DNA from: Liolophura sinensis
Taxonomy: Eukaryota; Mollusca; Polyplacophora; Chitonida; Chitonidae
DNA: 64,000 nucleotides
Direction of reading: 5' to 3'
Assembly: GCF_032854445.1 (NCBI RefSeq)
Contig: NC_088300.1
Location: forward strand, 6,200,001 to 6,264,000
The number at the start of each line of letters is the position of its first letter. The first letter of the stretch is position 1. The translations under genes were made by a program, and so were the position numbers. This document shows, piece after piece, positions 1-64,000 of the stretch. Below the pieces are notes generated by a model. That model saw only the letters and a program-made list of their open reading frames with translations. It was not told where the DNA came from and ran no database searches.

Positions 1-3000
1 CCTAACAGGGATATAGAGACGGTTTGTGTCACTCAATTATGAATAAAGGTGTGTCGCTTTTCTGGATTTTAACTTCATATTCAAGTATGAAATTGGATTT
101 ATCGCTACGCAGTGAACTTGCACCGTAAATAACAAAAGCTCAAAATCAACATGGTTAGAAGCCATGTTGCTTAGGATTCGTCTATGCTTTGATTTAAAAG
201 ATGTTTGCAGATTTTTTCTCTGTGATCTTAACTCCAACATAAAAAACGTACAAGAAGTTGGCAACTGGTTAAACAGTCATGTATATACATTTACTGGTGG
301 AATAAAAAAAGTTGACGTCATAGCTTACCATTAGGTCGCATATAGCACACTACTTTCGTACGCATTACAACAATTGAAACGATTTAACATGGTCTTGTTT
401 TAACCTCGTCACTCATAAAAAATCAAAACACAATATTATTCTATATCTATTAATCAGGAATCAGTGTCTATCAATCACTTACTGATATCGATCAGTTATT
501 TATTGACAAACATGTGGTATCGGTTTCCTTGTAGAGAGGAATGTTTGTTGCTAGGAATATTGAGCTTCAGAAATAGTACGCCCCATGGTTAAGCTATGAA
601 TCTAAGGCTTTTCAGTACAATTTGTACATAGGATACAATTTCCCAAAGTATAAAGAAAGTGCATCACATGAGCTACAGCAAAGCAGATATCACAGCTATA
701 TATGATTCCACTTCTCCGAAACAAAGGGTTTTGTCCGTTGCCTTACTGGAGTAGGGCCTAGGTTCGTACACACGCACCAAATTTAGGAAATGTCACTGAT
801 GCATGTGACATGGAGCTGCTCGAATATTTTCACCACAGACGATATTTTAGATAGAACCCTCTTCCGTAGCCGTTAGCTATTCCGTTACTGGAAAAGTGCT
901 GAGCACGAGGAAAGGTCTTCAATGACTGGACCTGCCTCAAGCTAACTCCAACTGTAATTCATTGACAAATTCTATATAAATGTGTCTATATTCTAGAATG
1001 TTTATGAACCAAACATGAATGTAGTTATTTCAAGTAGCAGACGAACAAAGCGAAAAAATTGTTGGAGAGCAGTGTAATATTTTAACTGATACGGATCATG
1101 GTAAAGAGTAATCAGAACTCCTGATGGCACGAGGCATAGTGGGGGGTGGGGTTCATACTTTTCAGCTAGAAAATCTGCACAATTACGTATTTTTGGGCCG
1201 GGCTAAACGTACCAGTGGGTCAGTTAGTGTAATCTTTCAAGCTATTCGTAATCTATGTGCAAATGTACTTCCATTATGATTGATGACGGTCAGTTTTATG
1301 TGTGGATAGCACCGTTTTTACCTTAAAGACTTCAAGCCCATGAACGCTTTCTTTATCTATCGATAAAAAAGTTACTAACGCCTTTTTAAGTTTTTAAACA
1401 GAATTCGCTTAAACCCACCCTTTAAACTGTCAGGAAACTTCATTTAAGCCCATTACAACCTATAGCAGGGGCGGATCTACAGGGAGGAGGGAGTGTCAGC
1501 CCCCCCCCCCCCCCCAAACGCCCTCGAGAGCTGCGACGAAAAAACAAAATTATAATGGATTTACACCAGAAGAAATAGAATATAACATCAAAAAATTGTT
1601 CTAAATGCAGAATTTGCCTTTTTTTATTATTCAACATTATATATACTTTTCAGGGACGGCCAGGACCCCGTTGTACTTTCCGAGAGTTTTCACAGTCATC
1701 GAGTGCACAACTTTGAACACGATATAGCATTAAACTGCTGTACATGTATCTGTATCTGCATGAAATAGCCTATCTATCGATGTAGCCTGTTTCTCGAACA
1801 TAATGCGGGAAAAGGTGGTATCAAAATTCTCTTCCTTATTGTATAGCCGATAGACCCGTTGCACTTATGATCTATATATTTCTTTTAGAGAGTCACCCAC
1901 ATTCAGCGGTTTGTAAACTCATCCATACTCACTACCAAAATTGCCTTTAGTCATTCACACGTAACAATATAAAGCTCTATGCATTGATATGTTGAACGTC
2001 CATATCATTGCAATGAAAATGAAGCTAGAACACTTTTTCTAATTCATAATGTTAAAGTCCTTAAGCCCGGTTTCGACGGCAAGAGCCCATTTCCTCGGGT
2101 AACGTCAAAAACCACTGGCATGCTGGATATTGGGCGGAGTTCAACATTTTTTCACTAAGGTCGACTCCAGTTACCTGAACTGCTATTGGTTTTACTGTAA
2201 ATCCTGTTTCTAACACTGTCATATTTGAAATTGTTAACACGTTTAGTATTCTATAACTTTGATAAACGAATTTTATTTTATCTCTTGCAGTATACGATCT
2301 CATGACAGTGTGGTTTTAAAGCTGGATATTAGAAAATTTTTTGATAAAGCACAATGTAGTCTATTCGCTGAGAGTGTATTGTAGATGTGTTACTGCGTGC
2401 AATTTCTTCCCACCATATGTTGGTGCAGCTATTGTAAAACAAAGCACTCTCCACGCCCATTCCGCTGCATGCCACTTTTTTTTTAAATAATTATGACGCC
2501 ACCCGATCCAATGCGTTCTTGGCGTCGAAACTGAGCTTTTATGCAGTTTAACAGTATGAACGGAAAAAGTGTTATAATTTGATTTTCGTTGCAAGAATAT
2601 GGACTTCCAACACATCCATGCGTGGAGCTTGTGTTGTTGCGTGTCATGTACTAAAGGCAATTCTGGTATCGAGAATGACTGATCTCACAGAGCGCGGAAT
2701 ACAGGCGAGTCTCTAAAAGAAATAGACTATAGTTACTAACACATCGCAATTTTTGTGTTGTTATCCGCCAGAAGCTTTGACTTCTGCAGAAAGTATGGTA
2801 TATTATTGCCGTTTTACGTAGGGGTACAACATAATCCGGGTGTGAGTTTAATTACTGTGCGACATATAAATGGTTAGATTAAAATGATCCTTCTTCAAAC
2901 AGATTAAGCGCCTACATGATTGATTCTTATTTATCAATAATTGCGCCTGCTTAATTCACAACATTGGCCACTATTATAGGCCTACATTTTTTAAATACAT

Positions 3001-3640
3001 TCGCTTTTTCTTTTCATAAATAACGTCAAATGAGAAAGTATTCAAAATTAATTAAGAATTTTGAAATTCTTTATTATCCATTGATCAGGTAAGACTCTTT
3101 TACGAAGCCTTCAACATAGTGAAAAAAAAATTCAAAGACATACATCTGTGGCTGGAATATAGAAGTTGGGGCCGCAACAGACATTAAAAAAGTCTTTTAA
3201 ACTTTTGTCAGTTTTCAGCTCCGAACTCAACATTGAATGACTGAAAACTCGAATATACAATTTAGGGTCGTGGAGATTCCGGGGCTTACGCTGCCCCTGG
3301 ACCCTCACCTAATGTGTTGGGATAGACTGTTTAACTACCACCTACCCACCCTCACCCGGTCCCTCGCTATTAATCTTTTTCCAGCTTTGTACTCTTTAAA
3401 AGGATACAGAATCGAATTGTTGACAGCCGAGGTAGGGTTCCCTGGGATAAATGTTGCAGCCTTGGTCACGGTTGAATAAACGTACCATACCTAAAATTTA
3501 GCATAGGGCAGATAGTCAGTAACTTGCCTCAGTCCATAGTACGTGGTTTCCCTCTGGAATGTGGTGCCCGCAATCTATTGAAATAAGCGCCGTCGGTCAA
3601 CTGAAATGTTTCGTATCCAGCCCGTTTATTGGTGATTCCT

Positions 3641-3770
3641 ACACAATATACTGGCATTTATATAAAGGCAGGCAGGGTTACGAGTGTATAGAACTCGTGG
3701 TACGATTGCATGAAAATACAGTAGTACATTCTGTACATACCGTCTTTATATAAATGCCAATATACTGTGT
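3641..3770. repeat. 130-bp inverted repeat, possible MITE or hairpin
   Basis: Arms at 3641-3669 and 3742-3770 are about 29 bases long and nearly perfect reverse complements, sharing the core TGGCATTTATATAAAG. The spacer is about 72 bases. Nothing coding is visible inside. It could be a small non-autonomous DNA transposon with long terminal inverted repeats, or a transcribed hairpin; the sequence does not decide. Confidence 0.7.
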
Positions 3771-4019
3771 ACAAAAAATCAAAAACGAATAAACTGATCG
3801 GCGGTAGAGAAAGATCGCCGGTTCCAAAATAAGAATACGTTGGCAGAGGGACTGTTGTACACAACGATTTCTCTAGAATTACTCAAATGACGTGTTGTCA
3901 ACACATTTGATAAGCCCACTGACACATCTTAATACAGGTGGCAATACAGCGGCACAGATAATTTTCAGAAATAAATGTGATTTTATCTTGATCAGATCAC
4001 AAGCAGATGTACATATTTG

Positions 4020-4165
4020 TCAGGATAGAAAACTGGTAATTCCTAACTAGCAAAGGTAATTCCTTTTCACCAAAAGCAGTTCATCAATAACAAATATACT
4101 TCCTTACTACCAAAGGTAACTACTTAATAAAAAGGTAATTCCTTAGTAGCCAAGGTCGCCCTTAA
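4020..4165. repeat. Degenerate tandem repeat
   Basis: Variants of ACCAAAGGTAATTCCTTA recur about five times with drift in sequence and spacing. It reads as an old, decayed minisatellite. Confidence 0.5.
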
Positions 4166-6857
4166 TAACGAAGAACGGTGTCGATGAGTAACTGTTTTAA
4201 GTGAACAGAAGAGCTTCGAGTTTTAAATCTTTTCTCCCTGAAGATGAAAAACGCCCATTGTGTTATGTGAGCTGTCAAAAATAGAGGCACATTTGATCAC
4301 ATTTACAATAACAAGGGCATCTGACAAAAAGTTATTTTGGGTAGACCAACGATGACGAAAATCGAGCTGAAAGTTTGTCAAGAAGTTCCTGAAGGAACGA
4401 GACGTCAGTGTGCCGCGGGAACGCGGTCAACAATTCTGGCCATAGACCCCCCATTGCTTTTCCATAAGCGACAGTGTTAACGTTTAGCACTGTAGCTGAG
4501 TCCCAAACATTCCGTGGCCAATCCCAGCCTGTGAGAAAGAAGCTATAAAAATCTTGACATAGCTTGACCGTCAAAATCTGGACTTTTCTATGCCGGCAGG
4601 TGGGAGGGGTGCCTAGCAACGCCAAGGGAACGTCACTCACAGCCTCATTACCACCTGTCTCCTTGTGTCCTCTCGCTCAGCATTTCAAACTTTCATAATT
4701 AAAATTCATACCTGCAAAAATACCTGACAATTTCCATCATTTTGATACAAAGCATGCACCTGTACACCGAAAATGGTAGGCTGGCAGCGAAAAAAGAATT
4801 TACACCCTAAAATACACATAATTACATTCGGCGGAAGTTGTAATAGGGTACTGTAACCTTCTCAACACTGAAGGTTACCCAACATTTACATGATGTATGA
4901 GGACCATGTTTAACCTCTAGAAACAAAAGCGTTCGAACTCGAAACCCTCCTATTAGTTTAATACTTGTAGTTGTAATCTTGAACGAGCATTTGTCCTTCT
5001 TTGGTTTGGGCTATAGAATGTGTTTTCCCTACGTTTTTTCACGGAGGCGGGATATATCAGGTTTATGACCCGAATGAATGATCACTAATCATTTCGATGC
5101 AAGGTCATCAAAACTAGGCAAAGAGAGATCGTACAAAACCAGCTCACCTTACTTAAGAGCTCCAGTGGTACAGGGGGAATAACTCCACAAAGATTTGGGG
5201 GAAAACATTTCAGATTGTAGTGTGAGGGGTGTCAAATACTGCACATTGTCATCGCACAGGCATTTCCACCTGAAGGATATTGTATCTTAATACAGATTAC
5301 TAGAACACAGTCAATCAATGATTCAAGTACTACAAGAGCTGAGAATATCTTCATTAACGACACTCGCCTTTGTTTGCCAAGCCCGTAGGGCAAAGATAGT
5401 ACGATTGTTATTGACACAAGAGGACATCTAAAATGCAGTGTAAATCTTATTTGATTTTGATGAGAATTCTGACAGCAAAAGTAGAGCATTTCCGGTGCAT
5501 CTGTTAATAAAGAGCAGATAAAAAAGCATATTGCAAACAAAATTTCGATATACACGAAAACCAGTTTAATTATTCTTTTTCCGTGTCATTTTATAAGATA
5601 TTTTCAAGTTAAATATTTTCCAAATCTGAGATGTAAATCGGTTTAGATTATGTCGACCTAAAATATTGAAATTGTTTTCTAAAAATAAAAAATTAAAGTA
5701 TCTATTCAACTATCGTTTGGCGGCACTATAGCATAGTTACCATATTTGAATTACATGTAGGCGGATCAATAGTGCCTGCGTGACTAGTTCAGTCATATAC
5801 TGTTACAAGTACAATAATAGCTTAGCAGGCATTGGCGAACAAATGTTCAGTGATAAATGTAAAGAATGAATGAACCTGTCGCACATGTTTCATTGATCAT
5901 CTTTCTCATACCATGCTTTAATCATATACATTAGTTAGCCAGGTATTTGCAGCTGTTTTTGTGACACGTTGTAGATTATACTTCATGTAGCCAGCTGATT
6001 GTACGTGTTTTGAACCGACTGCACTTTTTAAGAGGGTGTGCTTTTTAGCGAATCACCGTCTTAAACCGCTACGGCCGTAAGTTTGCGAAAACCTTCTTGT
6101 TTGATAAAATTCACGAAACTGCTACGAATGATTGTTAAGAAAGACTTCAGTTGCTGACAATACTGTGGTCATGTTTTCCTGTAACTTTGGAATGGAGGGA
6201 GAGAAAACAAACTGATATTTGATGACAGGAATTAAATGAGGTAGTTGCTGTTCGCTGATTTATCTCATGACCTGACTGATCCCTCTCTCTTGTTAATTTA
6301 GTTTTGTTAACTAATTTGACAGTTTGAGGCCCCATACAATAACGATGTAAAATGTATTCAAAATCCTCCAAAATTTGGGGAACTCAGTGTGCTATTATTG
6401 TACTATTGCAATACATCGCGACAAACGCATTACGATTCTCGCAATTAACTGGGTAGCACCATAAATATTGTAAGAAAAAGGTTAAAAGCACATATTTAAC
6501 ATTTTTTTAGTCAATATGGAGCTAACTAAAACATATTGGATGGATTGGATTTTCTGATATCTTGCTAATAAAGGTTTGTACTATATATTACAATCGCGGC
6601 ACTTCAGTTGTCAGGAAGCGTATATACTAGAAGCTGAAATAATACAAACTGTTAATAGTCCAATACTATGTTCATTCAATGGGCAACTTATATGGCTTAC
6701 CGGTTATTCGGTATGCGTGCGTGTTGGGCTGCCGATTGTTGTGTATGTGGCAATGTTTGACAGAAATTGAAAATCATACAATAATACTGTACCACAGACT
6801 CTTGGGAAATCTGCACCTGTTATCAATACGAAAGAAGCTCATCCTCCTAAAGTATCT

Positions 6858-6992
6858 ACCGGCAACTTGTGGATTGCCGTTGGTTCCCTCCGGGCTCTAC
6901 CCGGTTTCCTCCCACCATAATGCTGGTCGCAGTGGTATATGTAAAATATTCTTGAGTGTGGCGTAAAACTCCAACCAAATAAATAAATAAAG
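6858..6992 (+). mobile_element. SINE family 1 (RUDI-like V-SINE), 3' fragment
   Basis: The stretch carries the family's central and tail part: GGTTTCCTCCCACCATAATG, then AAATATTCTTGAGT and a tail of AATAAATAAATAAA. The tRNA-like head is missing. Divergence from the better copies at 24.4 and 30.2 kb suggests an older insertion. Confidence 0.8.
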
Positions 6993-8187
6993 ACATTACA
7001 GAATAATCTTACTTGGACCGAGAACATATGGCCATGGCGATATTGGTTGTACATGAACTGTAATGTAGTTCAGTCGGCGAAAATTCAAAGTGAACATAAA
7101 GTCAACCGCTAAATCTGAATTAATTAACAAAGAAGTATTTTAGAAATGTTCTAAAAATATTTTAAAAATATTTTATCAACAAAATAAATAGCAAACAATC
7201 GTCAGTATCTAGCCACTCATTTGGTGACGCCATTTTGCCATGTTATAACTATCAAGAGTGACGTCACAAAAGCTAGGAGCTCTCCCATACCATCGGTATT
7301 AAACAATGTGACGAGAAAATACAAACAAAAACGCCTGGTATCCAACCAAAGGGCATCAGCTCTGTGCCGTGTTCAAATGGTCGAGGTTTGTTTTAGTTTA
7401 GCGATCGGTCAGGGCGATGCTCGTGGACACCAGCGTCGTGTTTTAGCGGTCCTGCTTGTCCTCGTCGTGCATGGGTGTAAGCATTAGGCTATCAGGGAAT
7501 TTACCAGCAGGGCCCTCTGATTTTAACAGACTTTCTTTCTGGTTTTTGGAAGATATTTTCGTAATAAGACTTTGCTAAGGAAAAATAATACAAACTCACA
7601 ATAATTTTTCTTCAAGCAATGACTCGGTTTTCTTGCTAGCTCACACTGACAAGTTACTGTAGTCTCCTGTCTAACACGTAGGCAGCCGTTTTCAGTTCCC
7701 TGCTCATAAATTTGTGGTCCAAAATGCAACAGATTATTGCATCGATGTATGGCTATCCACTATAAGAAACCACACTGACAATCGAGAGCTAGTAGGTTTT
7801 TTGACGTGACAGCCAATTATCACGTGACACTTTCAGCGGCAGTTATTGGCCATGTTCAGAAAGGCTTTTACAAAATGCCTACTCGGAGCGAATTGTCCGT
7901 CAGTGCCGTATCTCCAACATTGAACTTCACCTTCTCGGCTTTCAAAACTATAGAAATTTTTTCATATTTTTTCTGTGATAACGGTGTCCTATATCCTTTT
8001 TTCTATGTATATACAGTGGCAGACTTTATGTTCACTTAAACTTTGTGTTAAATGAGAGCTGCAGTATGACTGGGAGTCCACACACTTTCCACAGATCCAA
8101 ATGTTAATGAGGGGGGTGTTAGGCTTGCCTTTTTAGACAGATCTGTAGTTGAGGAAACACTGAAGACAGTTCCAGAAATGTGCTTTC

Positions 8188-11100
8188 TTACATGTTTACC
8201 TTATTCCAAACAAAGTCCCATTGTCCGTAATAAGACACATTAAAGTTCGTTCCCAGAAAATGCTTTCCAACTGTTCGGTTGAAATGCCATTCTTCTAAAC
8301 AGTCCCTGGCAAAATGTTGGTAATCCCAGTGAAACTTGTTGACAAAAAGATGCGGAAGAGAAGTCAGATAAGGCAAATCAAAAACACCAAAGATGCACAC
8401 TTTACGGACGAATTTCCCGTGACAGGGTTTGCCCTCATGTGACCATGAAATATACCGAGTTAAATATGGATACGTCATCGCGTTGCTTTCGGGTTCACCT
8501 GAAACATGCAAGTACGAAAGAGGTAAGATTTTTTTTTTTTTTTGATTGGTGTTTTACGCCGTACTCAAGAATATTTCACTTATACGACGGCGGCCAGCAT
8601 TATGGTGGGTGGAAACCGGTCAGAACCCGGGGGAAACCCACGACCATCCGCAGGTAGCTGGCAGACCTTCCCGCTCATTACGCTGCGCTAGCGCGCTAAC
8701 CAACTGAGCCACGGAGGCCCCGAAAGAGGTAAGATCACACTTTCCATGTTTCGCTCATGTTTTACTCCCAAAGTACCCTTTACATCTCAGTCACACGTTA
8801 TGCATACGCAGTTTCGTTTACGTATAAGTTTGTCTCCATCGTTATCTGGTATGGTTATAGTGACGTATATAGATTATTCTTAAAGACTGTATTTGTATTT
8901 ATTACGTATAAAATTGTTTTTAATATTATTAACCCAGTCAAAAGTTTTTCAAAAACCAGATGTCTTTCCGGGTTTGACAAGAACGGGGGAATGACTCAGC
9001 TTAGTTCTGTTTAGGCCAGGGCGTGTAATTTGTTATTATTTAAGCATTTAAATACAAAGAAATATAAACATATTTCTGCTGTTAAGCAGTTAGAAAAGAC
9101 CTATGGCGTACATTGCCCCGAAAACATTTAATCCCACTATAATGCTGGCCGCTATCGTATAAGTGAAATATTCTTGAGTACTGCGGAAAACATCAAGTAA
9201 ATAAATTAACCAAAGGATAATGGTAGCGCCTGTTTAAATCGAGTTCCCGATGGCTCAGTATGTCGTGAATTAAAGTGCGAATACAGTACTAAAAAAAAAA
9301 GAAATAAAGAAATAAACATATTTCTTTATACGAATACGTATGATAAATGTGTAATGAATTCCATGTTCGGATATAAAGGCCAGACTCACCTCTATAGGAA
9401 CCGGGAACTCCCAGGTGAGGGTTGTGATTTAACGTTGAGAAGAAGGTCTCGTCCGGCACCCTCGTTCCATTGACCCAATCCAGAAAACACAAAGCCGTCT
9501 GGTTGTGAAGTATGTAATTAACGTAACCCCGGGACGCGGTGATGTGAACATTACCCTGGCTTGGAATGATCCCTTGAGGTGCTGGCAGGTGCTTTTGCCA
9601 GCGTTTAGCTCTCGCCCTGTGAAAATACATAAATGGGGGTGTTGTACTGAAATTGAAATGCAAAGGTTAAAGACTGAGAGAGAAGGGATATAACTGTATG
9701 TAACATTACAGACACCGACGCTGAGGATTGTACTGTCGGAAGCTCGGTGAAGCTACTTTCGGAAGCTGATTGTACGAAGCTTTCTGATTCTTTTTATTTC
9801 GGAAATCTTACGCGTTTATTGCCTTTCATGAAGCATTTATGGTACAAAGCGCATGTTTAAATGATGACAGATGGCCGAAGTGCTCGATTTAAGTCAAGAG
9901 GCTTGCTAGGTACCTGGCCAAGGCCCGAAGTTTCTTCTAGGCACTCCGGTTTCCTCTAGGCATTCCGGTTTCCTCCGGCTATACTTCATAGAATGTAATG
10001 TAAGTCATGTAACTGACAACTAAACACCAATCAATCAATCAAATGACAGCGAAAGGTAAGCGACATTGAACAAATAAAATCGAGTGCCCCTAAAATGCTG
10101 TACAGAAGGTCAGTTCTGTTCGATATTTTCGTTTTCCTCATATAATTCGTCGGATTTTTTTCGTCATGGCCAGTAATACGGAAAAGGTGACGTGGAAAAT
10201 CATGGCTATGGCCAGTAACTGAATATGGTAATTATGCTCAGTTTTCATTTCACTTAATAAAAATGTAACGTTCCGCTTCAAATTGCGTTAAATACCAAGC
10301 CTGTAAACCAAATGCATTGCGACTGTGCTGTGTCTTGAAGCTTTAAGTGCAATTACCTTTTCCTTGTCCCTTCGATGTTATTGGCTCCTTTGTACGCCTT
10401 AAGAATCTCCACCAATTCCAGGTTCGTTCTCAGTGGGAACTCTTGTCCAGTCAAGTTTATGAAATATTTCCAGTTTTTGTACGGCCAGAGTTGCCTCATA
10501 CAGAGCAGGTCTGGCTCCAGCACGGTGGAACATCCCCAGCGAACTGTGACAGGATTCCGGACGATGAACACGTTGTGAAAGCAGCGGGCTATGGCCGACA
10601 TTCCCTCGTGAAGGATCTGCGGTGACTTTTTATCCACATGTATGCAGTAATGATTCTGTGGCTGATAAATGGCTCTCAGAAGTCGCTCAGATTGTTCGAT
10701 GTCTTTGTACATCAGGACGCTGAAGGCTATCGGGAATTCTTCCTCTGCGGAACTTAGAGGGTCAGTTGCATATCCTCTGAACAACTTAAACTCGGTGCAG
10801 TTCCTGCTAAGTTTGAGGTAATCTTCACCAGAAAGTGTCTTCCGGGCTTCCCGTTTCATAACATCTTGTGCTTTTATTTTCTCCTTTATGTCTCCTCGTA
10901 TCAAAGCGTTGCAGTCCACATGTGTTACAACGGGATGACCAATGAGGTCAGGCGAATTGGACGAATTTGACTTCTTTTTTGTCTTATTAGAGATCGCGGT
11001 TTTGACCTTGATGGAAGTCTCAAAGTGCACTGGTTTCGCCTGCAGTCTGGCTTCAGTCCTGTTTTCGACGGTGATTATTGTCTGTGACGCCACCACTTCG

Positions 11101-11201
11101 AATAGAAAATCAGTATTCAAAAGCACTTTCTCTGAATATGTTATTAACCATATACTGGTGACAAAAATAATAACCCACATTAGTGATTTCAGTTTAAACA
11201 T
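8188..11201 (-). CDS. Beta-1,6-N-acetylglucosaminyltransferase (core-2/I-branching, GT14)
   Basis: Three coding exons on the minus strand: 11201-10357, 9616-9390 and 8498-8188 (stop TAA), giving 460 aa with phases 2 and 1 at the two introns. GT14 enzymes of the GCNT group transfer GlcNAc in beta-1,6 linkage to O-glycans or poly-LacNAc in the Golgi. Residues 5-22 form a single hydrophobic anchor, as in a type II Golgi protein, followed by a variable stem. The catalytic domain starts near residue 157 (FPIAFSVLMYKD), with YCIHVDKKSP at 185-194, a WGCSTVLEPDLLC segment at 222-234, NWKYFINLTGQEFPL at 243-257, and PDE at 336-338, where Glu338 fits the family's catalytic Glu. VRKVCIFGVFDL near 388-399 is the usual C-terminal motif. 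Length matches human GCNT1/3 closely. Which acceptor it uses (core 2, core 4 or I antigen) cannot be read from sequence. The second intron holds a SINE. Confidence 0.93.
8530..8720 (-). mobile_element. SINE family 1 copy with 15-bp target-site duplication
   Basis: Inserted in the second intron of the GCNT gene. The 15-base duplication CGAAAGAGGTAAGAT flanks it at 8515-8529 and 8721-8735. The tail here is a poly-T run (poly-A on the element strand) instead of TAAA repeats. The tRNA-like start GGCTCAGTTGG is present, but about 70 bases around the B-box are deleted. An intact duplication suggests a fairly recent insertion. Confidence 0.9.
9116..9208 (+). mobile_element. SINE family 1, 3' fragment
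   Basis: Matches the family's tail half, with ATAATGCTGGCCG, AAATATTCTTGAGTAC and an AT-rich end. It lies in the GCNT second intron, opposite in orientation to the copy at 8530. Confidence 0.7.
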
Positions 11202-14200
11202 GGCGTCGCCCCTGCCAACCGACTGTGTGGTAGATATGTCTCGAGAACATTCGATGGATGGTTGCAGATATTTATGCAGAGTGTAAATAGTGCTAACAAC
11301 AAATCAGAATGCTTTATTGATTATAAGCATTGACTGTTTATTGGCGTAGTTCCGGCCGCTGCCAACAGGTGCAGGTTAGATTTCCCGTATATGTACCAAG
11401 AAAAAGTTTGTAACTGAAGCTAGCTGATTTCATATAGGTGAATGAATGACTGATTATCGTTTAACGCCATATCGGCAGAATTCCAGCTGTATTGTGACAA
11501 GAGCTTGTCAGAACGAGGACACAATTGTCTTTCGACTCGAGAATGATAATATTCAAAATCAGAGCAAAGAAGTAACTCTTTTTAAAACCACCTACAATAA
11601 ACACACAGCAGTAAAAATTCGTGAGTTACATTAAATATAGTTCTTAAACAGTAACCTTAAACTAATTATTAATATACTTATTCTTGTGTATTTAGCTTTT
11701 AGCTTAAAAGTATCTTTTAAACATTTCAGCATCGCCTATAACGTGGTCAAGCTTTTACTCATAGTTTGCCTATATACAGAGTTCAGTTATTATATTGGGG
11801 GGGGGGGGGGGATTAGCCCTACCATGTTGAGTATCAAACATTTACCTTTTTCGTACGCAGTGCACAATAAACCAGCCTGCTACCTAATTGGCGATGATTT
11901 ATTGTACTCCCTACAGAGGTCATTAGTCCACTCGGCAAGCGAGGACCCTTGGAATCATTTAGATGCTGTAAATCACTCACGAGGCAACAACAGTTGTGGC
12001 TCTGACATCACAAGTTTACCTTTCAGAGGCCACTGGTTTTAACATTTTTGTTATATTTATATATTCTGACGTGGTTACTGCTTAAGGGCAGAATAATGTA
12101 CTCATTTTGCTTTATCTAGATAATTGCAGGGAGCATACAAACAATTATTACACATTTGTACTGTAACTTGCCCAAGTGCTCAAGCTATGTGAATATAGGA
12201 ATCTGCATGAAACTTAAGTGAAACACTTGGTCCAATTTTGAGATATTGTTCCAATTATAAAGGACACTCTTTGTGAGAAGCGTCATTCATGAGCTCAGCC
12301 TTCAGTAGATTTTAAATGAGGTGTCGCTTAGCGAACATATGTTATGCACTTTAATGGACAGATGGTTTATTGTAGAAGACAGTGTACAAAATGTCCAATC
12401 GACATCCGCGTCAATATCTGGGACCGAATGAATATAACAGCATTACTATACATTACTATTGTTATTCCCCTCATCGTGGTGCGTGAAAATCGATGTGTAA
12501 TGTCAATGTATGTATGTATGCTTTTGGTTTTCTGTAACATTTCAGTACATAGAACTAACTTATCCCACTGTGTAGCGTTATTCTTTGGTACTGGAGTAAA
12601 ATGTCGAGGATGTGAACTGTCGTCACACCATTTGATCTGAATGACAGTTGAAGACCGTCTCCCGCTTGGATTCTGATTCAGTGCTTGCCCAATCATTGAC
12701 CAGTGAGATCGCGTTATCGAATCTCGCTCTCTGCTTCGTGTGCGGTTTAAAGTCCTGATTTTCAGAGGTACAGTAGTCAGTGGCGGTGCTTTTCTTCACC
12801 TTCACCCTAATACGGAACCGACCTCATAAGTGAAAAATTCTTGAGCACCGCATTAAGTATCAGTCAAAAAGATCAATAAATACATCAAAATTGAGTTTGG
12901 TCTTGACACCGTATACTTTTCAACCACTTCACTGATCAACATTATTTCTTTGAACTTGAACACAAATAAATCTAACAAATCTAAATTTGTTCCTGATGAA
13001 ACACAAAAATGTCAGGCGCTAATAGAGTGGGTTATCTTTACCCCTGCTTATCGATTCCATTTAAAAAATTTTTGAAGACTCCTTGCATTATATTGTCTAG
13101 GACCCCAAAAGGATGTAAAATTTTATCGTAATGCGGCACCCATGTTTATTCGGCACGGGATTTTAGAGAGGATTGTTTCTCTGTGTATAAAATGGTAGTG
13201 GTACTTCAATTCAGTTGACTGGGAGCAGGCGTTGCTTCCCGTTATTTTGGTTTTGACAGGTGGATTTTTTTTAATTTGCAACGGCCAATGTTTCCTTAAT
13301 AAAGATGGTTTTCATTAAATACACACGTCATGTTAGTTAGCATACGGTGGAATCACTGAAGAAACGATTCAGTGAACCTGATAGACAAAATATTAGACAT
13401 TGTCAATATGCATGTTTGCAAGGGGGGACAGATCGATATACGGATAATTATGCTGGTTATTCTCGACATTATTTCAGAGTTACAGAAAAAATAACTGGAT
13501 ACTTAAGATATGTAAAAAATTCGGTTTATTAATAGGTTATAAGAAAATATATTATTCAGTGCATTAAATGACATTCACATGAAACGCTATGAACAATGCT
13601 TTGCCCGGAAACATCTCACTAAATAAAACTTTGCAACGATGGCAAAATAACCAGTTAAGGCACAAAAAATATTCACAACCAAAAAGATAAAATTTCACGA
13701 CTTGCAGAAAATCATCAGCAAAACATGTCCTATTAAACATAGCTCCTTTCTCACGTTTTAAATGTGACCATATAGAAAACTAGTTAGAAATGTTATGCAC
13801 ATCTACATGCCTTCCCTGTGATTAAATCATTTAAATACTAAAACGGTATCCCATGACTTTGCCTGCAGTGATTGTTTTCACAAAGTTTGAGTGAACGACA
13901 CGTTAGATAAAAATTCCTTAATCTACGAAAAATCTTCACTCATGCAGCATATGAAGCTGTGTGTATGTGAACATCGGATCATTAAAACTATAAACCTTCA
14001 TTACAGAAGCCCGTTTTAAAAACCACACCTTGTCGCTTCCACCTGCCAATACATCCTCTACAATCACAATTCCACCACAGGAACTGGGCAGCTACAATCA
14101 GCTGAAGCCGTCTAAAATGTTATAACCCACTTAGTGCTTCAGTGAAGCTTCATGACTTATAAGATGACAAACTTAAATTATTACATCTCCAAACATTGTT

Positions 14201-14680
14201 TAGCCATATCAGCACGCATCTCAGTGGAGTGTTATGTTACTGTCAAACGAAGGTCTGCTCCCACCACTCGTGAGCACTATCACAGTGCATTCCTCGACTT
14301 CGCATGCTCCTGTTTGAAGTTTATGATTGGGCAGTTGCTACAGTCGGTGTTTAGCCCCAAACAAATAGTTTGCAGTTGTCGACAGTCTAGCCTTATTTGT
14401 CAGTCACATCAATTCCACCGTGCAAAGTGGAAGAAGTACATACCACCGGTTGTTGATTTGATGCACAGTACCTTACTTCATCAGGCCTTGTACAGTAATA
14501 GCACTAATATACCAAAGTATTCCGAACACCACCGCAGCACTGTCAATACTACAGGGTTTTATCAACATCTAATCAAAAAGCACCAAGATACCAATAAAAC
14601 TTCTGCTCAAATGAACACGAAAACAAGAGAGGACTAGATCACAAATCATACAACCATTAATATGTAAATCTATTACAATC

Positions 14681-14719
14681 CGAACCACAGGACGAACCAC
14701 AGGACGAACCACAGGACGA
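14681..14719. repeat. Short 12-bp tandem repeat
   Basis: CGAACCACAGGA is repeated about three times with little variation. Confidence 0.85.
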
Positions 14720-15194
14720 TAGGGGGGTATTTTCTGTTCAGCCCTGAACGGCATTAACTACAGATTGTGCACAACTTCCTTTAGAAATCTGATTATGAAG
14801 ACCAATGAATCCAGAACATTTCACTTAAGATAATGGGTCAAAGCAACCTTCTGCACTTAGGCAGCACCATTAACTCATCCCGATAAGGTGCAGCCATTAC
14901 TGAACTATTTGATCCTATTGTTCCCTCAAAGATCCAATATAGAATGATTCACATTCCCAAAAACATGCCCCTCCTTGTAGGCATTCTACACAAAACTAAG
15001 TTACATACACCAAATATCAACCTGAGAGGAAACTAGCCAGGTAAAACTTCTCTCCACCATAGTGCTAGATTGTTCTATATTCAAACGCATGCCCACACAA
15101 AATAGGTCTTCTATCACCTTAGCACATTTGAATGACTCGTCTAGCCAAATGTTTTGCGCACGTCATCATTACGTATACAGACCTATACACCATA

Positions 15195-15200
15195 TTTATT
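15195..15200 (-). other. Candidate polyadenylation signal for the kinase gene
   Basis: AATAAA on the minus strand lies about 470 bases past the stop codon of the receptor kinase. Other AT-rich hexamers nearby are possible, so this is only a candidate. Confidence 0.35.
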
Positions 15201-15671
15201 CAAAGATCAGAAATAAACGGCTTTCTCACTTGAGGCATCCCTTTTGCCCATTAGACTGTTCCTAGTCCTCCACAATACATATGTTTAATTTAGAAAGACT
15301 TGTTTACACATTTAAAAAAAATCATCCATTCCTTTACACTAAACAGTCCCTTGCAAGAATTGTGCAGCCAAAAATATCCTTTTTTCTCAGACTCTAAAAT
15401 CCAACCTCAAAATACGCTCCACTTCATGGAAAATGCAACATAAATGACAAATGACTTAACACAAATAGCATTTTTCAGTCAACGTATACCACCAACACAC
15501 AAGGCTGAATTATGTTACTTTCCTGTCCATTGACAATTACTTCAATTAATTAGGACTAATACAAACTGGAATTCCCAAGAGTTCCCTAATTATGCTATCA
15601 AAATTTTTAAAAATGAAAAAAAATACATAAAAACACAACCACAGGGACATTTTTGAATGGCAAATATACGG

Positions 15672-18600
15672 CTATGGTTGCTGTTTATACGAGTTCCCCA
15701 AACAGTGAAACTTTGGAGTACAAGCTGTGTCGTAAGCCGAGATGTGTTGATCAATGGTGACATCAGAGTCCATTGCAGGGTTGTCAACACAACATGCTAC
15801 TGGGACTTTCGCCCAGTCAGCACCGTCTCCTGTCAATACTGTATCCGCCGTTGGCGTCAGACACGTCCGGAAGCAGGGTGAACAATCTGCCTGTCCGGGT
15901 CGTCCCGCCTCCCCTGTCTCAGTTTCCGATAGGTCCGGCTCCCCCTGCAGGTCCATGTAGGACTGATCCAGCTCCATTATTTTCTCCAGCGTTTCGCGAA
16001 TACTGGAAAAGGTTGGTCGATCTGCTGGTTTTTCTCGCCAACATTTCAACATCAGCTCATACCTACAAACAAAATTGTGTTCGAACATCATCGCACATAC
16101 CTTTATTTAAAGGCGCCAAGTATACAGATAGCAATTTCTGCTTGTATAGATGTAACCGAGGCCAAAAGTTTCATTCCAGAATTGTTTCAAATAAAAATGA
16201 TACGAAATGCTACATGGAAGAGTACAATTAGAGCTGTGATCACAGTGCGATAGCTGACTCTTTGTTAACCATCAAATTTACCTCAGTTCAGATCTATTAT
16301 TCTAACTAATAAATGTAGCAACTTGGTAAGTAAAATAACTCATTTCCTCAGCGGCAAATTCAAATTTTTGACAGGTCCCTCCAAAATCAATGTTCACTAA
16401 AACTTACACTTCGTCTTTACAGTTATCAGGCTGCGACATGCGATAGCCGCTTTTCAACAAGGACAGAAGTTCCCGTGGATCAACGCCAGGGTAAGGCGTG
16501 GAACCCATCATCAGGATTTCCCAGAGAACGACACCGAAGGACCAACTGTGAGCAAAAAGTAAACACATATTCCATCTGATTACCATACAATACAAAAACC
16601 TTCTTCGGCAAACACAATGTTGCTTAAGACTGAATTCTCGTGAGCCTATACATCAACCTACATGTACAAACGAGTTAAGCTTTCCATTCCAGTTGATTTG
16701 GGGCATACTAAACCAAGGATCGGAGATAGTTAGTAGCAGAGTTATTATCCGGTTTTCCAGTCTTCACATTTTTGGTTAATTTAATGCTTCTCGTACCACT
16801 TTTATGGTAACCTACACGTCACTGTTACGGCAATTTACAGGTTTGTTTAATGGTAACATACGTCTCTCTTTCTCCCGACAACTTACACGTCACTTTTACT
16901 GGTGAATGTCTGATCAAAGATGGCTTCCAGAGGCATCCACTTGACAGGAATCTTCTTCCCCGCCGTCGGAGTGTACACACTTGTCTCGTAAACATCTCTC
17001 GTTAGGCCGAAATCCGATATTTTCACACATTTGTCCGTGTACATCAACACATTTCTCGCAGCTAAATCACGGTGTACATACTTCTGCTGACCAAGATACT
17101 CCTACAATTAAGGGCACAGGTGTAGGTTTAGCATTTATAATTATCTTTATTTCATCCAAATCAGTGCATGGTTTTTTCCGTAAATTTGCTGTGAGATTGG
17201 TAAATGTTCAGTAGAATGTGGATTTAAGTAACTAGATTACTAGATGTAATTTAGAAAGGAGATTTTGAATAACCCTTAAGTAATCCCTAATAACGATAGA
17301 TATTGTTACATAAAGCCGCAGACATAAATTACAACCGGTAAAACGAAACTTCTTTGGCGGAGGAAATAAAATGGTGTTGTTTGCGAAGCCGGCAATATGC
17401 ACTGTATGACTTTCATATGTTCAGCATCTTAAATCGATTCCTTTAACTCTGTATTGTTATCCATAAATGTGAGCTTATAACAACGCCTGTATTATGATTA
17501 TCTTTATCATTTCTCACCATTCCTCCTGCAATCTGCCAAGCGTAGGACAATAACTGGGTGTCGGTTACATCATTTTCTCCAGGTTCGGTATCGCCTGAAA
17601 CAGTAAGCTTATGTGTGATGTATGTGTGTGCGTGCGTGCTAACATGTGTGCGTGCGTGCGTGTGTGCTATCATGTGTGCGTACTGACATGCGTGCGTGCT
17701 TGCTGACGTGTGCGTGCGTGCTGACGTGTGAGTGCTTGCGTGCTAACATGTGTGCATGTTAACGTGTGCCAGCATGCGTGCGTGCTAACGTGTGCCAGCA
17801 TGCGCGCGTGCTAACGTGTGCTAACGTGTGCATGCGTTCTAACATGTATGCGTGCTAGCATGTATGCTAACATGCAAGCATTCTAACATGCACTGTGTCT
17901 TGTGGCTACCGCCTTTATCAACAGAGGGAATCTTATGAGGAAAGTGAATGGAAGCTCTTGTGGTAAGCTTAATGAGTACAGTACATAGAAGGGTAATGAT
18001 TCACAAGACTGGGAAATATCTGCTGGTCATCTGTGAATTTTGGTCTGGAATTTCTTAATGTTCATGTATTTCTTTTCAACAAGTACTTCGTCTTACCAGA
18101 AATCTGAACTGTAGCATCCAAACTGGGATTCGTGTAACAATGGACTTCCTTGTCGCTCTCAGAAGAAGGAAAACTGTCAGATCCTATATTTTAAAAAAAT
18201 CGAAACTCCAACCAAACAGCTTAATGAACAGGCTTCAATATTTCTATTCCAGAGAATCTTTTTAAGTGCTTCATTCAAGAATATTTCAGCTACACTTTTG
18301 GGGGCTAGTTTCATTAGTTACAAGGAGAAAACTCGGGCAAAAATTTTGGCAAGTAAGTGGCGCTCTTTTCCACGTGTTACAGGTGATATCAAACAACATA
18401 TGGTCTGGGATAAAGGAGTTGCATTTTAAGATGTTGAAATATGTTATATCCCAATGATACATGCATACAAACCTTGGCGCGCTTTTCGACAGCGGTCGTC
18501 GTAAGGAGGGACAGGACCTTTGCTAGGTCCGAATCCACTGTCCCCATGGGAGCTCTGGTCTCCCTCACTGGAGCGGGGAAGGTCACAATACACCTATTAA

Positions 18601-21600
18601 TATATAAACAAGGCCATTGGTTCCAAGCCGCATTAAATTGTAACTTACAACTATTTTCATGTTTCAGCTGGCTGAATAAATCGTACAAAAATAAATCCTT
18701 AAACAATGGTCAGTTCCACGCGATGTAAAGATAGACCCCTTCACGTGCGAAAAAAAGCTTGGCGGTTGCAATATGAGCAGGTAATATTTCACAACTGGTA
18801 TATGGCTTACTTCCGGTCTATGTTTCTTCAGGTAATTGCGAAGGTCCCCAAGTGGGCAGTAGTCCATGATTAGGCAGATATTCGGACCCTGTGTACAGCA
18901 ACCCAGCATGCTCACCACATTGGGATGATAACCTATCTCCTTCATAAGGTCGATCTCCAACAACAGGTCTCGCTTTTCGTCCTCAGACGCTAGATGCTCT
19001 TCATAGCGCCATGCAGAACAAGTGATAAAGATGGCAGAACAAATTATAAAGATGGCAGAACAAATTATAAAGATGGCAGAACAAATTATAAAGATGGCAG
19101 AACAAATTATAAAGATGGCAGAACAAATTATAAAGATGCAGAACAAATTATAAAGATGGCAGAACAAATTATAAAGATGCAGAACAAATTATAAAGATGG
19201 CAGAACAAATTATAAAGATGGCAGAACAAGTGATAAAGATCGCAAAATAAGCGATAAAGGGTACAAAATCTTAAGGGAACCTGAATAGCTTACAGGTGTA
19301 TTCCAACTATCTATTGTGCATCAATGTCAGATATTAAGGTGGGTTGTTTGGACTACATTAAGAGTGTCAGTTTTGTGAATCCATTGGCTGTGTTTCTTAT
19401 CTGGAACAACAGTTTTGTCGGAATAGTATTTTAAGTTGCCCAGATTGCCACTGGTAGCTGCTTATAAAGAAACGTCAATACGGCAATAAAGTTTATACGA
19501 CGATGCAGATATGGAATTGATGGTCTTCGTTAAAATTATGATTAGTATAGGCACAGTAGGTTTGCTAATACCTCGAGTCATTTTTATCGCCACAAAGTCG
19601 TCAGAAATCTTGATGGGTCCATTAAGAAGCTGGGCTTTCATGACTCTACCGAACGCCCCTTCCCCGATCAGCTCGAGGAGACTAATGTCCTCCCAGCGTA
19701 CTTCATACCCGTCCCTCACTAAACACGGGTAGTCTATCACTATTTCCGGGATGTCCTCAAACCCATACAGAGGATTTACCTCCTGAAAATGAAAGTTAAA
19801 GCGGTAATTTAAGACTTAATACTTTAGCGGTTGTTAAACCCTGGCTTTCTTGTTGTGATATGAGTAAAAATGTCGAACAAAAAAGGTCTGAAGATGTACA
19901 CATCGTTCTCGAAGAAGAACTTACCCGCAAACAGGTAAATTTCTGCTGTCCCACCTCCGAAATCTGCTTCCTCCTCCACCGTATTAAAAGCACAATAACC
20001 AGAACCACGGAGGACAATACCACTGGTCCAACTACTAGAGAAATAATGTACGTGGTATTACTCAGATCGGTAGAATCTGCAACAAACAGAATACAAGGCT
20101 GAAAGATCTGTCTTTAAAAGTTATACTTGTCCCTTGCTTACATGCATCTATAGTCACGGTGAAGCAGAGAGTTTGCTCATGACTGGACTGGTGATCAAGG
20201 TAAAGTACCATTTGTGACGTGTAATTAATATTCATTAAGATAATTAACATAAAATAATTCAACGAAATTTAGTAAAAATGTTAACTTGGGACAGTATTAT
20301 AAAAAGCTCATTGAAATATATCTTAAAACCATTAGACTGTTTGTCCTCCTCGAATATCAAAATGGATACAGGTCTACAGGAAAGAGAAAGATTTATTTGA
20401 TTGGTGTTTTACTCCATACTCAAGAATATTTCACTTATACGACGGCGGCCAGCATTATGATGGGTGGAAACCGGGCAGTTCCCGGGGGAAACCCACGCCC
20501 ATCCCCAGGTTGCTGGCTGACCTTCTCACGTACGGCCGGAGAGGAAGCCAGCATGAGCTGGACTTTAACTCACAGCGACCGCATTGGTGAGAGACTCCTG
20601 GGTCATTACGCTACACTAGCGCTTTAACCGACTGAGCAACGTCATAATCTAAACGCATCTAGGTCTACTAAGTAATGCAAAGAAATCAACATTTACACTC
20701 GGTTATACAACGAACTTATCGACTTACTTGGTGAGTTATCATATTGTTTAGACGCGCCAAGGTGAAAAGAATTTTCCCCACCTGTGAAATGGAAAAGTAT
20801 TTTCCAAAGGTTAAGAAACATTTTTTACACGAATCCCAATAGGTCTACCAATAAAATGCATTGGTAGATCAAACCTTTTGGACAAGTGCGAAATCACTGC
20901 TTGGAATATATGTTCAATGCATGGAATGTTGGAATTGAATTTATGTTATCGTGTTGTTCAAAAATATAAAATGTTTATGAAATAGATTTTGCGCTAGATT
21001 TGATGAAACAGCCATCAACATTCTTACCTATTGGCAGGACAAGTTTACTGGGGAGACTGGTACCTCCAAGCGTCTGGGCCCGAACCCAGACGGAATACAT
21101 ACTGTTCATATGAACTCCTCGAATTATTAAAGAAGTCTGATTCTGCAAGATTAAGAGGTGAGGAATGCTTGAAGAAATTCTTCCTTGGAATTCTACTCAC
21201 ATTTGTGGAATACTCTAAAGTTCATGCCAGGAACGTACACAGAAAATTTACTCGTTTATTTAATTGTCGTTAAACGCCATACTTATCAATGAAAGAATGA
21301 ATGCTTGGGGTTTTGTGTCGTACTTAACAGTTTTTCAGTCACATGACGAGGAGTCAATAAGTGTGCACATATACTGTGTCTTCTTGTGGCAGGGCGAGTC
21401 CATGCCGCCAAAGTGCTGCCCCCACTGAACTATCATGTCGAAGACAGACATGACACCCCATTTAGTCAGATTATACTGACACCGGGCCAATCAATCGGGT
21501 TTCCTAACCTCTGAGTGCTGAGGTCAAGCGAAGCAGCAACAAGTGTCATTTTAAAGTCTTTGGTCTGACCCGACCCGGGTTTGATCCCTTGTCTCCTGAC

Positions 21601-24600
21601 TTCATTCAAACCATTAGGCCATCGAAGAGGTCCAGTGTCAGTGAAAAATGTGCGTTTTCAACCAACACGGCAAACTGTACCTAGAGTGCCGTCGTCAACT
21701 GTACCTACAGTGCCGTCGTCAACTGTACCTACAGTGCCGTCGTCAACTGTACCTACAGTGCCGTCGTCAACTGTCACCGATGATACTCAAGCAATTAGTC
21801 GAGTTTGAACCCCAACTTCACACCATATCCTCGTTTCGTTATTTATTTGATTGGTGTTTTACATATCTACATTAAACCCGCTTACCCCTGCCACCGTTGT
21901 CCCGTTCATGTGAGGGGGGTCCAGGGACAGAACAGAATGAAGTGCAGGCATTTTTCTCCACTCTATTGTGTAGGACAAAATCCGGTTATGATCGGAACTG
22001 AACTCTGGTGCCATCCACTGTAGAGATACATCCACTAATTGATCTGCACGATGCCATCCAACAATACGGTGGGAAAGTTTCTTTACAAGACCTGGTGCTG
22101 AAAGATGGAAAGCGACGAGCTATAATACCATGCACCCGTTATCGGGGATCAGTGTAATTGTAAGGCAATGCGAATTTAGAATTTAAACAGTGGGAAAAAC
22201 ATGCCCCCTATGCATTATTTCTCAGCTAATTTGAGTAGAAAGAGGAAGAGAAAACATCATGAAAACAAACTGGTGTAAAGCATACTTACAACAAATACTG
22301 AAATTTCCGCCCGTCGCTTGCAGGCACTTGGCTGTGACAAACCAGCCCTTTCCTGTCGATGCTGACCGCTTGAACTCCCTATCAAAGGCATACGCATGCA
22401 CCGTGTAATTACTGTCAAACTGCAGGCCTGACAGCTGTAGCTTGGGCTCCGGTAATGGCTGGGAATCGATGAACAAGCGAATATCAACGGTTTAACATCG
22501 AATCTTTTTTCTCCAGCTTTAATGTAGATCGTTCTAACATGACTTTATACCTCTTTCAGATTATTTTCTTGTCGATTCAAGCTTTCTCAATCAATACTAG
22601 AGATATACTCTCGTGGTGCTAAGGCAAAATTCATTCTTACACAGAGGCAATTAACTTGAAAGTTCTCTACGCCACGTTTCATTCTCATGACTGCACGATG
22701 GTTGTAAATATCAAAACATCGACAAATAACGGATTCAACCCTCCAGCAAGTTTTAAACTTAATCTTACATTTGTCAGCTCTTGTATTTCCTCAATTGTCA
22801 AAAGTTAGATTTGTGTTTGCCCTGTATCACTTAGAATCCGCTCACCTCACGTACTTCTTCCTGGTTGTACTGAGTTTCGCCAGTTGTCATCCAATACATC
22901 TTGAAATAACATGCTGGGTCTGGACAAAATAAATTTACACGGATCAATTATTCAAACTTTACAAAGGTGTTTCAACTCTATATAACCTTGGCTAGTAGTA
23001 AGGCCGGAGAAAAACTGGTAGAGATCGGAGAAAGGGACTGGTAGAGATCAGGGGAGAAACTGGTAGAGATAGGCGGGAAAACCGGTAGAGATCAGGGGGG
23101 AAACTGGTAGAGACCGGGGGGAAGGGACTAGTAAAGATCGACAGAAAAACTGGTAGATATTGGGGGATCTGGGGACTAGCAGAGATCTGGGGAAACCCAC
23201 CCACCACTTATGAATGATCAGAAGCAAAAAGCGTTTTAGGTTAGCGGGAACCCCAGAAAACCATTTGCGTGATCGGACAAATCTTGAACAAATGGATATT
23301 GAAGCTAATCCTTTAACCCTTAGATTTCAGTGCATCTTAATACAGTAAGTTTTATAAACATCCATCCAAGTTGAAAATAAATCCCCTAGACTTTGAACTT
23401 GCCTCTGCCATGTGTCCATTCCACAACAGCCGTCATCGATTTACCATCAATATTTTGCTCCAGCAGACGAATGTCTTGTGGCGGATCACCCACCGCACCC
23501 TCTGACAATAAATAAAGACCGTATCTCAATGTTTTCTTCAACGTCCTCAATGTTCTTACGTTCACATACTAAATACATGCACACCTTCAACTACCTTCAG
23601 GTCCAATAAATAACAAATTATCCAATACATTCATGAACTTGTTACTCTGCGTCCAAGCGCAAACTAGCATGATAGTTTGGATGCTACAATGATCACTGGC
23701 TGAAACTGTTGGCAAACGTACCAGCGAACATTGTTGTAAAGGCCTGATATTTCATATCTAACGTCTAGGCATTCCAGTCGACCTCTGCCGTCAAGGGCTG
23801 TCCAGACTTGCCGGTTTACGTTCATATCTATATTTATCATTTGACGTCGTTGTCCCTACCGGCTAACGTCCTTGCCCGGCCCTACCGCCTGACGTCCTTG
23901 CCCAGCCCTATCGGCCAGCCCTACCGGCTAACGGCCTTGCCCAACCCTACCGGCTAACGTCGTTGTCCAGCCCTACCGGCTAACGTCGTTGTCCACTCCG
24001 TTTCCCTGGGCTCATCCACAACTCCGTCATCGGTCACCGCCGTCACCTGAAATTTGTAGGTCGCTCCTGCTGACAAATTCTGGATCGGCAAGAAAGCGTA
24101 ATTCGTCTACAAGTAGAAAATGAAAATAGTATTGTAAAAGTAATTACAGAAAAATTACTCTGCCTATGTGGTTAATTCGTGGTTTCGTGGCACAGAATGC
24201 TTCAGAAAACTGAACTTCGGCTTTTACTGACAGCAGTTAACGCACGGATATCTCAACCATTCAGCAAATTCAACACTGTAAGCAACAGACTGAGTGGCTT
24301 TGTTAGTACATGATCAGCATTAAACATAGACTTGATAAACCAACATTAGCAGTATTCAACACCGACTTGATAACAGGTCTTGTATGCGTTGTTAAACCAG
24401 TTTCTTTCAATTTATTTATTTATTTGATTGGTGTTTTACTCCGTACTCAAGAATATTTCACTTATAGGACGGTGGCCAGCACTATGGTGGGTGGAAACCG
24501 AGCACAGCCCGGGGGAAACCCACGACCATCCGCAGGTTGCTGAAAGACCTTCCAACTTACGGCCGGAGAGGAAGCCAGCATGAGCTGGACTTGAACTCAC

Positions 24601-27600
24601 AGCGGCCGCGTTGGTGAGAGATTCCTGGGTCATTACGCTGCGCTAGAGCGCTAACCAACTGAGCCACGAAGGCCTCAGTTTCTTTCAAATCAGTAAACAT
24701 ATTTAGTACAGAAAAACGTAATGAGAAGGGAGTTAACGCAAAGCGACAACTGTGGTAATTACTGTCTGGTCACATATATTGTCATCTGAAATACATGTGT
24801 GTACGACAATTTCACATTTAGTCTCATCCAAGCTGGGTTTTCTCTTATGCATGCTGGCTGTAGAATGTATCACGTCCTTTGGCTCGAAATGGAATGGAAA
24901 TTAGCTATACTTGATTGTGCTTTGAACAAGTTTGAAAAATATATTCCACTTACGGCGATCGACTTGGCAAATGTTTTTATTTCACTGGTGTTTTTCAAGA
25001 ATGTTTCACTTAGACGTCAGTAAGTTCTATCCATAGGGAATCAAGGCCCCGCTAGCAGTGAAAGCGGAGGAATATTAAGGATTCATGGTCTGAGTTTTGG
25101 ACTACAACACTTCCTACATCCAAGTCAATAGAAGCAAGTCCTGTGTTTGTGGGGGGGGGGCATTCTGTTGTAGTGTATATGAATAGGTAGCTGTGAGACC
25201 GGTTGACCATGTTCCAGCTAAGCATCCACATTAGCCGCTCTGAATCGTTACTTTCACCAAACTAGAACTCTGTCCTGACGACTACGTCACTCTCAAAATG
25301 TTAAAGCTGTACGGGACGAAAACGGGTTTCCCGCGATCTCAATGTAATTCCGATCCATATCACCTCGTTATAAGAGAATACTAACATATGGTTCGCAAAT
25401 AACACGTAGGTAACCGACGCAACCCCTGTGACGGCACCTGAACTGTATCTGAACTTTAAAGGACATTTTCGCATCAGGGGACTAAGGTGGACTGCTTTTC
25501 TTCCGAAAATTAAGATCACCGTTTTCATAACAGTTAATTATAGTTACCTCTATTATTAAACCAAAATTTAATGCTTAGATTTCCAGATGGGTTGTCAGTG
25601 GTCATTTTAATGGTGTCATCGCTGTGGTTTCAATCCAAACGTTCCACGAGTTTATCTTTTCACCAATGACAATGACGAGTGCGGCAGACTTGTCAAAAAT
25701 GGGGGTTAGCAAACTTTGGCTTGCTTTCGACGTGTACATTTGCACTGTTAACTGTTACGTTCAGGTCTTTTATCATTCACGAATAACTAGATTATGTAAA
25801 GTCAGAATTATTGTAGGATTAAAGGAAACATGTTTTGTAGAGTACAGTTTTGACATGTTGATGACAGTACAACCAAAAAGACAGTTCCAGGTTATTGAGT
25901 GGAACAATACAAATCCGCATTTCTCAAAGCTAAGCTGGGAAGAATAAAACCGGTAGCAGATCTGTTGAACAAAAGAAATGATACCTTTCCCAGAACTGTC
26001 CAATGTTGTTGGGCATCTCCGTGCTGTTGACCTTTCACGGCAATTATAAATACAACTGGGGCAAAGGTTGAATTTCCATCGAGCTCCCGGACATTCCAAC
26101 GGATGAACAGTTGGCCTAAGTCTGGTCCGCTGAAGGGTAGTCTGGGAGGGGTTTCCTTGCAAACCACAACCGGAGAATCCAGGCGGAGCTGCTTTGGTGA
26201 ACGATTAACTTCTGTGAAAAACAAAGGCATGAATTGTCTTCAGCTGCACGAAGGAAAAATCGGAAGCCACGTGTTCAGATTTATGACAGTTGTATAAAAC
26301 AGGACAAGATTAAGTTGATCTGGAAATTCGGGTTTTCTTACCTTCAACAGAATGCAAATATACACCAAAGTAGGTAATTTCTGGACAAAAGGCAAAATAC
26401 TGATTAACAGATAGATACTCCATAGACAGTGTAATAGGGATACTGTTGTGTAGACGAGCATTGGAGATAAACTGTTATGGAGGTAGTACTTAGACAAACT
26501 ACTACTAGGGAGATGTCGCTAGGAGATATTGAGTAAACAATCATGAAGCTTAAATATCAAACCGACAATCAACGAACCACGTGGGCGTACCACAGCACTA
26601 GGGCCCCTGTAATTAAGCTCCCTTCATAGATTATAATACCGGACCCAAAAATAGCACAGATTAGAGTGCCTCACATTGACGGGCAACAATAGAATGTCCG
26701 ATAGTGCAGATAGATTTGATAAAAAAAAATACATTAACAATACCTTTTGCTGTGTTTATCTTGTCGTGCAGGTCATACAACAATTTGCAACTGTCTTTGC
26801 ACCCATCGGTCACCTGAAGGAAAATTCTGATATTTAAATCCAGTTCAGTACGTAAATACCTTAAAGTCCATATCTTTTAACTAATCACTTTTGTAGATTT
26901 GATTGGTGTGTTTTTTGTCGTAATCAGTGGTAAACCAAGGTTATTGTAGTTATTGTCTCACTTAACCAAGTTGTGACTTCCATGTATAGTGCACGTTACC
27001 TGTCGGAGACAATTCGTGGTGTTCTATAATATTAAGACCAACCGCTCTATAACATACTCCTAGCTGCAGACTAGAAGATGTTTAGCAATCATATCATATA
27101 TGGTGAAGTCCTGTTCCTACTAGGCTATCAATAGCTTTACGTTCACAAACTTTCCCCGCACCAGACCAGGTGTAACTATCCACAGCTCTTTGGTCATTTC
27201 AATATACCTAGAAGTTCGTCACTGTGTCACACTGTAGCTAAGGAACACCAGACAGGGGACATGGAGAATTTGAATGTTATACTTACACACTGTCTTTGAC
27301 AAATTGTTGGGGTAGACAAAATCCAGTTACATGGGTTCAGACACTGCAAATAAGTAAATCCACTGATGAGGACAAGAACAAAATGACAGTAGAGATAAAA
27401 ATTTGGCTTCAACTTTCTTGCTCATACAAGCGTTATGTAAACAATAACATTACCCAAGGCCCATTCAAATCATATATACTGAAGAAAAAGGGAACGTTTT
27501 GATGGATGTCTTCACTACATTTAATCGGTGATTCTGATAATTTAATTAGTATCTATTAAATTTCCGAGACTGAAATAACTATCTCCAGACCAGTGAAAAT

Positions 27601-28821
27601 ACTGGCTCCATTGAGACTCGAACTCACGTCTTGGAGTGTCTAGCTCTAATATTCTACTCGCACATACACATGGCCAACAGCACACATGCGCAAGACAACC
27701 ATTATAACCAACAGCACACATGCACACGACAGCCGATATGACCAACACTAGATATACCCACGACAGCCGATATGACCAACACCAGATGTGCTCAAGACAG
27801 CAATGTTCGACAAAGTAAGCTATGTACCTCCACTTACCTGTTTACACATGTCACTGGAACATTTGTGAACACGGTACAAGTCATAAATGTGACTCACTGG
27901 ATTGGTTCGCACACTGCCAAACTGAAACATCAGCCGGTTGGAAATGTCAAAATGTTAAAGAAAGGAGTTTTTCTGTCCGATAAAGGCTTGACTGAATGTT
28001 CATTCTTGTGTCTTTTTTTCCCTCAAAATGCAGAATGTCAAGCCATCTATGGACTTATCTATGGACTTATCCATGGACTTACCTATTCTACATGTATTGT
28101 AAAGCTATTTCTAGAGCGGGTTGTTATAGTAACCAATGAAACACAGGGAGGGATATTTTTTGGGTTGTGTCGTCTTACATGTGGGAAACAGCTATTCTAG
28201 CGCCACAGATGGAATCTTACTGCAGTTCTGTGAAACTATAGGTCTTCTGGTGGGTTTTGCCATCATTTTGGAAGCACGGGCCTTAAATTTTTGGGTACAT
28301 ACTCATCAGACAATGCAGAACATTTTGTAGCAGTAAACAACCGTATCAGTAATACACACACAAAAAAAACATTTGACCTTTTAAGGCTACATATCCATCC
28401 AAAATCTCGGTTTCAAAACAATATAAATGCGGTTGAAACAGTCCTCGGAATACTGTCTACACAATGCGGGATTTTTAAACTTGAGGGTGTGGTCACGGGG
28501 TAAAGTGATATCAGTTTCACAATGAACATGTAAGAAGAGGCTTATTGACCAGCAATAGGGTCACTGTAGTCTTTACAACTGCCACATCTTGTTTATTGCT
28601 CATAGACCAGCAATAGGGTCACTGTAGTCTTTACAACTGCCACATCTTGTTTATTGGTATAGTACTGAAATATTATGAGCTCTGGGACCGGCAAAACTTA
28701 CCTTTTTTAAACAAGCCGCATGACACTGAGCGCGAATGCCCCACTCCCGGGCAGTCAATCCAGCGCTGACTGGAACCAGCATAGTCAACCAATAAATAAT
28801 ACTAATCAAAAACAACGTCAT
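15672..28821 (-). CDS. Torso-like receptor tyrosine kinase, 19 coding exons
   Basis: Exons: 28821-28702, 27343-27287, 26813-26744, 26211-25985, 24106-23977, 23501-23403, 22919-22846, 22458-22290, 22097-21886, 21142-21028, 20076-19925, 19782-19572, 18998-18811, 18593-18473, 18183-18097, 17594-17518, 17101-16887, 16545-16408, 16062-15672; 950 aa, all phases consistent. Residues 1-20 look like a signal peptide. A Cys cluster (about 33-68) precedes three FNIII-like domains (about 84-200, 203-315, 317-424). The membrane span is 434-456, followed by basic residues and NPLY (478-481). Kinase: GEGAFG 515-520, Lys542, Glu560, HRDLAARN 713-720, DFG 733-735, activation-loop Tyr741 and Tyr746, and WSFGVVLWEI from 776. 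An insert of about 70 residues (609-680) splits the kinase, as in Torso, VEGFR and PDGFR. FNIII domains instead of Ig domains, the Cys cap and the spacing of the two loop tyrosines favour Torso. Torso activates Ras/ERK in insects after binding Trunk or PTTH. The kinase call is firm; the Torso subfamily is inferred. Intron 6 uses a GC donor. The acceptor of exon 13 and donor of exon 14 are weak. Confidence 0.88.
17610..17890. repeat. TGCG-rich microsatellite
   Basis: A simple-sequence tract of interrupted GTGCGTGC and CTAACATGTGTG units fills the intron between kinase-gene exons 16 and 15, beginning about 15 bases upstream of the exon 16 acceptor (minus strand). The repeat gives a spurious His/Thr-rich reading frame. 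Confidence 0.85.
19012..19250. repeat. 21-bp minisatellite next to kinase exon 13
   Basis: About eleven copies of AGAACAAATTATAAAGATGGC, a few of them one or two bases short. The array starts some 14 bases from the inferred 3' splice site of exon 13 (exon start 18998), so the branch-point region of this intron lies within the repeats. Confidence 0.9.
20391..20643 (-). mobile_element. SINE family 1, near full length
   Basis: Tail ATTTATTTGATTGGTGTTTT at the left end, central CACTTATACGACGGCGGCC, and the tRNA-like head reversed at the right end. It lies in the intron between kinase exons 11 and 10. Confidence 0.88.
21288..21642 (-). mobile_element. SINE family 2 (second tRNA-derived family)
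   Basis: Read on the minus strand it begins with a tRNA-like A-box (TGGCCTAATGGTTTGA) and B-box region (GGGATCAAACCC), continues with GTCGGGTCAGACC, and ends with TGACTGAAAAACTGTTAAGT. The same body occurs at 38571-38885 and, in part, at 34330-34582 and 32664-32980. It sits in the kinase-gene intron between exons 10 and 9. Confidence 0.75.
21673..21779. repeat. 24-bp minisatellite
   Basis: About 4.4 near-identical copies of a 24-base unit containing ACTGTACCTACAGTGCCGTC. It lies about 110 bases beyond the donor of kinase exon 9. Confidence 0.92.
22990..23196. repeat. About 27-bp minisatellite
   Basis: Seven to eight variable copies built on ACTGGTAGAGATCGGGGGAA, in the intron between kinase exons 7 and 6. 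Confidence 0.88.
23846..23990. repeat. 26-bp minisatellite that repeats the donor site of kinase exon 5
   Basis: On the minus strand the exon ends GTTAGCCG and the intron begins GTAGGG. This junction plus about 20 exonic bases is the repeat unit. Copies of the donor lie at 23977 (used), 23951, 23925 and 23860, with variants at 23886 and 23912. A 26-base step shifts the frame, and reading through the first copy meets a TAG. Confidence 0.85.
24411..24675 (-). mobile_element. SINE family 1, full length with 13-bp target-site duplication
   Basis: Complete copy. On the minus strand the head has the A-box TGGCTCAGTTGG and B-box region GAGTTCAAGTCC, then the conserved centre, then CACCAATCAAATAAATAAAT. 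The duplication CAGTTTCTTTCAA lies at 24398-24410 and 24676-24688. It is inserted in the intron between kinase exons 5 and 4. The structure agrees with the molluscan V-SINE RUDI, an identification made from memory of that family. Confidence 0.92.
28547..28660. repeat. 58-bp tandem duplication
   Basis: Two almost identical copies starting GACCAGCAATAGGGTCACTG, just downstream of the donor of kinase exon 1. Confidence 0.9.
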
Positions 28822-29787
28822 CGTGCGATAACAATTTTAGAGAGAAAAAATAAATGGAAAATTTGCAGGCGTTTGAAGGTGATCGGTGACGGAGTTGTTG
28901 GAATGCAAGCGGTTGGGAGTGGCACGTCCTTTCCAAGCGATGAGCTGAACTTTCTGGTTTGGCGGCCGTACTCTGGACCATGGAGGTCACCGCTGCATCA
29001 CGTATGCATAGCGTATCTCGTGATGAAATAGAAACCATGATGAAAAGACTACTGGACTAAGTGAGTGTAATTAGATAACAGATCTGAGAAAAATGACTGC
29101 AAATTGTAGCAGAGCTCATTTTTATTAGAGAATTTCCATACAGGCTGTTGAGAAACGTCAACAAACTCCCGGGATGGGCATGTCCCATTTACCACCTAAT
29201 GGGTGGTACTAGTGAAGTGCAATGAGCTAGCCCCTAAAAATGTCTTGCTTCTGTAGCCACCACTGCATTAGAAAAACCCGAAAATTCGGTGTTTTCCATT
29301 TTAGTTACATTGTTCTGCATCTTAGGTTATTTGAAAATGCAACAATTATTTCAAGATGACAATAATGACCACAAGTTTGAACGAAAAGTTGAGAAAAAAG
29401 GGCAATTAGAGGAAAGAAAAGTAAATTCAACACGTATGATCAAAATAAGAATTAAATAAAGATAATCTTAAATTCAAAATCATACTAAAATCATATGTAT
29501 GTAAAAACGACAGTGCATATTACATAACTTATTTCACCTAAATTACGGCTTTTTCAGCATACTAGGACTCATTTTTGTGAATTTACCTGCATAGATTCTC
29601 GTGAGGTATGAAATATTCTATCAGAATGGCCACTAAAACAACAATGAAGCTACATGTTGGTATAAATATTTGTTTACGAGAAATTTATTCCCGATATAGA
29701 ATTCCATCTTCAATATTCATATAACATATGGTCATAGGGACGCTGGTGTCTCCACAAAAACATATACGTAAGCCCATATACTTCTTA

Positions 29788-29916
29788 TTTATTTATTTAT
29801 TTATTTGATTGGTGTTTTACGCCGTACTCAAGAATATTTCACTTATACGACGGTGGCCAGCATTATGGTGGGTGGAAACCGGGCACAGCCCGGGGGAACC
29901 CCACGACCGTCCGCAG
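29788..29916 (-). mobile_element. SINE family 1, 5'-truncated, with 13-bp target-site duplication
   Basis: Only the tail and centre are present (tail at left). CATATACTTCTTA flanks it at 29775-29787 and 29917-29929. A truncated copy with an intact duplication shows the loss occurred during insertion, as in LINE-driven retrotransposition. Confidence 0.9.
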
Positions 29917-30117
29917 CATATACTTCTTAAGCCACGACACTACAGGTACACTTGAGACCTAAGGCGAGAAAGCAGACTTTTATTGTTTTACGTTTCGCAG
30001 ATCTTCTATGGTCACAAACGCGATCAAAATTATGCTGCATTTACAAACCAATATCTTCGGTATACTGACAAAGCTAGCCTCGATGTTTTCATTACATTGA
30101 AAACATCAAGACCGAAT

Positions 30118-30202
30118 AAGCCCATGGTCGTGGGTTTCCCCCATCATAATGCCGGCCGCCGTCGTATAAGTAAAATATTCATGAGTACGGTGTAAAACAC
30201 CT
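30118..30202 (+). mobile_element. SINE family 1 fragment, interrupted by a younger copy
   Basis: Central and tail part in plus orientation (ATAATGCCGGCCG through GTGTAAAACACC). Its AT-rich tail was the target of the insertion at 30215. Confidence 0.85.
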
Positions 30203-30214
30203 ATCAAACAAATA

Positions 30215-30484
30215 TTTATTTATTTATTTATTTGATTGGTGTTTTACTCCGTACTCAAGAATATTTCACTTATACGACGGCGGCCAGCATTATGGTGGGT
30301 GGAAACCGGGCACAGCCCGGGGGAAACCCACGACCATCCGCAGGTTGCTGTCAGACCTTCCCACTTACGGCCGGGGAGGAAGCCAGCATGAGCTGGACTT
30401 GAACTCACAGCGACCGCATTGGTGAGAGGCTCCTGGGTTATTACGCTGCGCTAGCGCGCTAACCGACTGAGCCACGGAGGCCCC
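30215..30484 (-). mobile_element. SINE family 1, full length, nested in an older copy
   Basis: Complete element with tail at left and tRNA-like head at right. The 12-base duplication ATCAAACAAATA lies at 30203-30214 and 30485-30496, inside the tail of the older plus-oriented copy. Confidence 0.92.
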
Positions 30485-31883
30485 ATCAAACAAATAAATA
30501 AATATGCGTGTTCGTCTACGGTTGACACTGAAGCGCTGCGTCATCGACGCCAAATTCCTCTTACGTTTGTCTACGACATCACATTGGCTGGATCCTTTCG
30601 CCAATTATAAATCTGTCAACTGTTCCATTATACGAAGCACGTAAATATAAGCCCAGTTACCGTACACGATGCATTTTGATCCTTTCTGTATAACTTTATA
30701 GAAAGATTCACACATTTACACATATATTACGTAGCCCTGCAGTGAAAATCATACAATGGTTTTCACATACTAAAATATACCAAATCCTAACAAGTCTTGT
30801 AACAGAAAGTTATGCGATGTCGTTCGAATATCGGTGGACTTATAAACGTGTATATATTGCAACAAACATGTAGCGATTATAAAAATGAAATGTTATTTTT
30901 ATGGCTTTCACATTGTTAAGATGTACCAGATCCTAACGGGTCTGCAAGTTAAAGTTAAAGGGATGTCATACGCACACCTCTAATTGTGAATCCTACATAA
31001 ATATTACAAGTAATGATTGTGCTTTGTTAATGGTTAAATTTCATTAAAACCTTAAATTAATAGAAAAGGATTTATCAAGAACAAATCGCAATTACCTTTG
31101 CTAAGAGTGTAATGCAATGAAATATCCAATTTTATCCAAAGGTGAGTATATGAGTAGAGTAAATGGATGTGACGTCACTGTCCTTAACAATCTTCAAGAT
31201 GTCAAGATGTTCCACAAAATCCACCATAAAAATTCAGTAAAAGTAAGTTAAAAAATTACTCTGGTCTCGGTTACAGTACTTTCAGATACATATTTTATTG
31301 GTGTTATTGTGATTGTTCATTTTAAGTATCCGTTCCCTCTTCCATTCACAGTATATGCTATTAGTCTGCAACCATGGAAACAACATGCAACGAAATACCG
31401 TAGACTACAATGAATGCACAGTAGGCCTACATGATGATCTTTCGGCCAATGCAACCGAGGCCTGATGATTTGGCAAGATACATTTACGTACAGCGCCTAA
31501 CACGCAATTCCATAAAGTGGAAAAATATGGGCGTTTTACATTAAGTGCACCAAAATACGACTGTGTAAATGCGCATGAATAAGGTATACATGTAGAATGT
31601 TCATGACGTGTCATTATTCGATACGTCGAAACATTCGTATACCAGCCGTCAACCAATATGGACGTTCGAGGCCAATAATAGCGAGGCCAGTTCCTGAGGT
31701 ATGTATCTCAGTTGTGCTTTGTTTGCAACTGTTGAAATATCCAGGGTGGCGATCTATGATTCAACACGATGAAGATACAGACCGTAGCCTCGGGTTAAGC
31801 GGAATTGCACACAATCACGAGTGCCAGAGATTATGGACTCTGTCTACATTTACTTACAAGAGAATTATACTCATTGTTAAACT

Positions 31884-33100
31884 TTAAAACTTGGAGTGTA
31901 GGCGTTGATGGAATAACCTTGACACTCTTTTTGTTTTGTGGTAATAACTTGTGACGATCATTGAAATCGTCACATAACACGCAGGGCCTAACAAGTGCTG
32001 CAAGGTAAGATATGTACAGGCCATATGCAGGATCCTTCGGTTGCTGCTGTCCAAGTAAGGATACTTTACAATGTCAAAATTGAAAATGTCCGTCCTGTCG
32101 TAAAGTTTGCGAGAGAGGAAACGGTTTTGGTCTTTGTACAAGTCCAGATAAGATGTACCATCCGCAGAATCTTTGGATTCCTTTAAATCCAGTGAAGGTG
32201 AGTAAATATCTTTCACAGCCTTTGCTATATATGGATTGTTTAAATCTAGCAGATCATCAATATGCCGTTTAGTGGATGAGATAGATTGGGTTTGGTGAGG
32301 ATTCCTCCTTAATGGTTTCTGCATATACATGTAGTCATATATTCATATAGAACAGGTATAGATTGGTCCAAAGGGGGGGCACAATTTGTACCCATCGGGA
32401 TATCTATACACTGTTGGCATATGGTTTCCCTGAATTTGGCATAGATGTTATTAATGAGAAATTCAAGTAACTCAATGAACATGGAAACATCCCATGAGAG
32501 GTAATCCTTGTATGTGTTGGAACTTAAGAAAGCTTTGTTACTTCTGACGTAAATGTAGCCGTGACCGGTTTTATTCAACACCGAAGCAATTAGTGATGAA
32601 ATTCTATCTATTAAATTAGTATGAGGAACAGCAGCATGGAAAGGTGGAGAAATCCCAAGTAGAGTGAGTGGGTGCTTGGAGTTTAACGTCGTACTCAACA
32701 ATTTTTCAGTCATGTGACGACGAAGGAATCCTTAGGGTGTATGTAATGTGCCTCCTTGTTGCAGGACGGATTTACACCGCTCTTTTATCTAGTGTTGCTT
32801 CACTGAGACGCTTTACCGAAGGCAAGTAAACTGCCCGCCCGAGCCATTACGGGTCAACCAGTCGTTGCACTATCCCCTTCATGTTGAATGCCAAGCGAGG
32901 AAGTTACAACTTCCGCTTTCAAGGTCGTAGGTGTGACTTGACCCAGGATTGACCCTGGATCTACCGCTCCAGAAGAGGACCCCAAGTAGATATATCCCTG
33001 CACGGTACGTGTATTAGAGCGTCCAGTTCTTCAGTGAGACGTTTAGAGCTTTTAAGTATGAATTTTTTGTAGTTGCACAACAGTACTTGTTCCAAAATGA
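31884..33100 (-). mobile_element. Decayed Penelope-like reverse transcriptase fragment
   Basis: Two minus-strand frames (32713-32309 and 32330-31884) together give the fingers and palm of a reverse transcriptase. IPMGTNCAP occurs near 32400, then a HIDD at the catalytic position where YIDD is usual, then SYLDLY and KLYDRTDIFNFDIV. These motifs match the family usually called Penelope-like; other RT families are less likely. The frame is broken near 32320-32380 and past 31950, and no endonuclease or terminal repeat is seen. A SINE at 32664-32980 splits the 5' part, with possible further element sequence up to about 33100. It is a dead copy. Confidence 0.78.
32664..32980 (-). mobile_element. 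SINE family 2 inserted in the reverse transcriptase remnant
   Basis: Tail end (GAGTGGGTGCTTGGAGTTTA reading plus) at left, head at right. The ten-base duplication CCCAAGTAGA lies at 32654-32663 and 32981-32990. Total about 317 bases. Its head half differs from the copies at 21.3 and 38.6 kb, so it may be a subfamily. Confidence 0.82.
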
Positions 33101-33457
33101 CTGTACTTCTTGTAGTTAAGAGAGTGAAAGAGAAGTTTGGTGGTACAGCTTTTTAACTCCACAATATAGCGAGATAAACACCGTCTAAATACAAAAATAC
33201 CGAGCACGGATTTGCATGATGTACAGAAAAGTCTGGTTAGGGTACATTCCCATATTTCCCAGTTTTAGTGACAATCTGAGTATCTAATTAAAGATATTGA
33301 ATATCACTTTACTAGCTACGGCTGATTCAGATAAAAAAAAATACTCTACAATATTAATTTCCAGGAAAGTTTTAGTTATTTGCATTAAAGCTTGGCCATG
33401 TTTATAAAAGCTACGAAGTTTTGCAAATACTTGCACGCGGCTTAGAATAGTACTCAC

Positions 33458-33635
33458 CATTTTCAGTGACGTCATGACTCGCTGATGAGTCCCATGTTTG
33501 ACACGGTCCCAGACAGGCTTTGGCTATGGCAGCCTTATCTCCGCAGTTGCGTAGACGACGGTGAAATATTATCTTGTTTGTAATTATTAAGAAAAGGAGG
33601 TAAGTGATCATTATCGTGTGTGTGCTTTGCAGCAT
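33458..33635 (-). CDS. Candidate alternative signal-peptide exon (59 codons plus one base)
   Basis: ATG at 33635 opens a frame with a hydrophobic N-terminus (TYLLFLIITNKIIF) followed by a short Cys-bearing segment containing AKACLGPCQTW, and ends at a good donor (AATG then GTGAGT). The phase at this donor is 1, which is what kinase exon 4 (26211) accepts. Splicing to exon 4 would replace exons 1-3, which also encode a signal peptide and Cys cluster. It may be an alternative promoter of the kinase gene, a remnant of a tandem paralogue, or chance. No transcript evidence is available here. Confidence 0.45.
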
Positions 33636-34329
33636 GTTCTGTTTCGGTTTTGATACAATGTCTTGTGTGATGGTTCAAGTGGGCTGATTTAAAATCGTTG
33701 CAAGCTGTACACTAAGTACAGAGATTGAGAGATTATTGCCTTTACATTATTCTTTACATTATTTGCCGGTAGGCCTTCCCATACCGGGTAAAGCAGAGCT
33801 ACGGTGTTTGCTAAGTGATATTAGACTGGTCATTGTCACCGTTATCAGGTAGCCGAAGCGTGGTGCCTGAGAGATTATGGTATTGATAGATTCTGAGATT
33901 TTGGTATCTGCACATTAATTTGTTACATATATCTGTGTATATTATCAGTAATTCCAATCGTTCCTTGCACTAACAAGGCCATGCATGTACAGAGTTGTAC
34001 CTGGGCTAATAAGCCCAGTTGGCATGTCAAGGGTCGCGAGTTCATGCAGATCTCAGCGAGACCAGGTGGTGGCTGTCGTAAACTAACAGAGATAAAAGGT
34101 GTTATTTTGTGGTAGTTGCTAGATTGAATACACACCTGTCTGTCGACGACGTTGCCGGCACCTAACATCAAATCACATCTTTAAGCCGCGGTAATTTGCG
34201 AGATCTCCCACCTTGTTTTAGCTAATCTGCGTGAACCCTGAGACCCCTGAAATGGCGATTGAGCTTATAACAGGGCTAATATTATAAACATAGCAGCGCG
34301 TAACAAGATATCGCAGTTTGATGACAGGT

Positions 34330-34582
34330 TGGGTCATACCAAAGACTTTGAAAAAAATGCAACATGTTGCTGCCTCTGTTTGCACTCAGCACTGAGAGGT
34401 TATGGCAAGGAGAGGTTAACTGCATGGTTGGCCCGATGTCATTATGATGTGACTGGGTGAGGTGTCATATATGTCTGGTGTGTTTGGTATAATACTTCAG
34501 TGGCATCTGCACTTTTGCCACAAGAAGACAGTGTATGTACATACACCGAATGACTCCTCCTCATCATATGTCTAAATTGTCA
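34330..34582 (+). mobile_element. SINE family 2 fragment
   Basis: Shares GGGTCATACCAAAGACTTTG, CTCAGCACTGAGAGGTTA and CACAAGAAGACAGTGTATGT with the copy at 38571. The tRNA-like head is lost. Confidence 0.75.
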
Positions 34583-35284
34583 TGTTCCAGTAAAACATAA
34601 AACCTCAAGCATAGAAAGTATGGTTTAGAATCCCTTACATCAGCTTCGCACTATATTGATGTTTGTAGTAAATGTTGTTCAACTTCACCGTATATTGATG
34701 TTTGTACGAAATATTCTTCAACTTCACACTATATTGATGTTTACGAAATTTCGTCTTAAATGTTACATGTAGATGCTGTGGTCATCATATCACTTACGTG
34801 TACGTTTACGTGTAAGTACATGTAGCCTGAACAAATGAAGTATCTTCTTAATCTGAATTGGAACAGGTGAAAGAAGAAATTAGGTCTTATGAAATACTGA
34901 TCTTGCTTAGCCATGTCAGGTTATGTTGCTACAGAAACTTTATCTTGGTTTACTTACCAAACATGGTTTCACGTGTGAAACAAAAGGCCAAGTACTGGTC
35001 AGCCTGAAATCAGTATATTGTGACAAGTTAATTGTGTTGGTGACTTTTGTGACAGTGTCTATAGAATGGCTTTCCATTAAGGCAGCACTATTAGTATAAT
35101 GCCACTGGGACTGGCATGCTACCAACCTTGTCCAGTGTAAACTGTTGTGATATATGAATGAATGAAATAATGCTGAAATTATTCACTTTAAATAAACAAT
35201 GAAGTGATGCGGTGGACTGTAACCTCATCCAGATATTTTTTTGATCGTTGTTTAGGGCAGTGCTTTAAAGTTTTGAGTATCCGA

Positions 35285-35418
35285 CCAACCTACGGATAGT
35301 CGTGGATTTTTCCTGAGCTCTGCCCATTTCCTCTCACCATAATCCGGGCCGACGTCATATAAGTGAAATATTCTTTATTACGGCATAAAACACCAATCAA
35401 ATAAATAAATAAATAAAT
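35285..35418 (+). mobile_element. SINE family 1, 3' fragment
   Basis: CACCATAATCCGGGCCGACG, then AAGTGAAATATTCTT and ACACCAATCAAATAAATAAA. Head missing, moderately diverged. Confidence 0.8.
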
Positions 35419-36894
35419 TTTTCACTTAAAGAGGTTATTTTTTTTTGTTTTTTTTTTATGGTGGAAACCAGAGTGCCTGGGGTAATTAAACCGTTGACCT
35501 TTTCAACATATGATGTACAGATTTGCGTGCCACATTCGTGGAATGTAAGTGGTCATTAACAAACAATAATTAAACTGTGCAAATGACCACACAAGCGTTG
35601 CTGACCACTTAATATTATCAGCAAGTTCCCATGAATATTAAGAGCGGATGAATTCATCCAAATATGAAAGATCATATAAACCATCAGTTGGTTCAATTGG
35701 TATTAGTGTGCACAAGGTTACCGGAGATCTCCCATGTCTGAGCTCAATCCCATTCAAAATTCTGGTGTGGTCTTTATACTTGAAGTTTACTAAGAGCAGT
35801 CATTCCACCTATATGATATATGTGACATGCAAGAAAATTTTCTTACGTAAGAAAGAAGAAGTTGTTGGTTCACTCTGAGCACAATAGTTTTGTCTACCCA
35901 TAAAGCTGGTAACCATGATTCAAGGGAAAAATTCTTGAGTGTGGTGTTAAACAATATTCAACTCAAGTTAATTATAGAAGATTATCTTCAATTTTGAACT
36001 GTAGACTGTTTCAGGGTGACTGTCAGCTGTTTAATAATATGCAGAACAAGCATTGAGGGTTTTCAGTGTATTGCTAATAATAATAAAATAGGGTGTATTC
36101 CAATGGTTTAAAAGCATGGTTAACAGTTTATTTGCCTTCCTCAAGGTCCTCAGTCTTAATGTACAGAAGAGGGCTTATGGTGTGTATTAAAAAACAACTA
36201 ACACAAATTTGCATGCGTATACAGCAATAGGGACATATGTTACATGTACGTGTATGCATGTACAGATGGATTTATGAGAGCTCATGAGCCTTGAGTCAGG
36301 CTTGTAGTATGGACAGAACTGGAGTCAGTGGGAGTGTCTGATGAGCAGGGTACATGTACAGTCAGGCTAAGGCATGACAGGTGCAAGCCGTTTTACCTCT
36401 CAGTGCTATGTGGGGATTCCTGACTAATCCAACTGGCACTGCTACACTAAGCATGGTCAGTACCATATCCAGATATCTGTGTATTTGTGTGATGATATAT
36501 AACATGTTATTTCAGGTTCTCATACTTAAAGTAGTTTTGGATATTTGTACTTTTTTTCTCTTTACACCTTTTAATATCAACATTTTTATGCATGTGTAGA
36601 ATTTTTTGCAGTTGTTTTGTTTTTTCATCGTAAATTATGGAATGTCTGCACATGTACAGTACTTCATCTGTTGAACTGAAGGTATGCATTTATGTGTCTT
36701 CTACAGGTGAGCTGCCTAATCCGTTATTATATAGTTTCATGTAGTACATGTGAAAACTTACACTCATTTACCAAGCTTCACAGGGTTATCTGTGACCATC
36801 TGAAAAATGTACAGGCGGACAAAAGATACATGTGAAATCTGCATGCGGCTGTACACTGCAAAAGTCCATGTAGTGAATGGAAGCACAGTGACTC

Positions 36895-37066
36895 TAGAGC
36901 CTCCAACCAATGCGATCATTGTGAGTTCAAGTCCAGCCAATGCTGATCATATGCCTCTCTGATCATACATTAGAATGTCTGCCAGCAACCTCAGATGATC
37001 ATGGGTTTCCTTTCACCATAATACCAGAATAAGTGAAATATTCTTGAGACAAAATAAATAAATATA
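36895..37066 (+). mobile_element. SINE family 1, diverged copy with internal losses
   Basis: The B-box region GTGAGTTCAAGTCCAGCC, the GGGTTTCCTTTCACCATAAT centre and AAGTGAAATATTCTTGAG are recognisable, with deletions between them. Confidence 0.65.
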
Positions 37067-38570
37067 TGTACATTTATTTGTACATAGAATTCCACTTATA
37101 TATAGCTGTTCAGCTGAAAATTCCACTTATACTTAGGTGCTTAGTAGCACCGAAATCGTAACCTTACTACACAGTACATGTAAGTCCTGCATCCTGAAGA
37201 CTGCTTGTTTAGCTGAATCAAGTTATAGAGATGCATAATTCCACGTAATTTCCTCAGTTTGACCATGCTGACACGCTAATATCCAGGTGAGATGTTGGTG
37301 CCTTGTTTCACTGTAACAGGGTACAATAATACAATATTATTATTGATTTATTATTTTCATTGTTTCAGGTCATGATAGCAGATTCTGAATAATGAGATTT
37401 TGAAAGTACATGTATTTCTGTTTTATTTTCCAGTAGATCGTATCTTTTGTTTTTGACAGATGAGCAAAATTTGGAATTTGTCAGAAATTTTGGAATGATA
37501 TTAGATAGTACATTTGGACATGCATATACATGGATGGGACCAAGTTCTCTTGTAGTAAAATTTCTTATACACTATTCACTGTTATTAGCTTACATGTTTA
37601 GTAATACAAATAAAGATACACATGAGCCCAGTTGTTCAAGAGTGTATTAGCTAATACTGGTATTAAGTCAAATTTTAAATTCAGAATTTTAGCCGAACTC
37701 AGCAGCTAATACAGTTGTCTAAAGTCAGTGTATAAGAGCAACTGATGTACATGTACTTCATATTTAATATGCTGTTATGCAGTTATCTTTAGACTAAATA
37801 CAAAATTGAACACTTGGCCTAAAGTTAAATCTGGTATTAAGTCTTAAAACAGTTTTGAACAACTGCGCCCTGTGATTGTTTTCTAAATGTACATGCATTG
37901 TAAATCTGCATTGTATGTGTGTTGAAAATGAACCAGTGTGAGTTCAGCCTCACCACAGTAAGGTCTATATGCCCTCTGTGCATATACCTTCTTCAGAAAT
38001 GCAGCTCTGGTAAGCAGATATACACATGTGTGTTGCTAGCCTAACATATGGTTTATTTTGGGAGGAGACTTGTGACAGTTTAAATTATTCACCCGGCTTG
38101 GTTCTAGGCCTAATGTGATCACCTTGCAGCACTGGAGCCTGTTAAGACAATTCCAGCTCTTGTGAGTTTACAAGACTTATACATCAACACAGACTGAAAA
38201 TACTGTGTTTAGATGCAAATGCAACCCTGAAAAAACTTGATTTTAGCCATTTGTTTACAGATGCATTCAAGGTTCTGATGGTTAATCTTTCTACAGATCC
38301 TTTGGAGAAATATGTACAATATACATGTAATAACATGTACATTACAGTCTGAAACCCTTAGAGCCATCCACATCCTATTACAGCTGAACGTACTTCATGT
38401 GCAGTATTGCATCTGAAACCCTTAGAACCATCCATAACTTATTACAGATGAAGATACAAGTTATTACATGTACATTAATGGATCTTGCTAGATCATTGGC
38501 ATACAGTATTGTTCTAGCTCTATCCAGTTAACCCCTGACCAGCCATGTTGTTGGCTTAAATCAGGCTTAA

Positions 38571-38885
38571 ATCTGGTCTAATGGTTAGAGCGTCCGCCTT
38601 GAAGCAGGGATACACCTGGATCAAACCCAGGTCGGGTCATACCAAAGATTTTAAAAATGGTACTAGCTGCCTTGCTTGGTCTCAGCACTCAGAGGTTAGA
38701 GCTAGGAACAGGACTGGTTGGCCCGGTGTCAGTATAATGTGACTGAGATGTCTGGTGTCTTTGGCATGATACTTCAGGTACGGCAGAACTTTGGTGGCAT
38801 GGACTTGCCCTGCCACAAGAAGACACAGTATATGTGCACACACCTAATGAGGACTCCTCGTCATATGACTGAAAACTTCTAGTCG
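38571..38885 (+). mobile_element. SINE family 2, best plus-strand copy
   Basis: A tRNA-like head with A-box TGGTCTAATGGTTAGAG and B-box region GGATCAAACCC leads into GTCGGGTCATACC, a middle with GCACTCAGAGGTTAG, and an end at TCATATGACTGAAAAC. The head alone could be mistaken for a tRNA gene, but its 3' half does not fold back onto the acceptor. Confidence 0.8.
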
Positions 38886-41023
38886 CTTGTGTAGCAAGGG
38901 TACATCTATGCAGTGTATATTATGCAATACATGTTCAGATGCACATCTACATATATGTTAATCATCCAGTTTGGTTAGAGATGAGAGATTTGTGTCATTG
39001 TAATCCAACCTCGAATTCTGGTTGGGGATTATGCAAAAGAGGCAGTAATTATGATGCATACATCCTGACAGAGTGCAGAACCTGACCCATTACTCTGAGT
39101 TATGTACAAGGATATAGGAAGATTTAAACCCAGTTTTTACACCAGTTTTGAAATCAGAGCAAATATCATCTAACAACAAATCTGCCATTTGTACAACTAC
39201 ATAACATAATTCTTCTAATATTTAGGATAGATATTAGTAGTGCTGAGAGCAGAATATTACATTTCTTTCCCAGCTTTTTGAGATATGAGTATGTTGTTCA
39301 TTAGATGGCCTAACCATGTGAGAAAAAAGAAACTAAATATTCCTGCTAGAGTTACATGTATTTTGACTAAAAAGAGCAGACCGGGTGTCCCAAACAGCAG
39401 AAGAAACAGGTTATATAGGTGTATATTCCAGTACTTACAGTATTACTAGATTATAAACCTATGGTGGGCCATGTATAATACATACATGTTCATGTAGTAC
39501 TGCTTACATGTGTAAGTGCTGGTAGAACCATTGCTATAGATCATGGTTATATATCACATATACAGAGCCTTTGGGGGATAGGCCCAGGGCTGATGGAGTT
39601 GGTGTCAGTAGGCCATACATGAATTGGTCAACAAGGCCTGTTGCCCTCAATCAAATTTAACTATCTTGAAAGGAATGAAACTGTAAACCCTTTTAAAGCC
39701 AGGAAAGGAAATATACAGGAACACTGACATGGAGGAAGGGTTCACAGGTCTCTCATGTACACATACAGAGCATTTAGGGGATAGGTCTGTGACCTAATGG
39801 ACTGGTGGAGCTGGTGTCCGTGTACATGTACGTGTGAGTGAATTAGTAATGAACCATGCTAAGCATAACCAAAACAAGACACAAGTGTGTTTGTGAAAAA
39901 AAAACAGTATTCTGGAAAGTTATTTTCAGATATCTCATTTTCCTTTTTCCATCCATCTCTCTGTCTACATGTATATATTACTGCTATCAACAAAGACAAT
40001 TTTTGATTGCCAAAAAGGCACCAAAAAATATCTGATTGAGCTACCAGGAATTGTAATTTTTTTGTGTTTTTTTTCCCTTTATATAGTTCTGGAATGTTTG
40101 TACATGTAACTGTGTTTAACACTGTGTTCACTTTTCTGTAGCCTTAACACAGCTACATGCACATCCATACATCCTGAAATAAAAACTGGGCTAAAAGCAT
40201 GGTGATATAAAATAAATCAACAAATACAAGAATAGCAACATAAAAGTACACATAAGCTCCTGCTAAATTATGAAGTGTTTTAGCAGAAACTTGAGAGGAC
40301 ACATGCTTAAGATGGGTACTGTTCATGACACATACACATGTACACATGTACAATACATATACACTGGTTTACAGAATGTGTAAACAGAATTACATGGACA
40401 AGATTTACAGGCTTTATCCATTAAGGTAATAGCAACCCATAAAACTGGAGATCTCCCTTGCCCAAGTGCAATACCATGTTTATTTTTATATCTTTTTGAA
40501 GTTGAGTGATGAAGTCAAAAGTATTTCACTCATATATATATACAGTTTTAGGGATGGATGGAGCTGGAGTGGCATTAGTAAACCACTTGCCCTTGGCAAA
40601 TATCTGACCAACTTTCCCTCATGTGACAGGATTTTGCCTACAGAGCCAGCCCAATGTCTAAACCATATTGGTGGAATGGTGAAAATTCATGTGAAGCACA
40701 TTTAACAGTCACATGAGAGCTGTTCATCGCTTTTTGCCATCTATGCCATGAGAGCGACAAAGGCACAGGAATCTTGAGTAGATCATTTTTAACTTTCAGC
40801 CAGATTCATGTTGTCAAGATCTATAACACGTAAATTCTTTACTAGATCCACTTGTACATATATACAAGATGAAAACTGAATATGTCAGCTCTTACTACTT
40901 TGTCTCAGGCAGTATTTGTGCACAAATTACATGTACATATACACAAATCTTTTATATACAAAAGTGAATCTTCTGTCACCATTGGACATTTTATAATAGT
41001 AAGTGTAGCAATAGAATACATGT

Positions 41024-41490
41024 GTTAAATTGGTAATGAACCTGCTGTTTATTCCTCATTTTCAGGTTGATTTGAGGGTGACTTCACACCCTCAAATTGG
41101 TGTTAAATGTTAAATTGGTAATGAACCTGCTGTTTATTCCTCATTTTCAGGTTGATTTGAGGGTGACTTCACACCCTCAAATTGGTGTTAAATGTTAAAT
41201 TGGTAATGAACCTGCTGTTTATTCCTCATTTTCAGGTTGATTTGAGGGTGACTTCACACCCTCAAATTGGTGTTAAATGTTAAATTGGTAATGAACCTGC
41301 TGTTTATTCCTCATTTTCAGGTTGATTTGAGGGTGACTTCACACCCTCAAATTGGTGTTAAATGTTAAATTGGTAATGAACCTGCTGTATATTCCTCATT
41401 TTCAGGTTGATTTGAGGGTGACTTCACACCCTCAAATTGGTGTTAAATGTTAAATTGGTAATGAACCTGCTGTTTATTCCTCATTTTCAG
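41024..41490 (+). repeat. 85-bp array repeating the 3' splice site of the first CCDC142-like coding exon
   Basis: TTCCTCATTTTCAG followed by GTTGATTTGAGGGTGACTTC recurs at exactly 85-base steps: candidate exon starts at 41066, 41151, 41236, 41321, 41406 and 41491. Only the last runs on into the open frame. Copies are nearly identical, so the array is young. Each of the five upstream units also holds an 11-base perfect stem (ATTTGAGGGTG and CACCCTCAAAT, 6-base loop) directly after the splice site, which the final copy lacks. Confidence 0.95.
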
Positions 41491-41516
41491 GTTGATTTGA
41501 GGGTGACTTCACTCCC

Positions 41517-44500
41517 ATGGTGCTGACAGGGCTGATGCATCCACATGGCAGACTGCCCCCTCTACAGGCGATTGGCAGAACTACTACTTTTGATGATGTT
41601 GACAACACTCTCTACTTCTCATTGGAGTCCGATGTTGGATATCCTGGTGAACAGTCATTTTTTCCAGAGAGAGAGCAGAGAAAGTTTGGCCAGAATGATG
41701 GAGAGCTGGCTACAAAGCTTCTACAGCGCAGTTTTCATGTGCTGGAACCTGGTTCTCATGTCTGTAAGAAGACACCAGAGCACAGCAGTTCCAGCTTCAC
41801 TCATTGCACAAATGGCATGTCAATTGCCAGACAGTATGCTCAGCTGCGTCACCTGATGGAAGAGCAGGCCATTTTGGACTTCGTACGTGATTACGTTTTT
41901 CGCATAAAGGCACTTACCGCTTTTGTGAAAGATTTAGAAAACCTTGTATACAATGAATACCAGACATGGTACAGTATCATGCATAACTCCCTCACTCATG
42001 CTCCTAACAGCAAACTTTTCTGTCTGACAACGGTCTGTGAAGACCTGCGCATCCATGTTAATCACTGGAACTGTATCAAACAGAGGCTGTACACAGATCG
42101 CTGGCTTAAGACATCGCAGAAGAGGCTTAGTTTTGAGCTGGATCTTGTACGGCAGGTCTTGTTCAAACTGCAGGACTGTGCCATTTGGTGGGTCGAAAGG
42201 CTAATTAAGATTGGTTTGGAGGTGTTCGGCAACTCTGATGGGGAAAGTGTAACTCAGGATATGTTGTGGAATATATGCCGTGGTATGGAGGAGTTTAACT
42301 CCATTGTGACCAGTGTTCATCATACCCCAGGCAAGGAGGGCAGCCAGCCACTGTTTCCTCTGAAGTGCCATAATAGACACAGGTCTTTACAGCTGACAGC
42401 CAGGGGAAATAACTGCATTCCTCACATCGGAAGCTCTCTGCGACCAATTTCATTTTCTAGGGTACTTGGCATCATTTCTGGTGAGCGGGCGAAGTATGCG
42501 GCTGTGAAAGCTCATCGTTTTTTCACAACTAGTGATTGGTTTGTGACATTGGTACACAATACAAACTTGGTGCATTTTTTCTGGAAAGTAGAAGATTCAA
42601 GAATTCGATCTGTAAAACAAGCTAACTGTTGCTCAGTTCAGTCGGAGAACCAGCAGACTTCTGACTACTACACCACCTCAAGTGTTGCCTCTCCAAATCT
42701 CGTGTCCCCACTTTTTCAGATACACAATATGGCTATGCCAGATCTTTCTGTGAATTCACCTCTAATAGACTTTGCTGAGCAGGAACAAGACTTCATTGGT
42801 CGTTTCTTAAATGTTGCTTCTAGTTCTACAAACCTTTTACGCAAAAATGGAACTTCTGTTGATCGAGGAAGTGGGAAGTCTAAGGGGTATAGGAGCCCCG
42901 CCCGACCCCCACGAGGGCCTGTGGACGAATCTGCGTTGCTGAGATCAGACTTAAAACGTAAATGTGTGTCTTGGGGAGACTCAGTGGACAATTCTGTCAG
43001 ATTGCAGGTGGCCTCGAGATATATGGAGACTCTGTGGCAAGGCTTCCAGATTCAGCTGGATATGTTTTTCAAGGATTGCTTATGGGGGCTGGAGGATGAT
43101 TATGTGGATACAGAGTTGGGCAGTATTGTCCTCTGCCGAGAAACCACTGTGATGATTGTACGTCAGTTAATAGCCCATTCCTGTGCTCAAGGTAAGAATG
43201 GACTGTAGTGAGCTTAACATGTGCATTTACACTGTATGTACTCTATCTTTCTACAGTCTTTGCCAGCCTATTGTGGCAGGCACAAATTTATGTGTACTGA
43301 GTATTTTGTATGTACATGTAAGTGCTAATGTTTCAATGCAATTTAGAGATGCTAATAAATTATCTTAGTAAAGTGTTAACTTAGACTTTCATGACAGAAT
43401 TGAAAATTGCTGTTCAAATTCAAATCTAAGTGTATGAATAATATAACAGATTTAAATTAAGTTTAAGCCTAAGACAGCTTTGTGATCTTGGGACCTGAGC
43501 TCAATTCCTTAATTCTGCTTTGCCTTACACAAACTGTGTACAGTAAATGTAAGCAGGATTATGTGCCCTCTGCCCTTAAAAACAAGGATTTTACTGGTAT
43601 TGCTGCTATGGAAATCCATTTCAACTAATATGTAGCATATATGTTATATATTGTCACAGTTAACTTTTAAATTAATGATTGATGTGAGTGATGAGGCAGG
43701 AGCAGTCTATGGAACCTGAACAACTCCGCAGGATCGTATTCACCACATTTCCCCTGTGCCGTCCATGACACAGGTCACACCTCCACAGGATCGTATTCAC
43801 CACATTTCCCCTGTGCCGTCCATGACACAGGTCACACCTCCACAGGATCCTATTCACCACATTTCCCCTGTGCCATCCACGACACAAGTCACACCTCCAC
43901 AGGATCCTATTCACCACATTTCCCCTGGGCTGTCCATGACACAGGTCATACCCCCACAGGATCCTATTCACCACATTTCCCCTGTGCCGTCCACGACACA
44001 AGTCACACCTTCACAGGATCCAGTGCACCACATTTCCCCTGGGCTGTCCATGACACAGGTCATACCCCCACATGATCCTATTCACCACGTTCCTCCTGTG
44101 TGGTCTATGACAGAAGTCACACCTTCACAGGATCCAGTGCACCTATTTACCCTGTGCCGTCCATGACACAGGTTCTCCACAGGATCCTATTCAAAAGGTT
44201 CCTACAGTGGCTATAATATTCATGTTTGGCTTAAAGGTTGAGGAAACATAAAAATTACAAAAAGATCAGGAGTCTAGAGTGCAAAAAATTAGTTGTTCAT
44301 GTGATCTTTAATGGTTTTTTTCGATTTTTCTTTAAAGAGAAAAATACACTTGAGAATGATTTTTCAAGGGTTGGCACTTGGGACCACCTATATGAGGCTA
44401 TGGGTATATATTGTCTTTGTGTAACAATGTTATAAATGAGAACGCCACACATGTTTAGTAAATATATTTGTACCAGAAGTATATTTGTACCTTTTCAGCT

Positions 44501-47500
44501 AACAAATGTGTCCAACATTGATTTTGATTACAGATATGATTATAATCCATATTAAATGCATGTGTTTGGAAATAAACAGTTTTACCTTCAAACAAGTGTA
44601 TTAGACATGCCTCACATCCTTATTTAGAACATTATATTGCAAAGACGATATACATGTATAATCAATATGTGGTACCAAATAAACATCATACAAAAAAGAA
44701 AAGAAAATATTAAAGACCGTATTTGCAAATAAGATTTCACCCTGTTTTTTTCTAATTATTGGCATCATTTTTATGTTTTCTTCTCTATTTATCTGTTTAG
44801 AACTCACTTGAACAGAATGCCCCAAACATGTGTATGTATATACATGTGACATATTTCTTCTGTTGTCTCCATGACACACATGACCAGAATCATCCAATGT
44901 TGGTATCCATGATTGTTTCCCTGTCTCTCCCATGCTGTCCAAATTTGTTATTAAGTGCATGCTCTATCAATTGTATCTCTGCATGTACATGTATATGTGC
45001 AGTCAGTGGACTGGAACGGGTCCAAGAGGTTGTGAGACCTCTCCTAGTGTACCATGTAGGCCTACATGTTGACCTTTGATTCACATCAAAGGTCAACATG
45101 TGCCCATTCACAGATCTGAAAAATATTATACAATATACAATAACTAAAGCCACATTAAAAATACAGCTAACATTTTGACATAAAAGGATTTTAAAAACTG
45201 ACAAAAATTGAAAAAGGGAACATTGCACAGTATACACAGTGTCTAAGGTGATACGCAGTTTGACTAGACAAACATTGTTAAGAACAGAAAATCCTATAGA
45301 TCAGGTTTTGTTGACAATGGGCTCCATATGACAACAAGTCATAATGCCAGTGTATGGATGCCTACAAGTTTGGGGTACAGAGTACTATTGTGTGTAGTGA
45401 TATACATGTACTTCTGAATCCAAGGCATGTCTGACCCTGATGTCCAACTCCTACACATTAACACTTCTGCTGTTGTAGAATTCTGGGTGGCATTCCCACC
45501 ACAGTTTCCACTTATGGTGTACCTTAATCCTGGCATCCACAATTGGGTTTTGAAGGCTTGACTCAGAACAACGCTAGTGCCTTTCATACCAAGTCAAGTA
45601 TAGAAACCACCTTACAGTAACATGTCTAACTTCAAACAGGCTGTGAACCTTAGAAATCATTGTGAATGACCAAATGGGGTTAAGAGTACATGCAGTACAT
45701 TTGGATTTCTGCCAGCTGGCAGAGGTGGCCTCTTTGTTAATGGCATTCTTACTTGTCAGCAAGAATTCCACTGCACAACTATTTTGCCTGGAAGGCTTCT
45801 CAGTAAGCTGGTCTCCAGACCAGACATGTACACTACATGTATGCATCCATTTACCATTGACCAAGGTCCTTCCTGCTGGCTGGCTGGCTGGCTGGCTGGC
45901 TTGATCTTATCACCCACTCTGCTGTCAACCATCCCCAGCCACTGACAGATAATGCCATTACATCCTGCTGCAATATCAGAACATAAATTGAATTTCAGTG
46001 TTAGCAGTGAGATAACAAATAGCCTGGAAGATGATGTGGTGATGGCCTCATGGTTGTGATTAAGTTGGTTGTTTAAGACAGATATAATAAAACCCTGCCA
46101 TGTAGTTTCATGTAATTAAGATACCGGTAGTGTATGTCCATGTACATATCTGTGTAGCTAGCGCATCCATTAGTATGGGCTTTCATAGTCACCATATAAA
46201 TGTGTATGTAGAGAACGGCTAAGGAATCAGCATTCTGCCCATCTCACATGTACATGATATGATCAGTTTAAGGTGTGTTACAATGTACATTAGCTAAAAG
46301 ATCGCGTCTCTGACTTTATTAGTAGGCCTAATTGTTTATTTTGGTGGGTGTTTTGTGTTTAAATGATACACTGTATGTGAAAAGATATTATGAAACAAGG
46401 AGTGTGGTTTTAAGAAACATAAAGAAAGATATGCAAAAAAGTGAGAAAACAATTTACTTCTGAGGCATATTTTACATTTCTCAATAACCCTTCTATTTTA
46501 TGCATATTTCTGTCAGTGATCTGAAATATTTGAATCATATGCTACGCATGAAGAAATAAAAGGCAAGCGTTTCTTGTATCCTTTAATATACTGGCAGTAG
46601 CCCAAGGTTTATCTGTCAATCTTTTCTGTGATTGTAAAGGGTGTTCTCAAAATACAAAATGCCCAAATTAGCCATCCAGAGATCCTGAAAAAAAAAACAG
46701 TATTCATTTCACCTCCCAATGTTGGCAATTTAATAAGATCAGCCCAGAGGATTCATTGAAAATACTCTGTATGAGTAAAAGTATGCCTTTAAATCTTGGA
46801 CTAGTCCAAAATGTTCAAAATGACAATGCATGATGTTCCAAAATTATAAACCCATACTGAAGGCCTGCTTTTGGCAAGTGGTCAGCAAATTTCCCGGGTG
46901 TGATGTACAAAAATGGACATCATATTGGTGGAAGACAATGTAGATCCTGTGTAAACAGGCCCAGGAGAGCTCTCATAAATATACATGGGACAACTTCGTT
47001 TACTTGTGAACAGGAACCTACATGAAAGTGCTTTGAATCGTTTATGACACCTTGTTTTGTCTGTTTGGTTACCAGATCATTTTCCTTCCGGATGTGTGTC
47101 ACCTCTGATGTCGGTGAGAAGGGACCTTCTTCATTCCTCTGCCTTCACAGCCTGGCACTCAGGTATGGACACTCCTGTAACTTGACCTCTGGTTCATTGC
47201 CACAGGATCACTATAACCTCATCTCTCTCATGCTTGTACTAAGGTCTACATGTATTTCAGGAAAAGGAAACAAAATTTTATTACTCTAGGGTGAAAGGAA
47301 ACCGGAAATGTGGCTGGAAATACCACTGTGAGCTATATCTGAAACGACATTGACTTTAATACATTATTTAGAGTTATTTTGGCCTAAAGCTGGATTTAAG
47401 GGACCACTTTCAGAGTCAGTAATTCAAAACATTTATTTTGACCCACACCTGGTGTGACAACATATATACACTGTAGTCAACTTGCACAACATATTCCATG

Positions 47501-50500
47501 ATAGGTGAAAATAGAATTCAGTTTCACATCGCTGACTTATTTGACAACATGGAATTTACTGAAAACAATTCTAAATAAAAAAGAGAGTAGATTTAAATAT
47601 AGTTTTAAGTGTTTTTTCCAGGCTGTGATTTGTTAAGTGTAAACTTGATTTCTGTATAAAACATCCATTAGATAAAGGTTCTTTCTTTTTGCATTAAGTC
47701 AGGACTGAAGTTGCATGTTTATCGTGATATCATATCTCTATACAAGGGAGTTTTACAATATTATTTACAGGATTATGTCGAGCCCTGGGATCATTTGTGA
47801 CTGACAAGTTTTACCCCTGCCCCCTGGTGACGGGCGACTACAGCACAAAGACAGGGATGCTGCTACGGGACACATTCCAACCCCTCCACTGTGCCCTGAC
47901 AGATCAGGCTGTTGGGGAGAAACTTACCAGTAAAGGTCAGTATATCTTCACATACCGCTATGCTACAACTTGTAGGTCTTGCCATGTATAACATGCTTTA
48001 TTGAGCAAATATTTTGAAGATATCATGTATGTAGATAAGAAAATCCTACTTTTAACCTACAAGATTTTAATCTTCAAAGAGGAACCATGGGTACATCCTT
48101 ATATGCACATGTACAATTTTAACTTTTAATATTTAATCATTACGACATGGCTGATAAAACAATGTCAATGTGACTTTCAATCCCTATCATTAATTTGTAT
48201 GAGACTTTAGCTCTTCATTTTCAGGTAAAGTTTATATGACTTCAGGTGGGCGTAAATCCTTTCATGTTAATTAGTTATAACTGTTTGTCTACCAGTGCTT
48301 GTGTCAGTCAGAGTCATCCTGTTGTTGTTGTTGCCCAGGGGCCATACCCAAGCCGCGACCAGACCTGTGGGTTGTTGTGAAGCTAGCATCTCGCCTGCTG
48401 TCCACATGTCACACGGCCCACCTCTGGTGTTACTCCAAAACCTACCAACTGTTGGCTTCCTGGTCTATAGGCTCCTTCCTGCTGGTCACCCAGACTGACC
48501 TCAAGGTTAGATTACCTACAAACACCCATCTGTTTCAATCAGAGTTGCTGTGCAATTGCTGAGAAATACATACATATAAATAGATCTCTTCTTATGTACT
48601 TCAGATGCACCATAATGATATCTTTTAAACTTTTTGAACACATCTATCTTACACAAATAAATATAAACATATATATATATGACTATATATATACATAAAC
48701 ATAATAAATGCAAGTTAGAGTTTCTGTTCAACCACATGAAGTTGTGTGTTTGACACTCACTTCTTGATTAAGAAGATGATAGCTTTGATTTTGTTGGTAT
48801 CAAAGTTTCCATGCATAAAATAGGGGGGATGTTTGCACACTTTAAACTTGAAACTATTGGAAAGTTGTATAGTATCCATTTTATGAGTGGTACAAGATAT
48901 AAATGCTCTGCCTTTATGTGATTGCTCTAAAATAAGACGTTCACAGACTCTCACATATATATGCTATTGTCACTTTGATTTACTGTTCTTCAAAATCTTT
49001 GTTGTTGATGACCAACAAACAAAAAGATCATTGTTAACAAACACAGGGGAAATGCTTGAGTCATTTTCTTCTCAAAGTATTCTCTTTCTTGTATTTGTGC
49101 TTCTGTCATATTTCTGTCAAATTGAGAATGAACCAAATCACTGACATCAAGACAAAGGTTTGGTTGACTGTTGAGGTGTTTGTGTGTTGCAGATGTTGGC
49201 TGATGAGACAGCACACGGAGTTCGGCTCACACAGACCTTGTTAAACCTGATCATCGGGAGCTCTGGCATCCCGTTACAGAATCCCCTGGCTCAAGAGCTG
49301 GCTTCTCTAAATCAGCAGCTTCAGGACATCAGTGGTCAGCTACAGGTACACCAGCATCAGGCTTCGGGATAGCCTTTTGTGTAAAAAAAAAAACATACAT
49401 CTTTCACAGACAGTGGCTAGAACAAGTTGTTCTCATGTGTGATTATCATATCATATCAGTCTCAAAGTAAGATGTTACTAAGACCATTTATTATGTGTTG
49501 TAATTATAAACTAATTTGTAATTATATACGTCTTTTTTGTTTCATAGCTGATCTTTATTTTTTGTTCAGGCAACATGCAATAAAGTCAGTCTTTTAAACA
49601 TACATTTGCCACCACATCTATACTCTGAATTCAATACATTAGAAGTGTTGATAGTAACATACGCCCATTACTTTTACCACTTGACTTCTGATTTGTTCAT
49701 AGTATGTTGTTTGTTTTATCAGACACTGTCAGGAGCTGCAATGAAGCTGTTTGGGGAAAAGTGTCGCAGCAAATCTTCACAGGTATTCCAAGATGTCATG
49801 CCTCCTGGCAAAACATGGAAAAGGAGAACATCGGAAGGTAAGGAGACGTACAGTTATTCTTTGCGGATTGTGGTGTTGTCAGGGGATAGGAGTGGTGATC
49901 TTTGCAGATTGTGGTGTTGTCTGGGGATAAGAGTGGTGATCTTTGCGGATTGTGGTGTTGTCAGGGGATAGGAGTGGTGATCTTTGCGGATTGTGGTGTT
50001 ATCAGGGGATAGGAGTGGTGATCTTTGCAGATTGTGGTGTTGTCCGGGGATAAGAGTGGTGATCTTTGCGGATTGTGGTGTTGCCAGGGGATAGGAGTGG
50101 TGATCTTTATACACTTCAGCAACTAGGCTCTCTCAAAACAAACACTTCATATTTCTGTATTCTTGACCAGCTTTGTATACAATATCTAAATTATCAGAAA
50201 TATTCTAATGAATCAGACAATAAAAACTATCCAAGGGTATATTTCCTATTTTCATCTCAACTAAGCTGTCTATTGTACCTGTACAAGTTAGCTATAAACT
50301 ACTAATTTTGTCTCCAGCTTGAATTTATGAAGAGTGTTGTGCCTTTTTCAGGGCATCCTACCAAGCACAGTGCCTATGTAGAAGAGGCAATAGACTGTAT
50401 CCTTGAACCTGTCTTGGAAGGTGTCAACAAATTAAAGTCCACTTCCCAAGTAGGGGTCATTTCCATTGCAACAGTGGCTATGTGTGAAGCATGGACGGAA

Positions 50501-53500
50501 TTCATCTTAAAAGAAAAAATCAAATTTAGGTAAGATTATAGATGTATTTATTCATGGACATTTATGTTTATGGGTCTTACTTCTACTGCATGGACTCTAT
50601 GATACAGGTTAAAGATGAGTGGCAAAGGTTTTGATCTAAAACTGAAAGTTATCAGAGTAAATACAGAGTGAGGATATTATATGGCTTGTTCCCCTTGGAT
50701 TTTGGAATGTCGTAACACCAAAGTGGCTCTTGTTCATAAATCTGATTGACAGTGTATGTCAGCATGTAGTTGTTAGACTGTGTACATAAAAATATAGAAC
50801 ATTGGCATAATAACCTGCATTATGATCTGTTTAACCATGATGTTCTGTAAACTTCAGTCTGTGTTGTTGTTGGATTCATATAGAATGTGGCATTTGATTT
50901 TTGTGGACATATCTGCATTAATGTTTCAGTGTGGACAAAGCCTATCACCTGGCTGCAACATAAGACTTGGCATATCTCTAGCATGTATAAGTTGTTGTTC
51001 CAATTGAGTGTCAGTATGAAAGAATACTTTCAGCTGGCATTAACTTGTTGTTGCATTTGTGTTTCAGTGTGGATGGCGCCTATCGGCTGGAATTTTGATT
51101 TGACAAACCTGTCTGTAGTCAGTATAACCCTGTAGGATTTGTGTTTCAGTGTGGATGGCGCCTATCAGCTGGCATTTTGATTTGACAAACCTGTCTGTAG
51201 TCAGTATAACCCTGTAGGATTTGTGTTTCAGTGTGGATGGTATCTATCAGCTTGCATTTTGATTTGACAAACCTGTCTATAGTCAGTATAACCCTGTAAG
51301 ATTTGTGTTTCAGTGTGGATGGCATCTATCAGCTGGCATTTTGATTTGACAAACCTGTCTGTAGTCAGTATAACCCTGTAGGATTTGTGTTTCAGTGTGG
51401 ATGGCGCCTGTCAGCTGGCATTTTGATTTGACAAACCTGTCTGTAGTCAATATAACCCTGTTGGATTTGTGTTTCAGTGTTGATGGAGCCTATCAACTGG
51501 CATTAGACTTCAGGTTTGTACGCACCTGGCTTAGTGAGTACATTGCGAACGACGAGGTCAGACAAAGTGTCCTTGAACTCACCGTATTTCGTAAATTAAA
51601 TGGAATCGTACAGCTGTTGATGAAGCAACCCAAAAAGAAATCTCAGGATACTCGCTCTATTGATGATATTAGTAAGTTATCCCCCTTCCTTGAATAAATA
51701 CTCTTAAATTTATCATGACTTAACATACGAAAATAGCATCTTGACTATATTCTACGCCGTCAGCCTGCAATTAATTTGTGTTGTTGAGTCAATATGCCAG
51801 TCATGATCATGATCTAGCCAGAACAGCTTAGATATCCACTGTGAACACCCACCCAACCAGGACAGTATAGATCTCTACTGTGAACACCCACCCAGCCCGA
51901 ACAGCATAGATATCCACTGTGAACACCCACCCAGCCAGATCAGTACAGATATTGACTTTGAACACCCACCTAGGCAGAACAGCATATATATCCACTGTGA
52001 ACACCCACCCAGCCAGAACAGTACAGATATCGACTGTGAACACCCACCTAGCCAGAACAGCATAGACAACCACTGTGAACACCCACCCAGCCAGGATAGT
52101 GCAGATCTCCACTGTGAACACCCACCCAGCCAGAACAGCCTAGATATCCACTGTGAATACCTACCAAGCTAGGATAGTACAAATATCCACTGTGAACACC
52201 CACCCAGCCAGGACAGTATAGATATCCACCTTGAACACCCACCAAGCCAGAGCAGTACAGATATCCACTGTGATCACCCACCCAGACAGGACAGTACAGA
52301 TTTCCACTGTGATTACCCACCCAGCCAGAACAGCATAGATATCCACTGTGAACACCCACCCAACCAGGACAGTATAGATCTCCACTGTGAACACCCACCC
52401 ATCCAGAACAGCATAGGTATCCACTGTGAACACCCAACAAGCCAAGACAGTACATATATTTGCTGTGAACACCCACCCATCCAGACCAACATAGATATCC
52501 ACTGTGAACACCCACCAACCCAGAACTGTACACATATCCACCATGAACATCCACCCAGTCAGAACAGCATAAATGTCCACTGTGAACAACCACCAACCCA
52601 GAACAGCATAGATATCCACCATGAACACCCACCCAGCCAAAACAGCATACATGTAGATACAGTGTATTGTGACATATATTGTAAATATAGCTGGCGTGAG
52701 AATTTTCCTCCAGTTGACTGATTTCAGACTTTTTGTTAGAAATTTGAGAAACAAAAAAGCAGCTGGGTTCATGAGAAAAGGATTAATAATGTAATTTGGA
52801 GATATAGTAAGTTTTATTCAGGCTTTTTGGAGAAACTTCCCTATTTGCTTTTTCTGACCATCAGTTCCCATGCCTGATATAACCACCGTGAACGGTCACT
52901 GAAGGAGAGCGTGTGGTATCATCAACTGACAATTCATCCAGCTTTGTATGGCCGTTTAAGGTTTCGGCCAGGGTCTAATCTCATCTTCCACTATCTAAGC
53001 AAATGGGAAGTCATAAAACTCCTTCCCACATGTAAGAAGATGGTCCGGAGTTGTGAACTCATTTGTTCTTTTTCACATCACAATTATCAATGCGTGTGTG
53101 CTCATAAAACATATATGTAGTCCACACACAATGCAGCATCATTGGGAAAACAATGCGTTCTGCTGTTAATTGGACCGTTTGTGTAGCTCATCCTTGAGTC
53201 TCAAATTGGTAAAGGCTTAAGAAACTGGTTTATATCCTAGGTTGCTGTAAGGCCCATAGTCTGAGATTTAAAGATGTTTAGAAGTTTTTAAGCAATTCCG
53301 TTCGAGTGCATTTCATGCAACAGACAAACACTTGAAAGGTATCAAACTGTTGTTCCTGATTTGAAAACATTCATCTGTAGTCTCTAAAAGAGTAATCTCT
53401 TGTGATTTTTGTGATTTTTTTCTCTCTACAGACTGTGATTCCAGCCTACACTCAGAGAGCACCCATGGCAGTTTGGAGGTGGTTGCTTCACAGACCCGAC

Positions 53501-53643
53501 CATCAGTCCCCAACCTGCAGAATAGTCAGGTAGAGGACTCTGACATGAATCATGTACAGCACATTGACTCCTGGCTCGCTCTCAGACTTCATGGGTCTAC
53601 ACGCTGGAAACTCTCCTCTTGTTTTACTGGTGATCCCTCATAA
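41517..53643 (+). CDS. CCDC142: CCDC142-like protein, eight coding exons
   Basis: Exons: 41517-43191 (acceptor at 41490), 47771-47935, 48339-48505, 49193-49345, 49723-49837, 50352-50529, 51478-51671, 53432-53643; 952 aa, phases 1,1,0,0,1,2,1. The ATG at 41517 has good context (CCCATGG). An in-frame TGA lies 24 bases upstream within the same exon if the acceptor at 41490 is used, so the start is probably real and the intron before it lies in the 5' UTR. The protein is mostly helical, with no signal peptide or membrane span. C-terminal segments AYQLALDFRFVRTWLSEYI (exon 7) and DSWLALRLHG (exon 8) suggest the poorly characterised CCDC142 family; the name is from recollection of that family and is the weakest part. 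A low-complexity basic/Pro segment lies near residues 455-475. Function is unknown. Three exon edges are embedded in tandem repeats. Confidence 0.82.
43726..44195. repeat. 57-bp minisatellite open in frame on both strands
   Basis: About eight copies of a unit with CACAGGATCCTATTCACCAC and CCGTCCATGACACAGGTCAC, in intron 1 of the CCDC142-like gene. As 57 is divisible by three, it creates reading frames of over 100 codons on both strands (19-residue repeat). Nothing suggests they are genes. Confidence 0.93.
45874..45901. repeat. (CTGG)n microsatellite
   Basis: About seven uninterrupted CTGG units, in intron 1 of the CCDC142-like gene. Confidence 0.9.
49859..50109. repeat. 41-bp minisatellite after CCDC142-like exon 5
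   Basis: About six copies of a 41-base unit containing GATTGTGGTGTTGTCAGGGG, starting 22 bases after the exon 5 donor at 49838. The intron is only 514 bases, so the array fills half of it. Confidence 0.93.
51055..51477 (+). repeat. 82-bp array repeating the 3' splice site and first codons of exon 7
   Basis: GTGTTTCAG followed by TGTGGATGGCGCCTATCAGC recurs at exactly 82-base steps: candidate exon starts at 51068, 51150, 51232, 51314, 51396 and 51478. Only the last continues as exon 7. Upstream copies encode the same VDGAYQLA start and then stop (TGA), so use of a wrong copy would truncate the protein. A more diverged relative of the unit lies at about 50926. Confidence 0.95.
51816..52645. 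repeat. 39-bp minisatellite, about 21 copies
   Basis: Units of CCACTGTGAACACCCACCCA and AGCCAGAACAGCATAGATAT repeat through most of intron 7 of the CCDC142-like gene. As 39 is divisible by three, the minus strand shows Gly/Trp/Val-rich frames of about 200 codons, which I treat as spurious. Confidence 0.93.
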
Positions 53644-53850
53644 CTTTATCTAAACTGTGAACAGACCTCATAGCAAAACTCTCCTCTTGTTTTACTGGTG
53701 ATCCCTCATGGCTTTATCTAAACTGTGAACAGACCTCATGGCAAAACTCCTCTTGTTTTACTGGTGATTCCTCATAACGTCTAAACTGTGAACTGACTTC
53801 ATGGTGAAACTCTCCTCTTGTTTTACTGGCAATCCCTCATAACTTTTCAA
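53605..53850. repeat. 68-bp tandem repeat covering the CCDC142-like stop codon
   Basis: The last codons and TAA of exon 8 (CTCTCCTCTTGTTTTACTGG on to CCCTCATAA) are copied about 3.5 times into the 3' UTR, at 53611, 53679, about 53745 and about 53805, with increasing differences. Confidence 0.88.
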
Positions 53851-55529
53851 CAATGACTTCATGGCTCCATGCACAATATATTTGCTGGAAAATCGTCTCA
53901 CCTTCTACTGGGGATTTCTCAGAACTCCAGTTCTGTGAACAGACTTCAGCGCTTTATGAGCTGGAGCTGTCTCCTCCTGGGTTAATATTGATCTAACTTA
54001 TTAACCGTTTATTTACATGTACCAAATATGGACAATAGTTTGGGAATAGTCCAGGTTATCTCAGCCCTAACCACTTACATGTAAGTTAGTGTTTCAAGAA
54101 AACACCTCTATGGACACAAGTTACCTATAGAGATGCCTATGCCACAGACCCACCAGGTCAGTCTTTTAAAAACTGATTAGGAATTAATGTTTTTTCAATG
54201 CTTTGTTTTAGATTATTCAATGTTAATTATTTTTTAACTTGATAATTGTTACATTATCTGTAACATTATTTTAAAGATTTTAATCCTTCATTGGAAGAGA
54301 CAAAAGGGCATGACAAGTATCTGCATATACATTGTTTATTTATTGTGATTCGTTGTTCAGTGGTAAAATTACATGTATTACTTGTTGAATTTATTATATA
54401 CTACATGTGTATTGAAATACATGTAATTTATTACAAAACTCTTAATTAAGTATAGTGTTAAAACCCAAGCATTTATACATACATACAAAACTCTTTCTAA
54501 ACTGCTTTGAAAATGCACGTGAAATGGAACATGCACTAGGTTGTGCTAAGGTATCCATGCTGCCAGTTCCCGAGGTATTGGTGACAAAATAAAGCTTGGC
54601 ACCAGTTGTATGGCTGTTTATGTGACATAGTTTGAAATCACTCTTCAGATGAAAATCTGTGCATCATGCAGTGAAATTTGTCCATTACTTGTCAAAGGGT
54701 GGTCGTTCACTGCAATTTCTTCCACCCATGAAACTATATAAAAAAAAGCAGCTGTTAGGAAACTGAAACATTCAAGTACAGAGTAAATCTTAATGAAATA
54801 AGTGCTTAGTGGGCTATTAAAAAGAGTCAGTGAAAAGTTTTTGTCTCTGCAGGCAGTGATTTCTAAAGAGGTGCCAGGATGTAGCTTTTCAGAGCTGTAC
54901 CTGTAGTCTTTGGGTAATATGTGATAAGCACAATTTATACATAATCATTCAGTTATATCTTGTTCGCCAGGTGTGCAGAACATGTTAGTCTCTTTGGAAT
55001 GTCCATCATATCTTATGTTATGTCTCGTGTAACATCTGTCCTATATCTTGAGAACAAAACCAATTTTAACATGTCTTTGGATCATTATTTAGCCTTTACA
55101 GCCTTATAAAATTTGGCTTGCCTTGCTAAGTATCAGTAGGGACCTATACCCCACCTGAAGTAATTCCTGCCTTTGAGAGACAAGTGGGAAAGTAGTACTC
55201 GTGTATTACAAGAAAACTATGGACAATTCAGCGTGGACCCAAGTCACCATTTGTGGGGGAAAAAAATACCTTGACATTAGTTTTGTATTTGCGACATGGT
55301 ATATGTATGTTTAATGCACTTTTTGCCAGTCCATGAGTTAGAAATGTTCACAAAATTGGGAATTGAAAGCTGTACGGGTATGCAGGCTGAGTGATGCATA
55401 ATAAGCTGAAAACCAAAGCACTATGTCATTTGAAATTGTGAAATCAGAATTCTGAATGGTGTATGAAGATTTTCTTATGGGAGTCCTTTACTGTTGTCAT
55501 TAGCATTATATCATAAGCAACCCATTCTA
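53851..55529. other. 3' flank of the CCDC142-like gene
   Basis: No coding exon is seen. An AATAAA at 54588-54593 is a candidate polyadenylation signal about 950 bases past the stop codon; nearer signals are not obvious. Confidence 0.45.
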
Positions 55530-57016
55530 CACTGAACAAAAATATAAACGCACGAACAAATATTTTCTGTTATTTTTATGTCACAAAATATAGTACATAT
55601 CCCAAAACAATGGGACATATTTCTGAACAATTCAGCTTTAATTTGCGAGCATTGCAATCAATTCTCAAGCAATAGTCCTGCAGTAATGGCAGGAAGAGGA
55701 CAATGGGGGTCAATGGGCCAAGTTCACAGACGTCAGTAACGCGTGTGACCACCATTAGCCTCGCGTAGAGCTGTACACCGGCGACGCATGGATATCACCA
55801 AGTTGTCAATTGTGGGCTGGGGGATGTTGTCCCAGTCCTCCTGGAGTGCCACTCGCATTTGGCGAATGTTCTGGGGAACTGGAACCCGGTGGCGGACACG
55901 CCTATCCAGAACATCCCAGAGGTGTTCAATGGGTGACATGTCTGGTGAATACGGCGGCCAGTTGAGGACAGGAATATCCTCCTCCTCAAGGAAGTCCCTG
56001 CATATCCTGGCAGTGTGTGGGCAGGCGTTGTCGTGTTGGAAAGTCAAATGATGGAGCACCACAAAGGGGGCAACAATAGGTCTAAGGATTTCATCTCGGC
56101 AACGTTGTTGAAATGCAGACGTGTGCGCTGTCCATGACAAATGCCTGCCCACACCATGACACTTCCGCCACCATAAGCCACCCATCGCAGGACATTAGCG
56201 TCAGCATACCGCTCACCAGCACGGCGCCAAACCCGAACTCTGCCATCAGCATGGTGCAGCTGGAAGCGAGATTCGTCACTAAAGAGCACAGTCCTCCAAC
56301 GAGCAAGTGTCCAGCACACATGAATATTGGCCCAGTCCAGTCGTGTCCGACATCGGGCTACCGTTAGGTCGATGCCCTGGTGTGGTCGACGTGACCGGAG
56401 ATGAGCCTCCCGCAGCCGGTTCCTGACTGTCTGGGCTGAAATCCACCTGTTGTGAAGACCGACAGTCTCATCAGCAGTTCTGGTTGCTGGGCGGGTCCGA
56501 TCACGCAGGTGTTGGAGCCGCATGTGCTGGTCTCGTGCGGGCGTGGTCACACGTGGCCGGCGGGCATGTGCGCGGTTGACTGTGGTACCAGTCTCTCTGA
56601 AGCGAGTCCTCAGGCGGCTGATAGTGGAATGATGCACATTCAGTTGGGCTGCCACAGCAGTAACAGATAACCCAGCATTAAGCATGCCAATGGCACGCTC
56701 CCTCATGATTTGTGGCATGTCGGCATGTGGCACAAATCCACACTTTGGGGTGGCCTTTTACTGAGCAAGCTGTAAGGAATGTCTGCGTGTTGCTCACGCA
56801 CACTGACCATCGCACTGTCACGCCCCATTGGTCACATGGGTTGACTTTTTCAGCATACGAGTATACCCACTCAGAATGGTCATTTGCAATGGGACCACTT
56901 GTGTTGTGCAACACGAAGGACCCATTAAACAAATATATCACTGGTTTGACCATTTCCAAATAATGGTCAGTTTGACTTGGATATATAGGTTGGTGCGTTT
57001 ATATTTTTGTTCAGTA
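55530..57016 (-). mobile_element. Tc1-type DNA transposon
   Basis: Terminal inverted repeats of about 23 bases, ACTGAACAAAAATATAAACG plus CAC, lie at both ends and are flanked by TA dinucleotides (55528-55529 and 57017-57018), the normal Tc1/mariner target. The internal transposase reads on the minus strand. The element lies between the CCDC142-like gene and MFSD13A. These termini and the transposase resemble Tc1 elements that I recall as abundant in salmonid and other fish genomes. Confidence 0.95.
55733..56733 (-). pseudogene. Tc1 transposase, frameshifted
   Basis: Frame 1 (56733 to about 56100) carries the N-terminal helix-turn-helix region (MRERAIGMLNAGLSVTAVA, then STISRLRTRF), a second DNA-binding domain and the first catalytic Asp in FSDESRFQLH. 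A second frame then carries QHDNACPHTA with the second Asp, WPPYSPDMSPIEHLWD with the Glu, and the terminal GGHTRY before the stop at 55733. All three DDE residues are therefore present. The break lies near 56100-56115, where a few codons also seem to be missing relative to the family. The copy is probably inactive but not ancient. Confidence 0.92.
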
Positions 57017-57671
57017 TAGTATTTTCTGGGCCCTCTAGTTACATAATGAGAACATTTTCCTGCTTTAAGTACCTCAGGCCTAAGCCCTGTACATGTACTC
57101 TATGGTTCATTCCTCCCCCTGTGATGACGAGTTCTGCATCAGACTGATGGTAGTATTCCTCATTCATAGCAGGACAACCATGGTCAATCTGTCTTGCGCC
57201 CCGAGTTACCATTGCACAGCAAAAGGTACATTATTGCAACATGTCAGTAATGACAGTAGTCTGCTCCATTTAAGTAATATTACAGTCTCTTGCTTTGTAG
57301 TAGTTCAACCTGTAACATGTATAACTAGAAGATCGATCCAATCATGTACTAGAATTGCATTTTTGATTCTGTTAGAGTTGGTCCTGTAGATTGATGTATT
57401 AGAGACAATATGGCTTTGATACTGCCAATGTGGCATTAAACCACATTCATTCATTCTGGTGGATTGACCTTTGACCTATAAGGTCATGCAAGTTCAACTC
57501 CAGTATGAATGTTCAGCTGTTGATATCATTAGTGTCTTATACTGATCTAGATTTAAAGTTTTAATTAACTGTTTAGTAATACTAGAATGATTTCCCAATT
57601 ATTAATTATTACTGAAATGTCATAAGGAGTACAAGTGCTGCTTGCAGAGCATGTGAACCAAAGCTGGGATG

Positions 57672-57795
57672 GACTGACTTGTGACCTGACTTGTGTGATC
57701 AGACTTGTGTGATCTGACTTGTGTGATCTGACTCCTGTGATCAGACTTGTGTGATCTGACTCCTGTGATCAGACTTGTGTGATCTGACTCGTATG
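57672..57795. repeat. About 14/28-bp tandem repeat
   Basis: GACTTGTGTGATCTGACTCC and GTGATCA variants alternate about eight to nine times. Confidence 0.85.
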
Positions 57796-58132
57796 GTCAG
57801 GAAGACCACTGAGCCTTGTTCAGAGTCACAGAATATTATTAAACTACATGTCTCTATATAAGATGTCTGCCCTGTTGTTTTCTCTCACAGATGCAAATTT
57901 AATTTTTCATACTGATAGATCTACAAGAGTGTAAATCCTGGTGTAATTGAATGAATGCTAATTGTCACTCGCTGGTTTTAGTACGTATTCTTTCCATTGA
58001 TGTCCATTCAGGTTCCATTTCTTGATTCCTCTCTATGTTGGTTAATAGCACTGATTAAGATCTTTGCTTTGCAGATCCCATATTCTTAGTACAAAGAAAC
58101 CACAGACTTACGCATAATTTAAAAATGTAAAA

Positions 58133-58138
58133 TTTATT
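58133..58138 (-). other. Candidate polyadenylation signal of MFSD13A
   Basis: AATAAA on the minus strand, about 215 bases beyond the stop codon at 58352. Confidence 0.5.
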
Positions 58139-58351
58139 CTGAACATATGATCACACAATATACCCATAACTATACTCATAATTCACTTTTTTGTTGTCAT
58201 AGCACCATAGGAATGTTCAGAAATTTGCAGCACATATTATAAATGTGTAACAAAGCACATCTGGAATGCCATAACAAAAGTAGAACAGAAAATGCACAGA
58301 GAACAATAAGGTACCAATCAATAAACACATTCCATTAACCCACAGAAGGGG

Positions 58352-61300
58352 TCAGACGGTTGAGTACTGAGAGCCAGCTCGCACAGATTTGATCCAGAGG
58401 AGTCGTCTGCCACGCAGAGAGAATCGTGACCAGGTAACCAGCTGTAGTACGGCACAGGCTAGGGGAACATACACGAGCATGTGGAAACACCCCAGGCGGT
58501 GATTGGCTACCTCCTGACTGCTCATCCCAGCCAGGTCCATGTTAACTGGTCCATCTCCAGAAGACTGGAAAATGTCATGCCCTAAGAACACAAAACATTA
58601 CGGGATGAGCTTTATATAGATCCACAACACATTTACATGCCTCTGCCTGCTAAAACTGATGGTGAGCCTTTATGATCTACATTCAACAGCCACATGTAGG
58701 ACACAAGCTTTGAGTTCAAACTTGGCCATGGAGGGAAATTTCTCACTGTGACCTTGGTGACTGGCAACTGACGACTCTCCTGTGTTCATTTGCACAGTCT
58801 ACCGTTTGTTAAACACTACTTGTCTTCCCACCAATACAGCGCACAGATCTGTACGTCAAGTGGAAAAGTTGCTTAAGAACTTGCTAAAGGTCGGTGGTTT
58901 ACCACACTGGCTTCCTTCATCTATACAACTGACCGCCACTGTACAAGTGAATAATTCCTGAGTATAGCATTAAACAATCAACCAATCAAATTACTAATGT
59001 TTGCAAAACGTTAAAATGCCCCAGTCTGAGAGCATGAAATGAGAGCTGTAAACTGTAAGGTACATGTATTTAAGACGACGTTAAATAATAGATCATCAAA
59101 CAAATTCAAAGTCCATGAAAAAACTTTTGTCCCATTTTAGAGCACATGTAAGTAAGTGCTGTGAAGTGAACCGTATAATCTGATCTCACATGAGTGAAAT
59201 TCTCAAATGTTCACATGGTTAAATTAATCCTGGTCAGTCTTTATACCGGTACTGAACACTGTGAGGCAGTTTAAAAATATTTACATATTATAAATGTTCA
59301 CAGTAAGTAAACAACAATTACAGCTGGAAATCCATTTGTGTAACAGGGTGTTGTTTGTATGTTAGGAATATGATCATAATCTGAGTGATTTACAATCAAC
59401 TTAGGCTTAGAATCCCCCTGGACACCTATACCTGCTTACCTGTCTGAGATGCGAGTAACCAGGTTCCCAGGATTGGGGCAATGGTTTGTCCTGGTTTAGA
59501 CACTAAAGCAGTCATGCCAAACATGAGTGCAGAGACAGCCTGTGTGCGCTTGTGAAGGACATAATCTTCGTCCACCAAATCACTCACAACCAGGTTAAGT
59601 AGTTTACATGTCCCTTCCGTAAACACACGATTACTGGAAGAAAAAAATATGATGTTCTTGACACACACAAACAATTTTACATTGCTACATGTACTTCAAG
59701 ACACTGGTCACAGCCAGATATCAAAATCAACTAGATATGAATGAATGAAACCTTTATTTAAAGAGGGGGGCTCTGTCAAATTGAACAATTTGCTCTTCCC
59801 AGAGGCCAAAACCATCTTGATACTAATGACACCTACATGTGGATGTGGATGCCAAAACCATCTTGATACTAGTGGCACCTACATGTGGATGTGGATGCCA
59901 AAACCATCTTGATACTACTGACACCTGCATGTGGATGTGGATGCCAAAACCATCTTGATACTAGTGGCACCTGCATGTGGATGTGGACACCAAAACCATC
60001 TTGATACTAGTGGCACCTACATGTGGATGTGGATGCCAAAACCATCTTGATACTACTGACACCTGCATGTGGATGTGGATGCCAAAACCATCTTGATACT
60101 ACTGACACCTACATATGGATGTGGATGCCAAAACCATCTTGATACTCCTGACACCTGCATGTGTATGTGGATGCCAAAACCATCTTGATACTAGTGGCAC
60201 CTACATGTGGATGTGGACGCCAAAACCATCTTGATACTAGTGGCACCTGCATGAGGATGTGGACGCCACAACCATCTTGATACTACTGACACCTGCATGT
60301 GGATGTGGATGCCAAAACCATCTTGATACTAGTGGCACCTGCATGTGGATGTGGACGCCAAAACCATCTTGATACTACTGACACCTGCATGTGGATGTGG
60401 ATGCCAAAACCATCTTGATACAAGTGGCACCTACATGTGGATGTGGACGCCAAAACCATCTTGATACTAGTGGCACCTACATGAGGATGTGGACGCCACA
60501 ACCATCTTGATACTACTGACACCTGCATGTGGATGTGGATGCCAAAACCATCTTGATACTAGTGGCACCTGCATGTGGATGTGGACGCCAAAACCATCTT
60601 GATACTACTGACACCTGTATGTGGATGTGGATGCCAAAACCATCTTGATACTAGTGGCACCTGCATGTGGATGTGGACACCAAAACCATCTTGATACTAG
60701 TGGCACCTACATGTGGATGTGGATGCCAAAACCATCTTGATACTAGTGGCACCTGCATGTGGATGTGGACGCCAAAACCATCTTGATATTAGTGGCACCT
60801 GCATGTGGATGTGGACGCCAAAACCATCTTGATACTAGTGACACCTACATGTATACACCTGGAAAACCTTCATACCAGTATCTACCTGTACATGAAGTAG
60901 ATATCAGTGATACCTACATGTATACAGACAGCTGGAAAACCTTCATACCCATGATTACCTGCATATGTAGTAAATATCAGTGACACCTACATGTATACAG
61001 ACACCTGGAAAACCTTCATACCAGTGTCTACCTGTCTATGTAGTAGATATCAGAGACACCTACATGTACACGTACATGTAGATGCCTGACACATCATTAT
61101 ACCATCAACAACCTCGTTCATTATAACAACAACAAAACTTTGATACCCATCTATCAACCTAATCACTATTATGAATCAATATTTACTCACAGAAAATTCT
61201 AGGCATCTGGCTGGTCAATCCACCATGGATAAATTACCACTTAAGTTGCTTTCATTTTAAAAATACTTCTAATGATTCAGCAGCTAAGTTCTATGATTCA

Positions 61301-63538
61301 GCAGCTAAGTTCTCATGATTCAGCAGCTAAGTACTATGATTCAGCAGCTAAGTTCTCATGATTCAGCAGCTAAGTTCTCATGATTCTGCAGCTAAGTTCT
61401 CATAATTCAGCAGCTACGTTCTCATGATTCAGCAGCTAAGTTATCATGATTCAGCAGCTAAATTCTCATGATTCAGCAGCTAAGTTCTCATGATTCTGCA
61501 GCTAAGTTCTCATGACTCAGCAGCTAAGTACTATGATTCAGCAGCTAAGTTCTCATGATTCAGCAGCTAAGTTCTCATGATTCTGCAGCTAAGTACTATG
61601 ATTCAGCAGCTAAGTACTATGATTCAGCAGCTAAGTTCTAATGATTCAGCAGCTAAGTACTCATGATTCAGCAGCTAAGTACTCATGATTCAGCAGCTAA
61701 GTTCTCATGATTCAGCAGCTAAGTTCTCATGATTCTGCAGCTAAGTACTATGATTCAGCAGCTAAGTACTATGATTCAGCAGCTAAGTTCTAATGATTCA
61801 GCAGCTACCAACGTGTAACACAGATCTGATACAACTAGATTGCACACCCTTGCAAAATGAATCGACAATGACTATCTAGCAGTTCACATAAGGCAAACAT
61901 TTTCTCTCAGCTCAACAAATGTCCTAAGAAGGCTCTTCTACTAATCATGTGAATGACGAGTATGCTTTTGCTCGTGCAAATACTGATCTTCTTGACAAAA
62001 TACCAGCCTGTATACCCACGCAACACACTAGTGTAAGTTATACCACATACATTTTAATGCCCTGTGCAGTAGAGATCTCACCTTGCTATGAAAAGACAGA
62101 TCAGCCATATATGATTGGGTCCAGCGAAGATCATGAGCAGACTGATGAGAAGTTTGACTAGGAAGAGGAATCGTATAACTCGGTACAGCCCAAACTTCTT
62201 GCACAGGGACAGGAAGTACAGGTTGTTGATGTGAGGGGCCACAAACGACGTACCTATAAACAAGTAAAGATGACTAAAAGATACAGAGGTTAAAGGACTT
62301 GACAAGACGTAATTAACTGAGGTCCACTATTTTCCGCTTAGCCTGTAGGCTCGTATTTTTATTGATTATCTAATTTCTTCTACATTTATCTTCAAAGTTA
62401 CTTTCAAGATGGGAATATCGCTGCCTTGAGCTTGCTTTAAGAACACAATGCCTGAACATTTACATGAACAGGTGCATCACCTATAATCATAGAGCTCACA
62501 GTCGGACTGATTGCATTTCCCAGCAGACTCTCCAAAAACAGGGGGAAAAAGTTGCTATTAAAATGACAGTGAAACACCTGAAACAAAGAAAAGACAACAT
62601 AGTAACAAAATCTTAACTGATCTTTTGAATATTGCTCTATATGGTTATGTCCACACCAAATACATTTCGCAGCATCTAGACTGTTAATCTCTACCATAAC
62701 TTACCTGAACATCAATACCTGCACTGTCCTCTTTTCTTCTTTCTCTTTATGTAGCCATTTTTAAAAAATTTTAAACCACTACAGCAGATTTGAGATCATT
62801 CGTTGTGTATGTAAGGTGTGAAAAACTCTGATCTTTACCTGAAATCTTACTTGGACGGCCAGCCAAGGTACTTGTGTAAGGCCTACAGAATTATCTACAT
62901 ACATGTACACACCAGTAAACTGAAACACCAAACTTGTGTCCAACAGAAAACTGCTTCAGCCAAGCCATTTTTCTGAGAGCATCAATCATGCGGATTATCG
63001 TTAAATGGTGGAATAATGACATCAAAAAAAATATTGCTCATTAAATGCTGTGTCTTTAGAATTCTAAGGCATTCAAAGGCCATTATATTTCCACATCATT
63101 CCAAGAAATTAATATTCTAAATATGGAGCCAAAACACTTGAAGTTTTAAACCTTTGGCGATGAAAATTTTTTAAAGAAAATTCCTCCACTAGATAACCCA
63201 GCTAATTCATTTGCACTGAACTATATGCATGGTATATCAGGTGAATTTTAAATATTCTTTTTATTTCCACCAAGTCATTATGTGTCTGTACAATCTAATA
63301 CTGATTTGCCCTCTAAGTCTGACTTCACACTCCTTTTCCTGTCTGAACAATGACACTACCATTTGCATGTACTAAAACATACATACATTGTTAAACTAAA
63401 ATATCATACTTTACCTGTACTATATTCATCAGTGAGAACCATAAAAAATTAGTGTGTGAAAATAGCTCTATGACATATTTCTTGAGGGCCCGTCTCTCTG
63501 ATATGTCCACTTCTGTGAATTCATCAGCGTGTTGTAAT
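58352..63538 (-). CDS. MFSD13A: MFSD13A (TMEM180)-like membrane protein, last five exons (5' part outside window)
   Basis: Exons 63538-63415, 62577-62481, 62253-62082, 59633-59440 and 58581-58352 (stop TGA) join in phase (2 in, then 0, 1, 2, 1) to about 272 codons. The family is a major-facilitator-fold multi-span protein whose substrate is not established. Visible features: [20 protein letters not shown] across the first junction, [11 protein letters not shown], hydrophobic segments such as [17 protein letters not shown], then [20 protein letters not shown] and [15 protein letters not shown], and a last hydrophobic stretch [17 protein letters not shown]. These match my recollection of the C-terminal half of TMEM180. 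The N-terminal spans should lie beyond 64000. The intron 62081-59634 is filled largely by tandem arrays. Confidence 0.87.
59806..60848. repeat. 46-bp minisatellite, about 23 copies
   Basis: Unit CCAAAACCATCTTGATACTA plus GTGGCACCTGCATGTGGATG at a 46-base period. Variants alternate (TAGTGGC or TACTGAC), suggesting a 92-base higher-order unit in places. It begins about 170 bases upstream of the MFSD13A exon starting at 59633. Confidence 0.95.
60850..61065. repeat. About 85-bp repeat, three copies
   Basis: ACCTGGAAAACCTTCATACC and CTACCTGTACATGAAGTAGA recur three times, directly beside the 46-bp array and sharing its ACACCTACATGT words. Confidence 0.8.
61268..61806. repeat. About 22-bp minisatellite, about 25 copies
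   Basis: ATGATTCAGCAGCTAAGTTC repeats at 20- to 22-base steps with CTGCAGC and AAGTAC variants, in the same MFSD13A intron. Confidence 0.94.
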
Positions 63539-64000
63539 CTGTTCAAAATTTCATAAAAACACATGAATAATCAATACTTTTGTACGCGTATTCAGAGCAT
63601 TAGAAAACCAAATCAAATGTCAAGGTTGCAATTTACTTTCTCAAAACATTTCAAAAATTTCCAAAAATAATTTATACCCCTTCTGCAATGATAACGGATT
63701 CAATTTTCAAAGACATTACGTCATGAACCTTAGGTGTAAGTGTTCAAATGTGAAACAGAAAAGCTTCCTTTAAAATAAACGATAAATATGATTCCAGATT
63801 AAGACAAATTTTACATGTAGAATCTTTACAGAAACAAAAAAGTACTACAACTTTTCACAAAATTGATGAATCAACGTAAAACAGATCTTTTGATTCAATG
63901 TATTTATTTCTTTATCTATATATTTGATTGGTGTTTAATGACATAAAGTTTAACATTTATCCCTCAGCAGTTAAGTTAAAGAGCAGAGGAAATCGCATTG
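63539..64000. other. MFSD13A intron sequence to window end
   Basis: No exon is seen. A short piece at about 63900-63940 (ATATTTGATTGGTGTTTAAT) is the tail end of a SINE family 1 copy. Confidence 0.5.

Follow-up and report, generated by a model that had tools for sequence, protein, structure and literature searches.

Which acceptor does splicing use when the start of an exon is repeated six times in tandem, and what becomes of the other copies? The question is raised by exon 7 of the gene CCDC142 in the chiton Liolophura sinensis, which lies in the window considered here (the 64,000 nucleotides of contig NC_088300.1 from 6,200,001 to 6,264,000; coordinates below count from its first letter and refer to the plus strand unless stated otherwise). 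Exon 7 is real coding sequence. Eight GT-AG exons give a single frame of 952 amino acids that matches the Pfam family CCDC142 (PF14923) with an E-value of 4.7e-72, and the 65-residue peptide of exon 7 alone matches PF14923 with an E-value of 1.2e-13. The exon extends from 51478 to 51671 (194 nt), and its splice partner, as judged from the frame of the joined exons, is exon 6 at 50352 to 50529. Intron 6 is 948 nt long and intron 7 is 1760 nt long.

The boundary between intron 6 and exon 7 is occupied by a tandem array at 51055 to 51504, for which TRF reports an 82-bp unit in 5.5 copies with 94% matches and a score of 788. Each unit holds about 27 nt of the exon 7 head and 55 nt of intron-like sequence, TTTGTGTTTCAG being followed by the exon-7-like part, and TTTCAG stands directly before six starts, at 51068, 51150, 51232, 51314, 51396 and 51478. 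According to alignment and translation, the first five are decoys and the sixth is the authentic acceptor. A preliminary description of this DNA had claimed six copies of the exon start at these positions, with the acceptor and eight codons duplicated, and both points are borne out (the codons being about eight in number).

When joined to exon 6, all five recent decoys run into a TGA, as the preliminary description had also said, and do so after nine codons, while the sixth acceptor gives an open frame that continues as SVDGAYQLALDFRFVRTWLSE; the frame and the PF14923 match carry on only from 51478. Since 82 equals 27 × 3 + 1, the unit shifts the reading frame. The decoys read SVDGAYRLEF (decoy 1, 51068 to 51098), SVDGAYQLAF (decoy 2, 51150 to 51180), SVDGIYQLAF (decoy 3, 51232 to 51262, and decoy 4, 51314 to 51344) and SVDGACQLAF (decoy 5, 51396 to 51426), in each case followed by the TGA. 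The exact peptide VDGAYQLA, which had been ascribed to every decoy, is present in the one at 51150 only, the other four having one or two altered residues.

The array consists of this recent side, which adjoins exon 7, and of a decayed older side. The latter comprises about 1.6 units at 50917 to 51053, found by local alignment, the site matrix and reading of the sequence. Its local score is 82, which none of 300 dinucleotide shuffles reaches (maximum 55). One acceptor of these older units, at 50930, has its AG intact but a weak score of 5.99, and by reading it gives SVDKAYHLAAT and then TAA. Further upstream the traces fade: for the piece at 50810 to 50915, compared with the 82-bp unit, 5 of 300 shuffles are as good, and with the authentic segment as query the best upstream match, at 50802 to 50904, is equalled by 38 of 300. 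Among the five recent decoy units, pairs differ at 2 to 9 of the 82 positions, and 11 columns in total are variable. None of these falls in the acceptor core from −13 to +8 (0 of 22 columns, as compared to 11 of 60 elsewhere; Fisher p 0.03 for a region picked post hoc). The exon tail of the decoys is more variable (changes at 7 of 18 columns and, outside the tail, at 4 of 64; p 0.0016, also spotted post hoc); two of its variable columns make up a CpG, where deamination may have played a part.

It is important to consider whether the copy number could have been inflated in the assembly, a scenario that we regard as extremely improbable. The coverage is modest, 14x, but the HiFi reads behind the assembly (GCA_032854445.1) have a mean length of 8,347 bp according to the available part of the report (PMC11068029), far longer than the array, which makes it unlikely that the 450 bp are an artefact. 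In addition, the five recent decoys differ from each other at the columns mentioned above, and many independent arrays of a similar sort are present in the genome. The absence of the array from a long-read assembly had been named beforehand as the outcome that would count against it; in this HiFi assembly the array is present. The same part of the report states that the assembly was purged of haplotypic duplications, so that one haplotype is represented. The species was first given as Liolophura japonica, which has since been corrected to L. sinensis (PMC12441733). The phylum is in line with eight mollusc-haemocyanin matches that follow one another elsewhere in the genome, one unit of which matches solved haemocyanins. 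A lancelet host was considered and rejected; the GFP family, too, gave no match, a negative that carries little weight.

A dispersed repeat as the source of the unit was also considered and rejected. In a non-exhaustive search of the genome (609,464,459 bases in 632 contigs), 31 matches to 50530 to 51700 were found, and the 30 other than the region itself all fall at query positions 79 to 232 (about 50608 to 50761), which is outside the array.

We now turn to the strength of the competing acceptors, which was scored with acceptor and donor matrices trained on exon edges from the same genome. The authentic acceptor has a score of 10.03 (percentile 47 of the acceptors in the survey described below), decoy 1 has 10.68, and decoys 2 to 5 have 8.84, 8.84, 8.39 and 8.84. 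No further AG occurs in the 29 nt that precede the splice AG of the authentic site; this AG-free stretch measures 32 nt for decoy 1 and 12, 12, 11 and 12 nt for decoys 2 to 5. Branch points usually lie within the AG-free zone. The equal strength of the upstream acceptors suggested by the preliminary description does not hold (8.39 to 10.68 against 10.03, and 11 to 32 against 29 nt): the competitors are unequal, with four of the five recent decoys handicapped by an upstream AG and decoy 1 free of it. Only 4 of 141 survey acceptors have an AG-free stretch of 12 nt or less. On the other hand, 4 of the 6 other CCDC142 acceptors have one of just 15 to 18 nt, so 11 to 12 nt may be a mild handicap. 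The 55-nt tail of the authentic site carries two private changes, at −28 and −16, each of which removes an AG; from the aligned copies, the AG may have been lost at the authentic site or gained in the decoys. The donor of exon 7 is weak, with a score of 3.87 (percentile 6), below the GT sites inside the units (4.38 to 4.54), which are themselves at or below percentile 8 of the survey donors. Another option considered was that the decoys are hidden by folding. This was rejected, as the mean unpaired probability from −20 to +3 is 0.26 to 0.50 for the five decoys and overlaps that of the authentic site (0.48).

Structures of this kind are known from amphioxus. Minisatellite-like duplications of intron/exon boundaries, called mirages, were in print by 2010 (PMC3087553); the available text of this and a later report places them in Adh3, the globins BflGb6 and BflGb9 and troponin C (PMC3087553, PMC3902484), with PGBD5 added in the latter, and describes them as normally spliced, the Adh and troponin C cases yielding no aberrant mRNAs according to the accessible part of PMC3902484. 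In BflGb6, the 3' end of the intron and the 5' part of the exon are repeated, with 6 and 3 units in two haplotypes (excerpts of PMC3087553). Like these, the chiton array is built of boundary-spanning tandem units with many decoys that keep their AG or GT. Judged from the sequence, the exon 7 array fits every feature of a mirage that was tested: both sides of the boundary are in the tandem unit, the authentic boundary lies at the exon end with the duplicates in the intron, and the AG is retained in all five recent decoys, as it is in the five at exon 1, the AG or GT being kept in 121 of the 127 survey decoys (both described below). The differences from BflGb6 are the unit length (82 bp versus 150 to 160 bp), the mollusc host, the gene CCDC142 and the fact that the array is known from genome sequence alone. 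Furthermore, CCDC142 is one gene with two unrelated acceptor arrays, unlike the amphioxus cases. No boundary-spanning minisatellite of a mollusc was found among the literature matches listed. They include an intronic minisatellite that is polymorphic in an abalone TSSK1-like gene (PMC6905558), for which the text available mentions no overlap with a splice site. What is new here is a mirage-type array in a mollusc together with a first rough estimate of frequency; the kind itself is already known. The survey sample described below also suggests that mirages occur in animals other than lancelets.

As to which acceptor is used, it is probable that the array is a neutral mirage and that the exon-proximal acceptor is picked by exon definition, helped by AG exclusion; the splicing part of this explanation we infer. 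The array would have originated by tandem duplication of a segment spanning the intron 6/exon 7 boundary, and would have expanded as a minisatellite through at least two rounds of growth, on the side of the intron. Splicing would then use the last acceptor, at 51478, because recognition of exon 7 would proceed from the donor at its downstream end across the exon. From this acceptor the exon measures 194 nt, whereas the five decoys would give hypothetical exons of 604, 522, 440, 358 and 276 nt. An additional handicap of decoys 2 to 5 would be an AG located between the probable branch point and their acceptor. If a decoy were used now and then, with decoy 1 as the best candidate, this would lead to the stop after nine codons and presumably to mRNA decay; the decoys would have no function of their own and would presumably be ignored by the cell.

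A precedent for such a choice comes from minigenes in which two identical 5' splice sites compete and the exon-proximal donor is used exclusively; where the flanking introns are long, preference goes to those sites that are nearest across the exon (both from the available part of PMC9225289). These minigenes resemble the chiton locus in having identical competitors between long introns, and differ in that the chiton repeats an acceptor, six-fold, and does so naturally. The acceptor rule in the accessible text of PMC9225289 is weaker than the donor rule, which counts against our explanation: donors clearly follow the cross-exon rule, but acceptors of the long-intron class show only a significantly reduced upstream preference. 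The explanation is also challenged by the low score of the donor of exon 7 and by the higher score and clean AG-free stretch of decoy 1.

In a different scenario the first or strongest acceptor wins, by transcription order or local strength, such that splicing goes mainly to decoy 1 and leaves much of the transcript unproductive. Among the recent decoys, decoy 1 is the first to be transcribed, and its score is the highest in the array; under the classical cross-intron rule an upstream acceptor is preferred (PMC9225289, in the part available). However, only 51478 lets the frame and the conserved domain continue, and acceptor arrays also precede conserved exons of other genes (L015, L019 and L045), which leaves this scenario very unlikely. 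At these three arrays most decoys have AG-free stretches like that of the authentic site, which rules out AG exclusion as the general rule.

Another possibility is that the decoys, or mini-exons of 50 nt, are used often enough to tune CCDC142 through nonsense-mediated decay. Every recent decoy has a usable-looking acceptor and an in-frame TGA, as expected of a poison exon in which use of the alternative site brings a premature stop, and a GTCAGTA donor follows the decoy acceptor after 50 nt, the GT of four units outscoring the exon 7 donor. The invariant acceptor core given above points in the same direction, but with its region chosen post hoc, and the low variation may be due to chance or recency. 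Decoys 2 to 5 have a nearby upstream AG, the occurrence of unrelated units at unrelated genes fits background mutation, and the amphioxus reports say that no aberrant mRNAs are formed (PMC3902484, as far as its available text goes). Taken together, such unproductive splicing is unlikely. Nor do the copies look like mutually exclusive exons, each of which would be complete, as the reading stops after nine codons and the internal GT sites are weak.

Finally, the array could be an intermediate of intron gain, with a decoy exon piece being recruited as a new short exon. This model was put forward for mirages, as applied to the amphioxus globins (PMC3087553, in the part available), but at this locus it is highly improbable, since there is a stop in all five recent decoy pieces and the length of the unit is not divisible by three. 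In Drosophila, introns have been gained via tandem duplication of AG/GT proto-splice sites (PMC2891723, accessible text). There, as in the chiton, extra splice signals come from tandem duplication; the chiton duplicates span an existing boundary and create no new intron position.

Exon edges were also surveyed elsewhere in the genome. The survey covers 200 exon matches in 54 pieces (260,853 bp) from the myosin, ABC, kinesin and dynein families; the matches used (68 of 81 for myosin, 2 of 19 for ABC, 65 of 66 for dynein AAA_8 and 65 of 132 for kinesin) were chosen where exons lie close together. An edge was flagged when more copies of the 40 bases centred on it occurred within 2.5 kb. The edges follow from profile matches and the site matrix, and pieces with short flanks can miss arrays. 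In the full set 14 of 367 edges were flagged, 5 acceptors and 9 donors, of which three were set aside. At L006 1795 the same myosin profile positions are matched twice; the two similar exon starts, at about 1190 and 1795, lie 603 bp apart and are probably alternative exons. At L059 3566 and 3722 the match repeats the profile positions of the preceding exon, so that the picks lie inside an array.

This leaves 11 of 367 edges with arrays, 3 of 181 acceptors and 8 of 186 donors (p 0.22 for the difference between donors and acceptors, or 0.07 for the 7 and 1 with both sides repeated). A first pass over 70 exons had given arrays at 3 of 69 acceptors and 5 of 52 donors, and a strict set, with the 46 of 200 matches that have an internal stop removed, gives 3 of 141 and 5 of 139; in both, the acceptors include L006 1795. 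At 8 of the 11 edges both sides of the boundary are repeated in at least one copy, while at L015, L028 and L045 it is mainly the intron side. All 127 copies lie on the intron side. The AG or GT is intact in 121 of them (95%, as compared to 85% for neighbouring dinucleotides, the copies not being independent), and in 72 the score equals or exceeds that of the authentic site, so that the tolerance of decoys looks general in this genome.

Control positions 40 nt inside the exon are flagged at similar rates (3 of 181 and 6 of 186, and 3 of 70 for exon centres), so the edges are no hot spot. Positions 300 nt into the intron are flagged more often (21 of 172 and 18 of 173), as are non-exon positions in the first 20 pieces (289 of 1674). 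Exon edges are poorer in repeats than introns (p 2e-15), as expected if many boundary arrays are selected against.

Some individual arrays can be mentioned. At L015, a run of about 50 copies of a 31–32 bp unit, broken by an N gap, extends from about 1200 to 3000 and reaches the start of a myosin exon; 47 copies have an intact AG and 41 score at least as high as the authentic acceptor. One myosin gene at L012 has two donor-side arrays (5678 to 6233 and 8219 to 8743) with 16 and 7 decoys, the GT being present in all 23. At L059, units of 62–73 bp at about 2042 to 4101 follow a kinesin exon and repeat the coding sequence of the exon end; there are 26 copies around the donor, 23 of them with GT, and a later profile match looks like one copy.

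CCDC142 itself contains a second acceptor array, at 41023 to 41516, which like the older units at 50917 to 51053 goes beyond the array of the preliminary description. TRF and the site matrix give an 85-bp unit in 5.8 copies (99% matches) with six acceptors, the last being that of the first coding exon at 41491; five of the acceptors score 12.81 and one 10.45, and the splice AG is intact in all five decoys. A relationship between the 82-bp and 85-bp units was rejected, the best local match being 9 bases. An inverted repeat of 11 bp (ATTTGAGGGTG/CACCCTCAAAT) can be read in the 85-bp decoy units and is absent from the authentic copy. At the survey rate, the chance of two acceptor arrays in one gene is p 0.07 for 15 edges or 0.007 for 8 acceptors, in a gene that was selected for having an array; the occurrence of two is somewhat above expectation with this reservation. 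With a second array in the same gene, arrays at 11 of 367 sampled edges and the amphioxus precedent, the exon 7 array is not singular.

A wider reading, which we put forward tentatively, is that boundary-spanning minisatellites occur at the scale of the whole chiton genome, at a few percent of edges and at both exon ends, with their signals left intact because exon-proximal choice makes the decoys nearly neutral; a minority may serve unproductive-splicing control. If so, CCDC142 and similar genes would form a natural panel of replicated competing-site experiments, acceptor arrays, a hard case under current rules, included, and public RNA could read it out at once. The choice between near-identical sites has been studied with engineered minigenes and human alternative sites (PMC9225289, from the text available), and the arrays at exons 7 and 1, together with the eleven surveyed edges, offer natural counterparts in a single animal for which RNA-seq from five tissues exists. 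The arrays separate three ideas, namely distance across the exon, transcription order and AG exclusion. Because four of the recent decoys are handicapped and one is free, an ordered leakage is predicted: if there is leakage at the decoys, it should be much greater at 51068 than at the four copies that follow.

The window contains several other repeats. Within CCDC142, a 68-bp array at 53608 to 53846 (TRF and sequence) includes in its first copy the last codons and stop of exon 8, a minisatellite of 41 bp × 6.1 at 49858 to 50108 begins about 20 nt past the exon 5 donor, and another in intron 7, at 51816 to 52649, has 39 bp × 21.4. In a gene on the minus strand, a 21-bp array of 11 copies (19013 to 19244) lies immediately upstream of an exon with ASEDEKRDLLLEIDLMKEIG, which we take to resemble a receptor tyrosine kinase. 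Downstream of CCDC142, at 55733 to 56757 on the minus strand, there are transposase-like reading frames, presumably of the Tc1/mariner type. A similar frame (FDWCFTPYSRIFHLYDGGQHY) occurs three times, within 8343 to 8657, 20336 to 20590 and 30174 to 30425, and is probably a dispersed repeat.
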